Part shown: piece after piece, positions 1-64,000 of the stretch
How the letters are laid out: the number at the start of each line of letters is the position of its first letter
How positions within the stretch are numbered: the stretch's first letter is position 1
DNA from: Micromonospora nigra
Lineage (GTDB): Bacteria; Actinomycetota; Actinomycetes; Mycobacteriales; Micromonosporaceae
Assembly (NCBI RefSeq): GCF_900091585.1
Contig: NZ_FMHT01000003.1
Span: 620,001 to 684,000, forward strand
DNA length: 64,000 nt
Reading direction: 5' to 3'
Notes under the pieces: model-generated
Told to the model about the DNA's origin: nothing
The model's database searches: none
Seen by the model: the letters and a program-made list of their open reading frames with translations, nothing else
Made by a program: the position numbers and the translations under genes

Positions 1-1686
1 CGCTCACGGTCTTGGCGACCCCGTCCGGGCCGACCAGGAGCACCTCGTGCGCTTCGACCTCGTGCTCGCCGGTGACCGCCGCGCGCAGGCGTCGGGCGAG
101 CTCGTCGAGGTCCACCCCGTCGGTCTCGGCGATGGACTGGACCACGACCAGGCGCTCCTCGTCGTCCTGGTCGATCGCGAAGGCCGCCGCGGGGGCACCC
201 TTGAGCGCGGGATGGACCCGCTCGCAGGTCATCTCGACGTCCTGCGGGTAGAGGTTCCGTCCCCGGATGATGATCATTTCTTTGAGGCGGCCGCAGAGGA
301 CCAGCTCGTCGCGGTGGCGGAAGCCCAGGTCGCCCGTGCGCAGGAACGGGCCCGTCCCGTCGGCCAGCCGCGCCCCGAAGGTCTCCTCGGTCAGCTCCGG
401 TCGCCGCCAGTAGCCCTGGCAGACCACCGGCCCACGGATCCACAACTCGCCGACGCGGTCGTCGTCAACGACCGTACGGCGCTGCGGGTCGACCACCACG
501 ATCTCGCAGTGCGGCCCGGCGGGACCCACCCCGACCAGGGTCAGACTGCGGTCGTCGGCGTCGGCCGGGACGACCCGCCCCTGTTCGAGTTCGGCGGCGT
601 CGACCCGGAGCACCAACGGCTCCGGGTCGCAGTGGCGGCCGGTGAGGAAGAGCATCGCCTCGGTCATCCCGAAACCGGGGCCCATCGTCTCGGGCCGGAA
701 CCCGTACGGGCCGAACTCCTCGGCGAAGCGGGCGATGGTGTTCGCCCGGACCCGTTCGGCGGCGTTGAAGGTGGTGTGCCAGCCGGAGAGATCCAGCCCC
801 GCCCGACGGGACCGGGGGATCTGCTCCAGGCAACGTTCGAAGGCGAAGTTCGGGGCGCAGCCGAAGACCGGCCCAGGAGTCTCGGTGATGGCGCGCAGCC
901 AGCGCAGCGGGTCGGCGACGAAGTCCTCCGGGGTGAGGAAGACCGCGTGCCCGCCGAGGTACTGCGCCAGGAGCAGATGGCCGCCGATCCCCAGCGCGTG
1001 GTAGGGCGAGATCCAGCTCACCACGTTCGCGCCCGCCGGCAACCCGGCCAGGGAGACCGTCTGGGCGATCTCGTGCAGCAGGTTGCGGTGGGTGACCATC
1101 ACGCCCTTGGGCGCACCGGTCGATCCGGAGGTGTACTGGAGCAGCGCCAGGTCGTCCCCGCTGATCTCCGGCGGCTTCCAGTCGGCGGCGGCGGACTCGT
1201 CGATCCGGTCCACGGCGAACCACGGCACGTCCGCGCCGAGTCGCTCGCGCAGGTCGGTGAGGCGGTCGAGGAGGTCGGCGGTGGTGACCACGGCAGCGAC
1301 CTCGGCGTTGCCGGCGATCTGCACGGCGCGTTCGGTGCGCGGGTCACCGGGGCCGTCCACGGGGGCGGGCAACCCACCGCCACCATGCCGGCGTAGAGGC
1401 TTCCGGTCAGCCCGACCAGGAAGTCCAGTCCGGGCGGAAGCAGCACCAGCACACGGCTGGCCGGAGTGAGCCGAGGAGCCAGGGTGGCGGCGAGGGCGGC
1501 GGAGCGGTGGTCGTACTCCCCCCGGGTGAGAGTGCGGGCGACACCCCGCCCGTCGGTGGTGTCGGTGCCGGCGGGATAGCTCAGGTGGACGAAGGCGAGT
1601 CCCCGCGGATCCCGCTCGGCGTTCGCCCGCAGGATGTCGAGCAGTGTGGTCGCCTGGATGCCGCCGTCGAGGGCAAGGTCGGTCAT
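1..1686 (-). CDS. Acyl-AMP ligase (FAAL-like), frameshifted and cut by window edge
   Basis: Member of the ANL superfamily, closest in layout to fatty-acyl/aryl-AMP ligases that adenylate an acid and pass it to a carrier protein. From the ATG at 1686 about 105 codons run in one frame up to LYAGMVAV. From roughly position 1372 downward the homologous sequence continues in a second frame: LPAPVDGPGDPRTERAV, the P-loop YTSGSTGAPKG, the core GFGMTEAM, and VAKTVS at the left edge, where the C-terminus is lost. At the junction the minus strand reads GTG-GG-TTG where relatives usually read three codons (V-P-L), so one base seems to be missing. It is either a real pseudogene or a sequencing error. It is last in the leftward NRPS operon and has its own upstream element at 1785-1827. 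A role in supplying the starter acid is inferred. Confidence 0.8.
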
Positions 1687-1784
1687 GCGCGCTCCTGGCT
1701 GGAAGTCGTCTCGGTCCGACGGCGCGCCACCCGGCGCAGCCGGCTCCCGGTCACCGGCGGGCCGGCGGTGATCTCACGGGTCTC

Positions 1785-1827
1785 ATCACCGTGCCAACGC
1801 CGCAGCGGACGGGCCGCCCTCCAACGG
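1785..1827 (-). promoter_or_regulatory. Shared 43-bp upstream element, copy 1
   Basis: On the minus strand it has a 15-bp block CCGTTGGAGGGCGGC, 14 unrelated bases, the block GTTGGCA, two bases, then GTGAT. It ends about 100 bp upstream of the acyl-AMP ligase start. The same blocks with the same 14-base and 2-base spacers occur at 23467-23509 upstream of the KS gene. The spacing does not fit a clear -35/-10 pair, so it may be an activator site; which protein binds is unknown. Confidence 0.55.
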
Positions 1828-1863
1828 GCCCTCCGGCCGGGCACTCCCCGGCCCGCCCGCTTC

Positions 1864-1905
1864 GGGGTGCCCGCTCCGGGGTACCCGCTCCGGGGTGCCC
1901 GGTCG
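1864..1905. repeat. Three 14-bp tandem repeats
   Basis: Three adjacent copies of a unit like GGGGTGCCCGCTCC (1864-1877, 1878-1891, 1892-1905). The second differs by one base and the third by two at its end. They lie in the 298-bp gap between the acyl-AMP ligase and the flavin monooxygenase. With CGGGCACTCCCCG just to the left they can pair into a GC-rich hairpin, so they may end the upstream transcript. Confidence 0.5.
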
Positions 1906-1984
1906 GCTACCCTGCCGCCCGGTCGGGTCGCGCCGGACAGGACGACAGCGGACCCCGGAGGGAATCGCCGTCGGGAGTGCCGGA

Positions 1985-3204
1985 TCAACGCGAGGGCGTC
2001 ACCTGGTCGGGGCGGACGGCGAGCTCGGGCAGGCGCTGCATCTCCTGCCACATCTTCTTCTCCGCCATGGCCAGGTAGACCCGGGTCAGCTTCCCCATCA
2101 GCCAGCGCACCGCCGGGTTGCCCGGCTCGGCGGCCGTGGCGACCTGTACGGACTGCTGGCGGACCCACTTCACCCGCTCCAGGCGACGGCGTTCGTAGTC
2201 TCGGAGCGCGGCGGCCACCCCGGCCGCAGCGGTGAGGTCACCGGCGGCGAGCGCGTCGGCCAGCACCACCCCGTCCTCCACCGCCTGGCAGGCGCCCTGG
2301 CCGAGGTCGTTGGGCATCGCGTGGGCGGCGTCACCCACGAGGGTGACCAGGCCGTCGCCCCACCGTTCGTGCCACTCGTGATACCAGATGTCGGTCCGGA
2401 TCATCGCCTGGCTGGGGGTGGCGGCGACCCGGTCCCGCAGCATGGCCGGGAGCACCCGGGCCAGGTGGAGCGCGTGGTCGCGTTCCCGGCCGGGCTTCTC
2501 ACGCTCGCCCGCCGGGGCCTTCCAGGAAAGCGTCCAGGCGGCCCGGTCGCCGCCGATCCGGTAGACACCACCGCCGACGCGGGTGGTGTCGTCGTGGAAG
2601 AGCTGCGGGATCTCGGGCACCAGGCCGTCCGTGCCGGCCACCACCCCCCGGTACGTGGTGCGGCCGAGGTAGATGCCGGGGACCGACCCGTGCAGTTGCT
2701 CCAGCAGGGCCGAGCGGACGCCGTCCGCGCCGACCAGCGCCGTGCCGGCGACGGTGCTCCCGTCGTCCAGCAGCGCCTCGACCCGCTGGTCGCTCTGGCG
2801 GTACCCGGTGACCCGGCGGCCGTGGTGGACCCGGATGCCGCGCTGCTCGGCGGCGTCCATGAGGATCTCCGCCAGGTCCATCCGTCCGATCGACAGCGAC
2901 GGCAGCGCCCCCGGCCAGAGGTACGGGTGGCTGGACATCCGGAACCGCAGCTTCTGCGCCGAGTCGAAGCTCTCGATCGCCACCACCCGGTCGGCGGCGG
3001 CGACAAGCCGGTCCCCGAGCCCCAGCCAGCCCAGCGGGGTGGAGGCGTTGCTCCACAGGGTCAGCCCGCTGCCCGGGGCGGTGCGGATCTCCTCGGCGGT
3101 GCGCCGCTCGTACACCTCCACGGGCAGGCCGTGCCGCGCCAGCGCGAGGGCGGTGGTCAGTCCGCCCACCCCCGCTCCGGCGATGATGATCGGCCTGGAC
3201 AGGC

Positions 3205-3208
<4 letters not shown>
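1985..3208 (-). CDS. FAD-dependent monooxygenase (group A, aromatic hydroxylase type)
   Basis: Predicted 407 residues, a normal size for single-component group A flavin hydroxylases of the salicylate hydroxylase/UbiH type, which hydroxylate aromatic rings using NAD(P)H and O2. Motifs seen: N-terminal dinucleotide fold GAGVGGLTTALALARHG, the DG motif VGADGVRSAL, and the FAD-ribityl GD motif VGDAAHAMPNDLGQGA. The ATG at 3208 overlaps the NRPS stop by four bases (ATGA), so it is translationally coupled to the NRPS; a longer in-frame extension upstream is just NRPS sequence out of frame. In this cluster it could hydroxylate kynurenine, anthranilate or a peptide aromatic ring. That assignment is inference, as the sequence is not clearly a kynurenine 3-monooxygenase. 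Confidence 0.88.
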
Positions 3209-17205
<13,997 letters not shown>

Positions 17206-17238
17206 GCGGACACTCCTCGCTGCGTGGGGTACGGACGG

Positions 17239-20200
17239 TCAGACCTGCCGGGCGAGCCGGGGCTGACGGGCGATCACCGGGGCGGCCGGGCGGGACGCGA
17301 GCCCGTCGATGACGTGCGCCAGGTCGGCCAGGACCGGCCGGTCGAACAGGGTGCGGACGGGCACCTCGACGCCGAGCACGCCGCGCAGCTTGAACGCCAC
17401 CCGGGTGGCGAGCAGGGAGTGCCCGCCGAGGGCGAAGAAGTCGTCGTGCACGCCGACCTTCTCCACGCCGAGGATCTCCCGCCAGGCGGCGGCGACCGCC
17501 TCCTCGGTCCCGGTGCGCGGGGCCACGTACTCCCGGCCGAGGTCGGGGCGGGCGCCGTCGAACTGGGGCAGGGCCGACCGGTCGGTCTTGCCGTTCGGGG
17601 TCAACGGGAACCGCTCCAGCGTCACCACGTGCGCCGGCACCATGTACTCCGGCAACAGGGCGCGCAGTTCGGTGGTCAGCGCGGCGTCCGGCACGGACGC
17701 ACCGTCGGCCGGCACCACGTACGCCACCAGGCGGGTGTCGCCGGCGATCTCCCTCGGCAGAACCACGGCGTCGGCGATGTCGGGCCGGTCCCGCAGCACC
17801 GCCTCGATCTCGCCCGGCTCGACGCGGAAGCCCCGGATCTTCACCTGCTGGTCCGCGCGACCGAGGAACTCCAGTTCACCGTCGTCGGTCCAGCGGGCGA
17901 GGTCACCGGAGCGGTACATCCGCTGCTCGCCCTCACCGGCGTACAGGTCGGGCAGGAAGCGCTCGTAGGTCAGCCGCGGGAGGTTCTGGTAGCCGACGGC
18001 GACCCCGGCCCCGGCGACGAAGATCTCGCCCCGCATGCCGGGCGGTACCGGCATCAACCGCTCGTCGAGCAGGTAGATCCGCAGGTCGGGCAGGGGACGG
18101 CCGACGTTGCTGCGGATCCCGCTGGTCAGGTCCGCGCGGGTGATCCGGCGGTAGGTGGAGTGCACGGTGGTCTCGGTGATCCCGTACATGTTGACCAGTC
18201 GGGGCGCGTCGTCGCCGTACCGGTCGATCCAGGGAGCCAGGGTCGGCACGTCGAGGTACTCGCCGGCGAAGATGACGTGGCGCAGGGGCAGCCGGGGGGC
18301 CTGGTCGGCCAGGGCCGGGACCATGAACTGGCGGAACGCCGAGGGGGTCTGGCTGAGCACGGTGACCTGCTCGGCGGCGAGCAACTCCAGCAACGCCTCG
18401 GGGTCGCGGACGGCGTCGTGCGGGACGACGACCAGGCGGGCACCGTGGCCGAAGGCCCCCCACATCTCGAACACCGACACGTCGAAGGCGTACGAGTGGA
18501 ACATGCTCCAGGCGTCGTCGGCCGAGAGGTCCATCAGGGTGCCCGCGCCGGTGACCAGCCGGACCACGTTGGCGTGGGTGACCAGCACCCCCTTCGGGCG
18601 TCCGGTCGACCCCGACGTGTAGATCAGGTAGGCGACGGAGTCGGGTTCGGGGCCGTCGGCCGGCGCGTCGGCCGGCCGGGCGTCGATCGCGGCGGCGTCG
18701 GTGTCCAGGTTGACCACCGGGCCGGCGAACTCGGGCGCGGAGCCGTTCACCGCGTCGTGGGTGACCAGCGCCGACACCTCGGCGTCGGCGAGGATGTAAC
18801 GCATCCGTTCGGCGGGGTGGCCCAGGTCCAGCGGCACGTACGCCGCACCCGAGGTGAGCACCCCGAGGATGGCGACCACCGTGTCGAGGGACCGTTGCAG
18901 GCACAGGCCCACCCGGTCGCCGGGTCGTACGCCCACCGACCGCAGGTGCTGGGCGAGCCGGTTGGCCCGGGTGGCCACCTGGGCGTAGCTGAGCTGCTGT
19001 CCCTCGCAGACCACTGCCACGGCGTCGGGGTTCGCGGCGGCGCGTTGCGCGAAGAGCTGGGGCAACGCCGGGGCGGAGGGCTGCGGTTCCGTCCGGTTCC
19101 AGTCGAGCAGCAGTTCCCGCCACTGCCCGATCGGCATGATGTCCATGTCGCCCAGCCGCAGCTCCGGGTAGAGAGCCATGTTCTCCAAGGTGGCGCAGAA
19201 CTGGGTGACCAGCCGGCGCATCGCCGTCTCGGTGAACCGGGTCTGGTCGTAGACCAGCCGGGGTACGGGCATCGCCTCGCCCGGCATCACGATCATGGTG
19301 ATCGGGAAGTGGGGCCGGCCGTCGTACGTCGACTCGACCAGCTCGACCTCGTGCAGGGTCATCTCGGGCACCGGGACGTTCTCGAAGGCCAGGTCGATCT
19401 CGAACAGGGGCCGGTTGCCCGGCAGGTCGGCCAGCCGTCGCAGGTCGGTCAGCGAGATGTCGGCGTGCTCGCGGGCCTGGGCCATGCCGTTCTGCAGCTC
19501 GCGCAGCCACGGGATCAGTTCCGCGTCGTCGGTGACCCGGGCCCGCACCGGCATGGTGGCCAGCATCGGTCCCATGATCCGTTCGCTGCCGGTCAGCGTC
19601 GCCGGCCGCTGGGTGCCGGTGGAGCCGACCAGCACGTCGTCCCGCCCCAGGTACCGGCTGAGCACGATCATCCAGGCACCCTGCATCACGGTGTTGAGGG
19701 TCAGGCCGTGCTCGCGACCGAAGTCGGTCAGGGCGGGGATCTGGTCCAGCAGTTCCGGGGTGGGCAGCACCGCGTGGGTGGGCTCGCCCGGGGCCAGCGG
19801 CCCGACCGGCGCCGAGCCGATCTCCAGGGCGTCGGACGCCCGGTGGCCGGCGAGGTACTCCCGCCAGAACTTCTCGGTCTCCGACCGGTCCTGCCGGGCC
19901 CACCAGGCCAGGTACGCGCGGTAGGGGCGCGACGGCGGCAGGTCCGCCGGTCGGCCCGTGGCGTGGGCGTTGTAGAGCGCGGTCAGCTCGGCGAAGGCCA
20001 GACCGAACGACCAGCCGTCCATCAGCAGGTGGGAGAAGCTCCAGAAGAACTCCCACTCGGTGTCGGCGAAGCGGATCAGGCGACCGCGCATCAGCGGGGC
20101 GGTGGCGTAGTCGAAGCCGCTCATCCGGTCGTCGTGGACGAACCGGGCGTACCGGTCGCGCTGTTCCTGCGGGTCGGCGTCGCGCCAGTCGAGCACCTCG

Positions 20201-20460
20201 ATCGGGAACGGGGCGTCGCGGTGCACCACCTGGAGCGCCTTGTCGACACCCTCCCAGTGGAAACTGGTCCGCAGCACGGCGTGGCGATCCACGATGGCCT
20301 GCCATGCCGCCCGGTACGCCTCGACGTCGAGCCGGCCCCGCATCCGCATCGTGACCTGTTCCAGATAGATGCCGCTGCCCGGCGAGTACAGGTTGTGGAA
20401 CAGCAGTCCCTCCTGGATCGGGGACAGCTCGTAGACGTCCTCGATGCCGTCGTGCTCCAT
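17239..20460 (-). CDS. Single-module NRPS (C-A-T)
   Basis: 1,073 residues: C about 1-440, A about 465-960, T about 985-1050. C begins YELSPIQEGLLFHNL; its active site reads SHLLMDGWS, with the first His of HHxxxDG replaced by Ser but the catalytic second His and DG present. A has YTSGSTGRPKG, YGITETTVH and core motifs through PNGKTDRSAL. The T motif is LGGHSLL. Pocket residues by eye are about DVFSIAMVH, almost the same as the third A domain of the next protein, so both probably load the same amino acid; I cannot name it. The KS-AT stop and this ATG overlap by one base (TGATG), with GGGAGGA upstream. Only 33 bp separate it from the large NRPS. It probably adds residue 1. Having a C domain rather than a loading A-T implies it accepts an acyl or aromatic cap. 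Confidence 0.93.
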   Translation of the reverse strand: MEHDGIEDVYELSPIQEGLLFHNLYSPGSGIYLEQVTMRMRGRLDVEAYRAAWQAIVDRHAVLRTSFHWEGVDKALQVVHRDAPFPIEVLDWRDADPQEQRDRYARFVHDDRMSGFDYATAPLMRGRLIRFADTEWEFFWSFSHLLMDGWSFGLAFAELTALYNAHATGRPADLPPSRPYRAYLAWWARQDRSETEKFWREYLAGHRASDALEIGSAPVGPLAPGEPTHAVLPTPELLDQIPALTDFGREHGLTLNTVMQGAWMIVLSRYLGRDDVLVGSTGTQRPATLTGSERIMGPMLATMPVRARVTDDAELIPWLRELQNGMAQAREHADISLTDLRRLADLPGNRPLFEIDLAFENVPVPEMTLHEVELVESTYDGRPHFPITMIVMPGEAMPVPRLVYDQTRFTETAMRRLVTQFCATLENMALYPELRLGDMDIMPIGQWRELLLDWNRTEPQPSAPALPQLFAQRAAANPDAVAVVCEGQQLSYAQVATRANRLAQHLRSVGVRPGDRVGLCLQRSLDTVVAILGVLTSGAAYVPLDLGHPAERMRYILADAEVSALVTHDAVNGSAPEFAGPVVNLDTDAAAIDARPADAPADGPEPDSVAYLIYTSGSTGRPKGVLVTHANVVRLVTGAGTLMDLSADDAWSMFHSYAFDVSVFEMWGAFGHGARLVVVPHDAVRDPEALLELLAAEQVTVLSQTPSAFRQFMVPALADQAPRLPLRHVIFAGEYLDVPTLAPWIDRYGDDAPRLVNMYGITETTVHSTYRRITRADLTSGIRSNVGRPLPDLRIYLLDERLMPVPPGMRGEIFVAGAGVAVGYQNLPRLTYERFLPDLYAGEGEQRMYRSGDLARWTDDGELEFLGRADQQVKIRGFRVEPGEIEAVLRDRPDIADAVVLPREIAGDTRLVAYVVPADGASVPDAALTTELRALLPEYMVPAHVVTLERFPLTPNGKTDRSALPQFDGARPDLGREYVAPRTGTEEAVAAAWREILGVEKVGVHDDFFALGGHSLLATRVAFKLRGVLGVEVPVRTLFDRPVLADLAHVIDGLASRPAAPVIARQPRLARQV

Positions 20461-23300
20461 CACTCACTCCTCCCGGGCCGTGTCGTACCGGCACCCGTCT
20501 GGTCTGTTTGTGGTGTTGCCTGCCGCAGCCGGTCGAGCCGCTCGACGAGGTCGACCAGCAGCGTCCGCAGGGCGACGACCTGGCCGGTCTCGGCGGCGGC
20601 CCTCGCCACGTCCGCGACGACCCCGGCCAGGTCGGACCGCGTGGCCGGCCCGGCCGTGGCGGGGGCGGGGCGTTCGATCCAGTGCCGCTGACGCTGGAAC
20701 GGGTAGGTCGGCAGTGCCACCCGACGGCGGACGCCGGACGGGTGCATGGCCTCGAAGTGGGGGGTGGCGCCGGCCGTCCAGAGCTGACCGACGGCCCCCA
20801 TTAGGGCCTCCCGCCCGCTGGTCCGGTCAGCTGCCGCGGGCATCGTGGCCACCACCGGCACGCGGTCGGCGGCCTGGCCGACCAGCGACGCGAGCGACGC
20901 GCCGGGGCCGACCTCGACCAGGAGCCGGCCCGGCGGCTCGACGAGCTGACGGGCGACGTCGGCGAACCGGACCGGCCGGCCGAGCTGGCGCAGCCAGTGT
21001 GCGGGCTCGGTGGCCTCGTCGGCGCTGACCGGGCGACCGCTGACCGTGCTCACCCACCAGGTCCGGGGTGGCCGCGGGGTGAGGTCGGACAACTCGGCCG
21101 CCAATCCGGGCAGCAGGGGCGCCACGCCGACCGGGTCCGGGGCCGGCGGGGCGGCCAGCCGGTGGCAGCGCACGTAGAGCTGGGACAGCTGCCGTTCCAG
21201 CAGCCGCACGTCCGCCTCGGGACCGGTGACCACGCAACGTTCCGGAGCGTCGAGCGCCACCAGGTGCACCGCTGGGGGAAGCTGACCGGCGAGTTCGGCC
21301 TCGGGCAGGTCGACGGCCATCGTGGCCTGCGGCGGCAGCTGGGCCACCAACCGTCCCTGGGCGACGGCCAGGCGCAGCGCCTCGGCCGGCTCGAGCGTCC
21401 CGGCCACGGTCGCGGCGGTGATCTCGCCGGCGCCGTATCCGGCGACGGTGTCCGGGGTCAGCCCCCAGGCGGCGAGCAGCCGGACCAGCGCGTACTCCAG
21501 CACGAACAGCGCCGGGCGGATCACCTCCGGCCCGGGCCGGCCGGTCGGCGCACCGACCAGCAGTTCGCGTACGTGGGGGGCGAGCGGGCCGGGAAGCGCC
21601 GCCACGCAGGCGTCGACCTCGGCGCGGAAGACCGGCTCGGTGTCGTACAGGTCCCGGCCCATCCCCGGGTAGGCGCTCGCCTCTCCGGGGAAGAGGAAGA
21701 CCAGCCGCCGCCGGTCCTCCGGAACGGCCTCCGGGCCTGTCCCGCGCCGGTGGGCGGTGAGGGCCTCCACGGCCGCGTCCACGGAGTCGGCGAGCAGCGC
21801 CACGCGGTACCGCATCGACTGCCGGCCCACCTGGAGGGTCCAGGCGGTGTCGGCCAGCGGCGGGGGTTCGGGCGCCCGCAGGGCGTCGGCGAGCCGGCCG
21901 GCAGCCAGTTCCAGGGCCTGCGGGGTACGCGCCGAGAGCGTGATCAGGTGTGGTCCCGGACCGGCCGGCGGCCGGGCCTCCGGCGCGGGCGCCTCCTCCA
22001 ACACCACGTGGGCGTTGGTGCCGCCCACCCCGAAGGAGGAGACCCCGATCCGGCGGGGGCCGTCGGTCGCCGGCCAGTCCCGCAGCTCGGTGTTGACGAA
22101 GAACGGGGTCGCGGCGAAGTCGATCTCCGGGTTGGGCTTGTCGAAGTGCAGGCTCGGCACGAGTTGCCGGTGTCGAAGCTGGAGGATCGCCTTGATCAGC
22201 CCGGCCACCCCGGCTGCCGCGTCCAGGTGACCGATGTTCGACTTGACGGAGCCGAGCGCGCAGTAGCCGGTGCGGCGGGTCCGCGCGGCGAACGCCCGGG
22301 TCAGCGCGGCGACCTCGATCGGGTCGCCGAGCGGCGTGGCGGTGCCGTGCGCCTCCACCGCGGTGACGGTCGCCGGGTCGACGCCGGCCAGGCCGAGCGC
22401 CGTGGCGACCGCGCGGGCCTGCCCGTCCACCCCCGGGGCGGTGTAGCCCACCTTCGCCCCGCCGTCGTTGGTGACCGCGCTGCCACGCACCAGGGCCAGC
22501 ACCCGGTCACCGTCGGCGACCGCGTCGGGCAGCCGTTTCAGCACCACGACGCCGGCCCCGCTGCCGAACACGGTGCCGGTGGCACCGGCGTCGAACGGGC
22601 GGCAGCGGCCGTCGACGGACAGGATCGACCCGTCCCGCCACAGGTAGCCGTGCCGCTGCGGCAGCCGCACCGCGACCCCTCCGGCGAGGGCCACGTCGCA
22701 GTCCCCGTCGAGCAGGGCACGCGCCGCCAGGTGCACCGCCACCAGCGAGGACGAACAGGCCGTCTGCACGGTCACCGCCGGGCCGCCCAGTCCCAGCCGG
22801 TACGCCACCCGGCTGGTCAGGTAGTCCTTGTCGTTGCCGACCACCAGGTCGAGGTCGTCGGTGTCGACCGGGGTGCCGCCGCCGGCGAGCAGGTGGTGGA
22901 TCAGGTAGCTGGGCAGGCCCGCTCCGGCGTACACCCCGACCAGGCCCGGTACCGCACCGGGTGGGTATCCGGCGTCCTCCACCGCCTCCCACGCGCACTC
23001 CAGGAGGATCCGGTGCTGCGGGTCGATCCGGGCGGCGTTGTGGGGCGGGTAGCCGAAGAGGTCCGCGTCGAACTCCTCGATCCCGGGCAGGGTCGCGGCG
23101 GCCCGCACGTAGTGCGGATCCGCCAGTGTCCGCGGGTCGACCCCCGCCCGGCGCAGCGTCGCGTCGTCGAGCTGGCTGATCGACTCGGTGCCGTCGCGCA
23201 GGTTGCGCCAGAACCGGTCGACGTCCGGCGCGCCGGGAAAGCGCCCGGCCATGCCGACCACCGCGATGGCCGCGCCACCCTCCCCGGTCAGGTCGCTCAC
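20460..23300 (-). CDS. PKS ketosynthase with degenerate acyltransferase domain, no ACP
   Basis: 946 residues from the GTG at 23300. KS (about 10-430) keeps the full triad: Cys in TACSSS (about residue 180), His in EAHGTATPLGDP and His in KSNIGH. The following AT-like domain (about 530-840) appears catalytically dead: the nucleophile motif GHSxGE reads GYGAGE (Ser to Gly, near residue 620), the catalytic His region reads APDPVGVAP where SHS is usual, and the oxyanion motif GQGSQ reads GEASA. It ends in VALPTYPFQRQRHW and a short helical tail, with no ACP. The GTG start is chosen because VSDLTGEGGAAIAVVGMAGRFPG begins the KS at the usual distance; the upstream in-frame extension to 23471 is arginine-rich and not KS-like. 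It overlaps a leader ORF by GTGA. Any extender must come from elsewhere, perhaps on the free ACP at 25996. Confidence 0.9.
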   Translation of the reverse strand: MSDLTGEGGAAIAVVGMAGRFPGAPDVDRFWRNLRDGTESISQLDDATLRRAGVDPRTLADPHYVRAAATLPGIEEFDADLFGYPPHNAARIDPQHRILLECAWEAVEDAGYPPGAVPGLVGVYAGAGLPSYLIHHLLAGGGTPVDTDDLDLVVGNDKDYLTSRVAYRLGLGGPAVTVQTACSSSLVAVHLAARALLDGDCDVALAGGVAVRLPQRHGYLWRDGSILSVDGRCRPFDAGATGTVFGSGAGVVVLKRLPDAVADGDRVLALVRGSAVTNDGGAKVGYTAPGVDGQARAVATALGLAGVDPATVTAVEAHGTATPLGDPIEVAALTRAFAARTRRTGYCALGSVKSNIGHLDAAAGVAGLIKAILQLRHRQLVPSLHFDKPNPEIDFAATPFFVNTELRDWPATDGPRRIGVSSFGVGGTNAHVVLEEAPAPEARPPAGPGPHLITLSARTPQALELAAGRLADALRAPEPPPLADTAWTLQVGRQSMRYRVALLADSVDAAVEALTAHRRGTGPEAVPEDRRRLVFLFPGEASAYPGMGRDLYDTEPVFRAEVDACVAALPGPLAPHVRELLVGAPTGRPGPEVIRPALFVLEYALVRLLAAWGLTPDTVAGYGAGEITAATVAGTLEPAEALRLAVAQGRLVAQLPPQATMAVDLPEAELAGQLPPAVHLVALDAPERCVVTGPEADVRLLERQLSQLYVRCHRLAAPPAPDPVGVAPLLPGLAAELSDLTPRPPRTWWVSTVSGRPVSADEATEPAHWLRQLGRPVRFADVARQLVEPPGRLLVEVGPGASLASLVGQAADRVPVVATMPAAADRTSGREALMGAVGQLWTAGATPHFEAMHPSGVRRRVALPTYPFQRQRHWIERPAPATAGPATRSDLAGVVADVARAAAETGQVVALRTLLVDLVERLDRLRQATPQTDQTGAGTTRPGRSE

Positions 23301-23383
23301 CTCGGCCGCACCGCAGCCGGCGACAGGGTCGACGCCACGCCGCAGCGGTGCCGCCGGACGAGGGTCCTCGGCGTCTCGGTCAT
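23297..23383 (-). CDS. 28-residue leader ORF coupled to the KS gene
   Basis: ATG at 23383 follows the strong ribosome site GGGAGGA six bases upstream, better than anything in front of the KS start itself. The ORF (MTETPRTLVRRHRCGV...) ends in a TGA that overlaps the KS GTG as GTGA. It is either a translated leader that delivers ribosomes to the KS start or the true KS N-terminus separated by a frameshift; the sequence does not decide this. Confidence 0.4.
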   Translation of the reverse strand: MTETPRTLVRRHRCGVASTLSPAAVRPR

Positions 23384-23413
23384 CAGGTTCCTCCCGCCGT
23401 GCTGGTCGCTGTC

Positions 23414-23432
23414 GGCTCCCGCCGCGGGAGCC
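23414..23432. promoter_or_regulatory. Hairpin in the KS 5' leader
   Basis: Perfect 8-bp inverted repeat GGCTCCCG-CCG-CGGGAGCC, about 30 bp upstream of the leader ORF start and downstream of the shared 43-bp element. It would sit in the 5' untranslated part of the NRPS operon message and could attenuate or stabilise it. Confidence 0.4.
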
Positions 23433-23466
23433 CGCCCGTGACACCCGTTCGGGTCCGTCGCCGTCG

Positions 23467-23509
23467 ATCACGTTGCCAACTACGTCCTGCCGCAGCCGCC
23501 CTCCAACGG
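23467..23509 (-). promoter_or_regulatory. Shared 43-bp upstream element, copy 2
   Basis: Same two blocks and spacers as 1785-1827: CCGTTGGAGGGCGGC, 14 bases, GTTGGCA, two bases, GTGAT on the minus strand. It ends about 84 bp upstream of the leader ORF start, so it probably controls the KS-NRPS operon. Confidence 0.6.
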
Positions 23510-23580
23510 AGACTCCGCCCGGCTACCTCGCCGGAGGGCCCGCCCGGCGGTGCCCGAACGGCTACCCGGACGGGCCGGGC

Positions 23581-24357
23581 TCACAGCCGCGTCCGCAGTT
23601 CCCACAGGTCGGGGAAGAAGCGTTCGTCCCGGCGCGAACGGAGGTGGTTGACGCCACTGGAGCCGCCGGTGCCCGCCTTGTGACCGATGAGGCGTTCCAC
23701 CGCGAGCGCGTGCCGCATGCGCCACATGGCCCAGGCCTCGTCGTGGTCGAGCAGCGCCTCGGCGACCTCCAGCACGTCGCTGTCCGGCCGGCCACCGCGC
23801 AGCAGTCGTACCGGATCGGCGATCCCCCGGCGGCGCAACAGGTGACGGAAGGCGTCGGCGAGGCTGGGCTCGCGCAGCCTGCGGTCCAGCCGGGCACGGT
23901 CGGTGCCGCCGGCCGTGGTGATCCCGGCGTGGCCCCGGCCGCGCAGCCCGGAGACGTACTCGATCTCCCGGAACCGGACGGACTGGAACCCGCTCGCGCT
24001 GCCGAGGTACGGACGCAGGCTGACGAAGCCACCCGGGCTGATCGTGCCCAGCGTGTCGAGTTGGCTGACCAGGAGCCGGTCCACGCCACCGACCCGGCGC
24101 AACCGGTAGAGGGCGTCGGGTACGGCGCCGGCGAACAGGTCCGCCCGGGCGGCGACGAGTTCGTGCACGATCAGTTCGAACCAGATTTCGAACGCCTGGT
24201 GCACCAGGACGAAGAAGCGTCCGTCCGGGTGGTCGGGCACCTCCCGGGTGGCCGCGAGCAGCGCGTCGAGGTGCAGGAAGCCGCCGTAGTCACCGCCGGA
24301 CGGGCGGTGCGGCCCGACCACCGCCGGCTCGACGCCGTGGTCCTGGTCAGTGGTCAT
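23581..24357 (-). CDS. Tryptophan 2,3-dioxygenase
   Basis: 258 residues, typical length for the heme enzyme that opens the indole ring of L-tryptophan to N-formylkynurenine. Family signatures seen: LVHQAFEIWFELIVHEL, SGFQSVRFREIEYVSG, and the C-terminal RHALAVERLIGHKAGTGGSSGVNHLR. The ATG at 24357 (MTTDQDHG) is preferred over in-frame upstream starts because GGAGAGG lies upstream and the homologous region begins here. It is upstream of the KS operon on the same strand, 197 bp from its leader. With kynureninase at 37155 it gives a route to kynurenine and anthranilate; no recognisable formamidase is present, so a host enzyme or the HDAC-like hydrolase at 59067 would have to deformylate. A dyad sits 26 bp upstream of its start. 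Confidence 0.93.
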   Translation of the reverse strand: MTTDQDHGVEPAVVGPHRPSGGDYGGFLHLDALLAATREVPDHPDGRFFVLVHQAFEIWFELIVHELVAARADLFAGAVPDALYRLRRVGGVDRLLVSQLDTLGTISPGGFVSLRPYLGSASGFQSVRFREIEYVSGLRGRGHAGITTAGGTDRARLDRRLREPSLADAFRHLLRRRGIADPVRLLRGGRPDSDVLEVAEALLDHDEAWAMWRMRHALAVERLIGHKAGTGGSSGVNHLRSRRDERFFPDLWELRTRL

Positions 24358-24382
24358 CGCGGTTTCGCCACCTCTCCGCCGG

Positions 24383-24397
24383 GTCAGCGACGCTGAC
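24383..24397. promoter_or_regulatory. Perfect dyad upstream of tryptophan dioxygenase
   Basis: GTCAGCG-A-CGCTGAC, 7-bp arms with one central base, ending 26 bp before the dioxygenase start codon. The position and symmetry fit an operator for a dimeric regulator; which regulator is unknown. Confidence 0.45.
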
Positions 24398-24590
24398 ACT
24401 GGCACCTGCGGGGAATCTCCCAGCGGCTGACCAACCCGGGAATCCACCAACGCCTACGACGATCGGGGCCCATGCGCGCGGCCCGGTCGGCCCGCCCGAT
24501 GAGGCGCCACCGGTGATCAGAGGCCCGACAGGTGCACGCCACCACCGTGCGTCGAGGGTGGGCCGGTCGGGTCGGCCCGGACACCGGGGG

Positions 24591-25694
24591 TCAGCGGTAG
24601 ACCCGACGGACCCTCGGGCCGACCCGGGTGAGCAGTTCGTTGGGGATGGTGCCGGCCGCCCGCGCCCAGTCGACCAGGGTGGGTTCCCCGGCCGTGCCGG
24701 GCCCGAACAGCACCACCTCGTCGCCGGCCACCACCGACGCGTCCGGCACGTCGACCACGAACTGGTCCATGCACACCCGGCCACTGATCCGACGTCGCCG
24801 GCCGGCGAGCAGCACACTGCCCCGGTTGCCCACCGACCGGGGCACACCGTCGGCGTACCCGGCGGCGACCAGGGCCAGGGTCGTCTGCCCCGTCGTGACG
24901 TACTCGTGTCCGTAGGAGACCGGGGTGCCGGCCGGGACCTGTCGGGCCAGGACGACCGGCGCCCGCAGGGTCATCGCCGGCACCAGGTCGACCGGCGGTG
25001 GCACCGGCAACGGGTTGATCCCGAAGACCGCGATGCCCGGGCGGATCAGGTCGTACGCGGCGGCCGGCACGGCGAGCGCGGCAGCGGAGTTCGCCAGGTG
25101 CCGCAGCCGGGGCGCCACACCGTGCGCGGCGGCGACGTCCAGAGCGTCCGCGAAGGCCGCCAACTGCCGGTCGGTGGACGGGTGCCCCGGCTGGTCGGCG
25201 TTGGCCAGGTGGCTCCACACCCCGACGACGTCCAGCTCGTCGCCGGCGAACTTGCCGGCCGCCAGGACCAGCTCCGGCCATCGGGCGGCGGTGGCACCGG
25301 CCCGCGCGCAGCCGGTGTCCACCTTGAGGTGCACCCGGGCCTGCCGCCCGGTGAGCCGGACGGCGGCCAGGACGTCGTCGAGCACCCACCGGTCGGAGAT
25401 CGAGAGGTCCACTCCGGCCCGGATCGCGGCGGCGAGGTCGTCGCCGGGGCGTGGCAGCCAGCACAGCACGGGGACGGTGATCCCGGCCGCCCGCAGCGTC
25501 AGCGCCTCGGGCAGATAGGCCACGCCCAGCCAGGTGGCGCCGCCGGCGAGGGCGGCCCGGGCACCGGGCACCAGACCGTGACCGTAGGCGTCGGCCTTGA
25601 CCACCGCCATCAACTCGACGGCCCGCAGCCGGCGGAGCGCGGAGACGTTGTGGGCGATGGCCGCCAGATCGACCTCCGCTTCGCACCCGACCAT
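24591..25694 (-). CDS. alr: Alanine racemase
   Basis: 367 residues, the usual size. PLP lysine in VVKADAYGHG near the N-terminus, PLP-binding HLANSAA and RPGIAVFGINP, and the second catalytic base Tyr in SYGHEYVTTGQT; also GRVCMDQFVVDV. It interconverts L- and D-alanine. Most actinomycetes have another alr in a housekeeping locus. Here it lies between the dioxygenase (same strand) and the ACP cassette (divergent), and the NRPS has no epimerisation domain, so this copy may supply a D-amino acid to an A domain; that is inference. The start at 25694 has only a weak ribosome site. Confidence 0.92.
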   Translation of the reverse strand: MVGCEAEVDLAAIAHNVSALRRLRAVELMAVVKADAYGHGLVPGARAALAGGATWLGVAYLPEALTLRAAGITVPVLCWLPRPGDDLAAAIRAGVDLSISDRWVLDDVLAAVRLTGRQARVHLKVDTGCARAGATAARWPELVLAAGKFAGDELDVVGVWSHLANADQPGHPSTDRQLAAFADALDVAAAHGVAPRLRHLANSAAALAVPAAAYDLIRPGIAVFGINPLPVPPPVDLVPAMTLRAPVVLARQVPAGTPVSYGHEYVTTGQTTLALVAAGYADGVPRSVGNRGSVLLAGRRRRISGRVCMDQFVVDVPDASVVAGDEVVLFGPGTAGEPTLVDWARAAGTIPNELLTRVGPRVRRVYR

Positions 25695-25995
25695 CCGCCG
25701 AGTGTGCCGGTCACCCCGAGTCGGCCACAGTGCCTGATCGGGCCGTCCGGTGTGGCGCTCCGCGAGGGGTGGGGCACGGCGGCGCGGGCGGGGCATGGCG
25801 CGTTCAGTCACTTCCGTAGGGCCTGGTCGGGTACGCCGACCGCGATGGTCGACCGGTGGCGGCGAAATGAGTCCCTGGTCCGGGGGGCCCGGGGCCGCCG
25901 CGTCGCGCCTAGCGTCCCTTGCGCAGGTTCCGCGCCGACCGAGGAGCGGGACGAGACCGAGTATCCGCGTGTGGCAGACCGCTGGGAGTCGTGGC
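25695..25995. other. Divergent intergenic region between alr and ACP
   Basis: 301 bp that must hold promoters for alr (leftward) and the ACP cassette (rightward). I see GC-rich runs such as GGGGGGCCCGGGGCC but no confident -35/-10 pair and no copy of the shared 43-bp element. Confidence 0.5.
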
Positions 25996-26244
25996 ATGGA
26001 CGAACAACAGGCGTTGGAGCTGGTCATCCGGCTGGTGGCCCGCGGCCGGGGGGTCGACGAGCGAGCCCTGGGCCCGGAGACGGATCTGGTGAACGACCTC
26101 GGCTTCGACTCACTCGACGCCTCGGAGCTGCTCGCCGCCCTGCACACCGAAACCGGCACCCACGTGCCGATGACCGACCTGTCGGACCTGCGCACCGTCG
26201 CAGACGTCGGACGCGCGTTGACGAAGCAGGAGGCCGCCTCGTGA
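25996..26244 (+). CDS. Acyl carrier protein
   Basis: 82 residues. The phosphopantetheine attachment motif is DLGFDSLDASELL, with the modified Ser in DSL at about residue 38. Start ATG at 25996, preceded by GGGAG. It carries an acyl thioester for processing in trans. Its stop overlaps the next gene by GTGA. The plausible loader is one of the two acyl-AMP ligases (26929 or the left-edge gene); partners could be the di-iron protein, the KASIII at 33495, or the KS at 20460, which has no ACP of its own. Confidence 0.92.
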   Translation: MDEQQALELVIRLVARGRGVDERALGPETDLVNDLGFDSLDASELLAALHTETGTHVPMTDLSDLRTVADVGRALTKQEAAS

Positions 26245-26795
26245 TCACTTCCACCGGTCGACGTATCGACCCCGAGGACCCGGTGTGGATGCTCAACCAG
26301 TACCGCGCCGCCGAGGTGCACGGCGCCGGTGCCATCATGCGGATGGCGCGGCTGGCCGACACCGCGAAGCTGCGCAGCGACCTCTCCCGCCACCTGCGGG
26401 ACGAGGCGGTGCACGCCTGGCTGTGGACCAAGGCCATCGAGGAACTCGGTGGCGAGGTGGTCGACGTCCCCCAGCCCTACCAGGCCCGACTGTCGGCGCA
26501 CTTCGGCATCCCGAAGACCCTCACCGACATGCTGGCGCTGACCCTGGCCTCCGAGAAGCGCGGCCTGGCCGAGTACGAGCTGCACGTCGGTCAGGACGAC
26601 CTGCCGCAGGCGATCCGGCGGCCGATGAAGGCGATCATCCGGGACGAGGCCTGGCACGTGTCCTACATCGAGGAGGCGCTGCAGGAGCGGGCCCGCGAGG
26701 ACAAGCGGATCGACGAGATCATCGCCCGGGCCGAGCAGGCCGACGTGCTGGCGGTCGCGGAACTGGAAGCCGAAGCGGCGACCGCCGGCGGATAG
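26241..26795 (+). CDS. Ferritin-like di-iron protein
   Basis: 184 residues, mostly helical. Two sets of di-iron ligands are visible: Glu in YRAAEVHGAG with ExxH in RDEAVHAW, then Glu in ASEKRGLAEYELH with ExxH in RDEAWHVSYIEEAL. This is the four-helix ferritin-like arrangement used by oxygenases, desaturases and N-oxygenases. The GTG start overlaps the ACP stop (GTGA), so the two are made together. I infer that it oxidises an ACP-bound acyl group, with the reaction unknown. I cannot assign it to a named subfamily. Confidence 0.75.
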   Translation: MITSTGRRIDPEDPVWMLNQYRAAEVHGAGAIMRMARLADTAKLRSDLSRHLRDEAVHAWLWTKAIEELGGEVVDVPQPYQARLSAHFGIPKTLTDMLALTLASEKRGLAEYELHVGQDDLPQAIRRPMKAIIRDEAWHVSYIEEALQERAREDKRIDEIIARAEQADVLAVAELEAEAATAGG

Positions 26796-26858
26796 CGGAG
26801 CGACGACCGCCGGCGGGATGGCACGGCATCGCCGACCCGCGACCCGACCGCCGCTCGC

Positions 26859-26881
26859 GCCGGCCCCGTTGTGGGGCCGGC
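26859..26881. terminator. Hairpin between di-iron gene and acyl-AMP ligase
   Basis: Perfect 9-bp stem GCCGGCCCC / GGGGCCGGC with a 5-base loop, no T-run. It lies 63 bp after the di-iron stop and 48 bp before the next start, so it could terminate, attenuate or protect the first part of the message. Confidence 0.5.
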
Positions 26882-26928
26882 GGGCCGGCGGTACCCCCGT
26901 GAGAGAACACGATTGGCGAGGACTGCCG

Positions 26929-28548
26929 ATGACCCAGCTCGACCTCCCCTCCGCCCCGCTGGTCACCTGGCCCGCCAGCTACGCCACCGACCCGGGGCTC
27001 TGCCTCGAAGAGATCGTCCGACCCTACGGCTCGACGGCGACGGTGAGCTTCATCGACGCCGACGGCAGCCGGGACTCGGTGACCTACGACGTGCTGGCCC
27101 GCCGGATCGCGACGGCGGCGGCCCGGCTGCGCGGGGCGGGCGTGCGGGTCGGTGATCCGGTCGCCATGACCCTGACCAACGACCTGCCCGCGGTGGTGGC
27201 CGCGCTCGGCGTGTGGGCGGCCGGCGGGACCCTCGTCTCGCTGCCGCCATCGCCCCGGCGGGGTCGGGAACTGCACGCGGAACGCTTCGGTGCCGTGCTC
27301 GCGGCGATGGACTGCCGGTTCCACCTGACCGCGCCCGACGACCCGGGCCCGCTCACCGACCGGTTGCGGGCGGTGCCGATCGGCGGGTTGCAGGGCGAGG
27401 AGAGGGTCAGCGACCCCGAACCCGACATCCCCCGCACCGCGCTGGTGCAGTTCACCTCCGGCAGCGTCGGTACGCCCAAGGGGGTGGCGATCCGGGCGGA
27501 CACCTTCGCCGGGCACACCAAGATGATCAGCCGGTGCTTCGATCTGGATCCGGTGCGGGACCGGGTGGCCACCTGGCTGCCGCTCTACCACGATCTCGGC
27601 TTCGTCTGCTTCTTCGGCTCGGCACTGTACTCCCGGACGGGGCAGGTCCACACGGATCCCCGGACGTTCGTGCTGAACCCGGCGCACTGGCTGACCATGC
27701 TCGCCGAGGAAGGAGCCACGATCAGTGGGGCGCCCAACTTCGGCTTCCGGCTCGCCTCCCGGGTGCCCTATCCGGACAAACTCGACCTGTCCCGGATGCG
27801 GTGCTGCCTGAACGCCGCCGAACGGGTGCTCTGGTCGGACGTGGTGGACTTCCACCGGGTCGCCGGTCCGCTCGGCTTCGCCTGGGAGGCCATCATGCCG
27901 GCGTACGGGCTGGCCGAGGGGACGGTCGGGGTGTCGTGCACACCGCGCGGCCGGGGGCCGGTCGAGGGGCCCGGTGGTCACGTCTCGCTCGGTCCCGCCC
28001 TGCCGGGCGCCCGTTACCAGCTCAGGGGCGACGAGACACCCGCGACCCTGCTCATCAGCGGTCAGTGGCTCCTGGAGGGCTACTGGACCGCCGCCGGCTT
28101 CGAGCCCCGGCAGGAGGATCCGTTCGACACCAACGACGCGGCGTTCACCCACGACGGTGAGCTGTACGTCATCGGCCGGCGAACCGAAGTGGCGTCGATC
28201 TCGGGGCACAACGTCTTCGCCGAGGACGTCGAGGCGGGGGCGCTCCGCGCGGGAGGTCCGTCCCTGCTGGGCTGCGCGGCTTTCAAGCACAGCGCCACCG
28301 ACGGCGGCGAACGGTTCGCCCTCGTGCTGGAGATCTCCCCCCGGACGGCGAAGTCGGCGCCGGAGTTGGCGCGTACCGTCCGGGCCGCCGTGTCCGACCT
28401 GCTCGGCACCCGGGTGGCGCCGCTGCTGGTGGTGCAGCAGGGCGTGATCCCGCGTACCACCTCGGGCAAGCCGCGTCGGCCGGCGCTGCGCGAGGCGGTG
28501 CTCTCCGACGGGCTGCCGGCACGGCGGATCCTGGCCGAGCTGAGCTGA
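26929..28548 (+). CDS. Acyl-AMP ligase (ANL superfamily)
   Basis: 539 residues. The P-loop FTSGSVGTPKG, WLPLYHDLGFV, NAAERVLW and YGLAEGTVGVS match fatty-acyl-AMP ligases; the C-terminal lysine region reads IPRTTSGKPRR. It should adenylate an acid and load the ACP two genes upstream. Start ATG at 26929, with GCGAGGA close upstream. It is in the ACP/di-iron unit on the plus strand but separated by 133 bp and a hairpin. The substrate may be a fatty acid or an aryl acid such as anthranilate; the sequence does not settle this. Because the other ligase is frameshifted, this may be the only working one in the cluster. Confidence 0.87.
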   Translation: MTQLDLPSAPLVTWPASYATDPGLCLEEIVRPYGSTATVSFIDADGSRDSVTYDVLARRIATAAARLRGAGVRVGDPVAMTLTNDLPAVVAALGVWAAGGTLVSLPPSPRRGRELHAERFGAVLAAMDCRFHLTAPDDPGPLTDRLRAVPIGGLQGEERVSDPEPDIPRTALVQFTSGSVGTPKGVAIRADTFAGHTKMISRCFDLDPVRDRVATWLPLYHDLGFVCFFGSALYSRTGQVHTDPRTFVLNPAHWLTMLAEEGATISGAPNFGFRLASRVPYPDKLDLSRMRCCLNAAERVLWSDVVDFHRVAGPLGFAWEAIMPAYGLAEGTVGVSCTPRGRGPVEGPGGHVSLGPALPGARYQLRGDETPATLLISGQWLLEGYWTAAGFEPRQEDPFDTNDAAFTHDGELYVIGRRTEVASISGHNVFAEDVEAGALRAGGPSLLGCAAFKHSATDGGERFALVLEISPRTAKSAPELARTVRAAVSDLLGTRVAPLLVVQQGVIPRTTSGKPRRPALREAVLSDGLPARRILAELS

Positions 28549-28629
28549 CCGGACCGGCCACCGAGGTCGCCGCACGGCAGGTGACCGGGACAGGCGCACC
28601 GCGAATGACCGGGTCGCCGGACGGCGGAT

Positions 28630-28676
28630 GGCCGGGGTCGCCGTACGGCCACGCTCGCCGTGCGGCGGCCCCGGTC
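28630..28676. terminator. Bidirectional hairpin terminator
   Basis: A 20-bp imperfect stem (17 of 20 positions match: GGCCGGGGTCGCCGTACGGC against the 3' arm) with a 7-base loop, between the convergent acyl-AMP ligase and acyl-CoA dehydrogenase genes. No T-run, as is common in actinomycetes. Confidence 0.65.
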
Positions 28677-28678
28677 GC

Positions 28679-29863
28679 CTATCGTCGGGGGATGTCGGCC
28701 GTCATCAGTCGGTCGAGCTCGGCGTCGAACCGGGGATCGGCCAGGGCGAGGCGGGACGCGAGCAGCTCGGTGAGCACCTCGTCGGCCCCACCGCCGATGC
28801 GGGCCAACCGCACGTCGCGCCACCAACCTTCCAGCGGGAAGTTCGTGGTGTAGCCCCGGGCCCCGAAGACTTGGAGGCAGTCGTCGGTGACCCGCTCCAC
28901 GACGTCGCTGACGATCAGTTTGAGGGCGGCGGCCTCGTGGGCGAAGCCCACACCGGCGACGCCGCGGGCCACGGTGTCCCGCAGGGCGGCCTCGGCGACG
29001 GTGAGCTGGGCGTGGGCCTGGGCCAGCCGGTGCCGGACCGCCTGTTTGCCCAGCAACGGGCCGTCGCCCAGCTTCCGCTGCCGGGCGTGGGCGGCGGCGA
29101 GGCCCAGCGCCATCCGTCCGGCGGTGAGCAGTTGGGCGCAGATCGACATCCGCTCGAACTGGAGCAGCCGGCTGGCGTAGGCCAGACCCATCCCGGGGGC
29201 GCCGAGCAGCGCCCCGGGACCGAGCGGCACGTCGAAGGACACCTCACCGACGTCGCACGAGCGTAGACCCGCGGTGGCGAAGAACCCTTCGACGCACACC
29301 CCCGGGGTGGCCAGCGGCACCAGGAACAGGGCAAGGTCACGGGGCCCGCTGCCGGCGACCCGGGCCACGGCCAGCAGGTGGGTGGCTCCGCCCAGGTTCG
29401 AGATGTAGCGCTTGCGGCCGACCAGCCGCCAGCCGTCCGCCTCCCGCGTCGCCGTGCTGCGCACCCCGGACAGGTCCGATCCGCCCTGCGGCTCGGTGGC
29501 CCCGAAGCAGCCCACAGCCTGTCCGTCGAGCGCGTCCTCCAGCAGGGCGTGCTGGGCGCTGCCGTCGGCGAGCCAGGTCAACGCACCGATGAACACCTCG
29601 CTGTGGCCCATCGCGGCGAGGGCCAGTCCGCTGTCGCACCCACTCAGTTCCTCCGCCATGGCGACCAGCCGAGGCAGCCCACCCGTCGCGCCCGGCGCCC
29701 ACCGCTCGCGGAAGACGCCGTGGGTGGCGAGTTCGGTGATGATCGTCCTGGGCAGGTGTCCGGCCCGCTCCCAGCTCCGCCTGCGGTCCCGGTCGATGCC
29801 GGAGATCGCGGTACGCACCAGGGCGCGGTAGTCCACCTCGGCCGTCAACCGCACCGGCGTCAT
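28679..29863 (-). CDS. Acyl-CoA dehydrogenase-family flavoprotein
   Basis: 394 residues. FAD/substrate motifs CFGATEPQGGSDLSGVRSTA, GRKRYISNLG and the C-terminal GARGYTTNFPLEGWWRDVRLARIGGGADEV. The usual YEGT glutamate is absent (IGGGADE), but a Glu occurs in LLQFERMSI, the place where isovaleryl-CoA-dehydrogenase-like enzymes carry their base. It should introduce an alpha,beta double bond in an acyl thioester. Its ATG at 29863 overlaps the aminotransferase stop (ATGA). With a branched-chain-type aminotransferase directly upstream, the pair could make an unsaturated branched precursor; that is inference. Confidence 0.87.
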   Translation of the reverse strand: MTPVRLTAEVDYRALVRTAISGIDRDRRRSWERAGHLPRTIITELATHGVFRERWAPGATGGLPRLVAMAEELSGCDSGLALAAMGHSEVFIGALTWLADGSAQHALLEDALDGQAVGCFGATEPQGGSDLSGVRSTATREADGWRLVGRKRYISNLGGATHLLAVARVAGSGPRDLALFLVPLATPGVCVEGFFATAGLRSCDVGEVSFDVPLGPGALLGAPGMGLAYASRLLQFERMSICAQLLTAGRMALGLAAAHARQRKLGDGPLLGKQAVRHRLAQAHAQLTVAEAALRDTVARGVAGVGFAHEAAALKLIVSDVVERVTDDCLQVFGARGYTTNFPLEGWWRDVRLARIGGGADEVLTELLASRLALADPRFDAELDRLMTADIPRR

Positions 29864-30765
29864 CCGACCAGTTCCCGCCACTGCGCGTGCTCGGGGACAC
29901 GTCCGGTGCTCAGGTCGGCGTACCGGTCGACGAGTTGCTGGGTCAGTGGCCCCACCTTGCCGGTGCCGACCGTACGCCCGTCGACGCTGAGCACCGGCAC
30001 GATCCCGGCAGCGGTGCCGGTGAGGAAACACTCGTCGGCGTGGTAAAGGTCGGTGCGCACCAGGACGTCGGCGCGGGCGGGAATGCCGGCCTCGGCGGCC
30101 ACGGTCAGAACGGTGTCCCGGACGACGCCTTCGAGCGCGCCCGAGGCCAGGTGCGGCGTCCGCAGCTCGCCGTCGCGGACGACGAAGAGGTTGTGCGCCC
30201 AGCCGTCGGTGACGTGGCCCTCGGTGTTGAGCAGGATGGCCTCGTCGTACCCGCTGGTGAGCGCCTCCATCTGGGCCAGGTAGGAGTTGAGGTACTGGCC
30301 GGTGGCCTTGGCCGCGGGCGGCAGGACGTGGGAGGGCATCCGCTGGAAGCTGGCCACCTTGGCGCGTACCCCGGCGTCCTTGGCGCCGCCGACGAGCGGG
30401 CCGTTGGCGGAGGCGATGACCGCGACCTGGTAGGACGCCTGCAACGGGTTCGCTCCGGGGCCGAGGAAGACGATCGGGCGCAGGTACGCGTCGGTCAGTC
30501 CGTTGGCGCGGACCACGGACCGGCACGCCTCGGCGAGGTCGTCGACGCCGTAGGGCAGGCGCACCAGGTAGGTCGCCGCGGAGCGGGCCAACCGCTGGAG
30601 GTGGTCGGTGAGTCGGAAGATCGCCGGTCCCTGCGGGGTGCCGTGGCACCGCACCCCCTCGAAGAACCCGATCCCGTAGTGCAGACCGTGGGCGCTGACG
30701 TGGACGTGGGCCGCATCCCAGTCGACCAGGCGACCGTCCAGCCACACCTTGGCATCGGTCATCAT
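29860..30765 (-). CDS. Branched-chain-type (class IV) aminotransferase
   Basis: 301 residues, fold type IV PLP aminotransferase. HGLHYGIGFFEGVRC, RLPYGVDDL, PLP lysine in AAKATGQYLNS, EAILLNTEGHVTDG, and ECFLTGTAAGIVPV match IlvE-like enzymes, which interconvert branched amino acids and 2-oxo acids using glutamate. The first ATG at 30765 overlaps the LuxR stop by ATGA; a second ATG at 30762 is also possible. Ribosome site GGAGGGAG. It is the middle gene of a tightly overlapping three-gene unit (regulator, aminotransferase, dehydrogenase). A biosynthetic role rather than housekeeping is inferred from that position. Confidence 0.9.
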   Translation of the reverse strand: MMTDAKVWLDGRLVDWDAAHVHVSAHGLHYGIGFFEGVRCHGTPQGPAIFRLTDHLQRLARSAATYLVRLPYGVDDLAEACRSVVRANGLTDAYLRPIVFLGPGANPLQASYQVAVIASANGPLVGGAKDAGVRAKVASFQRMPSHVLPPAAKATGQYLNSYLAQMEALTSGYDEAILLNTEGHVTDGWAHNLFVVRDGELRTPHLASGALEGVVRDTVLTVAAEAGIPARADVLVRTDLYHADECFLTGTAAGIVPVLSVDGRTVGTGKVGPLTQQLVDRYADLSTGRVPEHAQWRELVG

Positions 30766-31538
30766 GCTCTCCCTCCCTTGCCCCACTGCTGCTGTTCCGG
30801 TACTGACGCGATGCGACGGCGGAGACTGACCACAGCGGGGTCCGGCGGCTGCACCGTCTCCTCGGCCAGCAGGCCGTGGTTGAGGGCGACGGTCACCGCC
30901 ACCGTCCGGTTCGGACAGTTGAGTTTCGCCAGGACGTTGCCCACGTGCCGCTTCGCGCCGTGCTCGGAGATGCCGAGCCGTCGGGCTATCTGCTTGTTGC
31001 TGAGCCCTTCGGCCAAGAGCTTAAGAGCCTGCCGCTCCCGGGGCGTGAGCATGAAAGACGGGTCTGATCGGGGCTTGCCAACGGTGCGCAGCTCATCGAG
31101 AATGCGCCGAGCCAGCGAACCGGGGATGGGCATCTCGCCGTGCCGCAGCTTGTGCAGACTGTCGGCGAGGACGGTGCGGTTCAACCCGGACTCCAGCAGG
31201 AAGCCGTCCACCGAGAGGGCGGCGACCTCCGGCATCAGGGCATCCTCCGGCTGCCGGAGCAGGAACAACGACGACGTGCCGGTACGGGCGGCGACCGCGA
31301 GAACCTCGTCGGTGCCGCCACGGGGACTCTCCGCCGAGACGATCACAAGCTGGTAGTCCCCCGTCTCCAGTAGCCGTATGGTGGCCTGCGGGTCGGCTCC
31401 GGGATGCACCGTGGTGACCATCGGCAGGTCGGCCAGCATCTGGATCAGACCGCAGCGAGTCAGCTCGTTGTCGATCGACACCAGTACGGCAAGTCCCTGC
31501 GTTTCCTGCGGAGATCGGATGATGCTCGCCTCTTGCAT
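30762..31538 (-). CDS. LuxR-family regulator with receiver-like domain lacking phospho-Asp
   Basis: 258 residues from ATG 31538 (MQEASIIRS), with GGGGG upstream. The N-terminal half looks like a response-regulator receiver (AVLVSIDNELTRCGLIQMLADL), but where the phosphorylated Asp should stand the sequence reads QLVIVSAESP, so it is probably not controlled by a kinase. The C-terminal LuxR/NarL helix-turn-helix is clear: LTPRERQALKLLAEGLSNKQIARRLGISEHGAKRHVGNVLAKL. It heads the operon with the aminotransferase and dehydrogenase and is a candidate cluster activator, possibly binding the shared 43-bp element; the link is untested. Confidence 0.88.
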   Translation of the reverse strand: MQEASIIRSPQETQGLAVLVSIDNELTRCGLIQMLADLPMVTTVHPGADPQATIRLLETGDYQLVIVSAESPRGGTDEVLAVAARTGTSSLFLLRQPEDALMPEVAALSVDGFLLESGLNRTVLADSLHKLRHGEMPIPGSLARRILDELRTVGKPRSDPSFMLTPRERQALKLLAEGLSNKQIARRLGISEHGAKRHVGNVLAKLNCPNRTVAVTVALNHGLLAEETVQPPDPAVVSLRRRIASVPEQQQWGKGGRA

Positions 31539-31884
31539 GTCTCCCCCTTGCTTAGCCTGCTGACGCTCCGGCTCCTGCATGCTCCGGTGGACGTGAGGCG
31601 CCCCGGCCGCATCCGGCCGCCGCGCCCGCTGGTTGAAAATCTGCCATGATCTTGTCATTCGGCCGGTTGGTCGAAGTTAAAAATCCATCCGGCCGGCCAA
31701 CTCTGCCGGGAATATTAACGGTCTCATGCTCTCGACACCACAGAGCTTCGAGATACCAGGGTGAAATTTGCCTGACGAAGCTGGAAGATCACCCGCTGAT
31801 GACGGACTCCAATGCCTTCATCCCTATCCGGGTTTGCCAGTAGGCTGACCCGGGAACCGATGTCACGGTGACGATAGGAGCGAC
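31539..31884. other. Divergent intergenic region, relatively AT-rich
   Basis: 346 bp between the LuxR gene and the hydrolase. It has the most AT-rich patch in the area (around 31675-31725, GAAGTTAAAAATCC and AATATTAACG), fitting promoters in both directions. An inverted repeat CCGGGT...ACCCGG spans 31828-31853, 31 bp before the hydrolase start. No gene seen. Confidence 0.5.
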
Positions 31885-33177
31885 TTGAGGCAGTCCGTGG
31901 TGACCGTTTTGCGCTTATGCGGGGTATTAGCATTCCTGGCGCTCGGGCTCGCCGTGGCCTGGTCGGCGGTGTTCGCCGTCGCCCGGGTGACCACCCACCC
32001 CGGCGTCTTCCTGCTGGCCGGCCTGGCCGCCTACACGGCCGTGCTGGCCCTGGGCGGGTGGCTTCTCACGCGTAACCTCGCCGAGAGGCCGAGGCGACGG
32101 GCCCGCGTGGTCGGGGCGGCGGTCGCCATGTCCCTCGTGCTGGCACCCGCCCTCTGGGAGGCTGCGACCCCGCCCCCGGAGCCTGATTTCGGGCCGCCGC
32201 CGGCCGGACTGCGGTACTGGGAGCTGCCCGACGGCACCCGGCTGGCCGCGGTGCGGGTTGCGGGCCGCCCGCAGCCGGCCGGCGACCCCGTCGTCTTCCT
32301 GCACGGCGGCCCCGGCGTCGCGCACCTGGACCACGACCTGCGGGTCCTGGGACAGCTCGCCGACACCGGTCGGGACGTCTGGCTCTACGACCAGATCGGT
32401 GCCGGCCGGTCCAGCCGGCTGGCCGACCCCACCGGTTACTCCCTCGACCGTAGCGTCTCGGACCTCGAAGAGGTGCGCCGGCGCATCGGCACCGAGCGGA
32501 TCACCCTGATCGGCCACTCCTACGGAGCGACCATCGCGGCCACCTACCTGGCCCGGCATCCCACCCGCGTCTCGGGATTCGTCGCCGTCTCGCCGGGCCG
32601 GTTGGTGCCCGAGGTCGGCGACGTCAGCGGCACGGGCATGATCGAACGGCTCACCCCCCGGCAGCGACTCGCCGTGCTCGGCACGGCACTGCAACCCCGG
32701 GCCATGCTCACGTGGAGTCTCGTCAAGGCCGATCCCCGCGCGGCCCACGCGTTCTCCGGCGACCGGGAGATGGACGCGCGGTTCGCCACCCTGTACCGAC
32801 ACTCCGCGCCGGGCCTGGTCTGTGAGGGCAACCGACCCCCCTCGGCGCCGGACCGACCCGGCTTCTACGCCAACCAGGTGCCCCTGCAGATCACCCGGCC
32901 CGCACCGGACATCCGGCCGGCACTGGCGCAGGTGACGGTGCCGACCCTGCTCCTCAAGGGCGCCTGCGACTACCTGCCCTGGTCGATCGTGGCGGACTAC
33001 CGCCGCAGCATCCCCGACAGCCGGCTGGTCTACTTCGCCCGCTCGGGGCACCAGATCTTCACCGAGCAGGAGAGCGAGTTCCTCGACGTCGTCCGGGCCT
33101 TCCTGGCGGACGCCCCGCTGCCGACGCCCGCCCGGCCGGACCTGGAACCGCCCGCGAGCTTCGAGGGCCCCCGGTGA
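31885..33177 (+). CDS. Membrane-anchored alpha/beta hydrolase (S33 aminopeptidase-like)
   Basis: 430 residues. N-terminal part has three hydrophobic segments (about residues 10-30, 38-60, 73-90), then a hydrolase domain with oxyanion HGGPG, nucleophile elbow GHSYG, likely Asp in GACDYLPW and His in SGHQIF. The layout fits prolyl-iminopeptidase-like S33 enzymes. TTG start at 31885 with AGGAG upstream; GTG codons a few residues in are alternatives. Codons 11 and 15 are TTA leucine, at 31915-31917 and 31927-31929, both in the first membrane segment; these are rare in such genomes and normally need the bldA tRNA, so translation is probably developmentally delayed. It could trim or hydrolyse the peptide product at the membrane; unproven. 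Confidence 0.85.
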   Translation: MRQSVVTVLRLCGVLAFLALGLAVAWSAVFAVARVTTHPGVFLLAGLAAYTAVLALGGWLLTRNLAERPRRRARVVGAAVAMSLVLAPALWEAATPPPEPDFGPPPAGLRYWELPDGTRLAAVRVAGRPQPAGDPVVFLHGGPGVAHLDHDLRVLGQLADTGRDVWLYDQIGAGRSSRLADPTGYSLDRSVSDLEEVRRRIGTERITLIGHSYGATIAATYLARHPTRVSGFVAVSPGRLVPEVGDVSGTGMIERLTPRQRLAVLGTALQPRAMLTWSLVKADPRAAHAFSGDREMDARFATLYRHSAPGLVCEGNRPPSAPDRPGFYANQVPLQITRPAPDIRPALAQVTVPTLLLKGACDYLPWSIVADYRRSIPDSRLVYFARSGHQIFTEQESEFLDVVRAFLADAPLPTPARPDLEPPASFEGPR

Positions 33178-33494
33178 GACCCGCCCGACCTGCATCGACC
33201 AGGACCGACGACATGACGCCCGGCAACCCCGCCCGCCGAGAAGCCTTTCCGCAGCAGACTGCGCATCGCCAGGACTGACGATGCGAACCGATCCGGCCGC
33301 ACCTCCGACGGCGGCGACTCGCGATTCACATTGCGGGATCGGTTGACAGGTCAACTATTCACCGAGCCGGCCGGATATGGCAGGGTAATTGTGCGCCGAC
33401 CCGGACAGTAAACACTGGTGGACGGGCGGTCAGCACGGTGACGCCTTATCCCGACACCTTTATTCCTGATGCGCCCGACGACGGACCGTCGTGT
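33178..33494. other. Convergent intergenic region with hairpin and dyad
   Basis: 317 bp between the ends of the hydrolase and the KASIII gene. A 7-bp stem CGCATCG/CGATGCG with a 10-base loop lies at 33262-33285 and may terminate the hydrolase message. TTGAC-AG-GTCAA at 33343-33354 is a symmetric 12-mer. No credible gene. Confidence 0.45.
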
Positions 33495-34496
33495 TCAGGG
33501 CAGCCGCACCACCTGACCGGCATAGAGCAGACCAGCACCGAACCCGAGCAGCAACGCGAGACCGCCGCGCACCTCCGGCGACCGGCTCACCAGAGCGTCG
33601 ATCGCCAGCGGCACCGACGCGGCGGCGGTGTTGCCGAGATCCGCGACGTCGCGGGCCACCATCACCGACTCGGGCAGTGCGAGCGAGTCCACCAGCGCGT
33701 CGGTGATCCTCATGTTCGCCTGGTGCGGTACGAACGCGGCGAGATCGGTCGCCTTCACTCCCGCCACGTCCAGCGCCTCCGACGCCACCCGGTGCATCCG
33801 GGTCGTCGCCCAGCGGAAGACCGCGGGCCCCTCCAGGTGCAGGTAGGGCCAGGGCGTACCCGGCTGGTCGCGCAGGTCCGACCAGGGCCGGGGTTGCGAG
33901 ATGGCCGAGCCCTGGACGCTGTCGGAGCCCCAGACCACCCGGGAGATCCCCGGTGCCGCGCCGGGGCCGACCACCACCGCTCCGGCGCCGTCGCCGAAGA
34001 GGAACGCCGAACCCCGATCCCGCGGATCGACGATGTCACTCATCCGCTCGGCTCCCACCACCAGGACGTGCTCGGCAGATCCCGCTGCCACCATGTCGCG
34101 GGCCAGGCCGAGCGCATAGCAGAACCCCGCGCACCCCGCGTTGAGGTCGAACGCCGCCGCGACGTTCGCCCCCGGGCCCAGCAGGTCGGCGACCTGCGCC
34201 GCCACCGCGGGCGCCTGCCGCAGATGGCTCATCGTCGTCGCGATGACGCAGTCGACGCGGTCGACCGGTACACCGCCGGCCGCCAGGGCCTTCGTGGCGG
34301 CCGCGTGCCCCATGAGGGCCAGGGTCTCGTCCGGGCCCGCGAACCGGCGTCGCCGGATCCCGGACCGGCGCACGATCCATTCGTCGGTCGAGTCGATGCC
34401 GGCGCAGACCTCCTGGTTGGTGACGACCCGCTCGGGCAGGTAGCCACCGGTTCCCACGATCGTCGCGGGTACGGCCCGGTCAACCGGCACGCCCAT
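33495..34496 (-). CDS. Beta-ketoacyl-ACP synthase III (FabH-like)
   Basis: 333 residues, FabH length. Active-site Cys in NAGCAGFCYALGLA, His in FVPHQANMRI, and Asn in DLGNTAAASVPLA complete the KASIII triad; it ends with GFGAGLLYAGQVV. It condenses an acyl-CoA (or aryl-CoA) with malonyl-ACP, or acts as an acyl-transfer variant. ATG at 34496 with GGAAGGGG; a TTG directly upstream is less likely. It lies downstream of the MmpL gene on the same strand (163 bp). In this cluster it could prime a short polyketide on the free ACP; housekeeping FabH usually sits with fabD and acpP, which are absent here. Confidence 0.92.
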   Translation of the reverse strand: MGVPVDRAVPATIVGTGGYLPERVVTNQEVCAGIDSTDEWIVRRSGIRRRRFAGPDETLALMGHAAATKALAAGGVPVDRVDCVIATTMSHLRQAPAVAAQVADLLGPGANVAAAFDLNAGCAGFCYALGLARDMVAAGSAEHVLVVGAERMSDIVDPRDRGSAFLFGDGAGAVVVGPGAAPGISRVVWGSDSVQGSAISQPRPWSDLRDQPGTPWPYLHLEGPAVFRWATTRMHRVASEALDVAGVKATDLAAFVPHQANMRITDALVDSLALPESVMVARDVADLGNTAAASVPLAIDALVSRSPEVRGGLALLLGFGAGLLYAGQVVRLP

Positions 34497-34659
34497 CAAC
34501 CCCTTCCGGCGTCTGGCAGGGCACCCCCGGCGGGTGCCAGCTGTCCACCTGAGGACAGCGTGGTGGATCGATCGGATGTCGACGGTCCCCGGACCGCGCG
34601 ACCAACCGACGGCGGTCGGTCGCCCCGATCGGGGTACCCGATGAGGGTTTCCTCCCCCG

Positions 34660-36864
34660 TCACCGGACGGAGTCCCGGGCGGTCACCAGTTCCGGCCGCG
34701 CCGCGGCGGAGCCGTCGTGGTCGTCCGTAGGACGTCGGAGGACGCGGGGCGTCCACCAGTTCGCCCGTCCGAGGACGGTCATCGCCGCCGGCAGCACCAA
34801 CGCGCGGATGATGGTGGCGTCGATCAGGATCGCCGCGGCGAGCCCGATCCCGATCTGCTTCATGTCGATCGTGGAGAGCGTGCCGAAGATGGCGAAGACC
34901 GCGACCATGACCACCGCCGCGCTGGTGATCACACTCGCCGAGGCGGTGATGCCCTGCGCGACCGCGTCCCGGTCGCCGGCACCACGGCGCACCGCCTCGC
35001 GGATCCGGCTGACCACGAAGACGTGGTAGTCCATGGACAGCCCGAACAGGATGACGAACAGGAACAGGGGCAGCCACGACACCACCGCGTCGATGGACCG
35101 GAAGTCGAGCAGGCCCTCCGCCCAGGTGCCCTGGAAGACCACTGTGACCAGGCCGTAGGCGGCGGCCACGGAGAACAGGTTGAGCACGATGGCGGTGAGT
35201 GCCACCACCGGAGCCCGGAAGGTCACGGCCATCACGAGGAAGGTCAGCAGCAGGACGAAGCCGATGACGAGCGGCAGCTTCGCACGGACGTGCTCCGCGT
35301 AGTCGAGGTCACTGGCCACCGGCCCGCCCACGGCGTACTCGGCGCCGGGAACACCGGCCACGGTGGCCGGTAACAGTTCCCCGCGCAGTTCGGTCAGGGA
35401 GTCGCGGGCCTGCTCGGTGCGCGCCGGATACGGGGTGGAGACGCGCAGCGTGCTGGTCCGCCCGTCGGCCGAGACGTCGATCGCCGGTTCCGGCCGCTCG
35501 TGGGCGAACAGCGGGTCACTCAGCGTGCGCCGGTGCAGATCGGTCAGCGCCGCGCGTACCTCCCCGGACCGCTCGGCCGGGGCACGCACCACCACCTGGT
35601 GGGCGATGCCGGTCGACGGGAAGGCGGCGGTGAGCCGGTCGTAGCCCTGCATGACGGCGGTGGATCGCGGAAGGTCCTCGGTACCGGGAAAGCGCAGCCG
35701 CATGTCCAGGGCGGGCGCGGCCAGCGCCAGCAGCAGCCCCAGCGACACCGCCAGGGTCAGCCAGGGGTGACGCAGAGCGGGACGCAGGATCACCGGCCAC
35801 AACCGGGACCGGCCGCCCCGGTTGCCCAACCGCCACAGCACCGGCACCCTCGGCCGGTCCACCCGGGGACCGAGCAGGACGAGCAGCGCAGGCAGGACGG
35901 TCAGGGAACCGACCATCGCGACGGCGATCACCAGGATCGACCCGGTCGCGAACGAGGCGAAGACGGCGTCGTTGGCCAGGTAGAGCCCGGCCATGGAGAC
36001 GATGACGGCGACTCCGGAGACGATCACCGCGTGACCCGACGTCTCCGCGGCGATCTCCACCGATCCGAGCCGGTCCGCCCCCCGGAGCCGCTCCTCCCGT
36101 TCACGCCGCAGATAGAACAGGGAGTAGTCGACCCCGACCGCCATCCCGATGAGCAGGACGACGCTGTTGACGGAGTTCACCGCGGGCACCAGGTGACTGG
36201 CGAGCGTGGCCAGGCCGATGGCGGCACCGACCGCGGAGAGCGCGAGCAGGACGGGCACCGCGGCCGCCACCAGCGCGCCGAAGGCGACCACGAGGATGAG
36301 CAGGCTCACCGGCAGACTGGTGAACTCCGCTCGACGGAAGTCCCGGGCGAGAGTCTCGTCGAGACCCCTCTGCACCGAAGCCTCACCGACCTGTTCGACC
36401 CGCAGCCGGGGATGGGATCGCTGCACCTCCTCGGTGGCGGCGAGCAGCGGCTCGATCCGCGTCTTCGCGGTCTGCGCGTCGTCGGTCAGGGTGAGCCGCA
36501 CGAGGACGGCGTCCCCGTCCGGAGCCTCGAGTGGGCCGGTGACCGAGGCGACCCCGGGCTGGGTGCGCATCACCTCGACGGTGCGCTGTGCCGCCGCCAT
36601 CGCCGCTGCCCGGTCCAGCCGGCCCGCCCGCGCGGTGATCAGCACGTTCTCGGTCGCCCGCTCGTCGAAGCCGCCTGCCCTGACGAGGGCGACCGCCCGC
36701 CCGGACTCCCCGACGGCGCCGTCCTCCACGGACATCTCGTTGACCTCGACCAGCGCCCCGGCGGTCAGACAGGCGGCCACGAAGACGACCCAGAGCGCGA
36801 TCGCCCGCCAGGCGTGTGCGGCACTCCAGCGGGCGATCCGAACGGTCAAGGGCTTGTTCTGCAC
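34660..36864 (-). CDS. MmpL/RND-type transporter
   Basis: 734 residues in two similar halves, each with one N-terminal membrane helix, a large extracytoplasmic domain and a five- to six-helix block, as in MmpL proteins. Signatures include VGVDYSLFYLRREREE in half one and FGLSMDYHVFVVSRIREAV in half two, the proton-relay Asp-Tyr motifs. GTG start at 36864 (VQNKPLTVRIARW) with GGAGG upstream; the longer ORF is not membrane-like. It probably exports the cluster's product, using proton motive force. It is divergent from kynureninase (290 bp apart). Confidence 0.92.
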   Translation of the reverse strand: MQNKPLTVRIARWSAAHAWRAIALWVVFVAACLTAGALVEVNEMSVEDGAVGESGRAVALVRAGGFDERATENVLITARAGRLDRAAAMAAAQRTVEVMRTQPGVASVTGPLEAPDGDAVLVRLTLTDDAQTAKTRIEPLLAATEEVQRSHPRLRVEQVGEASVQRGLDETLARDFRRAEFTSLPVSLLILVVAFGALVAAAVPVLLALSAVGAAIGLATLASHLVPAVNSVNSVVLLIGMAVGVDYSLFYLRREREERLRGADRLGSVEIAAETSGHAVIVSGVAVIVSMAGLYLANDAVFASFATGSILVIAVAMVGSLTVLPALLVLLGPRVDRPRVPVLWRLGNRGGRSRLWPVILRPALRHPWLTLAVSLGLLLALAAPALDMRLRFPGTEDLPRSTAVMQGYDRLTAAFPSTGIAHQVVVRAPAERSGEVRAALTDLHRRTLSDPLFAHERPEPAIDVSADGRTSTLRVSTPYPARTEQARDSLTELRGELLPATVAGVPGAEYAVGGPVASDLDYAEHVRAKLPLVIGFVLLLTFLVMAVTFRAPVVALTAIVLNLFSVAAAYGLVTVVFQGTWAEGLLDFRSIDAVVSWLPLFLFVILFGLSMDYHVFVVSRIREAVRRGAGDRDAVAQGITASASVITSAAVVMVAVFAIFGTLSTIDMKQIGIGLAAAILIDATIIRALVLPAAMTVLGRANWWTPRVLRRPTDDHDGSAAARPELVTARDSVR

Positions 36865-37154
36865 GTCGGCGTTGCCTCCACGTGAACGACCCCGAAGGGC
36901 CCCGGACCGGCGACGGCTCCGATGGCCGGGCACCCGGTGATTACGCTCCTGCGGGAGCGGCGAGGTCCGACCGAATGTAGGAAGGGCCGGGCGGGGTGAC
37001 ACGACCGGATCGAGCACCCCGACCGGGCACCTCGAACCGCCGCCCGGGCCACCGGGTCGGGCAGGGGGTGTCGCGGGTGGGCCGGTCGGGCAGACCGATC
37101 GGACACGGTGGCCCCTCCTGCCGGGCGGTAGACCTGAGGGGAAGGGAGTGCCGC

Positions 37155-38417
37155 ATGCGAGATGACTTCCCCCGGTACCTGGCCAAGGAACTGGATGTCG
37201 CCGATCCGTTGGCCGAGCTGCGCGACCGGTTCGTGATCAACGACGACGACCTGATCTACCTCGACGGCAACTCCCTGGGGCGCCTTCCGGCCGCGACGCC
37301 GGACTTCCTGGCCCGGCTGGTGCGCGACGGCTGGGGCACCGGTCTCGTCCGGTCCTGGCCGACCTGGATCGACTGGGGCAGACGGTTGGGCGACCAACTC
37401 GCCCGGCATGCCCTCGGTGCCCGGCCGGGTGAGGTGGTCATCTCCGACTCCACCTCGGTCAACCTCTACAAGCTGGCGGGTGCCGCCCTGGACGCCACTC
37501 CCGACCGGGGCACCATCCTCGTCGACGCGGAGGAGTTCCCGACCGACCGCTACATCCTCCAGGGCCTGGCCGAGCAGCGGGGCCGCATCCTGCGGAGGCT
37601 GCCCTCCGACCTCGATCAGGGGCTCCGGCCCGACACGCTACGGGCCGCGCTGGACAGCGACGTCGCACTGGTGGTGCTCTCCGCCGTCTCCTACCGGTCG
37701 GGCGCGCTGCTGGACATGGCGGCCGTCAACGCGGCGGCCCGGGAGGTCGGGGCGTACGTCCTCTGGGACCTGTCGCACGCGGTCGGCGCGGTCCCGGTGC
37801 AGCTGACCGCCTCCGGCGCGGACCTGGCCGTCGGGTGCACCTACAAGTATCTCAACGGTGGGCCCGGCGCCCCCGCCTTCCTCTACGTACGCGAGGAGTT
37901 GCAGGCCACCCTGCGCCAGCCCATCTGGGGCTGGTTCGGCCAACGCGACCAGTTCCAGATGCGGTCCGACTACGAACCGGCGGGCGACCTCGACCGCTTC
38001 CTGGTCGGCACCCCGCCGATCCTCTCCGTGGCCGCTGTCGAACCGGCGTTGGCGGTGTTGGCGGAGGCCGGCATCGAACGGATACGGCAGAAGGGGCTCC
38101 GGCTCGGTGAGCTGATCGTCGAACTGGCGGACGCCTGGCTGGCCCCACACGGCTTCTCGCTCGCCTCGCCCCGCGATCCGCACCGGCGCGGCGGTCACGT
38201 GTCGTTGAGCCACCCCGAGGCCCTGCGGATCTCCCGGGCGCTCGCCGCCGAGGCGCGCGTGGTCGGCGACTTCCGGGTCCCCGACCGACTCCGGCTGTGT
38301 GCCGCTCCGCTCTACACCCGCTTCGTCGACGTCTGGGACGCGATGGACCGGCTCCGGGACGTCGCGGAGCAGCGGTCCTACCTGCGACTGCCCGCGACGC
38401 CCTCCAGGCTCACCTGA
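37155..38417 (+). CDS. kynU: Kynureninase
   Basis: 420 residues, the usual length. YLDGNSLGRLP, ISDSTSVNLYKL, DLSHAVGAVPVQL, and the PLP lysine in GCTYKYLNGGPGAPAFLYV are all kynureninase hallmarks; the enzyme cleaves kynurenine (or 3-hydroxykynurenine) to anthranilate (or 3-hydroxyanthranilate) and alanine. ATG at 37155 with GGGAG seven bases upstream; in-frame upstream codons are low-complexity. Together with the dioxygenase at 23581 it supports local anthranilate supply. The alanine released could also feed the nearby racemase. It ends convergent with the ArsR gene. Confidence 0.95.
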   Translation: MRDDFPRYLAKELDVADPLAELRDRFVINDDDLIYLDGNSLGRLPAATPDFLARLVRDGWGTGLVRSWPTWIDWGRRLGDQLARHALGARPGEVVISDSTSVNLYKLAGAALDATPDRGTILVDAEEFPTDRYILQGLAEQRGRILRRLPSDLDQGLRPDTLRAALDSDVALVVLSAVSYRSGALLDMAAVNAAAREVGAYVLWDLSHAVGAVPVQLTASGADLAVGCTYKYLNGGPGAPAFLYVREELQATLRQPIWGWFGQRDQFQMRSDYEPAGDLDRFLVGTPPILSVAAVEPALAVLAEAGIERIRQKGLRLGELIVELADAWLAPHGFSLASPRDPHRRGGHVSLSHPEALRISRALAAEARVVGDFRVPDRLRLCAAPLYTRFVDVWDAMDRLRDVAEQRSYLRLPATPSRLT

Positions 38418-38507
38418 GCCGGGCCCGGCCCGGACGCGGCAGACCACCTGCTGCGATGGCGTGACCAGGGGTCGGGTGCAGGGCGTCGCGAAGCTGCTCG
38501 GACGCCT

Positions 38508-38522
38508 CCGGCGCGGCGCCGG
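38508..38522. terminator. Inverted repeat between kynureninase and ArsR genes
   Basis: CCGGCGC-G-GCGCCGG, perfect 7-bp arms in the 121-bp convergent gap. The loop is too short for a classical terminator as written, so this is weak support for a shared stop site. Confidence 0.3.
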
Positions 38523-38538
38523 TCCTCGACGCCGCCGG

Positions 38539-38910
38539 TCAGCGGGTCTTCTTCGTCGCCCGCTTGCGAGGCGGCGTCAACGATTCGGCGATCGCCGCGA
38601 TCGCGGACGGCACCAGGCGGTAGTACGCCCAGACACCCCGTTTGTCGCGCTCGATCAGACCGGCCTCGGCGAGGATCCGAAGGTGATGACTCACGGTCGG
38701 CTGGGACAGCCCGAGCGGCTCGGTGAGGTCACTGACGGACGCCTCCCCTTCCGGGGCGGACTGGATCAGGCTGAGCAGCCGCAACCGGGCCGGGTCGGCG
38801 AACGCTTTCAGCACCCCCGCGAGCCGCTCGGCATCGGCGCGTTCGATCGGCTCGCCCGCGAGGGGCGAGATGGCAGGCGTCGTAGTCTCCACGGTTCCCA
38901 CGTCATGCAT
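38539..38910 (-). CDS. ArsR-family winged-helix regulator
   Basis: 123 residues from ATG 38910. The helix-turn-helix core is ASVSDLTEPLGLSQPTVSHHLRILAEAGLIERDKRGVWAYYRL, standard ArsR/SmtB. It lacks the ELCVCDL-type metal-binding cysteines, so the signal is probably not a metal. It ends in a lysine/arginine-rich tail. The start is not fixed: no good ribosome site is visible, and GTG codons a few residues downstream are alternatives. A dyad at 38907-38926 overlaps the start, consistent with autorepression. It sits at the boundary of regions A and B, so it could regulate either kynureninase or the lanthipeptide genes. Confidence 0.88.
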   Translation of the reverse strand: MHDVGTVETTTPAISPLAGEPIERADAERLAGVLKAFADPARLRLLSLIQSAPEGEASVSDLTEPLGLSQPTVSHHLRILAEAGLIERDKRGVWAYYRLVPSAIAAIAESLTPPRKRATKKTR

Positions 38911-38926
38911 CGTTGCAGCAACATGC
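38907..38926. promoter_or_regulatory. Dyad over the ArsR start, likely autoregulatory operator
   Basis: GCAT-C-GTTGC-A-GCAAC-ATGC: two 5-bp arms flanked by GCAT/ATGC with a one-base bulge on one side. It overlaps the proposed start codon, a common place for ArsR-family operators. Confidence 0.5.
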
Positions 38927-39039
38927 CCGTCAGGCCGGGAAAACGAGGGGCGAATCACGGCGAGTTCGCAAGGAGGAGGATCCGGCACCCGGCCGTCGCC
39001 GGCTACGTCCCGCCGTGATCCGGGTGCGGTGGTCGCCGG

Positions 39040-40413
39040 TCAGGCGGTGAAGACGGCGTCCGGGTCGTAGCGGGCCACGGCACGACGTACCCGGTCGACG
39101 TTTCCGCCGTGGTAGGCGGCGTCCAGCGGCGAACGGCCAGGTTCCGGGTAGTTCGGATAGATCCGCCCAGAGCCCAGTGGATGGGTGATCGCCCAGGACC
39201 GGTCGACCCACCGCTGTGTCTCCTGCCGGACGTCGGGAGTGCTCCGGCGGATCGTGTAGCCGGTGTGTTTGAGAATGAAGCGGGCCCGGCGGTGGACGAA
39301 GGCGGTGGCCTGCGGGGCGACCCGACCGTAGGCACCGCCCCAGGGGATGAACTCCAGTTCGCGTGCCTGCCCGGTGACCCGGCCGGTGGTCAGGTGCCCG
39401 ATCAGTGCCGCCACCACCGCCGGGGTCAGGGTAGCGTCGAAGAACTCGGAGCGGGCCAGCCGACGGCCCGGCGAGGTTCCCCAGGGCGGGCCGGTCACCT
39501 CAAGATCCTCGGGTAGCTCGGGGTAGCTCACCGCTGCCGCGACGCTGGCCGGCAGGTCACGGATGGCGACCTGCTCCGGTTCGGGGGCGAACCGGTCCAG
39601 GAACGCGGTCCCCGCGCCGACGCTCACGCCGAACACGGCAACCCAGGGCTCCTCTGCGGGGTCGTACGGGCCGATCAACCCGACCTCGGCGTTGATCTCG
39701 TCGGGTGCCTCCGGCGCCCAGCTCAGCCAGGTCCCGATGATGTCGGCCGCGTGCCGTACCGGCCACCGGCACTCGAAGAACGTCGCCGGTACCGCTGGCC
39801 GGGTTCGCAGCACGAACGAGGTGACGGCACCGAGCAGTCCGCCGCCGGCGCCCCGCAGCGTCCAGAACAGCTCCGGTTCACGCTCGGCGTCACACCAGAG
39901 GATACGGCCGTCGGCGAGTACCACCTCGGCGGCGACCAGATGGTCACTGCCCAGTCCGTAGAGGCGGCTGAGGCTGCCGTATCCGCCGCCGAGGACCGCA
40001 CCGCCGAGGCCGACGTCCGGACACCAGCCACAGGAGACGGTCCGGTCGTCGACGGCCAACTGACGCCGCAGCTCGTGCATGCGCAGCCCGGGGCCGGCGG
40101 TGACCAGGTCGCCGTCGCGGCGCAGCTCCCGCAGGGCACCGAGGTCCAGCAGCAGCCCGGTGGTGCTGGACCGGTCGGCGAAGCTGTGCCCGCCGCTGCG
40201 CAGCGCCACGTCCAGCCCGTGGGTCCGAGCGAAGGCCAGGGCCGCCGAGATGTCGGCGGTACCGGCGGCCCGCACCACGGCCTGCGGTAACCGCTCGTCG
40301 CCGACGGCGAGAAACGGCAGCCGGCAGCTGACGTACTCCGGGTCCGACGGGGTCAGCAGATGCCCGGTCAGCTGGTCGGCGAGTCGGGTCAACGGTGCTG
40401 GAGCGACAACCAC
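39040..40413 (-). CDS. BBE-type FAD oxidase with predicted bicovalent flavin
   Basis: 457 residues, PCMH FAD-binding fold plus berberine-bridge C-terminus (NYPEPGRSPLDAAYHG, then NVDRVRRAVARYDPDAVF). The two flavin-linking residues are visible: His in LRSGGHSFADRS and Cys in CGWCPDVGLGG. Such enzymes oxidise alcohols, amines or sugars, or make C-C/C-N bonds, with O2 as acceptor. GTG start at 40413, with GGAGGAC four bases upstream; it overlaps the ABC gene end by 25 bp, so it belongs to the lanthipeptide operon and follows the exporter. It has no obvious signal peptide. I infer a tailoring oxidation of the lanthipeptide, a pairing I do not know from a characterised pathway. Confidence 0.9.
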   Translation of the reverse strand: MVVAPAPLTRLADQLTGHLLTPSDPEYVSCRLPFLAVGDERLPQAVVRAAGTADISAALAFARTHGLDVALRSGGHSFADRSSTTGLLLDLGALRELRRDGDLVTAGPGLRMHELRRQLAVDDRTVSCGWCPDVGLGGAVLGGGYGSLSRLYGLGSDHLVAAEVVLADGRILWCDAEREPELFWTLRGAGGGLLGAVTSFVLRTRPAVPATFFECRWPVRHAADIIGTWLSWAPEAPDEINAEVGLIGPYDPAEEPWVAVFGVSVGAGTAFLDRFAPEPEQVAIRDLPASVAAAVSYPELPEDLEVTGPPWGTSPGRRLARSEFFDATLTPAVVAALIGHLTTGRVTGQARELEFIPWGGAYGRVAPQATAFVHRRARFILKHTGYTIRRSTPDVRQETQRWVDRSWAITHPLGSGRIYPNYPEPGRSPLDAAYHGGNVDRVRRAVARYDPDAVFTA

Positions 40414-42266
40414 GGGTCCTCCGCCATGCGGGCCTGTAGGAGGGACAGTTCGGCGTACCGGCCACCGCGGGCGAGCAGCTCCTGATGGCTGCCCTGCTCG
40501 ACGATCTCCCCCTCGTGCAGCAGGTAGATGCGGTCACAGTTGCGGACACTGGCCAGGCGGTGCGTGATCAGGACGACGGTGCGCCCGACGGCCAGCCGAC
40601 GCAGCGCCTCGTAGACCGCGTACTCGGCCCGGGCGTCGAGCGGAGCGGTCGGCTCGTCCCAGATCAGTACGGGCGCGTCGCGGAACAGGCCCCGGGCCAC
40701 CGCGATCCGTTGCCACTGGCCGCCGGAGAGGTCGACACCACCCTGGAAGGCGGTGGTCAGCAGGGTGTCCCAGCCGGCGGGCAGCGGATCGACGACCTCG
40801 TCGGCCAGTGCCTGCCGGGCCGCCCGCCGCAGGGCCGAGTCATCCGGGTCGGCCCGGTCGAACCGTCCCATCCGGACGTTCACCCGGGCCGAGTCCGGCC
40901 AGCGGACCGGATCCTGCAGCACCATCATGATCCGGTCCGCGACACTCTCCGGGTGCAGCTCGGCCAGCTCCGTGCCGTCCCAGGTCACCGAGCCGGTGGT
41001 CGGGCGGTACAACCCGGCGACGACCTTCGCCAGCGTCGTCTTGCCGGAGCCGTTCTCACCCACCAGTGCCACCGTCTGCCCGGCGTGCAGGGTCAGGTTC
41101 ACCCCGCGCAGCACCGATGCCGACGAGCCGGGATAGCGGAAGCCGACGTCACTTAGCTCGATGCGCTGCGGTACGGCCGGCGCCGCCGCCCCCGTCGCGG
41201 GACGGGTACGGGTTCCGGCGTCGGCGAGGAACGCGTGGAAGTCGGCGACGTACAGGCCCTGTTCGAACAGCTGGTCCGCGGTGCGTACCAGTCGAGCCAG
41301 CGCGGCCACGGCGGTGCGGGTGGCGATCAGGGCCGTACCGGCGACGGCCAGCGGGATCCAGTTGGCGTGCAGCAGCAGCCACAGGGCCGCGAAGACACCA
41401 CCGAGGGCGACGCCGGCGAGCAGCCGGCCCCGGGCACGGGCCCGTACCTGCGCCGACGCGACCTCGATCTCCTCGTCGCGTACCAGGTCGGCGGCCTGCC
41501 GGTAGCGGCTCAGGACGCTGTCGCTGGCCTGGGTGGCCCGGACCTCGGCGGCCGGTTCCCGCTCCGTCGCGAGGTCGGTCACCATCGCCACCCTGCGGTT
41601 GAGTGCGACCAGTCGGGCGTTGCTGGCGTAGCCGAGCCGGGCGGCCCGGAGCGCCGCCCAGCCGTCCGGGAGCACGGTGATCAGCAGTACCGGCAGCAGC
41701 ACCGGGTGCAGTACGGTCAGGCTGATTGCCGCCGCGGTCACGGCCAGCACCGCGCCGACCGCCTCGGCCAGGTTGTCGACGACGCGTTGCAGGTAGAGCA
41801 GACCACGGTCGCGGGCCCGGAACATGCGGTCGAGGAACCGTGGATCGTCGAACGCGGTCAACTCCACCGACAGGCCGGCCGCGACGAGTCGTTCGTCGGC
41901 GAGCCGGCGTACCGCCGGGGCGATCCGAGCCTGGGCGAGGGTGGCGGTGATCTCCAGACCGGCCCGCGCGGCCAGGGCGAGGACGACCAGGGCGAGAGCG
42001 GGCAGGGCGGCGGCCACCCGGGTGCCGGTCGGCCCGGCGGCGAAGAGTCGTTCCAGCACCCCGGCGGTGGCGACGAGCCCGTAGGTGGTGGCGACGCCGG
42101 CGAGCAGGTGCAGCGTGAGGACCGTCCAGGCGGCACGGGGCGCGGCCTGCCGGATCAGCTGCACGGCGGGTCCGAGCGCGCCCGGCAGGCCCCGGACGAC
42201 CTGCCAGGGGCCCATCTGGTCGGTCGGTGTCTCCAGTCGCCAGTACGGCGCGGTCACATCGGTCAT
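40389..42266 (-). CDS. ABC exporter (fused permease-ATPase), no C39 domain
   Basis: 625 residues: a six-helix ABC exporter membrane domain (about 35-330) followed by the ATPase with Walker A VGENGSGKTT, signature LSGGQWQRIAVARG, Walker B PVLIWDEPTAPLD and the switch His in LITHRLASV. The N-terminus starts directly near the membrane domain, without the C39 peptidase domain typical of LanT, so leader removal must be done by another enzyme. ATG at 42266 is 8 bp after the LanM stop. It probably exports the lanthipeptide. Confidence 0.9.
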   Translation of the reverse strand: MTDVTAPYWRLETPTDQMGPWQVVRGLPGALGPAVQLIRQAAPRAAWTVLTLHLLAGVATTYGLVATAGVLERLFAAGPTGTRVAAALPALALVVLALAARAGLEITATLAQARIAPAVRRLADERLVAAGLSVELTAFDDPRFLDRMFRARDRGLLYLQRVVDNLAEAVGAVLAVTAAAISLTVLHPVLLPVLLITVLPDGWAALRAARLGYASNARLVALNRRVAMVTDLATEREPAAEVRATQASDSVLSRYRQAADLVRDEEIEVASAQVRARARGRLLAGVALGGVFAALWLLLHANWIPLAVAGTALIATRTAVAALARLVRTADQLFEQGLYVADFHAFLADAGTRTRPATGAAAPAVPQRIELSDVGFRYPGSSASVLRGVNLTLHAGQTVALVGENGSGKTTLAKVVAGLYRPTTGSVTWDGTELAELHPESVADRIMMVLQDPVRWPDSARVNVRMGRFDRADPDDSALRRAARQALADEVVDPLPAGWDTLLTTAFQGGVDLSGGQWQRIAVARGLFRDAPVLIWDEPTAPLDARAEYAVYEALRRLAVGRTVVLITHRLASVRNCDRIYLLHEGEIVEQGSHQELLARGGRYAELSLLQARMAEDPWLSLQHR

Positions 42267-42274
42267 CACGGCGC

Positions 42275-45200
42275 CTACCGGATCGGGTCGGGTGGACCGG
42301 GGTCGGGCAGCAGAACGGAGGGAAGAGGGCTTCGCGGGTGCATTCGGAGCAGCTGGTAACCGATGCCACCGAGGCCGAGCAGCAGTCCCGGCCGGAACGC
42401 GTCCCGGTTCGGGCCGGCGACCGCCCCGAACTGCTCCATGCCGGTCAGGACCCGGGCGTCGAGCGCGGCCAGTTCCGGGTCGGCTGGTGCCAGGCCGGCT
42501 CCGCGCGCCGTCCGTAGCAGTTCCCAGGTGCCCAGCTCGCCGTGACAGAGAGTGTGGTTGGCGCCCATCCCCGCCGGCCAGGCTGCGGCGGCGGCACGGC
42601 GCAGCACGCCCGCCCAGTGCGTGGCGGCGACCGGGTCGCAGGCGCGACGCCACCGGTCGGCAGCCACGATACCGATGCCGACCGATCCGTGGCACCACGC
42701 CGCCGCGTCGCTCGGCCGCTCCGGCTTACGCATGTCGAGCCAGCCGGGCAGCCGGGGGTCGTACAAGGACTCCTCGTAGCGGAACGCGGCGGCGGCCAGG
42801 TCGGCGCAGTCGCGCAGATGGGACAGGGCCCAGCCGATGCCGGTAGCGCCGTGGGAAAGTCCGCCCAGGGCGTCGGTGCCGAACGGCCCCGGCCACCACA
42901 CGGCGTCCGGGTCCCCGCCGGCCGGGCGGGCGGTTGCCCGCAGGTGTCCGCCGATCGCGGTGGCCGTCTCGGCCCACCGCGGATCACCGTCCGTCTCGGT
43001 CAGGCGCAGCAGCGGTACGATCGCGCCGGCCGACCCGCGGAGCAGGTCGTACGCCTCGTCGGCCCGGACCGCGGCGGGCACCAGCGCGGCGAGGGCCCGC
43101 GCACGGCGCAGCGCCTCGTCGGTCGCCGTGCCGCCCCGGCCGGTGCCGTGCCGGTCGGTCCCGCCCCGGCCGGTGCCGTGCCGGTTGCCGGCACGCAGGC
43201 CGGCGTCGCCCCGGCCGAGACGACGCAGCAGCAGCCAGCCCCAGATCCGGGACCCGAGCCCGACGTAGCCACCCGACGGCTCGGGCCGGATGGGGATACC
43301 GGTGGCCCGGTCGGCCTCGACCTGGTCCTCGGCGGCACGCACGGTCGCCAGGACGGCGTCGAGCAGTTCGGCGACGCCGTCCACCGGATCGGCCCGTCCC
43401 GCTGTGGTCTCGTGCTGGTAGGCGGCGAGCAGGACCGCGATTCCGACGGTGCCGAGGTACATGTCGGCGGTCAGCGGTTGCACCGCCCACCCGGAACCGG
43501 CGGTGATGACCGGTGCGATCCAGGTGGCGGTGCCGTCCTCCGCCCGGACGGCGGTGTCGCGCAGCGTGCGGACGACCTCGGCGGCGAGCGTGCGGCGGCG
43601 CCGGTCGAGATCTTCCGGACGGGTTCGCCGGGGGATCAACGGCGGACCGGGCGGTGCGGGCGGCGCTTCGTTCAGGTAGGCGCTGATGAGGCTGGAACTG
43701 AGCACCTGGCGGTCCAGCTCCGGGTCGGCGTCGCGCCAGCGGCCCAGCGTCTCGGAGATCAACGTCCGGTCGGCGGCCGTCGTGAACATGGGTATGTCCC
43801 CGACGAGCAGGTCATCGACCTCGGTGGCGACGACCTCCGGTTCGGCGGGTGCCTCCGCGGCGTGTCGGCCGTGCCTGATCAGCAGGTCGGTGACTGTGGC
43901 CCGGGCCGCCGGCTCGTCGTGCAGCGACGCCGGGTGCCACAGCATCCGGGCAAGTTCGGCGTACGTCTCGGTGTTGCGGCGGACGAACCGCACCTGGCAT
44001 CCGACGAAGTCGGTGAGCAAAGGGTCGAGGCGGCCGTGCCGGTCGAGTTCCCGTAGTCGGTCGGTCAACTCGTCGAAGGCCGTCCGGACGTCCCCCCAGA
44101 ACCGGGCCAGGACCGGTTCGGGGCTCGGCTGGTTGGCGGCCTCCGGGGCGCCGACGTCGGCGAGGGCGACCCGCACCTGGTCGGTGCCCTCGTCGACGAG
44201 CACCGGCAGGGACACTGTCGGTTGTTCACCGCGCAGCCCACCGGCGCCGGACGGGTCGAGTCCCCGCCAGGCCAGTGCGACACCCCGCCCGGGTAGCAGA
44301 CCGGTGCCCAGCACCGACGAGTTCAGGGTACGCGCGGCCCGGTCGGTGGCCAGCCCGTAGCCGGACGGCAGCAGCGGCAGCTGCGGCGTGAACAGGGTCT
44401 CGCAGTCGACGATCACCGGCACCGGTCCGGCGGCGATGAGGTTCTCCGCGTGCAGGTCGCTGCCGCCCAGCATTCGCATCACCGCGGTCCAGTGCCCGAG
44501 TCCGCGGTAGAAGGCGCGCAGCTCCTCGTCGGTCGTGCAGTACCGGTGGGCGACGTGGGCGGCCCAGCCGTGGTCGTCGCGGACCAGGACGGTGGGTACC
44601 CGGATCCGGGTGGCCGGTGGCTCGTCGGGCAGCAGCCGGGCCACGAGTCCGGCCAGGGCCGCGTCGACGCGCAGGGACCGTGGCTTGTAGACGACCGTAC
44701 CCGCGGCACATCGTGCCAGCGCGACGGTCTGCCCGCCGCGGTGGGTGTCGCCGGAGCCGAACTCGACGTCGAGCAGTGTCGGATCGCCCGCCGGCAGCAC
44801 GGCGGCCGGCTGGAGGTGGCTGCGGTCGACGGCGAATCGGTGCGCGAATCGCACCACCGCGTGGCGGCTGTTCACCAGGAGCGTGTCGACGCGTCGACGC
44901 AGAGTCGGGAAGCGGCCGTCCATCGTCGACCAGAACCCGTCCGTGGCGGTCAGCTCCAGCCAGTGCTCCCAGCGGGACCGCGGGTCCGGGCCGGTCAGCC
45001 GGCCGCTGATCCGGGCGGCGTGCACGTCCAGCACCAGTGCCCGGGTCACCTTGGGGCGTACCGAGTTCCGCCATGCCCGCGTCGCGCTGTTGAGGATCGC
45101 CGTCCGCTCTTCGCCGCCGAGGCCCGCGACGGCATCGAGCTGGTCGACCAACCGTTGTGCCTGTGGTGCGATCAGATGTTCGAGCACGGGGTCGAAGCTC

Positions 45201-45352
45201 GTCGACGCCCCGGCCGGTACCTCGGTCACCGAACCCGTCACACGATCCGCGACCGCCCTGCGGGCCGCCGGTGGCGGCGCGGTCGCCGGTGTGGTTGCCG
45301 CGGTCGCCGGTGCTGGCGTGGGTCCGACGGTGGTGGTGCCGGCGGATTCCAC
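42275..45352 (-). CDS. lanM: Class II lanthipeptide synthetase LanM
   Basis: About 1,025 residues. The N-terminal dehydratase domain (about 50-600) carries VVYKPRSLRVD and GGSDLHAENLIA, kinase-like phosphorylation/elimination residues; the C-terminal LanC-like cyclase (about 640-1020) has the zinc ligands in AAWCHGSVGIG and HTLCHGELG. It dehydrates Ser/Thr of the precursor and adds Cys thiols to form (methyl)lanthionines. An internal 10-residue duplication RHGTGRGGTD lies between cyclase helices. The N-terminus is uncertain: GTG at 45352 is in frame, but the first 45 residues are Ala/Thr/Pro-rich, no clear ribosome site precedes it, and an ATG at 45399 is in a different frame. It lies 54 bp after the precursor gene. 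Confidence 0.94.
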   Translation of the reverse strand: MESAGTTTVGPTPAPATAATTPATAPPPAARRAVADRVTGSVTEVPAGASTSFDPVLEHLIAPQAQRLVDQLDAVAGLGGEERTAILNSATRAWRNSVRPKVTRALVLDVHAARISGRLTGPDPRSRWEHWLELTATDGFWSTMDGRFPTLRRRVDTLLVNSRHAVVRFAHRFAVDRSHLQPAAVLPAGDPTLLDVEFGSGDTHRGGQTVALARCAAGTVVYKPRSLRVDAALAGLVARLLPDEPPATRIRVPTVLVRDDHGWAAHVAHRYCTTDEELRAFYRGLGHWTAVMRMLGGSDLHAENLIAAGPVPVIVDCETLFTPQLPLLPSGYGLATDRAARTLNSSVLGTGLLPGRGVALAWRGLDPSGAGGLRGEQPTVSLPVLVDEGTDQVRVALADVGAPEAANQPSPEPVLARFWGDVRTAFDELTDRLRELDRHGRLDPLLTDFVGCQVRFVRRNTETYAELARMLWHPASLHDEPAARATVTDLLIRHGRHAAEAPAEPEVVATEVDDLLVGDIPMFTTAADRTLISETLGRWRDADPELDRQVLSSSLISAYLNEAPPAPPGPPLIPRRTRPEDLDRRRRTLAAEVVRTLRDTAVRAEDGTATWIAPVITAGSGWAVQPLTADMYLGTVGIAVLLAAYQHETTAGRADPVDGVAELLDAVLATVRAAEDQVEADRATGIPIRPEPSGGYVGLGSRIWGWLLLRRLGRGDAGLRAGNRHGTGRGGTDRHGTGRGGTATDEALRRARALAALVPAAVRADEAYDLLRGSAGAIVPLLRLTETDGDPRWAETATAIGGHLRATARPAGGDPDAVWWPGPFGTDALGGLSHGATGIGWALSHLRDCADLAAAAFRYEESLYDPRLPGWLDMRKPERPSDAAAWCHGSVGIGIVAADRWRRACDPVAATHWAGVLRRAAAAAWPAGMGANHTLCHGELGTWELLRTARGAGLAPADPELAALDARVLTGMEQFGAVAGPNRDAFRPGLLLGLGGIGYQLLRMHPRSPLPSVLLPDPGPPDPIR
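43131..43185. repeat. Direct repeat inside lanM (25 bp, period 30)
   Basis: Two identical 25-base copies (43131-43155 and 43161-43185) give the duplicated RHGTGRGGT in the cyclase domain. It is in frame and probably a recent slippage event, in a loop that tolerates insertions. Confidence 0.7.
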
Positions 45353-45406
45353 GACGGCGGGGGTGCCCGCGTGTGCCCGGGGGCCGAGGTACCGGTCATG
45401 TCCGGA

Positions 45407-45619
45407 TCAGCAGCAGGCGATGGGCCGGGACCCGGTGCAGGAGCTGCAGTTGCTGCTCGGCGGCGAGATGGTCATGGTGATCTCCTGCAGGGCGTACTCG
45501 CCGCCGGTGAAGAGGTCACCGGCCGGGTTCTCCCAGCCGTCGACCGACGTGTCGGTCAACCAACGGGTGATGATCTCCTCCGCCTGCACCGGGTCGACGA
45601 CGGACAGCGTGGTGGGCAT
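45407..45619 (-). CDS. lanA: Class II lanthipeptide precursor
   Basis: 70 residues, immediately before LanM. The leader is acidic with a possible signature ENPAGDLFTGGEYALQEI; the C-terminal part is Ser/Thr/Cys-rich with Cys at 58, 61, 69 and 70, ending ACC. A GG at 39-40 is a possible class II cleavage site, which would give a 30-residue core from Glu41; cleavage nearer Thr50 would leave about 20 residues. Candidate dehydration sites are Thr48, Thr50, Ser52, 55, 56, 59, 60, Thr62 and Ser64. ATG at 45619, with GAGGAG upstream. I recognise no characterised lantibiotic in the core. Ring pattern cannot be predicted from sequence alone. Confidence 0.88.
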   Translation of the reverse strand: MPTTLSVVDPVQAEEIITRWLTDTSVDGWENPAGDLFTGGEYALQEITMTISPPSSNCSSCTGSRPIACC

Positions 45620-45767
45620 ACGAATCCACTCCTCACTTTGATTGACTTCTATATGCGATTATTCGGGCCCGCGCTTGCCGGCACCTTCCCCGCTGCTGTC
45701 CGGACGGTTCCTGCCCCGTGCCCCGACCACTACCGTGGATGCCCAGTGGCCGACGCGGGGAGTTGCG

Positions 45768-46562
45768 TTGGAAGTACGGGTCCTGGGGCCGGTCGAGGTG
45801 GTCGTTCACGGCAGGCCGGTCCGCCTCGCCAAGCGACAGCACCGATTGATCATGGGCATCCTGAGCATTCAGGCCAACAGAGCCGTCCCGAGTGCCCGAC
45901 TGGTCGAGCTGCTGTGGGGAGACCGGGCACCAGCCCGGCCGAGGGCCGTACTGCACAGCCGCCTGTCCGAGCTACGCGCCGTGCTACGCACGGCCGGCGG
46001 AGTCACCGTCCAGCAGGCGATCGTCACCGGCGACGACGGATACACGCTACGAATCCCGAATCGGATGGTGGACGCCCACCTCTTCGAGGCACTGGTCGCA
46101 GAATCCCGAACAATGAACTCAGATATGCAACTACGAGACAAACTCCGGCAGGCCCTGCGGCTGTGGCGCGGATCCATCCTGGGTGGTTGGTCATCGACCG
46201 GCCCCACGGACGCCCTGCTGCGGAGTCTGGAGTCAGCCCGCCTGACCGCTGCCGAAGACCTCTACGAAGCCGAACTGCGGCTCGGCAACCACACCTCCAT
46301 CACCGACGAGATCACGGCGCTGTCCGCCGCGCATCCGACCCGGGACCGGTTGACGGCGGCGGCGATGCTCGCCCTGCACCGGGCCGGGCGCAGCGCGGAG
46401 GCGATCGGCGTCTACCACCAGCGTCGCGTCTGGCTCGCCAGCGAGCTGGGAGTCGACCCGGCACCCGCGCTGCGGCACCTGCACGTCGCCGTGCTGCGAC
46501 ACGATCCCGCCCTGAACCGCCAGCCCCCGCTGCCCGGGTCCGAAAGGCCCACGCCAACCTGA
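45768..46562 (+). CDS. SARP-type (BTAD) transcriptional regulator
   Basis: 264 residues from TTG 45768 (LEVRVLGPVEV), with GGGGAG six bases upstream. The N-terminal winged helix is OmpR-like (RLAKRQHRLIMGILSIQANRAVPSARLVELLWGDRAPARPRAVLHSRLSELR), followed by a bacterial transcriptional activation domain ending ELGVDPAPALRHLHVAVLRHDPAL. Streptomyces antibiotic regulatory proteins of this size activate nearby biosynthetic genes. It is divergent from lanA across 148 bp, so it is the likely activator of the lanthipeptide operon. The longer ORF from 45642 has no fold homology. Confidence 0.9.
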   Translation: MEVRVLGPVEVVVHGRPVRLAKRQHRLIMGILSIQANRAVPSARLVELLWGDRAPARPRAVLHSRLSELRAVLRTAGGVTVQQAIVTGDDGYTLRIPNRMVDAHLFEALVAESRTMNSDMQLRDKLRQALRLWRGSILGGWSSTGPTDALLRSLESARLTAAEDLYEAELRLGNHTSITDEITALSAAHPTRDRLTAAAMLALHRAGRSAEAIGVYHQRRVWLASELGVDPAPALRHLHVAVLRHDPALNRQPPLPGSERPTPT

Positions 46563-46624
46563 CCGCCGGCCGCCGCCACCGTACGGCGGGTCCGGTCGGG
46601 GGTTGACGGTCGGCAGGAGGCAGT

Positions 46625-48838
46625 ATGGTCGCCGTGACCGCGCCGGCCCGTCCCGTACTCGCCACGCTCGATGCGGTGTTGGAACGCCTGACCTACGTCA
46701 ACGAGGAGACCGGTTACACGGTCGCCCGGGTCGCCACCGACCGGAGCAGTGACCTGTTGACCGTGGTGGGTGCGTTGCTCGGGGCGCAGCCGGGTGAGTC
46801 GCTGCGGCTGTCGGGACGCTGGTCGTCGCATCCCCAGTACGGGCGGCAGTTCGAGGTCGACTCCTACACCACGGTGCTGCCGGCCACGATCCAGGGCATC
46901 CAGCGTTACCTCGGCTCCGGCCTGGTCAAGGGGATCGGGCCGGTGTTCGCCGAACGGATCGTCGCGCACTTCGGCCTGGACACCCTGCGGGTCATCGAGG
47001 AGGAACCCGGGCGGCTGGTGGAGGTGCCCGGTCTCGGCCCGAAACGAACAGCGAAGATCACCGCGGCGTGGGAGGAGCAGAAGGCCATCAAGGAGGTGAT
47101 GGTCTTCCTGCAGGGCGTCGGTGTGTCGACGTCCCTGGCCGTGCGGATCTACAAGCGGTACGGCGACGCGTCCACCGACGTGGTGACCAAGGAACCGTAC
47201 CGGTTGGCCGCGGACGTCTGGGGCATCGGCTTCAAGACCGCGGACACGATCGCCCGGTCGGTGGGGATCCCGCACGACAGCCCGCAGCGGGTGATGGCCG
47301 GCCTGCAGTACACGCTGTCCGAGGCCACCGACTCGGGTCACTGTTTCCTGCCGGAGCCGAACCTGGTCGCCGACGCGACGAAGATCCTCGACGTGCCCGC
47401 CGACCTGGTGGCCCGCTGCCTCGACGACCTGGTCGCCGAGGACGGTGTGGTCCGCGAGAACCTGCCCGGCGGCGACGGGCAGGCGGTGCCGGCGGTCTAC
47501 CTGGTGCCGTTCCACCGCGCGGAGCAGTCCCTGGCCTCAACGCTGTCCCGGCTGCTCGACGCCCCGGCCGACCGGCTGCCCCACTTTCACGACGTCGACT
47601 GGGGCAGGGCGCTGGCATGGCTGAAGGCCCGCACCGGTCACGACCTCGCCCCCGAACAGGAGCAGGCGGTCCGGCTGGCCCTGACCTCGAAGGTCGCGGT
47701 GCTCACCGGCGGGCCGGGCTGCGGCAAGAGCTTCACCGTCCGCTCGATCGTCGAACTCGCCACCGCGAAGAAGGCCAGGGTCACGCTCGTCGCCCCGACG
47801 GGCCGCGCCGCCAAGCGGCTCTCCGAGCTGACCGGCCACCCCGCCGCCACCGTGCACCGGTTGCTGCAACTTCGTCCCGGCGGGGACGCCTCCTACGACC
47901 GGGACAACCCCCTCGACGTCGATCTGCTCGTGGTCGACGAGGCCTCGATGCTGGATCTGATCCTGGCCAACAAACTCGTCAAGGCCGTCCCACCCGGAGC
48001 ACACCTGCTGTTGGTCGGCGACGTCGACCAGTTGCCCTCCGTCGGCGCGGGTGAGGTTCTGCGGGACCTGCTCGCCGCCCCGTCGATTCCCCGGGTCCGG
48101 CTGACGCAGATCTTCCGGCAGGCCGCGCAGTCCGGGGTGGTGACCAACGCCCACCGCATCAACGCCGGCCGTCCGCCTCTGCTCCAGGGGCTGCCGGACT
48201 TCTTCCTGTTCGCCCACGACGACACCGACGCCACCGCCGCACTCACCGTCGACGTCGCCTGCACCCGCATTCCCGCCCGGTTCGGGCTCGACCCGCGCCG
48301 GGACGTGCAGGTCCTGACGCCGATGCACCGCGGTCCCGCCGGCGCGGGTGCCCTCAACGGCCTGTTGCAGCAGAAGCTCACCCCCCACCGCGACGGCCAG
48401 CCGGAACGGCGCATGGGTGGACGGGTGTTCCGGATCGGCGACAAGGTCACCCAGATCCGCAACAACTACGACAAGGGCCAGGCCGGCGTCTTCAACGGCA
48501 CCCTCGGCATCGTCACCCACCTTTCGACCGAGGAACAGACGCTGACGGTACGTACCGACGAGGACGAGACCATCGAGTACGACTTCGACGAGCTCGACGA
48601 GCTCGCCCACGCGTACGCCATGACCATCCACCGTTCCCAGGGCTCCGAGTACCCGGCGGTCGTGATCCCCCTGACCACCAGCGCCTGGATGATGCTGCAA
48701 CGCAACCTGCTCTACACCGCCGTCACCCGCGCCAAGAGGCTCGTCGTTCTCGTCGGTTCCCGCCGTGCCCTCAACGCCGCCGTGCGCACCGTCAGCGCCG
48801 GCCGCCGCCACACCGCCCTCGACCAACGCCTCGCCTGA
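46625..48838 (+). CDS. recD2: RecD2-type ATP-dependent DNA helicase
   Basis: 737 residues. N-terminal OB-like and helix-hairpin-helix part (RYLGSGLVKGIGPVFAERIVAHFG, VPGLGPKRTAKI), then SF1B helicase motifs: Walker A TGGPGCGKSFTVRS, DEAS in VVDEASMLDL, GDVDQLPSVGAGEVLRDL, and motif VI-type TIHRSQGSEYPAVV...LLYTAVTRAKRLVVLVG. It is the RecBC-independent RecD2 family. ATG at 46625 with GGAGG five bases upstream, 62 bp after the SARP gene. Probably a housekeeping DNA-repair gene that marks the edge of the lanthipeptide region. Confidence 0.93.
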   Translation: MVAVTAPARPVLATLDAVLERLTYVNEETGYTVARVATDRSSDLLTVVGALLGAQPGESLRLSGRWSSHPQYGRQFEVDSYTTVLPATIQGIQRYLGSGLVKGIGPVFAERIVAHFGLDTLRVIEEEPGRLVEVPGLGPKRTAKITAAWEEQKAIKEVMVFLQGVGVSTSLAVRIYKRYGDASTDVVTKEPYRLAADVWGIGFKTADTIARSVGIPHDSPQRVMAGLQYTLSEATDSGHCFLPEPNLVADATKILDVPADLVARCLDDLVAEDGVVRENLPGGDGQAVPAVYLVPFHRAEQSLASTLSRLLDAPADRLPHFHDVDWGRALAWLKARTGHDLAPEQEQAVRLALTSKVAVLTGGPGCGKSFTVRSIVELATAKKARVTLVAPTGRAAKRLSELTGHPAATVHRLLQLRPGGDASYDRDNPLDVDLLVVDEASMLDLILANKLVKAVPPGAHLLLVGDVDQLPSVGAGEVLRDLLAAPSIPRVRLTQIFRQAAQSGVVTNAHRINAGRPPLLQGLPDFFLFAHDDTDATAALTVDVACTRIPARFGLDPRRDVQVLTPMHRGPAGAGALNGLLQQKLTPHRDGQPERRMGGRVFRIGDKVTQIRNNYDKGQAGVFNGTLGIVTHLSTEEQTLTVRTDEDETIEYDFDELDELAHAYAMTIHRSQGSEYPAVVIPLTTSAWMMLQRNLLYTAVTRAKRLVVLVGSRRALNAAVRTVSAGRRHTALDQRLA

Positions 48839-48961
48839 GACCGGGAAGCCTCGCCCGACACCGGGAAACTGCCACCTCGGGAGGCCCTTGCCTGATCGTC
48901 GGTCGGCACCTGTCCAGCCCGTCGGAACAAGCGGCGTTCGCACCGCCCTCGCTGCGCTGCT

Positions 48962-49004
48962 GCTCGTGGTGCGGCCAGGCTCGCCACCTGGCCACCGCAC
49001 GAGC
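48962..49004. terminator. Hairpin between convergent recD2 and multicopper oxidase genes
   Basis: Outer stem GCTCGTG paired with CACGAGC, a 5 x 5 internal loop, then an inner stem GCCAGG/CCTGGC around a 7-base loop. It sits between two gene ends and could stop both transcripts. Confidence 0.5.
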
Positions 49005-49029
49005 GCCGTCGGCGGCACCGGGACCGGCG

Positions 49030-50949
49030 TTACGAGTGTCCGCCGTGGCCGGAGCCGCCCGGGTGCAGGTGGAACCGGGCGACCTCGGGCGGGTGTACGA
49101 CGAAGGGTCGCATCATGCCCTCGTCCTCGTGGTCGAGGATGTGGCAGTGGTACATGAACTCGCCTGTCGCGCCCTCGAACTGGCCGGCGACTCTGATCCA
49201 CTCCCCCGTCCAGAGGCTGAAGGTGTCCTTCCAGCCCTCCTCGTGCCTCTCGATCGGGGGGCCGTCGGTCGAGGCGAGCAGCGGCGCGGAGGTGCCGCCG
49301 ACCGCGACGTCGAAGGCCGTCAGGTCGCTGATCTTCCGCCGGGACAACAGCTGGAACCGCGCCATGTGGATGTGCATCGGGTGCGGTGCCCCGCCGAGCT
49401 GGATCAGGTTCCACACCACCCACCGGCCCCGGTTGATGAAGATCGTCCTCGTGTCGTCGAAGAGGCGCGCGACCGTCCGGAACGTTCGTACCTTCCCCGT
49501 GGCCGGGTCGGTGAGCTGGATGACGCCCTCCTGCGGGAACCGCGTCGGCACCTCGGCCGGTCGGGTGATCTCCTTCAGCTCCCACATCTCCGGGTGCGGT
49601 CGGCCGGCCACCCCGGGCGGGGTGGTCGCCACGAACACCTCGTCGTGGTCGGCCGGCACGGTCACACCGTCGTCAAGCCGGGCGTACGAGCTCGACAGGC
49701 GGGCCGGCGGCGTGAACGGGTCGTTGCGGCCCCGGCTCTCGACACGGAACTCCATGATGTCCGGTTCGATCGAGGCTCCGGTGTTGACCAGGCGCAGGCG
49801 CTGCCCCCTGAACCGGCTGAAGTCGACGAGCAGGTCCACCCGCTCGGCCGGGGTGATGGTCAGCCCGCCCGCGGGCACCGCCGCCGGGGCGGGCAGCAGA
49901 CCCACGTCCGTGCCGATGATCCGGACCGCGTCGTTGTGCACGGTGCCCGCCTCGTCGACCAGGTCGAGGCGGAAGAACCGACCGTTCGCCGCGTTGAGCA
50001 CGCGAAAGCGGTACCAGCGCGCGTCAACGTCGAGGTGCGGCCAGATGACGCCGTTGACGAGGGTGAAAGGACCGGTGACGGGAGCTGTCGTGCCGGTCGC
50101 CGGCAGGTACTGGAACTTGAACAGCAGCTGCCCGGTGAGCGCGCCGGTCGCCGGATCGGTGTCGAGGTTACGGTCGGTGATGACCAGCGGGATCTCCCGG
50201 TCGCCGCCAGGTAGGCCCAGACCGTCCTCCTCCTCGTCGCGGATCAGGTACAGGCCGGCGAGTCCGGCATGGACGTTGAAGCGGGTCACCGCCATCGCGT
50301 GGTCGTGGTACCAGAGGGCGGCGGCCGGCTGTCGGTTCGGGTACTCGGTGAGCTGTGCCTCTCCCGGTGAGATGCCGTTGTGGGCCCAGCCGTCGTTGCC
50401 GCCGTTCGTCACCGCGCCGTGCAGGTGTACGACGTTCCACGGCGGCAGGTCGGCCACACCGTCGATCAGCTCCACCAGGGCGGGCAGGCTGCCGTCCGGG
50501 TCGCGGTAGCCGGGCGTGTTCGCCGGGGTCGGCTGCGCGTACGGTGCCCGTACCGCCACCAGCGGCACCGTGCCCCGGAGTTCGTTCGTCCACGCGACCC
50601 GCAGTCGCCTACCGCTGCGCACCTCGATGGTCGGGCCGGGGAACTGTCCCTCGTAGGTCCACAGCCTGGTCTGGGGCAGCTGGGAGTGCAGCCGGGTCCG
50701 CGCATTGGTCATCGTGATCGTCAGCTCGTCCCGGTGCCGTCGCGAGTACGCCCGGATCGTCGGCGGAATCCGCAACGGGTCGAGGAACTTGGTGAGACCG
50801 AAGGTCGGCGCCGTGGACTGTGTCCCTCGGCCGCCGACGGTCACCGACCCCGATGCATTCTGGCTTTGCAAGCTGACACCCGCCACCACGCCTACGGACC
50901 CGAGCACGGCGGAGGTGAGGACGGTGCGACGGTCGACGAAGTTGTCCAA
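49030..50949 (-). CDS. Tat-exported multicopper oxidase (CotA/phenoxazinone-synthase type)
   Basis: 639 residues. N-terminal Tat signal FVDRRTVLTSAVLGSVGVVAG. Copper motifs: VVHLHGAVT, WYHDHAM, APHPMHIHMARFQLL and YHCHILDHEDEGMMRPF, giving the trinuclear centre and the type 1 site with an axial Met. The size and C-terminal pattern fit the CotA/bilirubin oxidase/phenoxazinone synthase group, which oxidises aminophenols and phenols with O2. TTG start at 50949 (LDNFVDRR) with AGGAG upstream; the long ORF upstream has no signal. Phenoxazinone synthases act on 3-hydroxyanthranilates, so a link with the kynurenine genes is tempting, but they are 11-25 kb away across a helicase gene. General phenol or copper defence is as likely. 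Confidence 0.9.
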   Translation of the reverse strand: MDNFVDRRTVLTSAVLGSVGVVAGVSLQSQNASGSVTVGGRGTQSTAPTFGLTKFLDPLRIPPTIRAYSRRHRDELTITMTNARTRLHSQLPQTRLWTYEGQFPGPTIEVRSGRRLRVAWTNELRGTVPLVAVRAPYAQPTPANTPGYRDPDGSLPALVELIDGVADLPPWNVVHLHGAVTNGGNDGWAHNGISPGEAQLTEYPNRQPAAALWYHDHAMAVTRFNVHAGLAGLYLIRDEEEDGLGLPGGDREIPLVITDRNLDTDPATGALTGQLLFKFQYLPATGTTAPVTGPFTLVNGVIWPHLDVDARWYRFRVLNAANGRFFRLDLVDEAGTVHNDAVRIIGTDVGLLPAPAAVPAGGLTITPAERVDLLVDFSRFRGQRLRLVNTGASIEPDIMEFRVESRGRNDPFTPPARLSSSYARLDDGVTVPADHDEVFVATTPPGVAGRPHPEMWELKEITRPAEVPTRFPQEGVIQLTDPATGKVRTFRTVARLFDDTRTIFINRGRWVVWNLIQLGGAPHPMHIHMARFQLLSRRKISDLTAFDVAVGGTSAPLLASTDGPPIERHEEGWKDTFSLWTGEWIRVAGQFEGATGEFMYHCHILDHEDEGMMRPFVVHPPEVARFHLHPGGSGHGGHS

Positions 50950-51152
50950 GGTTCTTCTCCTGTGTCGGCTCAGTGACGTACACGTCGTGCCACAGTGATC
51001 ATCGTCTACGTCACCGATCCTCGCCAGAGCCTGGCGCCGATCTTGGGTCAGCACCGATCCGCTGTCTCCGGCGGGCATCACGTCGTACCGGGTCGGCTCG
51101 GGCACCTTTAGCAAGTTCCGTGGGACGGCGGCGGCTCGGCGCCCTCGCACCC

Positions 51153-52358
51153 CTACCAGGTGACGGGGAGTTCGGTTATCACCTGGAAGCTCGCATCCGG
51201 AAGGAACGGAACCTCTTCCGCCGCCACCGCGAGACGCAGGTTGGGCAACCGGTTGATCAGCGCGCCGAGAGCGCTCTCCATCGTGATGCGCGCGAGGTTC
51301 TGGCCAAGGCACTGGTGGGTGCCGAACCCGAACGTCACGTGGTCTGCGGCGGAGGCGCGGTGCCAGCTCAGGGAGTTCGGTTCCTGGTGGACGTTGGTGT
51401 CGCGGTTGATGAGGGAGGTTATGAAGAACACGCCGTCGCCCTTGCGGATCGTGGTCCCCTCGACCTCGATGTCGTCCGTGGCCAACCGCGTGACACCGTC
51501 GGGGACGGACAGGTACCGCAACAGTTCGTCCACGGCGGTGGGCATCAGTGCGGGATCGGCTCGCAGCTCGGCTAGCTGCTCGGGGTGCTGGAGCAGGGTG
51601 AACATACCGAGCGAGATCATGGTTCCGGTAGTGCCGTGACCGCCGGCCACCTGCAGGACGAGCCTCGAGACCAGCTCTTCCTGGTCCACGTCACCGGTGG
51701 CACCGCGCTCCGCGAGGAGGTCGTCGAGAATCCCCTCACCACGGTTACGTCGCTTCTCCGCGATCAGCCTGCCCATATAGTCCATGAGCTGGTCGTATGC
51801 CTCGTTGGCGTTCGGACCGAAAGCGAGCTGGTGCGACAACTTCTCGAAGAACTCGTGGTCGGCGTCCGGTATGCCCATCAGTCGGTACAGAACCGTCACG
51901 GGCACCGGCGCCGTGAACGCCGGGATCAGGTCGGTAGGAGCGCCGTTCTCGATCATGCGGTCCAGCTGTTGGTCGACAATCTCCTGAATCTTGGGACGCA
52001 GGGCGTTGATGCGTCTGAACGTGAAGCCAGGGATCAGCATTCTGCGCCGGGCGTTGTGCACCGGGCCGTCCACGCCGACCAACGTGGTGACGATCTTCAG
52101 GACCTTCTGCTGCGGGTCCTCGGTGGCGGCGGCGATGACCGGCACCATCTTGGGCCACGCGGGGTTGGTGCGGTCGCTGGAGATGCGAGGGTCGACGAGG
52201 AGCCTGCGGGCCAGATCCCGGGTCGTGACCGCCCAGACCTGGCGGCCGTCGTAGAGGGTCACCCGGGCGAGTGGGCGCTGCGCGGTCAATTGCCGGTAGC
52301 CCGGTGCCGGCTGGTGGGGGCAGGTGCGGCCCTGCGGGAACACGAGCGTGTCAGTCAT
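51153..52358 (-). CDS. Cytochrome P450
   Basis: 401 residues, bacterial soluble P450. EXXR in ELLRYLS, heme loop FGFGTHQCLGQNLAR with the Cys ligand. The I-helix reads VAGGHGTTGTM: the threonine is kept but the usual acid just before it is Gly, which may alter proton delivery and reaction type. ATG at 52358 (MTDTLVFPQG), with GGAGGG seven bases upstream, overlapping the stop of a small ORF by ATGA. No ferredoxin gene next to it. Substrate unknown; its neighbours are a flavin hydroxylase and an NmrA-like reductase. Confidence 0.93.
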   Translation of the reverse strand: MTDTLVFPQGRTCPHQPAPGYRQLTAQRPLARVTLYDGRQVWAVTTRDLARRLLVDPRISSDRTNPAWPKMVPVIAAATEDPQQKVLKIVTTLVGVDGPVHNARRRMLIPGFTFRRINALRPKIQEIVDQQLDRMIENGAPTDLIPAFTAPVPVTVLYRLMGIPDADHEFFEKLSHQLAFGPNANEAYDQLMDYMGRLIAEKRRNRGEGILDDLLAERGATGDVDQEELVSRLVLQVAGGHGTTGTMISLGMFTLLQHPEQLAELRADPALMPTAVDELLRYLSVPDGVTRLATDDIEVEGTTIRKGDGVFFITSLINRDTNVHQEPNSLSWHRASAADHVTFGFGTHQCLGQNLARITMESALGALINRLPNLRLAVAAEEVPFLPDASFQVITELPVTW

Positions 52359-52456
52359 GCGGGGACCCTCCGAGCAATCAATGCGGTGATCTGCGCGTGC
52401 CCCGTACGGAGCGGAGAACCGACCATCTCGACCGCGGTGTCGGCAGTGGTGGTCAC
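52355..52456 (-). CDS. 33-residue ORF coupled to the P450
   Basis: GTG at 52456 preceded by GGGAGG at ideal spacing; the peptide begins VTTTADTAVEMVGSPLRTG and its TGA overlaps the P450 ATG (ATGA). No Trp, Tyr or Cys, so it does not look like a known P450-modified RiPP precursor. A leader that couples translation, or a small protein, is possible. In-frame extension to 52624 runs through the palindrome and is less likely. Confidence 0.4.
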   Translation of the reverse strand: MTTTADTAVEMVGSPLRTGHAQITALIARRVPA

Positions 52457-52506
52457 GAATCCCTCCCATCGCGTTCGAATGCCTGAGTCCGCATGGTTGG
52501 GCGGAC

Positions 52507-52518
52507 GGACAATTGTCC
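52507..52518. promoter_or_regulatory. Perfect 12-bp palindrome upstream of the P450 unit
   Basis: GGACAATTGTCC, about 50 bp upstream of the 33-codon ORF start and 149 bp from the P450 start, in a relatively AT-rich stretch. A likely operator for a dimeric repressor; no TetR/MarR gene is adjacent. Confidence 0.5.
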
Positions 52519-52603
52519 CGGTCGGACGATAGCCAAAGAATGAGCTGCCCGCATCCCCCCGATTGATAGTTCGCGGCATCACGGCATCACGGCATTGCGA
52601 TAC

Positions 52604-52635
52604 CGGCGGGATTCGCGCCGACACGAATCCCGCCG
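52604..52635. terminator. Hairpin terminator of the flavin hydroxylase gene
   Basis: Perfect 12-bp stem CGGCGGGATTCG / CGAATCCCGCCG with an 8-base loop, 82 bp beyond the hydroxylase stop on the minus strand. No T-run. Confidence 0.65.
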
Positions 52636-52717
52636 ATATAGAGAATCATTATGGTAAATGGCATGGGCTGAGCGTCAGCACCGGGACCGTCAGGTCCACC
52701 CAAGCAGCGGACGCGGG

Positions 52718-54301
52718 TCACACCTGGTCGACCAACTCCCCGCGCTCACCCTCACCCCACACCTCCGGCTCGGCAGGGCCGGCAGGGCCGGCAGGGCCGG
52801 CAGGGCCGAACCAGGTGGTGAGCGCGGATGTGAGAGCCGTGAGGTCGGGGACCTCCCCGACGGAAGTGATCCAGGCGGTGTGTCCATCGGGGCGGATGAG
52901 GACCGCTTCGGGCGAGGGGAGCCCGCCGTCGGTAACGGCCACGGGCAGCCGACCGCGGCAGCGGGCGTCGACGATGTCGACGCGGTCGCTCCATCCCGTG
53001 GTGGCGGCTGTCAGCTCGGCGAGAAGACGCACGTCGTCGCTCAGGTTGAGCAGAACCGGTCTCGCGGTGTGCAGCAGGTTGAACAACCTGGTGTCACCGT
53101 CGGGCAGGCTCAGGTCGAGGTCGGGAAACCGGCGGCCGAGCCACGGACACCCGTCGCCGAGCGGGTAGCGGATGTCCAGCGCGCTGATCATGCCGGCGAG
53201 CATCTGGTTCACCTCGTCGATGGCAACGAGGTCGGCGAACACGTCACGGAGGGCGTCCGCATGCGCGCCGGGACGGGCCAGCGCAGTCTGCGCGCGAGTG
53301 TTCTGCAGCACCTGGGTGGCGACGGCGGAGCGCTCGCTGTGATAAGTGTCGAGCAGGTCGTCCGACACGTGGCCGTTGACCACCGCGGCGAGTTTCCAAC
53401 CGAGATTCACCGCGTCCTGCATGCCCACGTTCATGCCCTGGCCGCCGGCCGGGAAGTGGACGTGTGCGGCGTCGCCCGCGAGCAGCACCCGGCCGAGCCT
53501 GAACCGGTCGGCCTGCCGTGCGGCGTCACCGAAGCTCGAGAGCCAGCGCGGGCTGTGCATGCCGAAGTCCGTGCCGGCAATTCGCATCGTCGAGTCCCGC
53601 AACCGCTCGAGCGTCATGGGTTCGTCCCGGGCGATCACCAGGTCGTACTCGGTGGTGAACACCCGGTACCAGCCAGGTTCGTGGCCCAGCACCGAGACGT
53701 TGCCCTTCTCTCCCGCCACGACCGTCGGCCCGTCCGGCGGTTCCGTCAGCTCAACGTCACCGAGCATGGCGGTCAGCGTCGCCGGGGTGCCGGGGAAGCC
53801 GATTCCCGCGAGTTTGCGGACCGTGCTGCGTCCCCCGTCACAGCCCACCAGGTAGTCGGCCAGCATGGTCGACACCGATCCGTCCGGCCGCCGAACGTCG
53901 ATGGCCACACTGCTGTCGTCCTGGCGCACTCCGACCACTTCCGACGACCAGCACACCTGCACGCCGAGTTCGGCGAGCCGTTGGTCGAGCAGCGCTTCGG
54001 TCCTGGTCTGCAACAGCATCAGCGAGAACGGATAGCGCGTCTCGAGCCGGGTGAGGTCCAGCCGCTGCTTGGCGAAGAGCCCGCTCGGCATCGGTCTGCC
54101 CGCAGCGATGAACGGCTCGACGATCCCCCGCTGGTCCAGCACTTCCAGTGTGCGGACGTGCATGCCCGCGGCACGTGACTCGCCGGAGCGGCCGGCGAGC
54201 CGGTCCAGCACCGTCACCTCGACCCCACTCAGCCGCAGTTCGCAGGCCAGCATCAGTCCTGTCGGTCCGGCACCCGCGATCACCACATTGGGCTTCGACA
54301 T
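52718..54301 (-). CDS. FAD-dependent aromatic hydroxylase (PHBH/Rox-like)
   Basis: 527 residues, the size of class A hydroxylases with a C-terminal thioredoxin-like domain, such as polyketide hydroxylases and rifampicin monooxygenase. Motifs: VVIAGAGPTGLMLACELRLSGVEVTVLDR, the DG motif VGCDGGRSTVRKLAGI, and GD motif LLAGDAAHVHFPAGGQGMNVGMQDAVNLGWKL. It ends in an unusual GPAGPAGPAGPAEPE tail encoded by four 9-bp repeats. ATG at 54301 with GGAG eight bases upstream. It may tailor an aromatic product or inactivate a drug; context does not settle it. Confidence 0.9.
   Translation of the reverse strand: MSKPNVVIAGAGPTGLMLACELRLSGVEVTVLDRLAGRSGESRAAGMHVRTLEVLDQRGIVEPFIAAGRPMPSGLFAKQRLDLTRLETRYPFSLMLLQTRTEALLDQRLAELGVQVCWSSEVVGVRQDDSSVAIDVRRPDGSVSTMLADYLVGCDGGRSTVRKLAGIGFPGTPATLTAMLGDVELTEPPDGPTVVAGEKGNVSVLGHEPGWYRVFTTEYDLVIARDEPMTLERLRDSTMRIAGTDFGMHSPRWLSSFGDAARQADRFRLGRVLLAGDAAHVHFPAGGQGMNVGMQDAVNLGWKLAAVVNGHVSDDLLDTYHSERSAVATQVLQNTRAQTALARPGAHADALRDVFADLVAIDEVNQMLAGMISALDIRYPLGDGCPWLGRRFPDLDLSLPDGDTRLFNLLHTARPVLLNLSDDVRLLAELTAATTGWSDRVDIVDARCRGRLPVAVTDGGLPSPEAVLIRPDGHTAWITSVGEVPDLTALTSALTTWFGPAGPAGPAGPAEPEVWGEGERGELVDQV
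52772..52807. repeat. Four 9-bp tandem repeats in the hydroxylase C-terminus
   Basis: Four exact copies of GGCAGGGCC (plus strand), coding for (GPA)n near the end of the flavin hydroxylase. In frame, so copy-number slippage would only change tail length. Confidence 0.85.
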
Positions 54302-54766
54302 TCTTCTCTCCACAAGTTCCTGAGGGCCAGGGAACCACTGTGTAACAGACATTGACGGACCTGAGCATCCCCTCAAGCATTAGTCCCACAGGATCCTGGC
54401 CTACGCGATCGGCGACGACTCCGGGCGGCCGCCCACTCCCGGCGCGGATCAAACAGGATGAAATCGACGACACAGGCGCATCCATCAGGCCATCGGCAGG
54501 AAATCGTCCAGATCGTCGCCGCAGTCGCGACGGACATCGGCAAACCGGCACAGCTTCAGGATCTTCCGCTCGGTGAGGCCAACCGGATATAGTCGCTGCG
54601 GTCGATGGATGCCATCCCAGTGAGGATCGGCGGCGTCCAGGAACACCTCTGCACCACGGTCGGGTGAGGGCCGAGATGACGAACGACGTCGATTGGCCTC
54701 ACAGGTCGCCCACCGCGGACGTCAACCGGTGGGTGGAGGAGCAGGATCAAGCCACGTGGGGGAACC
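54302..54766. other. 465-bp divergent gap, possible gene remnant
   Basis: Holds promoters for the flavin hydroxylase (leftward) and NmrA-like gene (rightward). A 44-codon plus-strand ORF (ATG 54458, stop 54592) reads MKSTTQAHPSGHRQEIVQIVAAVATDIG... and after the TAG the same frame continues open for another 25 or so codons (SLRSMDAIPVRIGGVQ...). It could be the remains of a broken gene, or chance. No good ribosome site. Confidence 0.4.
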
Positions 54767-55654
54767 ATGACGATCTTGGTAACTGGCGCGACCGGCAACG
54801 TCGGTCGTAACGTCGTAGACCTCCTGCTGCGGGCCGGAGCGGACGTACGGGCGACCTCCCGCAATCCCGAGACGCTCGACCTGCCGGCGGAGGTTGACGC
54901 CCGCAGAGCGGATCTCACCGACCCGAAGACGTTCCAGCAGGCGCTTCAGGGCGTGGACAAGATGTTCCTCTACAACCAGCCGGCTGGCATTGAAGGGGTC
55001 CTGGAGGCCGCGAAGGCCGCCGGCGTCAGGTACGTCGTGCTCCTGTCCTCCCTGGCCGCCGCCGGCCGGGATCCGGACCACTGGATCGCCCGGTGGCACC
55101 GGGCGACGGAGCATGCGATCGAGCAGTCCGGCTTGTCCTGGACGTTCGTGCGTCCGGGCGCGTTCGCCGCGAACTCCCTCCTGTGGGCTGGTTCCGTCAA
55201 GCAGGGCCGGCCGGTGCGGCTTCACTACGCGCACTCCTACCTGTCCTCGATCCATGAGCGGGACATTGCCGAGGTGAGCACCTGCGCCCTGCTCCAGGAA
55301 GGCCACGACGGGGCCAAGTACCACATAACCGGCGGTGACAGCATCACTCAGGCCGAGCAACTTGCCCTCATCGGCCAGGCGATCGGCCGTGAGTTGGCTT
55401 TCGAGGACATCACGGGCGATGAGACACGCGCCGAGCTACGCGCGCTCTTCGAGCCTCGCCTGCAGGAGTTGATCCGGGACGGGGTCATCAGCCCGGCAGA
55501 CAAGCCGGGGATCATCGAGACCAGGATCCGCTACTACGAGGAGGCTCTCGACGGGCCTGAGGACATCGACCCCACCGTCGAGAAGGTTCTTGGCAAGCCG
55601 GCGCGGACCTTCGCCGAGTGGGCGGTGGACCACAAGGCGGACTTCACGAACTGA
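54767..55654 (+). CDS. NmrA-like NAD(P)-binding protein (atypical SDR)
   Basis: 295 residues. N-terminal Rossmann motif TGATGNVGRNVVDLL with the basic RATSRNPE that favours NADP, the VVLLSSLAAAG strand, and no YxxxK catalytic pair in the usual place; together these fit NmrA/HSCARG-like atypical SDRs, which act as redox sensors or reductases. ATG at 54767 with GGGGGAA upstream. It is divergent from the flavin hydroxylase. Role unknown. Confidence 0.88.
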   Translation: MTILVTGATGNVGRNVVDLLLRAGADVRATSRNPETLDLPAEVDARRADLTDPKTFQQALQGVDKMFLYNQPAGIEGVLEAAKAAGVRYVVLLSSLAAAGRDPDHWIARWHRATEHAIEQSGLSWTFVRPGAFAANSLLWAGSVKQGRPVRLHYAHSYLSSIHERDIAEVSTCALLQEGHDGAKYHITGGDSITQAEQLALIGQAIGRELAFEDITGDETRAELRALFEPRLQELIRDGVISPADKPGIIETRIRYYEEALDGPEDIDPTVEKVLGKPARTFAEWAVDHKADFTN

Positions 55655-56074
55655 CACCCGCGCCGAGGTCCGTTTCGACGATTCGGACACGTGAGCGGTC
55701 CTGCGCCCGGCACGCCGGGGCGACCGGGATTGTGGCGCTTTCCGTGTTCCGGCCTGTGGTGTGATCACCAGAGGCGGATGACGGCCGGCGGTCAGCGGCC
55801 GTACCGCATCGTGCCGGCGCGAGTCCGCAGGCCGTGCCCACGGCGGCGGACCTGGCGGTGCCAGAGTGCCCCCGCGACCCGATTCTGGGTCAGCTCGAAA
55901 CATCTCGGCGCCACCCTGAATACGATGAACGTTCGTGATTCGCATTTCATCGAGATGTGTTCACTTACGGGGAAACGCGACACGGCCGCCACTCGGATGC
56001 CCGCCTTGACGCTTTCCGTTCCTGTGCCCACTTAGCATGGTCGCGTCTTGACGTTTCCAAGCACAGGATCACAG
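55655..56074. other. 420-bp intergenic region before the VOC gene
   Basis: No credible ORF. AT content rises around 55910-55990, and TTGACG at about 56008 could be a -35 for the VOC gene, but no well-spaced -10 was found. Earlier part is GC-rich with short inverted repeats. Confidence 0.4.
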
Positions 56075-56512
56075 ATGACGCAACATGAGAGCCTTTCGTC
56101 CACTCTGTCGAGCTTCTATCCGGTCATCTGCACCAACAAGCTCGCCGAATCGGCCAAGTTCTATACCGAGCTGTTCGGATTCGAACAGACCTTCGGAGCT
56201 GACTGGTACGTGAGCCTGCGTCGACCCACACCGCCGAACTACGAGTTGGCGCTGCTCGACGCCACGCACCCGACGATGCCGGCCGACTATCGCCGCCCCG
56301 TGCGGGGAATGCTGCTCAACTTCGAGGTGACCGATGTCGACGCCGAGTACGCCCGGCTGGTCACCAGGGCGGGTCTGCCACCGGTGCTCGACCTGCGCAG
56401 TGAGGATTTCGGCCAGCGCCATTTCATCATCGCCGATCCCAGCGGGGTGCTCGTGGACGTCATCACCCCGATCCCGCCCTCGCCGGAGTTCGCCGCCGCC
56501 TTCGCGGCATAG
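56075..56512 (+). CDS. VOC-superfamily (glyoxalase/bleomycin-resistance fold) protein
   Basis: 145 residues with the paired beta-alpha-beta-beta-beta units of the vicinal oxygen chelate fold: [29 protein letters not shown] in the first half, [28 protein letters not shown]...[18 protein letters not shown] in the second. Family members isomerise, dioxygenate, or bind and sequester drugs. ATG at 56075 with AGGA upstream; a TTG nine codons earlier is possible. Immunity by drug binding is one option for region D, but it is on its own transcript. Confidence 0.88.
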
Positions 56513-56570
56513 TCCCCGCCCCGATCGGTTCCGGCACGGCGAGCGCTGACGGAGCCGCAGAACCGGAACG

Positions 56571-56611
56571 CCCGCGCACACCCGCCGACGACAGCGGCGG
56601 GTGTGCGCGGG
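56571..56611. terminator. Strong bidirectional terminator
   Basis: Perfect 17-bp stem CCCGCGCACACCCGCCG and its complement, 7-base loop ACGACAG, between the convergent VOC and MFS genes. The strongest hairpin in the window and a natural boundary of region D. Confidence 0.8.
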
Positions 56612-56661
56612 GCGAAGCCGTCCGGCGACCGGGTAGCCGGCGGCGACCCCGGAGGCGGCGC

Positions 56662-58236
56662 CTAGCGGACGGCGCCCTCGGTCTGCGCGGGCATCTTCTC
56701 TTCGCTCCCGTCCGCGGGCTGCTCGTCCCGCGACGCACGGTCCCGGACCGCCGCCACGACCAGGACCGCGAGCAGCACGGTCACGGTGGCACTGATCGCA
56801 CCCACCGTGTTCAGACCCCCGGTGAAGGCGTCCCGCGCCGAGGTCAGCAGCGCGGAAGCAAGATCACCGGGGAGTTGCGCCGCCCTTGACACCGCGGCGG
56901 TGAGGGTCTCCTCCGCGGCGGTGGCGTCTCCGGTGAATCCGTCGGGCACGGTGATCTGGGACCGGTACACGGCGGTGCCGATGCTGCCCAGCACCGCGAC
57001 CCCCAGGGCCATGCCGAGTTCGGTGCTGGTCTCGGAGATCGCCGACGCGGAGCCGGCCTGCTCGGGCGGCGCCGACCCCACCACCATGTCGGTGCCCAGA
57101 GCGATCAGCGGCCCGCCACCGGCGTAGACGAGCGCGAAACCGGTCACCAGCTGCGCCAGCCCGTCCGTGCTACCCACGGTCGCGAGCATGAAGTGACCGA
57201 CCGCCGAGACAACCAGGCCGACCGCCACCACGGACGCCGGGCGGAACCGCTGGGCGAGCACCGGGGCGAGCATCGACGTGATGATCAGCGCGATGGCGGC
57301 CGGCAACAGCCAGAGCCCGGCGCGCATCGGCGACAGGCCCGAGACGAGTTGCAGGTACTGCGTGACGAAGAGGTAGGTCCCACCGGCGATGAGCATGCTG
57401 AACAGCATCGCCGTGAGCATGACGGTGAACCGGCGGATGCGGAACAGGCGCACGTCCATCAGGGGGTCGGCGAGGACCCGCTGCCGCCGCACGAAGGTCA
57501 CGCCGACGACCAGGCCCACCACGACCGCCAGGATGGACAGCGGGCTGGGGCCCTCCTTGGCCAACTCCTTGATGCCCCAGATGACCGGCAGGATGGCGGC
57601 CAGGGACAGCGCCACGCTCGCCAGATCGATCCTGCCCGCCCGCTCGGCGCGGTACTCCGGGAGCAGCCGTGGCCCGGCGACCAGGAGCAGCAGCATGATC
57701 GGCACGCCGAGCAGGAAGACCGAACCCCACCAGAAGAACTCCAGGAAGAGCCCACCGACGACCGGGCCGAGCGCGATGCCGACGGAGAACATGGTGACCC
57801 ACACCGCGATGGCGAGTCCGCGTTGCTGCGGGTCGCGGAACATGTTGCTGATCAGCGCCAGGGTGGAGGGCATCAGGGTGGCACCGGCGACGCCCAGGGC
57901 GGCGCGCGCGGCGATCAGCGCGACCGGATCCGTGGCGTACGCGGCGAACACCGAGGCGACTCCGAACGCGGCGGCGCCGATCAGCAGCAGTCGCCGCCTG
58001 CCGATCCGATCCCCCAGGGTGCCCATCGCCACCAGGAAACCGGCGATCATGAAGCCGTAGATGTCGATGATCCACAGCATCTGGGAGGCACTCGGGGAAA
58101 GATCTTCACCGATGTGTGGAACCGCGAGGTGAAGCACGCTCACATCGATCGACAACAGAAGCGTCGGGAGAGCCAGGATGGCGAGTCCCAGCCATTCGCG
58201 CAGCCCGGCCCGAGGCTCGACGGTGGTGTTCAACAT
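56662..58236 (-). CDS. DHA2-family MFS exporter (14 helices)
   Basis: 524 residues with 14 predicted membrane segments, as in QacA-like drug:H+ antiporters. Motif A LGDRIGRRRLLLIGA after helix 2 and motif C-like GVAGATLMPSTLALISNMF and GIALGPVVGGLFLE are visible. It ends in a charged cytoplasmic tail. It follows the thioesterase gene by 73 bp on the same strand, so it may share its transcript and export the PKS product. Confidence 0.92.
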   Translation of the reverse strand: MLNTTVEPRAGLREWLGLAILALPTLLLSIDVSVLHLAVPHIGEDLSPSASQMLWIIDIYGFMIAGFLVAMGTLGDRIGRRRLLLIGAAAFGVASVFAAYATDPVALIAARAALGVAGATLMPSTLALISNMFRDPQQRGLAIAVWVTMFSVGIALGPVVGGLFLEFFWWGSVFLLGVPIMLLLLVAGPRLLPEYRAERAGRIDLASVALSLAAILPVIWGIKELAKEGPSPLSILAVVVGLVVGVTFVRRQRVLADPLMDVRLFRIRRFTVMLTAMLFSMLIAGGTYLFVTQYLQLVSGLSPMRAGLWLLPAAIALIITSMLAPVLAQRFRPASVVAVGLVVSAVGHFMLATVGSTDGLAQLVTGFALVYAGGGPLIALGTDMVVGSAPPEQAGSASAISETSTELGMALGVAVLGSIGTAVYRSQITVPDGFTGDATAAEETLTAAVSRAAQLPGDLASALLTSARDAFTGGLNTVGAISATVTVLLAVLVVAAVRDRASRDEQPADGSEEKMPAQTEGAVR

Positions 58237-58309
58237 CAGTCCTTTCGGGTTGGTGCGAACCGGATCCCGTGCCGCGGGTCGGTTCGGTGTCCGTGTGAGG
58301 GTCAGAGCA

Positions 58310-59095
58310 TTATCTTCGAGGGGTACGACAGTTCCGCGGAAGCCGCCCCGACAGAACCCGAAGAGTCTCCAAATGTTGCGCGACAGTCGCCGCGACGGCT
58401 GGTTCGTACAGGTAGAAGTGGCCGCCGGTGAACATCAGCCGGTGGAACGCACCGGTGGTCTCCAACGACCACAGATGCAGCCGGTCGGCGACCACGACCG
58501 GATCGTCGTGCGCACCCAGCGACAGGATCGGCACATCCGTTCCCGACAATGGCCGGCGGTAGGTCTCCATCGCCTCGAGGTCCGCCCGCACCGCCGCGAG
58601 GACCAGTCGGACGAAGTCCGGGCGGTCGGTCCACTCCGGCGCCATCCCGCCGATCTCCAGCAGGTGCGCCAACAGGTCGGCGTCACTGTGGAGATGCGCG
58701 AACGGCGGCTCGCTGGGAAAGCTGGGCGGTTGCCGCGCGGAAACGACCAGCAGCCGGGGCGGCCGGCCCCGCCGTTCCATCGCCCTGGTCAACTCGTAGC
58801 CGAGCACGCTGCCGAAGCTGTGACCGACGACGACGTACGGTGCCGGGTCGAGGTCGGCGACCGCCCGAGCCAGACCGTCGACGAGAGGGTCGACCTGACG
58901 CAACGACGGCTCGTCGACCCGTCGGCCCCGGCCGGGCAGCTGACCGACCAGCAGTTCGACGTCCTCGGGCAGCACCGACCGCCAGGGCCGGAAGGCGGTC
59001 GGCCAGCCCCCGGCATGCGGCAGCGCGATGATCCGCAGCCGGGGTCGACGCCCCCCGGACGGCGGCTCACCGAGCCTGATCAGCCAGTCGACCAT
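58310..59095 (-). CDS. Type II thioesterase
   Basis: 261 residues, alpha/beta hydrolase of the proof-reading TEII class that frees misprimed carrier proteins. PHAGGWPTAF, nucleophile GHSFGSVLGYEL, Asp in LGAHDDPVV and His in GGHFYLYEP. ATG at 59095 lies inside the end of the HDAC-like gene (29-bp overlap) with GAGGGA upstream, so the two are coupled. Serves the PKS to its right by inference. Confidence 0.93.
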   Translation of the reverse strand: MVDWLIRLGEPPSGGRRPRLRIIALPHAGGWPTAFRPWRSVLPEDVELLVGQLPGRGRRVDEPSLRQVDPLVDGLARAVADLDPAPYVVVGHSFGSVLGYELTRAMERRGRPPRLLVVSARQPPSFPSEPPFAHLHSDADLLAHLLEIGGMAPEWTDRPDFVRLVLAAVRADLEAMETYRRPLSGTDVPILSLGAHDDPVVVADRLHLWSLETTGAFHRLMFTGGHFYLYEPAVAATVAQHLETLRVLSGRLPRNCRTPRR

Positions 59096-60206
59096 CGTGG
59101 TCCCTCGTGCTGTTGAGCAGCGGATGGTGGGCGGCAAGGTGCTCGATCACCCGTGTCTGGTGCGGCCTGAGGCGTTGCCCGGGCAGATGTTCCAGCGAGT
59201 GCAGAAACGGGTCCTGCGGCTCCGGCAGGCCGGCGATCGCACTCACGGTCGCCAGGATCAGCATCGGCTGGTACCAGGCCGAGTAGCCGCCCTCGTGGGC
59301 GAAGACGATCCGCCCCGCGGCCAGCTCGTCGGCCAGGTGGCACAGCCGCGTGGTCATGGCGTGGAAGGTCCGGCTGGTGCACATCATCCGACCCATCGGG
59401 TCGTGCCCCCCGGCGTCGACTCCCGCCGCGACCAGGATCAGTTCCGGGGCGAAGGTCCGCGCCGCCGGTGTCACGACCCGGTCGACCACGGCGAGGTACG
59501 CCTCGTGCCCGCACCCCGCGGGCAACGGCACGTTCAGGGTCGCGCCGGTGCCGGCGCCGACGCCGGTCTCACCCACCAGACCGGACGCCGGGGGGAACAG
59601 TCCCTCCTGGTGGATGGAGACGTACAGCACGTCGGGATCCTCGTAGAAGGTGCGCTGGATGCCGTTGCCGTGGTGCACGTCCCAGTCGACGACCAGGATG
59701 CGGCGTACTCCGGCCCGCTGGGCGGCTCGCGCGGCGACCGCCACGTTGTTGTACAGGCACAACGCCATCGCCCGGTCCGGCTCCGCGTGATGCCCGGGCG
59801 GGCGGACCAGGCAGTACGCCCGGTCGGCCCACCCGTCCAGCACAGCTTCGGTGGCCTGCACGCACGCGCCCACCGCCAACCGTGCCGCCTGGGCGCTGTG
59901 GTAGTTGACGTGCGCGTACACGCCGGCGTCGCCCGATCCGAGCGCCGACGCGGCCTCGACCCGCCCGATGTGCTCGGGGGTGTGCACGAGCATCAGGTCC
60001 TCGTCCGTCGCCGGCGTCGGCGTGACCGGGGTGAAGCGGTCCATCACGCCGGAGGCCTTGACCAGTCCCTCGGCCCGACGCAGGTCCGGATCCACGGCGA
60101 ACTGGCGCAGCGGCTCGATGCCCGGCCCGACCGGCAGGTAGCCCGATCCGGAGCCCGGATCGTGCCAGAAGCAGATCTCGTGGCTGTACCACGCGAGATT
60201 CGGCAT
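59067..60206 (-). CDS. HDAC-like zinc amidohydrolase (class II HDAC/acetylpolyamine type)
   Basis: 379 residues. Zinc and active-site motifs: HxxHH region LVRPPGHHAEPDRAM, metal ligands in VDWDVHHGNGIQRTF and GVDAGGHDPMGRM, and AHEGGYSAWY. The family removes N-acyl groups from lysine, polyamines or small molecules. ATG at 60206 (MPNLAWYSHE); a GTG three codons earlier is an alternative. Coupled to the type II thioesterase downstream. It may deacylate the amino group created by the oxoamine synthase domain, act as a formamidase, or give self-protection if the product inhibits HDACs. None of these is shown by sequence. Confidence 0.88.
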   Translation of the reverse strand: MPNLAWYSHEICFWHDPGSGSGYLPVGPGIEPLRQFAVDPDLRRAEGLVKASGVMDRFTPVTPTPATDEDLMLVHTPEHIGRVEAASALGSGDAGVYAHVNYHSAQAARLAVGACVQATEAVLDGWADRAYCLVRPPGHHAEPDRAMALCLYNNVAVAARAAQRAGVRRILVVDWDVHHGNGIQRTFYEDPDVLYVSIHQEGLFPPASGLVGETGVGAGTGATLNVPLPAGCGHEAYLAVVDRVVTPAARTFAPELILVAAGVDAGGHDPMGRMMCTSRTFHAMTTRLCHLADELAAGRIVFAHEGGYSAWYQPMLILATVSAIAGLPEPQDPFLHSLEHLPGQRLRPHQTRVIEHLAAHHPLLNSTRDHDGRLADQAR

Positions 60207-60234
60207 GCTGTTCACGTCCTCGTCGATTGTCGGT

Positions 60235-60247
60235 GACGTACGACGTC
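60235..60247. promoter_or_regulatory. Dyad upstream of the HDAC-like gene
   Basis: GACGT-ACG-ACGTC, 5-bp arms, 29 bp upstream of the start codon and on the near side of the terminator at 60288-60317. Position fits an operator or a core promoter element. Confidence 0.35.
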
Positions 60248-60287
60248 GGGGTGCGGAACGGTGCGGTGTCCACACTCCCGCCCGTGC

Positions 60288-60317
60288 GGGTGCGCTCCCG
60301 GCGACGGGAGCGCACCC
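60288..60317 (-). terminator. Terminator of the PKS transcript
   Basis: Perfect 13-bp stem GGGTGCGCTCCCG / CGGGAGCGCACCC with a GCGA tetraloop, starting 14 bp after the stop of the 100-residue gene. It separates the PKS message from the HDAC-thioesterase unit. Confidence 0.75.
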
Positions 60318-60330
60318 GGCTGTCGGATCC

Positions 60331-60633
60331 TCAGGCGAGCACGCCCATCGGCAGTTCCGTCCCGGCGGCCCGGACGATCTGTCGGTGGTGGTGCTCCAGG
60401 TCCTCGCGGGAGGTCCGCTTGGTCCGCAGCACCATGTCCAGCCAGCTCAGGACCTGCTCGGCCTCGGCCGAGGTGAGGGGTCGGCCCCCCACCTCCTTCT
60501 CGAACTCCCGGATCCGGGCAACGGGCGCCAGCACCCCTTCGGCGTACTCGGCGCGGTCGTCGTTGTGGTTGGGGGTGCAGGCCACGGCCTTCAGGACCGC
60601 CCCGAAGAACGCCGCCGTGTTGATCTCGCTCAC
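60331..60633 (-). CDS. Small protein of unknown function
   Basis: 100 residues, mostly helical and acidic/basic mixed (EYAEGVLAPVARIREFEKEVGGRPLTSAEAEQVLSWLDMVLRTKRTSREDLEHHHRQI). No Cys pairs, no signal, no catalytic motif that I recognise. GTG start at 60633 with AGGAGG at ideal spacing, 43 bp after the PKS stop, so it is certainly translated with the PKS and followed at once by a terminator. A partner protein for the PKS or its oxoamine synthase domain is possible; I do not assign a function. Confidence 0.8.
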   Translation of the reverse strand: MSEINTAAFFGAVLKAVACTPNHNDDRAEYAEGVLAPVARIREFEKEVGGRPLTSAEAEQVLSWLDMVLRTKRTSREDLEHHHRQIVRAAGTELPMGVLA

Positions 60634-60676
60634 GATCGCCTCCTGAACAGTTCGGTTGGTGGTTGGACGGGGTTCG

Positions 60677-63600
60677 TCAGCCGATCAGGCCGACCTGGCG
60701 TCCGGCCTTCTCGAGAATCGCGACGGCCTCGTCGAGGTCGCCGTCGGTGTGACTGAGGTTCACGATGGTCCGCAGCCGGGGCAGCGCCTTCGGCACGGTG
60801 GGGTAGACGATCGGTTGCACGAACAGGCCGTCCTGCTGGCACAGTCGGGCCATCGCCTGTGCCTGTTCCGCGCTGGCGCAGTAGATCGGCACCACCGGCG
60901 TCGTGCTGACCCGGGTGTCGAAGCCGAGCTGGTGCAGCTTCTGCCGGTAGCGGTCGGTGCGGGCGCGGAGCTCATCCGGAAGGTGGCTGGCCACGGTCAT
61001 CACCTCGAACGCCGCCTTGGCCGCCGCCACCTGCGCCGGGGTTGCCGCCGCGGAGAACATCCAGCCGCGCGCGTTGTTCTTCAGCGCGAAGATCAGATCG
61101 CTGGACCCGGCGACGTAGCCGCCGGCACTCGGCACCGTCTTGGACAGCGTCCCCATCTTCACCGGCACCCGCGCGGGGTCCAGGCCGAAGTGCTCGATGA
61201 TGCCGCGACCGGTCGCGCCCAGCACACCCAGACTGTGCGCCTCGTCGACCATCAACATCGCGTCGTGGCGTTCACACAGCTCGACGATCCCCGGCAGGTC
61301 GGCGACGTCGCCGTCCATGCTGAAGACGGCGTCGGTGACGACGAGCCGACCGGCGCCCTCGGTACGGCGCAGCGCCCGTTCCAGATCGGCCAGGTCGTTG
61401 TGCGCGTAGGTCACGACGTTCGCGCCGGACAGCCGGTAGCCGTCCAGGATGCTCGCGTGGTTGTAGACGTCGCCGATGATCACGTCGTCCGGGCCGACCA
61501 GGGCGCCGACGGTCGCCACGTTGGCGATGTACCCGCTGGAGAAGACGACGGCGTCCTCGGTGCCGAGGAACCGGGCGATCGTCAGTTCCAACTCGCGGTG
61601 CAGTTGCAGTGTCCCGGCGAGCAGTCGCACCCCGTGCGCGCCGGTGCCGTACCGCTCGACGGCGCGGTGCGCCTGGGCGTCGATGTAGTCGTGTCCGATG
61701 AGGCCCAGGTAGCTGTAGGACGCCAGGTTGAGGAACCACCGGCCGTCGAACCTGATCCAGGCCCCCTTCGCGTCCTCGACGACCGGCTCGTAGAAGTAGT
61801 CGTCGCGGGCGATGATCTCGCGGTCCTCGGCGGAGAGGGCGTCGATGCGACGGTCGACGAACGACCCGTCGGGCAGATCGTGGAGACGGCCGGGCAGCGT
61901 CCGGCGGGGAATCCGACCGGTCGACCGGAGCGTGTCACCGGTGGACGCTCGCATCGGTGCGTGCGGTGCCGGCGACGGTGACGTTCCGGAGCCCGACGGG
62001 TACGCCGGTGCCTCCGTGGCCGGAGCGAACCGTGCCACCGGAGCGGAGGACGGTGCGGGCCGGGCCGGCGACGGCGGGACCGGGGCGGAGCGCGGCGCGG
62101 ACGGCGTCCCACCCCGGGCGGGCGAGCCCGGCACGGGCGTCGGGACGGCAGTCCCGCCGGACACCGGCTCGGTCCCCGTCGTGACGCTACGGAAGCGGTC
62201 CCAGTCGACGACCGACGAGGCCTGGGTGCGGGGCGCGGCGACGGACGGGGAGGGGACCGGTTCCGGCGTACGGGGCGTGCCGCCTGGGCTGGTCGTTCCG
62301 GCGAGGAGCGCTGCCGCCGGGCTGGCGGCCACCGGTGGGGTCGAGGGCTGCCGGCTGGCCGGTGGTCCGGCGGTCGGCTCGGTTCCCCCGGCCGGGATGC
62401 TGTCCAGGTGGCGCAGCAGGGCGTCGAGTCCGGGATTGTCGAACAACACCATCGGGTCGACGTCCAGACCGTGCTTGGCCAACGCGGCGGTCACCTCGAC
62501 CGCCATCATCGAGTCCAGCCCCAGATCCAGCAGGTTGTCGTCGGGAGACACGTCCTTGACGTGCAGGATGTTCCTGAGGATGTCCGCAAGCGGTTCCCAC
62601 AGGTGGCTTGCCGGTACCACAACAGTCATCTGATCGTCCTTCGGGATCGAAGCGGCGGACAGGACATAGTTGGCGGGACTCAGGTGCAACGTCTCCTGGA
62701 GCAGGTCGATGCCGTCGGCAGCCGTGAGGGCCGGTATCCCCCGGGCGCTCGCACCGGCCGCGACGCCTTCGCCCATGCCGACCGCCCACAGACCCCAGTT
62801 GAGGCTGTACCACGACTCGCCCTCGGCGCGTCTGCGGGCGGCGTAGCCGTCCAGGTAGGCGTTGGCTGTCGCGTACGAACTCTGCCCGAGGTTTCCGTGC
62901 ACGGCGGCGACGGAGGAGAAGAGCACGACGAACCCCGGCCGGGCGTCGCGGGGTAGTGCTTCGTCGAGAGCGTGGACACCGGCGATCTTCGGAGCGAAGA
63001 CCTCGTCGATCCGGTCGGGTGACAGCGAGCGCAGCAGGCCGTCGCGCAGCACCCCGGCGGCGTGGAACACACCGTCGAACGCGGGGGTGCCGCGCAGCAC
63101 CTCCGACAGTTCCCGCACGTCGGCCCGGACGACCGCGAGGTCGCAGGTCGCGGCGAGCCGGTCGAGCCGCTCCCGGGCCTCGCCGCCGTCGGGAACGGTA
63201 CGGCCCACGAGGGTCAGGTGTGCGCAGCCCTGCCGGGCCAGGAACTCCGCGACGTGCAGCCCGATGCCGCCCATGCCCCCGATGACGAGGAACCGTCCAC
63301 CGCCGTTCGGCACCCGGTCCGGGCCGGCGGACACCGCGGTGAGCGACGGCGCGTACCACGATCCGTTCCGCCAGGCCAGTTCCGGCTCGGCGTGACGGAA
63401 CCCGGCCGGTGGCACCCCGTCGTCGACGTCGACCAGCCGGACGCGGGCGCGCGGATACTCGACCCGGAGCGTCCGCACCAGTCCCCACAGCGCCGTCTGG
63501 AACGGCTCCACCCGCTCCTGCCCGGTCACCTGGTGCGCCACCGTGGTGACGACGGTGAGGTCGGGCATGGGTGGCCGGGCCGCGAGCTGGCGCAGCATGG

Positions 63601-64000
63601 CGAAGACGCGGTGCAGATCGTCGATCACCCGGGCCCCGTCGCGGGAATCGCGTGCCGCGACGTACACGACCTCACCGGGAGCGGTGCCGCCGAGCACGTC
63701 GGCGACGCGCTCGGTGCTCAGCTCGTCCGGTGCGAGACGGAGCACCGTCCGCCCCGCGGCATCGACAGGGTCGCGGGACACGACCAGAGTGGTCCCGTCG
63801 GCCGGCGGTGGCTCGGGGGTCGGCTGGACGGCACGCCACATCGGCGTGCGGATCGAACCGGCCCGGCGGACGGCGGTCGGCGCCGCCGCCGACGGCGCCG
63901 ACCACCCGACCGGTCGGGGCGGCGGCACCGGGTTCGCCCGGCTGCTCGGGCTCTTGAGGGCGATCCGGTCCAGTTCCAACAACACCTCGCCCTGCTGGTT
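60677..64000 (-). CDS. PKS C-terminal part: KR-ACP-alpha-oxoamine synthase
   Basis: At least 1,107 residues; the N-terminus lies beyond the right edge (GEVLLELDRIALKSP at the edge looks like the end of a DH or linker). KR: Rossmann GGMGGIGLHVAEFL, catalytic S and Y in LFSSVAAVHGNLGQSSYATANAYLDG. ACP: LLDLGLDSMMAVEV. A Pro/Ser/Ala-rich linker of about 150 residues follows, then a complete AONS/SPT-like domain of about 400 residues: SYSYLGLIGHDYI, FSSGYIANVATVGAL, DEAHSLGVLGATGRG and PLP lysine in GTLSKTVPSAGGYVAG. Such a domain joins the ACP-bound acyl chain to an amino acid with loss of CO2, giving an alpha-amino ketone and ending chain growth. The stop is followed by the 100-residue gene and a terminator. 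Confidence 0.92.
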   Translation of the reverse strand, partial: NQQGEVLLELDRIALKSPSSRANPVPPPRPVGWSAPSAAAPTAVRRAGSIRTPMWRAVQPTPEPPPADGTTLVVSRDPVDAAGRTVLRLAPDELSTERVADVLGGTAPGEVVYVAARDSRDGARVIDDLHRVFAMLRQLAARPPMPDLTVVTTVAHQVTGQERVEPFQTALWGLVRTLRVEYPRARVRLVDVDDGVPPAGFRHAEPELAWRNGSWYAPSLTAVSAGPDRVPNGGGRFLVIGGMGGIGLHVAEFLARQGCAHLTLVGRTVPDGGEARERLDRLAATCDLAVVRADVRELSEVLRGTPAFDGVFHAAGVLRDGLLRSLSPDRIDEVFAPKIAGVHALDEALPRDARPGFVVLFSSVAAVHGNLGQSSYATANAYLDGYAARRRAEGESWYSLNWGLWAVGMGEGVAAGASARGIPALTAADGIDLLQETLHLSPANYVLSAASIPKDDQMTVVVPASHLWEPLADILRNILHVKDVSPDDNLLDLGLDSMMAVEVTAALAKHGLDVDPMVLFDNPGLDALLRHLDSIPAGGTEPTAGPPASRQPSTPPVAASPAAALLAGTTSPGGTPRTPEPVPSPSVAAPRTQASSVVDWDRFRSVTTGTEPVSGGTAVPTPVPGSPARGGTPSAPRSAPVPPSPARPAPSSAPVARFAPATEAPAYPSGSGTSPSPAPHAPMRASTGDTLRSTGRIPRRTLPGRLHDLPDGSFVDRRIDALSAEDREIIARDDYFYEPVVEDAKGAWIRFDGRWFLNLASYSYLGLIGHDYIDAQAHRAVERYGTGAHGVRLLAGTLQLHRELELTIARFLGTEDAVVFSSGYIANVATVGALVGPDDVIIGDVYNHASILDGYRLSGANVVTYAHNDLADLERALRRTEGAGRLVVTDAVFSMDGDVADLPGIVELCERHDAMLMVDEAHSLGVLGATGRGIIEHFGLDPARVPVKMGTLSKTVPSAGGYVAGSSDLIFALKNNARGWMFSAAATPAQVAAAKAAFEVMTVASHLPDELRARTDRYRQKLHQLGFDTRVSTTPVVPIYCASAEQAQAMARLCQQDGLFVQPIVYPTVPKALPRLRTIVNLSHTDGDLDEAVAILEKAGRQVGLIG

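Follow-up and report, generated by a model that had tools for sequence, protein, structure and literature searches.

What does an FAD oxidase of the berberine bridge enzyme (BBE) type do in a lanthipeptide operon? To our knowledge, the lanthipeptide tailoring enzymes described so far belong to protein families other than BBE-type oxidases, and lanthipeptide oxidations rest on only a handful of enzyme families. The question is raised by a 64,000-nt stretch of Micromonospora nigra DNA (the window), in which a minus-strand gene row reads lanA, lanM, ABC exporter and BBE-type oxidase, with a SARP gene divergent on the plus strand. These five genes, named in the initial annotation, were all recovered by open reading frames, Pfam and NCBI models (Table 1).

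Table 1. Genes of the lanthipeptide operon and its divergent regulator, in window positions.
Feature	Coordinates	Strand	Description
lanA	45407..45619	-	70-aa lanthipeptide precursor, DUF6229 (PF19740 90.1 bits, cut-off 25)
lanM	42275..45352	-	class II lanthipeptide synthetase; start codon inferred (GTG 45352)
ABC exporter	40389..42266	-	625 aa; ABC_tran; start inferred (ATG 42266)
BBE-type FAD oxidase	39040..40413	-	457 aa; FAD-binding PCMH-type domain (PF01565, FAD_binding_4) 102.9 bits, cut-off 26.4
SARP-type regulator, divergent	45768..46562	+	BTAD 118.9 bits; start inferred (TTG 45768)

The mechanical open reading frame of the exporter spans 40389-42698, and the exporter proper begins at about 42266. 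The row had been described as an overlapping operon, which holds for the exporter and oxidase genes only (about 25 bp of overlap); lanM and the exporter gene are separated by about 8 bp and, with GTG 45352 taken as the start of lanM, lanA and lanM are about 54 bp apart. The same gene order was found at loci L035, L045 and L046, where LanM and the oxidase are 63-80% identical to those of the window, and the row is thus beyond chance. A SARP gene likewise diverges from lanA in G074, G308/Salinispora, G364 and G398.

To the right of the operon, the next gene encodes a RecD2 helicase. An empty insertion site was sought by way of this RecD2 neighbourhood in 41 genomes; none was found, and in the five stretches fetched RecD2 alone aligned to the window. 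On the other side, genes for an MMPL transporter, a kynureninase and an ArsR-type regulator (34660-38988) lie between the lanthipeptide operon and a separate PKS-NRPS set on the minus strand (3205-23471). This set comprises a KS-AT PKS, an NRPS of one module and an NRPS of 4666 aa; in the latter, Condensation and AMP-binding stretches occur four times each, and an NAD_binding_4 reductase is found near the end. The set is adjoined by an alanine-racemase protein (24591-26966).

LanM scored 466.6 bits against the class II model TIGR03897 (threshold 304), and its DUF4135 (dehydratase) and LANC_like (cyclase) domains were both above their cut-offs, with two CHG motifs. Judged by these matches, the window genes are a class II lanthipeptide pathway. 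The exporter gave no Peptidase_C39 match in the Pfam scan at E ≤ 0.01, the domain that would mark a bifunctional LanT, and none of the operon proteins matches a protease family in Pfam, in agreement with the initial annotation on both counts. The leader GG is lost in L036, L051, L008 and other relatives, which fits the absence of C39 from the exporter.

The LanA precursor lies directly upstream of lanM and has a leader and a Ser/Thr/Cys core, a pairing that is kept across loci. Its C-terminus reads SSNCSSCTGSRPIACC, and the core can be written S56-N-C58-S-S-C61-T62-G-S64 ... C69-C70, with four core Cys, two of them C-terminal. The core had been thought to match no lantibiotic. As worded, this is not supported: LanA is a member of DUF6229, a family already published as lanthipeptide precursors, with the product rhodanocin (available text of PMC9576775), and further class II DUF6229 lanthipeptides are reported from Lysobacter (available text of PMC11451712). 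According to the former text, the rings of rhodanocin (LanII, Dyella sp. 333MFSha) join residue 6 to Cys11, Cys8 to residue 14, and residue 12 to Cys23. Aligned to these reported positions, the spacing 6-11, 8-14 and 12 equals that of S56, C58, C61, T62 and S64 in LanA. The rings of the window peptide are therefore likely S56-C61, C58-S64 and T62 to C69 or C70, as predicted from this spacing. At L049 (G398; 4042-6135), five DUF6229 precursor reads precede lanM; none has a CC end, and one looks cut short.

We then considered the oxidase itself. Its C-terminal BBE domain (PF08031) scored 17.5 bits, below the cut-off of 20.6, and PF08031 is precomputed for many of its homologues at 45-58% identity. 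The best match among solved sequences was 9p1o (2e-44). The paper holding 9p1o, 9p1p and 9p1r concerns Clz9 and Tcz9 and, in its available text, gives His67, Cys125 and Tyr402 for Tcz9 (PMC12632287). We take 9p1o to be Tcz9 because these residue numbers agree with our alignment, in which His76, Cys131 and Y419-x-N421 of the window oxidase align to residues 67, 125 and 402 of 9p1o (bicovalent FAD and the Y/FxN motif). The earlier designation as a bicovalent-flavin BBE-type oxidase thus appears sound at the level of aligned residues. The structure model of the oxidase has a pLDDT of 93.2 and supersedes one from a shallow alignment that scored 58; its best PDB matches (Foldseek) are EncM and BBE-like oxidases. 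By eye, the N-terminus shows no Sec- or Tat-like signal.

In EncM one of the two covalent FAD bonds is lost, as the available text of PMC12632287 has it. Since EncM with its one covalent bond is named an oxygenase and the window oxidase has both residues, plain oxidase chemistry would be favoured here. In addition, bicovalent FAD permits open active sites and larger substrates, according to the available text of a 2024 BBE review (PMC11375781), which would suit a peptide substrate. These residues vary among the linked oxidases. The flavinylation His is replaced by Asn in the whole Salinispora branch (L035/L047, P0015-P0023), with the Cys kept; the L051 oxidase is without the Cys131 equivalent; and L055, L059, L061 and the Myxococcaceae/Burkholderiales branch have YxG in place of YxN. 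The oxidase chemistry may therefore be non-uniform across lanthipeptide-linked copies.

The linkage between oxidase and lanthionine synthetase was followed from the oxidase side. A search of 354 genomes of the family gave 26 matches in 22 genomes, the window's own included, and 21 of the 26 were examined (20 fetched loci and the window; G213, G227, G228, G230 and G231 were left out). A lanthionine synthetase gene is found no more than a few kb away from 14 of these oxidases, among them all ten of the ten that scored highest. The other seven (L054, L056, L057, L060, L062, L063 and L064) have no synthetase nearby when checked against two LanM and one LanL-type synthetase.

A profile search of named genomes with an oxidase alignment yielded ten loci, of which six are complete lanA-lanM-ABC-BBE rows: Salinispora fenicalii, three Nonomuraea, Pyxidicoccus and a record titled Comamonas sp. 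KCTC 72670. Among the remaining four, L040 and L041 begin in the exporter gene, L043 begins inside the oxidase, and in that of Salinispora cortesiana (L044) the exporter and oxidase genes are broken into fragments, and neither lanA nor lanM was found. DUF6229 was present in eight of the nine searched genomes behind the oxidase-found loci, S. cortesiana being the exception. The record titled Comamonas (L039, BNCN01000010.1) groups with Myxococcaceae, and its title may be wrong, since searching the family of its genome led to Pyxidicoccus (G805) and to identical matches.

Taken together, 21 of 24 oxidase-bearing DUF6229 rows, the window included, have the order lanA-lanM-ABC-BBE (L035 and L047 are one locus present in two collections), and this order spans Micromonosporaceae, Nonomuraea, Myxococcaceae and Burkholderiales. 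The case in which the oxidase is never conserved with lanM in homologous loci did not occur, and the pairing was kept in many of them. Because L035-L064 were found via the oxidase, the frequency of linkage among them does not represent DUF6229 loci at large.

Searches that started from the precursor gave a different sample. DUF6229 proved rare among the relatives of the window, scoring above cut-off in three of 151 genomes, its own included, and in a sample of the phylum it was found in one of 396 genomes, the window's own. It was above cut-off in 29 of 145 genomes in the order of Pyxidicoccus, in 29 of 96 in the family of G806 (the same matches) and in 5 of 299 in the family of G807. The 30 matches of the Pyxidicoccus order comprise two seeds, 24 fetched loci and four near contig ends that were left out (G1175, G1176, G1180, G1222). 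Among the 24 fetched, seven have lanA-lanM-ABC-BBE, 16 have lanA-lanM and match neither the exporter nor the oxidase, and the last is on a contig that stops short of lanM. G959, from the G807 family, has the oxidase; G964, G1046 and G838, from that family too, have lanA-lanM-ABC without it, and the contig of the seed is broken off. G143, which belongs to the window's order, is without oxidase. Exporter and oxidase are scored as absent where phmmer gave no match at E ≤ 1e-15 in the fetched stretch. Loci L131 and L136 stop ahead of the oxidase gene, which their genomes have on L040 and L041.

Of the precursor-found loci, 28 from outside the window's clade were counted: 8 with the oxidase and 20 without. 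This total excludes the seeds (G805, G806, G807), L117, whose contig does not reach lanM, and G074, itself a member of that clade. The oxidase is thus the mark of a single branch within the DUF6229 operons and not of them all. A profile search of genome contigs with a precursor alignment gave no confirmed locus.

Some copies are incomplete. In G074, of the window's genus, L007 retains lanA and lanM but just the end of the oxidase gene, and an exporter was not found; the L128 oxidase gave a partial match only. With these copies and that of S. cortesiana (L044), the oxidase step is seen to be dispensable. The decaying copies occupy 6681-10172 of L007 and 4675-7163 of L044.

The precursor cores were compared with regard to the oxidase. 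A Cys-Gly-Thr-x-Cys core was present in 8 of 8 oxidase-bearing loci (the L128 oxidase being partial) and in 0 of 20 oxidase-less loci among the 28 outside the clade; the split computes at 3e-7, which is no true probability because the loci are related. We tried to identify the substrate residue by this covariation and rejected the approach: the window's clade, which carries the oxidase, has CSSC instead, and no residue stood out. The core C..(.)C[ST].S...CC occurs in DUF6229 precursors both with and without oxidase and so points to no particular atom as the oxidised one.

The oxidase and LanM have diverged together. Across 21 loci (L007, L047 and L128 left out), the correlation between their pairwise distances is r = 0.954, a value that includes a contribution of shared species history and that none of 2000 permutations reached. 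In the BBE tree, from which L043, L044 and L128 were left out as short, the window falls in a fully supported group together with G364, G398 and Salinispora. At least four label changes are needed on this tree, so the DUF6229-linked oxidases are clustered and do not form one clade.

The same type of oxidase was found beside other lanthipeptide genes. At L052, L053 and L058 it comes after a LanM of another kind (28-30% identity) and an exporter gene, and a SARP gene is divergent; the L052 LanM scored 939.5 bits against TIGR03897. The precursors there have the motif [ST][ST]xCT[KQ] and a CCC end (L052 3662-3856; L053 3251-4200, three copies; L058 4186-4389). Their leaders resemble the mersacidin/lichenicidin family, with TIGR03898 scores of 27.6 for L058, 23.5 for L052 and 21.3 for L053 (cut-off 23.5). 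At L048 (2631-9598) and L050 (8977-15278) the oxidase has as neighbours a class III/IV-type synthetase (RamC_N/kinase/LanC) and a prolyl oligopeptidase; close by are short candidate precursors that contain Cys and an ALELL motif. The L050 synthetase, the one of the two that was scanned, scored 1008.3 bits against the class IV model (cut-off 650). Seven precursors from these loci were scanned, and none had a Pfam family above cut-off.

An oxidase that travels with LanM in distant bacteria points to an undescribed finishing step on these peptides. We think that it is probably a dedicated cytosolic BBE tailoring oxidase, acting on the LanM-modified DUF6229 peptide before export. On this proposal, LanM would dehydrate and cyclise the C-terminal Cys-rich core of the precursor, and the oxidase would then take two electrons from the modified peptide in the cytosol by means of its bicovalent FAD and O2, with H2O2 as by-product. 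The outcome could be a dehydrogenated residue, a carbonyl or an extra bond (a mass shift of about -2 Da, or a product quenched by water), and the fourth Cys would be left over for another ring. The ABC exporter would secrete the product, and the leader would be cut by a protease encoded elsewhere.

A two-electron change of -2 Da is also compatible with an oxidase that acts on thiols, forming a disulfide between Cys left free by LanM, such as the terminal pair, and not oxidising carbon. The cores hold four or more Cys, and all 119 relatives among the matches listed (119 of 999) end in CC. However, the terminal Cys pair is also present in 20 of 20 oxidase-less precursors outside the window's clade, whereas none of the five precursor reads that adjoin the oxidase at L049, including the one that looks cut short, ends in CC. 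Moreover, the BBE-family reactions given in the available text of PMC11375781 are alcohol, amine or amide oxidations and ring closures. We consider disulfide formation unlikely.

It is likewise improbable, in our estimation, that the oxidase acts on a small molecule, or generates H2O2 for its own sake, and leaves the peptide untouched. Its solved relatives Tcz9/Clz9 and EncM do oxidise small molecules, but the window oxidase co-diverges with LanM, and its type is linked to three sorts of lanthionine synthetase. Both the decayed copies in G074 and S. cortesiana and the frequency of oxidase-less DUF6229 operons would be expected of a gene that sits in the operon by chance with no role in the pathway. 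Such a passenger would hardly keep a fixed position in the gene order across distant groups, show a correlation of 0.954 with LanM, or be accompanied by DUF6229 in eight of the nine genomes searched behind the oxidase-found loci; we regard this explanation as very improbable.

We accordingly return to a tailoring oxidase as the preferred reading. In a broader form, the BBE branch would be a lanthipeptide tailoring family of its own, serving class II (two sorts) and class IV-type pathways in Actinomycetota, Myxococcota and Pseudomonadota and installing a carbon-centred oxidation undescribed in lanthipeptides; here we see the chances as evenly balanced. A tailoring role of the oxidase, co-inherited with LanM from Actinomycetota to Myxococcota, would provide a new and directly testable post-translational step. 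The oxidase could serve as a marker to find more such operons and as an O2-driven biocatalyst that should require no reductase partner, and the DUF6229 peptides, with few characterised products, would gain a second, tailored branch.

The initial annotation had called a BBE oxidase unusual as a lanthipeptide tailoring enzyme, and this is borne out in the literature covered. Among the matches listed from the open literature, judged by title and start of abstract, none places a BBE oxidase in a lanthipeptide pathway; subscription papers lie mostly outside this set and may hold such a report. The main text of the BBE review (PMC11375781) has no occurrence of 'RiPP', 'ribosomal' or 'lanthi', and that of a study of lanthipeptide clusters (PMC7268733), supplement apart, has none of 'berberine' or 'PF01565', while its available text mentions FAD-dependent oxidoreductases for class IV clusters. 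Among the papers listed, one, PMC12402327, contains both 'lanthipeptide' and 'berberine bridge enzyme'; its available text assigns the BBE-like oxidase to fibrostatin biosynthesis and the lanthipeptide to another cluster.

Compared with known systems, the window operon shares with rhodanocin its DUF6229 precursor and class II LanM. Unlike LanA, with four core Cys, a CC end and a shorter last segment, rhodanocin has three Cys, the last closing a large ring C-terminally (available text), and the main text of PMC9576775 has no occurrence of 'oxidase', 'oxidoreductase' or 'FAD'. The Lysobacter lanthipeptides agree with the window in precursor Pfam family and class; their Cys/Ser/Thr positions are unlike those of rhodanocin by their authors' account, and the available text names no oxidase. 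With Clz9/Tcz9 and EncM the window oxidase shares the fold and the FAD domain, and His76, Cys131 and Y419 correspond to the Tcz9 residues, but EncM is only 26-27% identical to it in the structure alignment, and the substrates of these enzymes are small molecules. Finally, known lanthipeptide tailoring comprises LanD decarboxylases, sulfur oxidation, halogenation and LanJ reductases in the available text of PMC7268733, and the window has in common with these systems an additional redox enzyme within a lanthipeptide operon.
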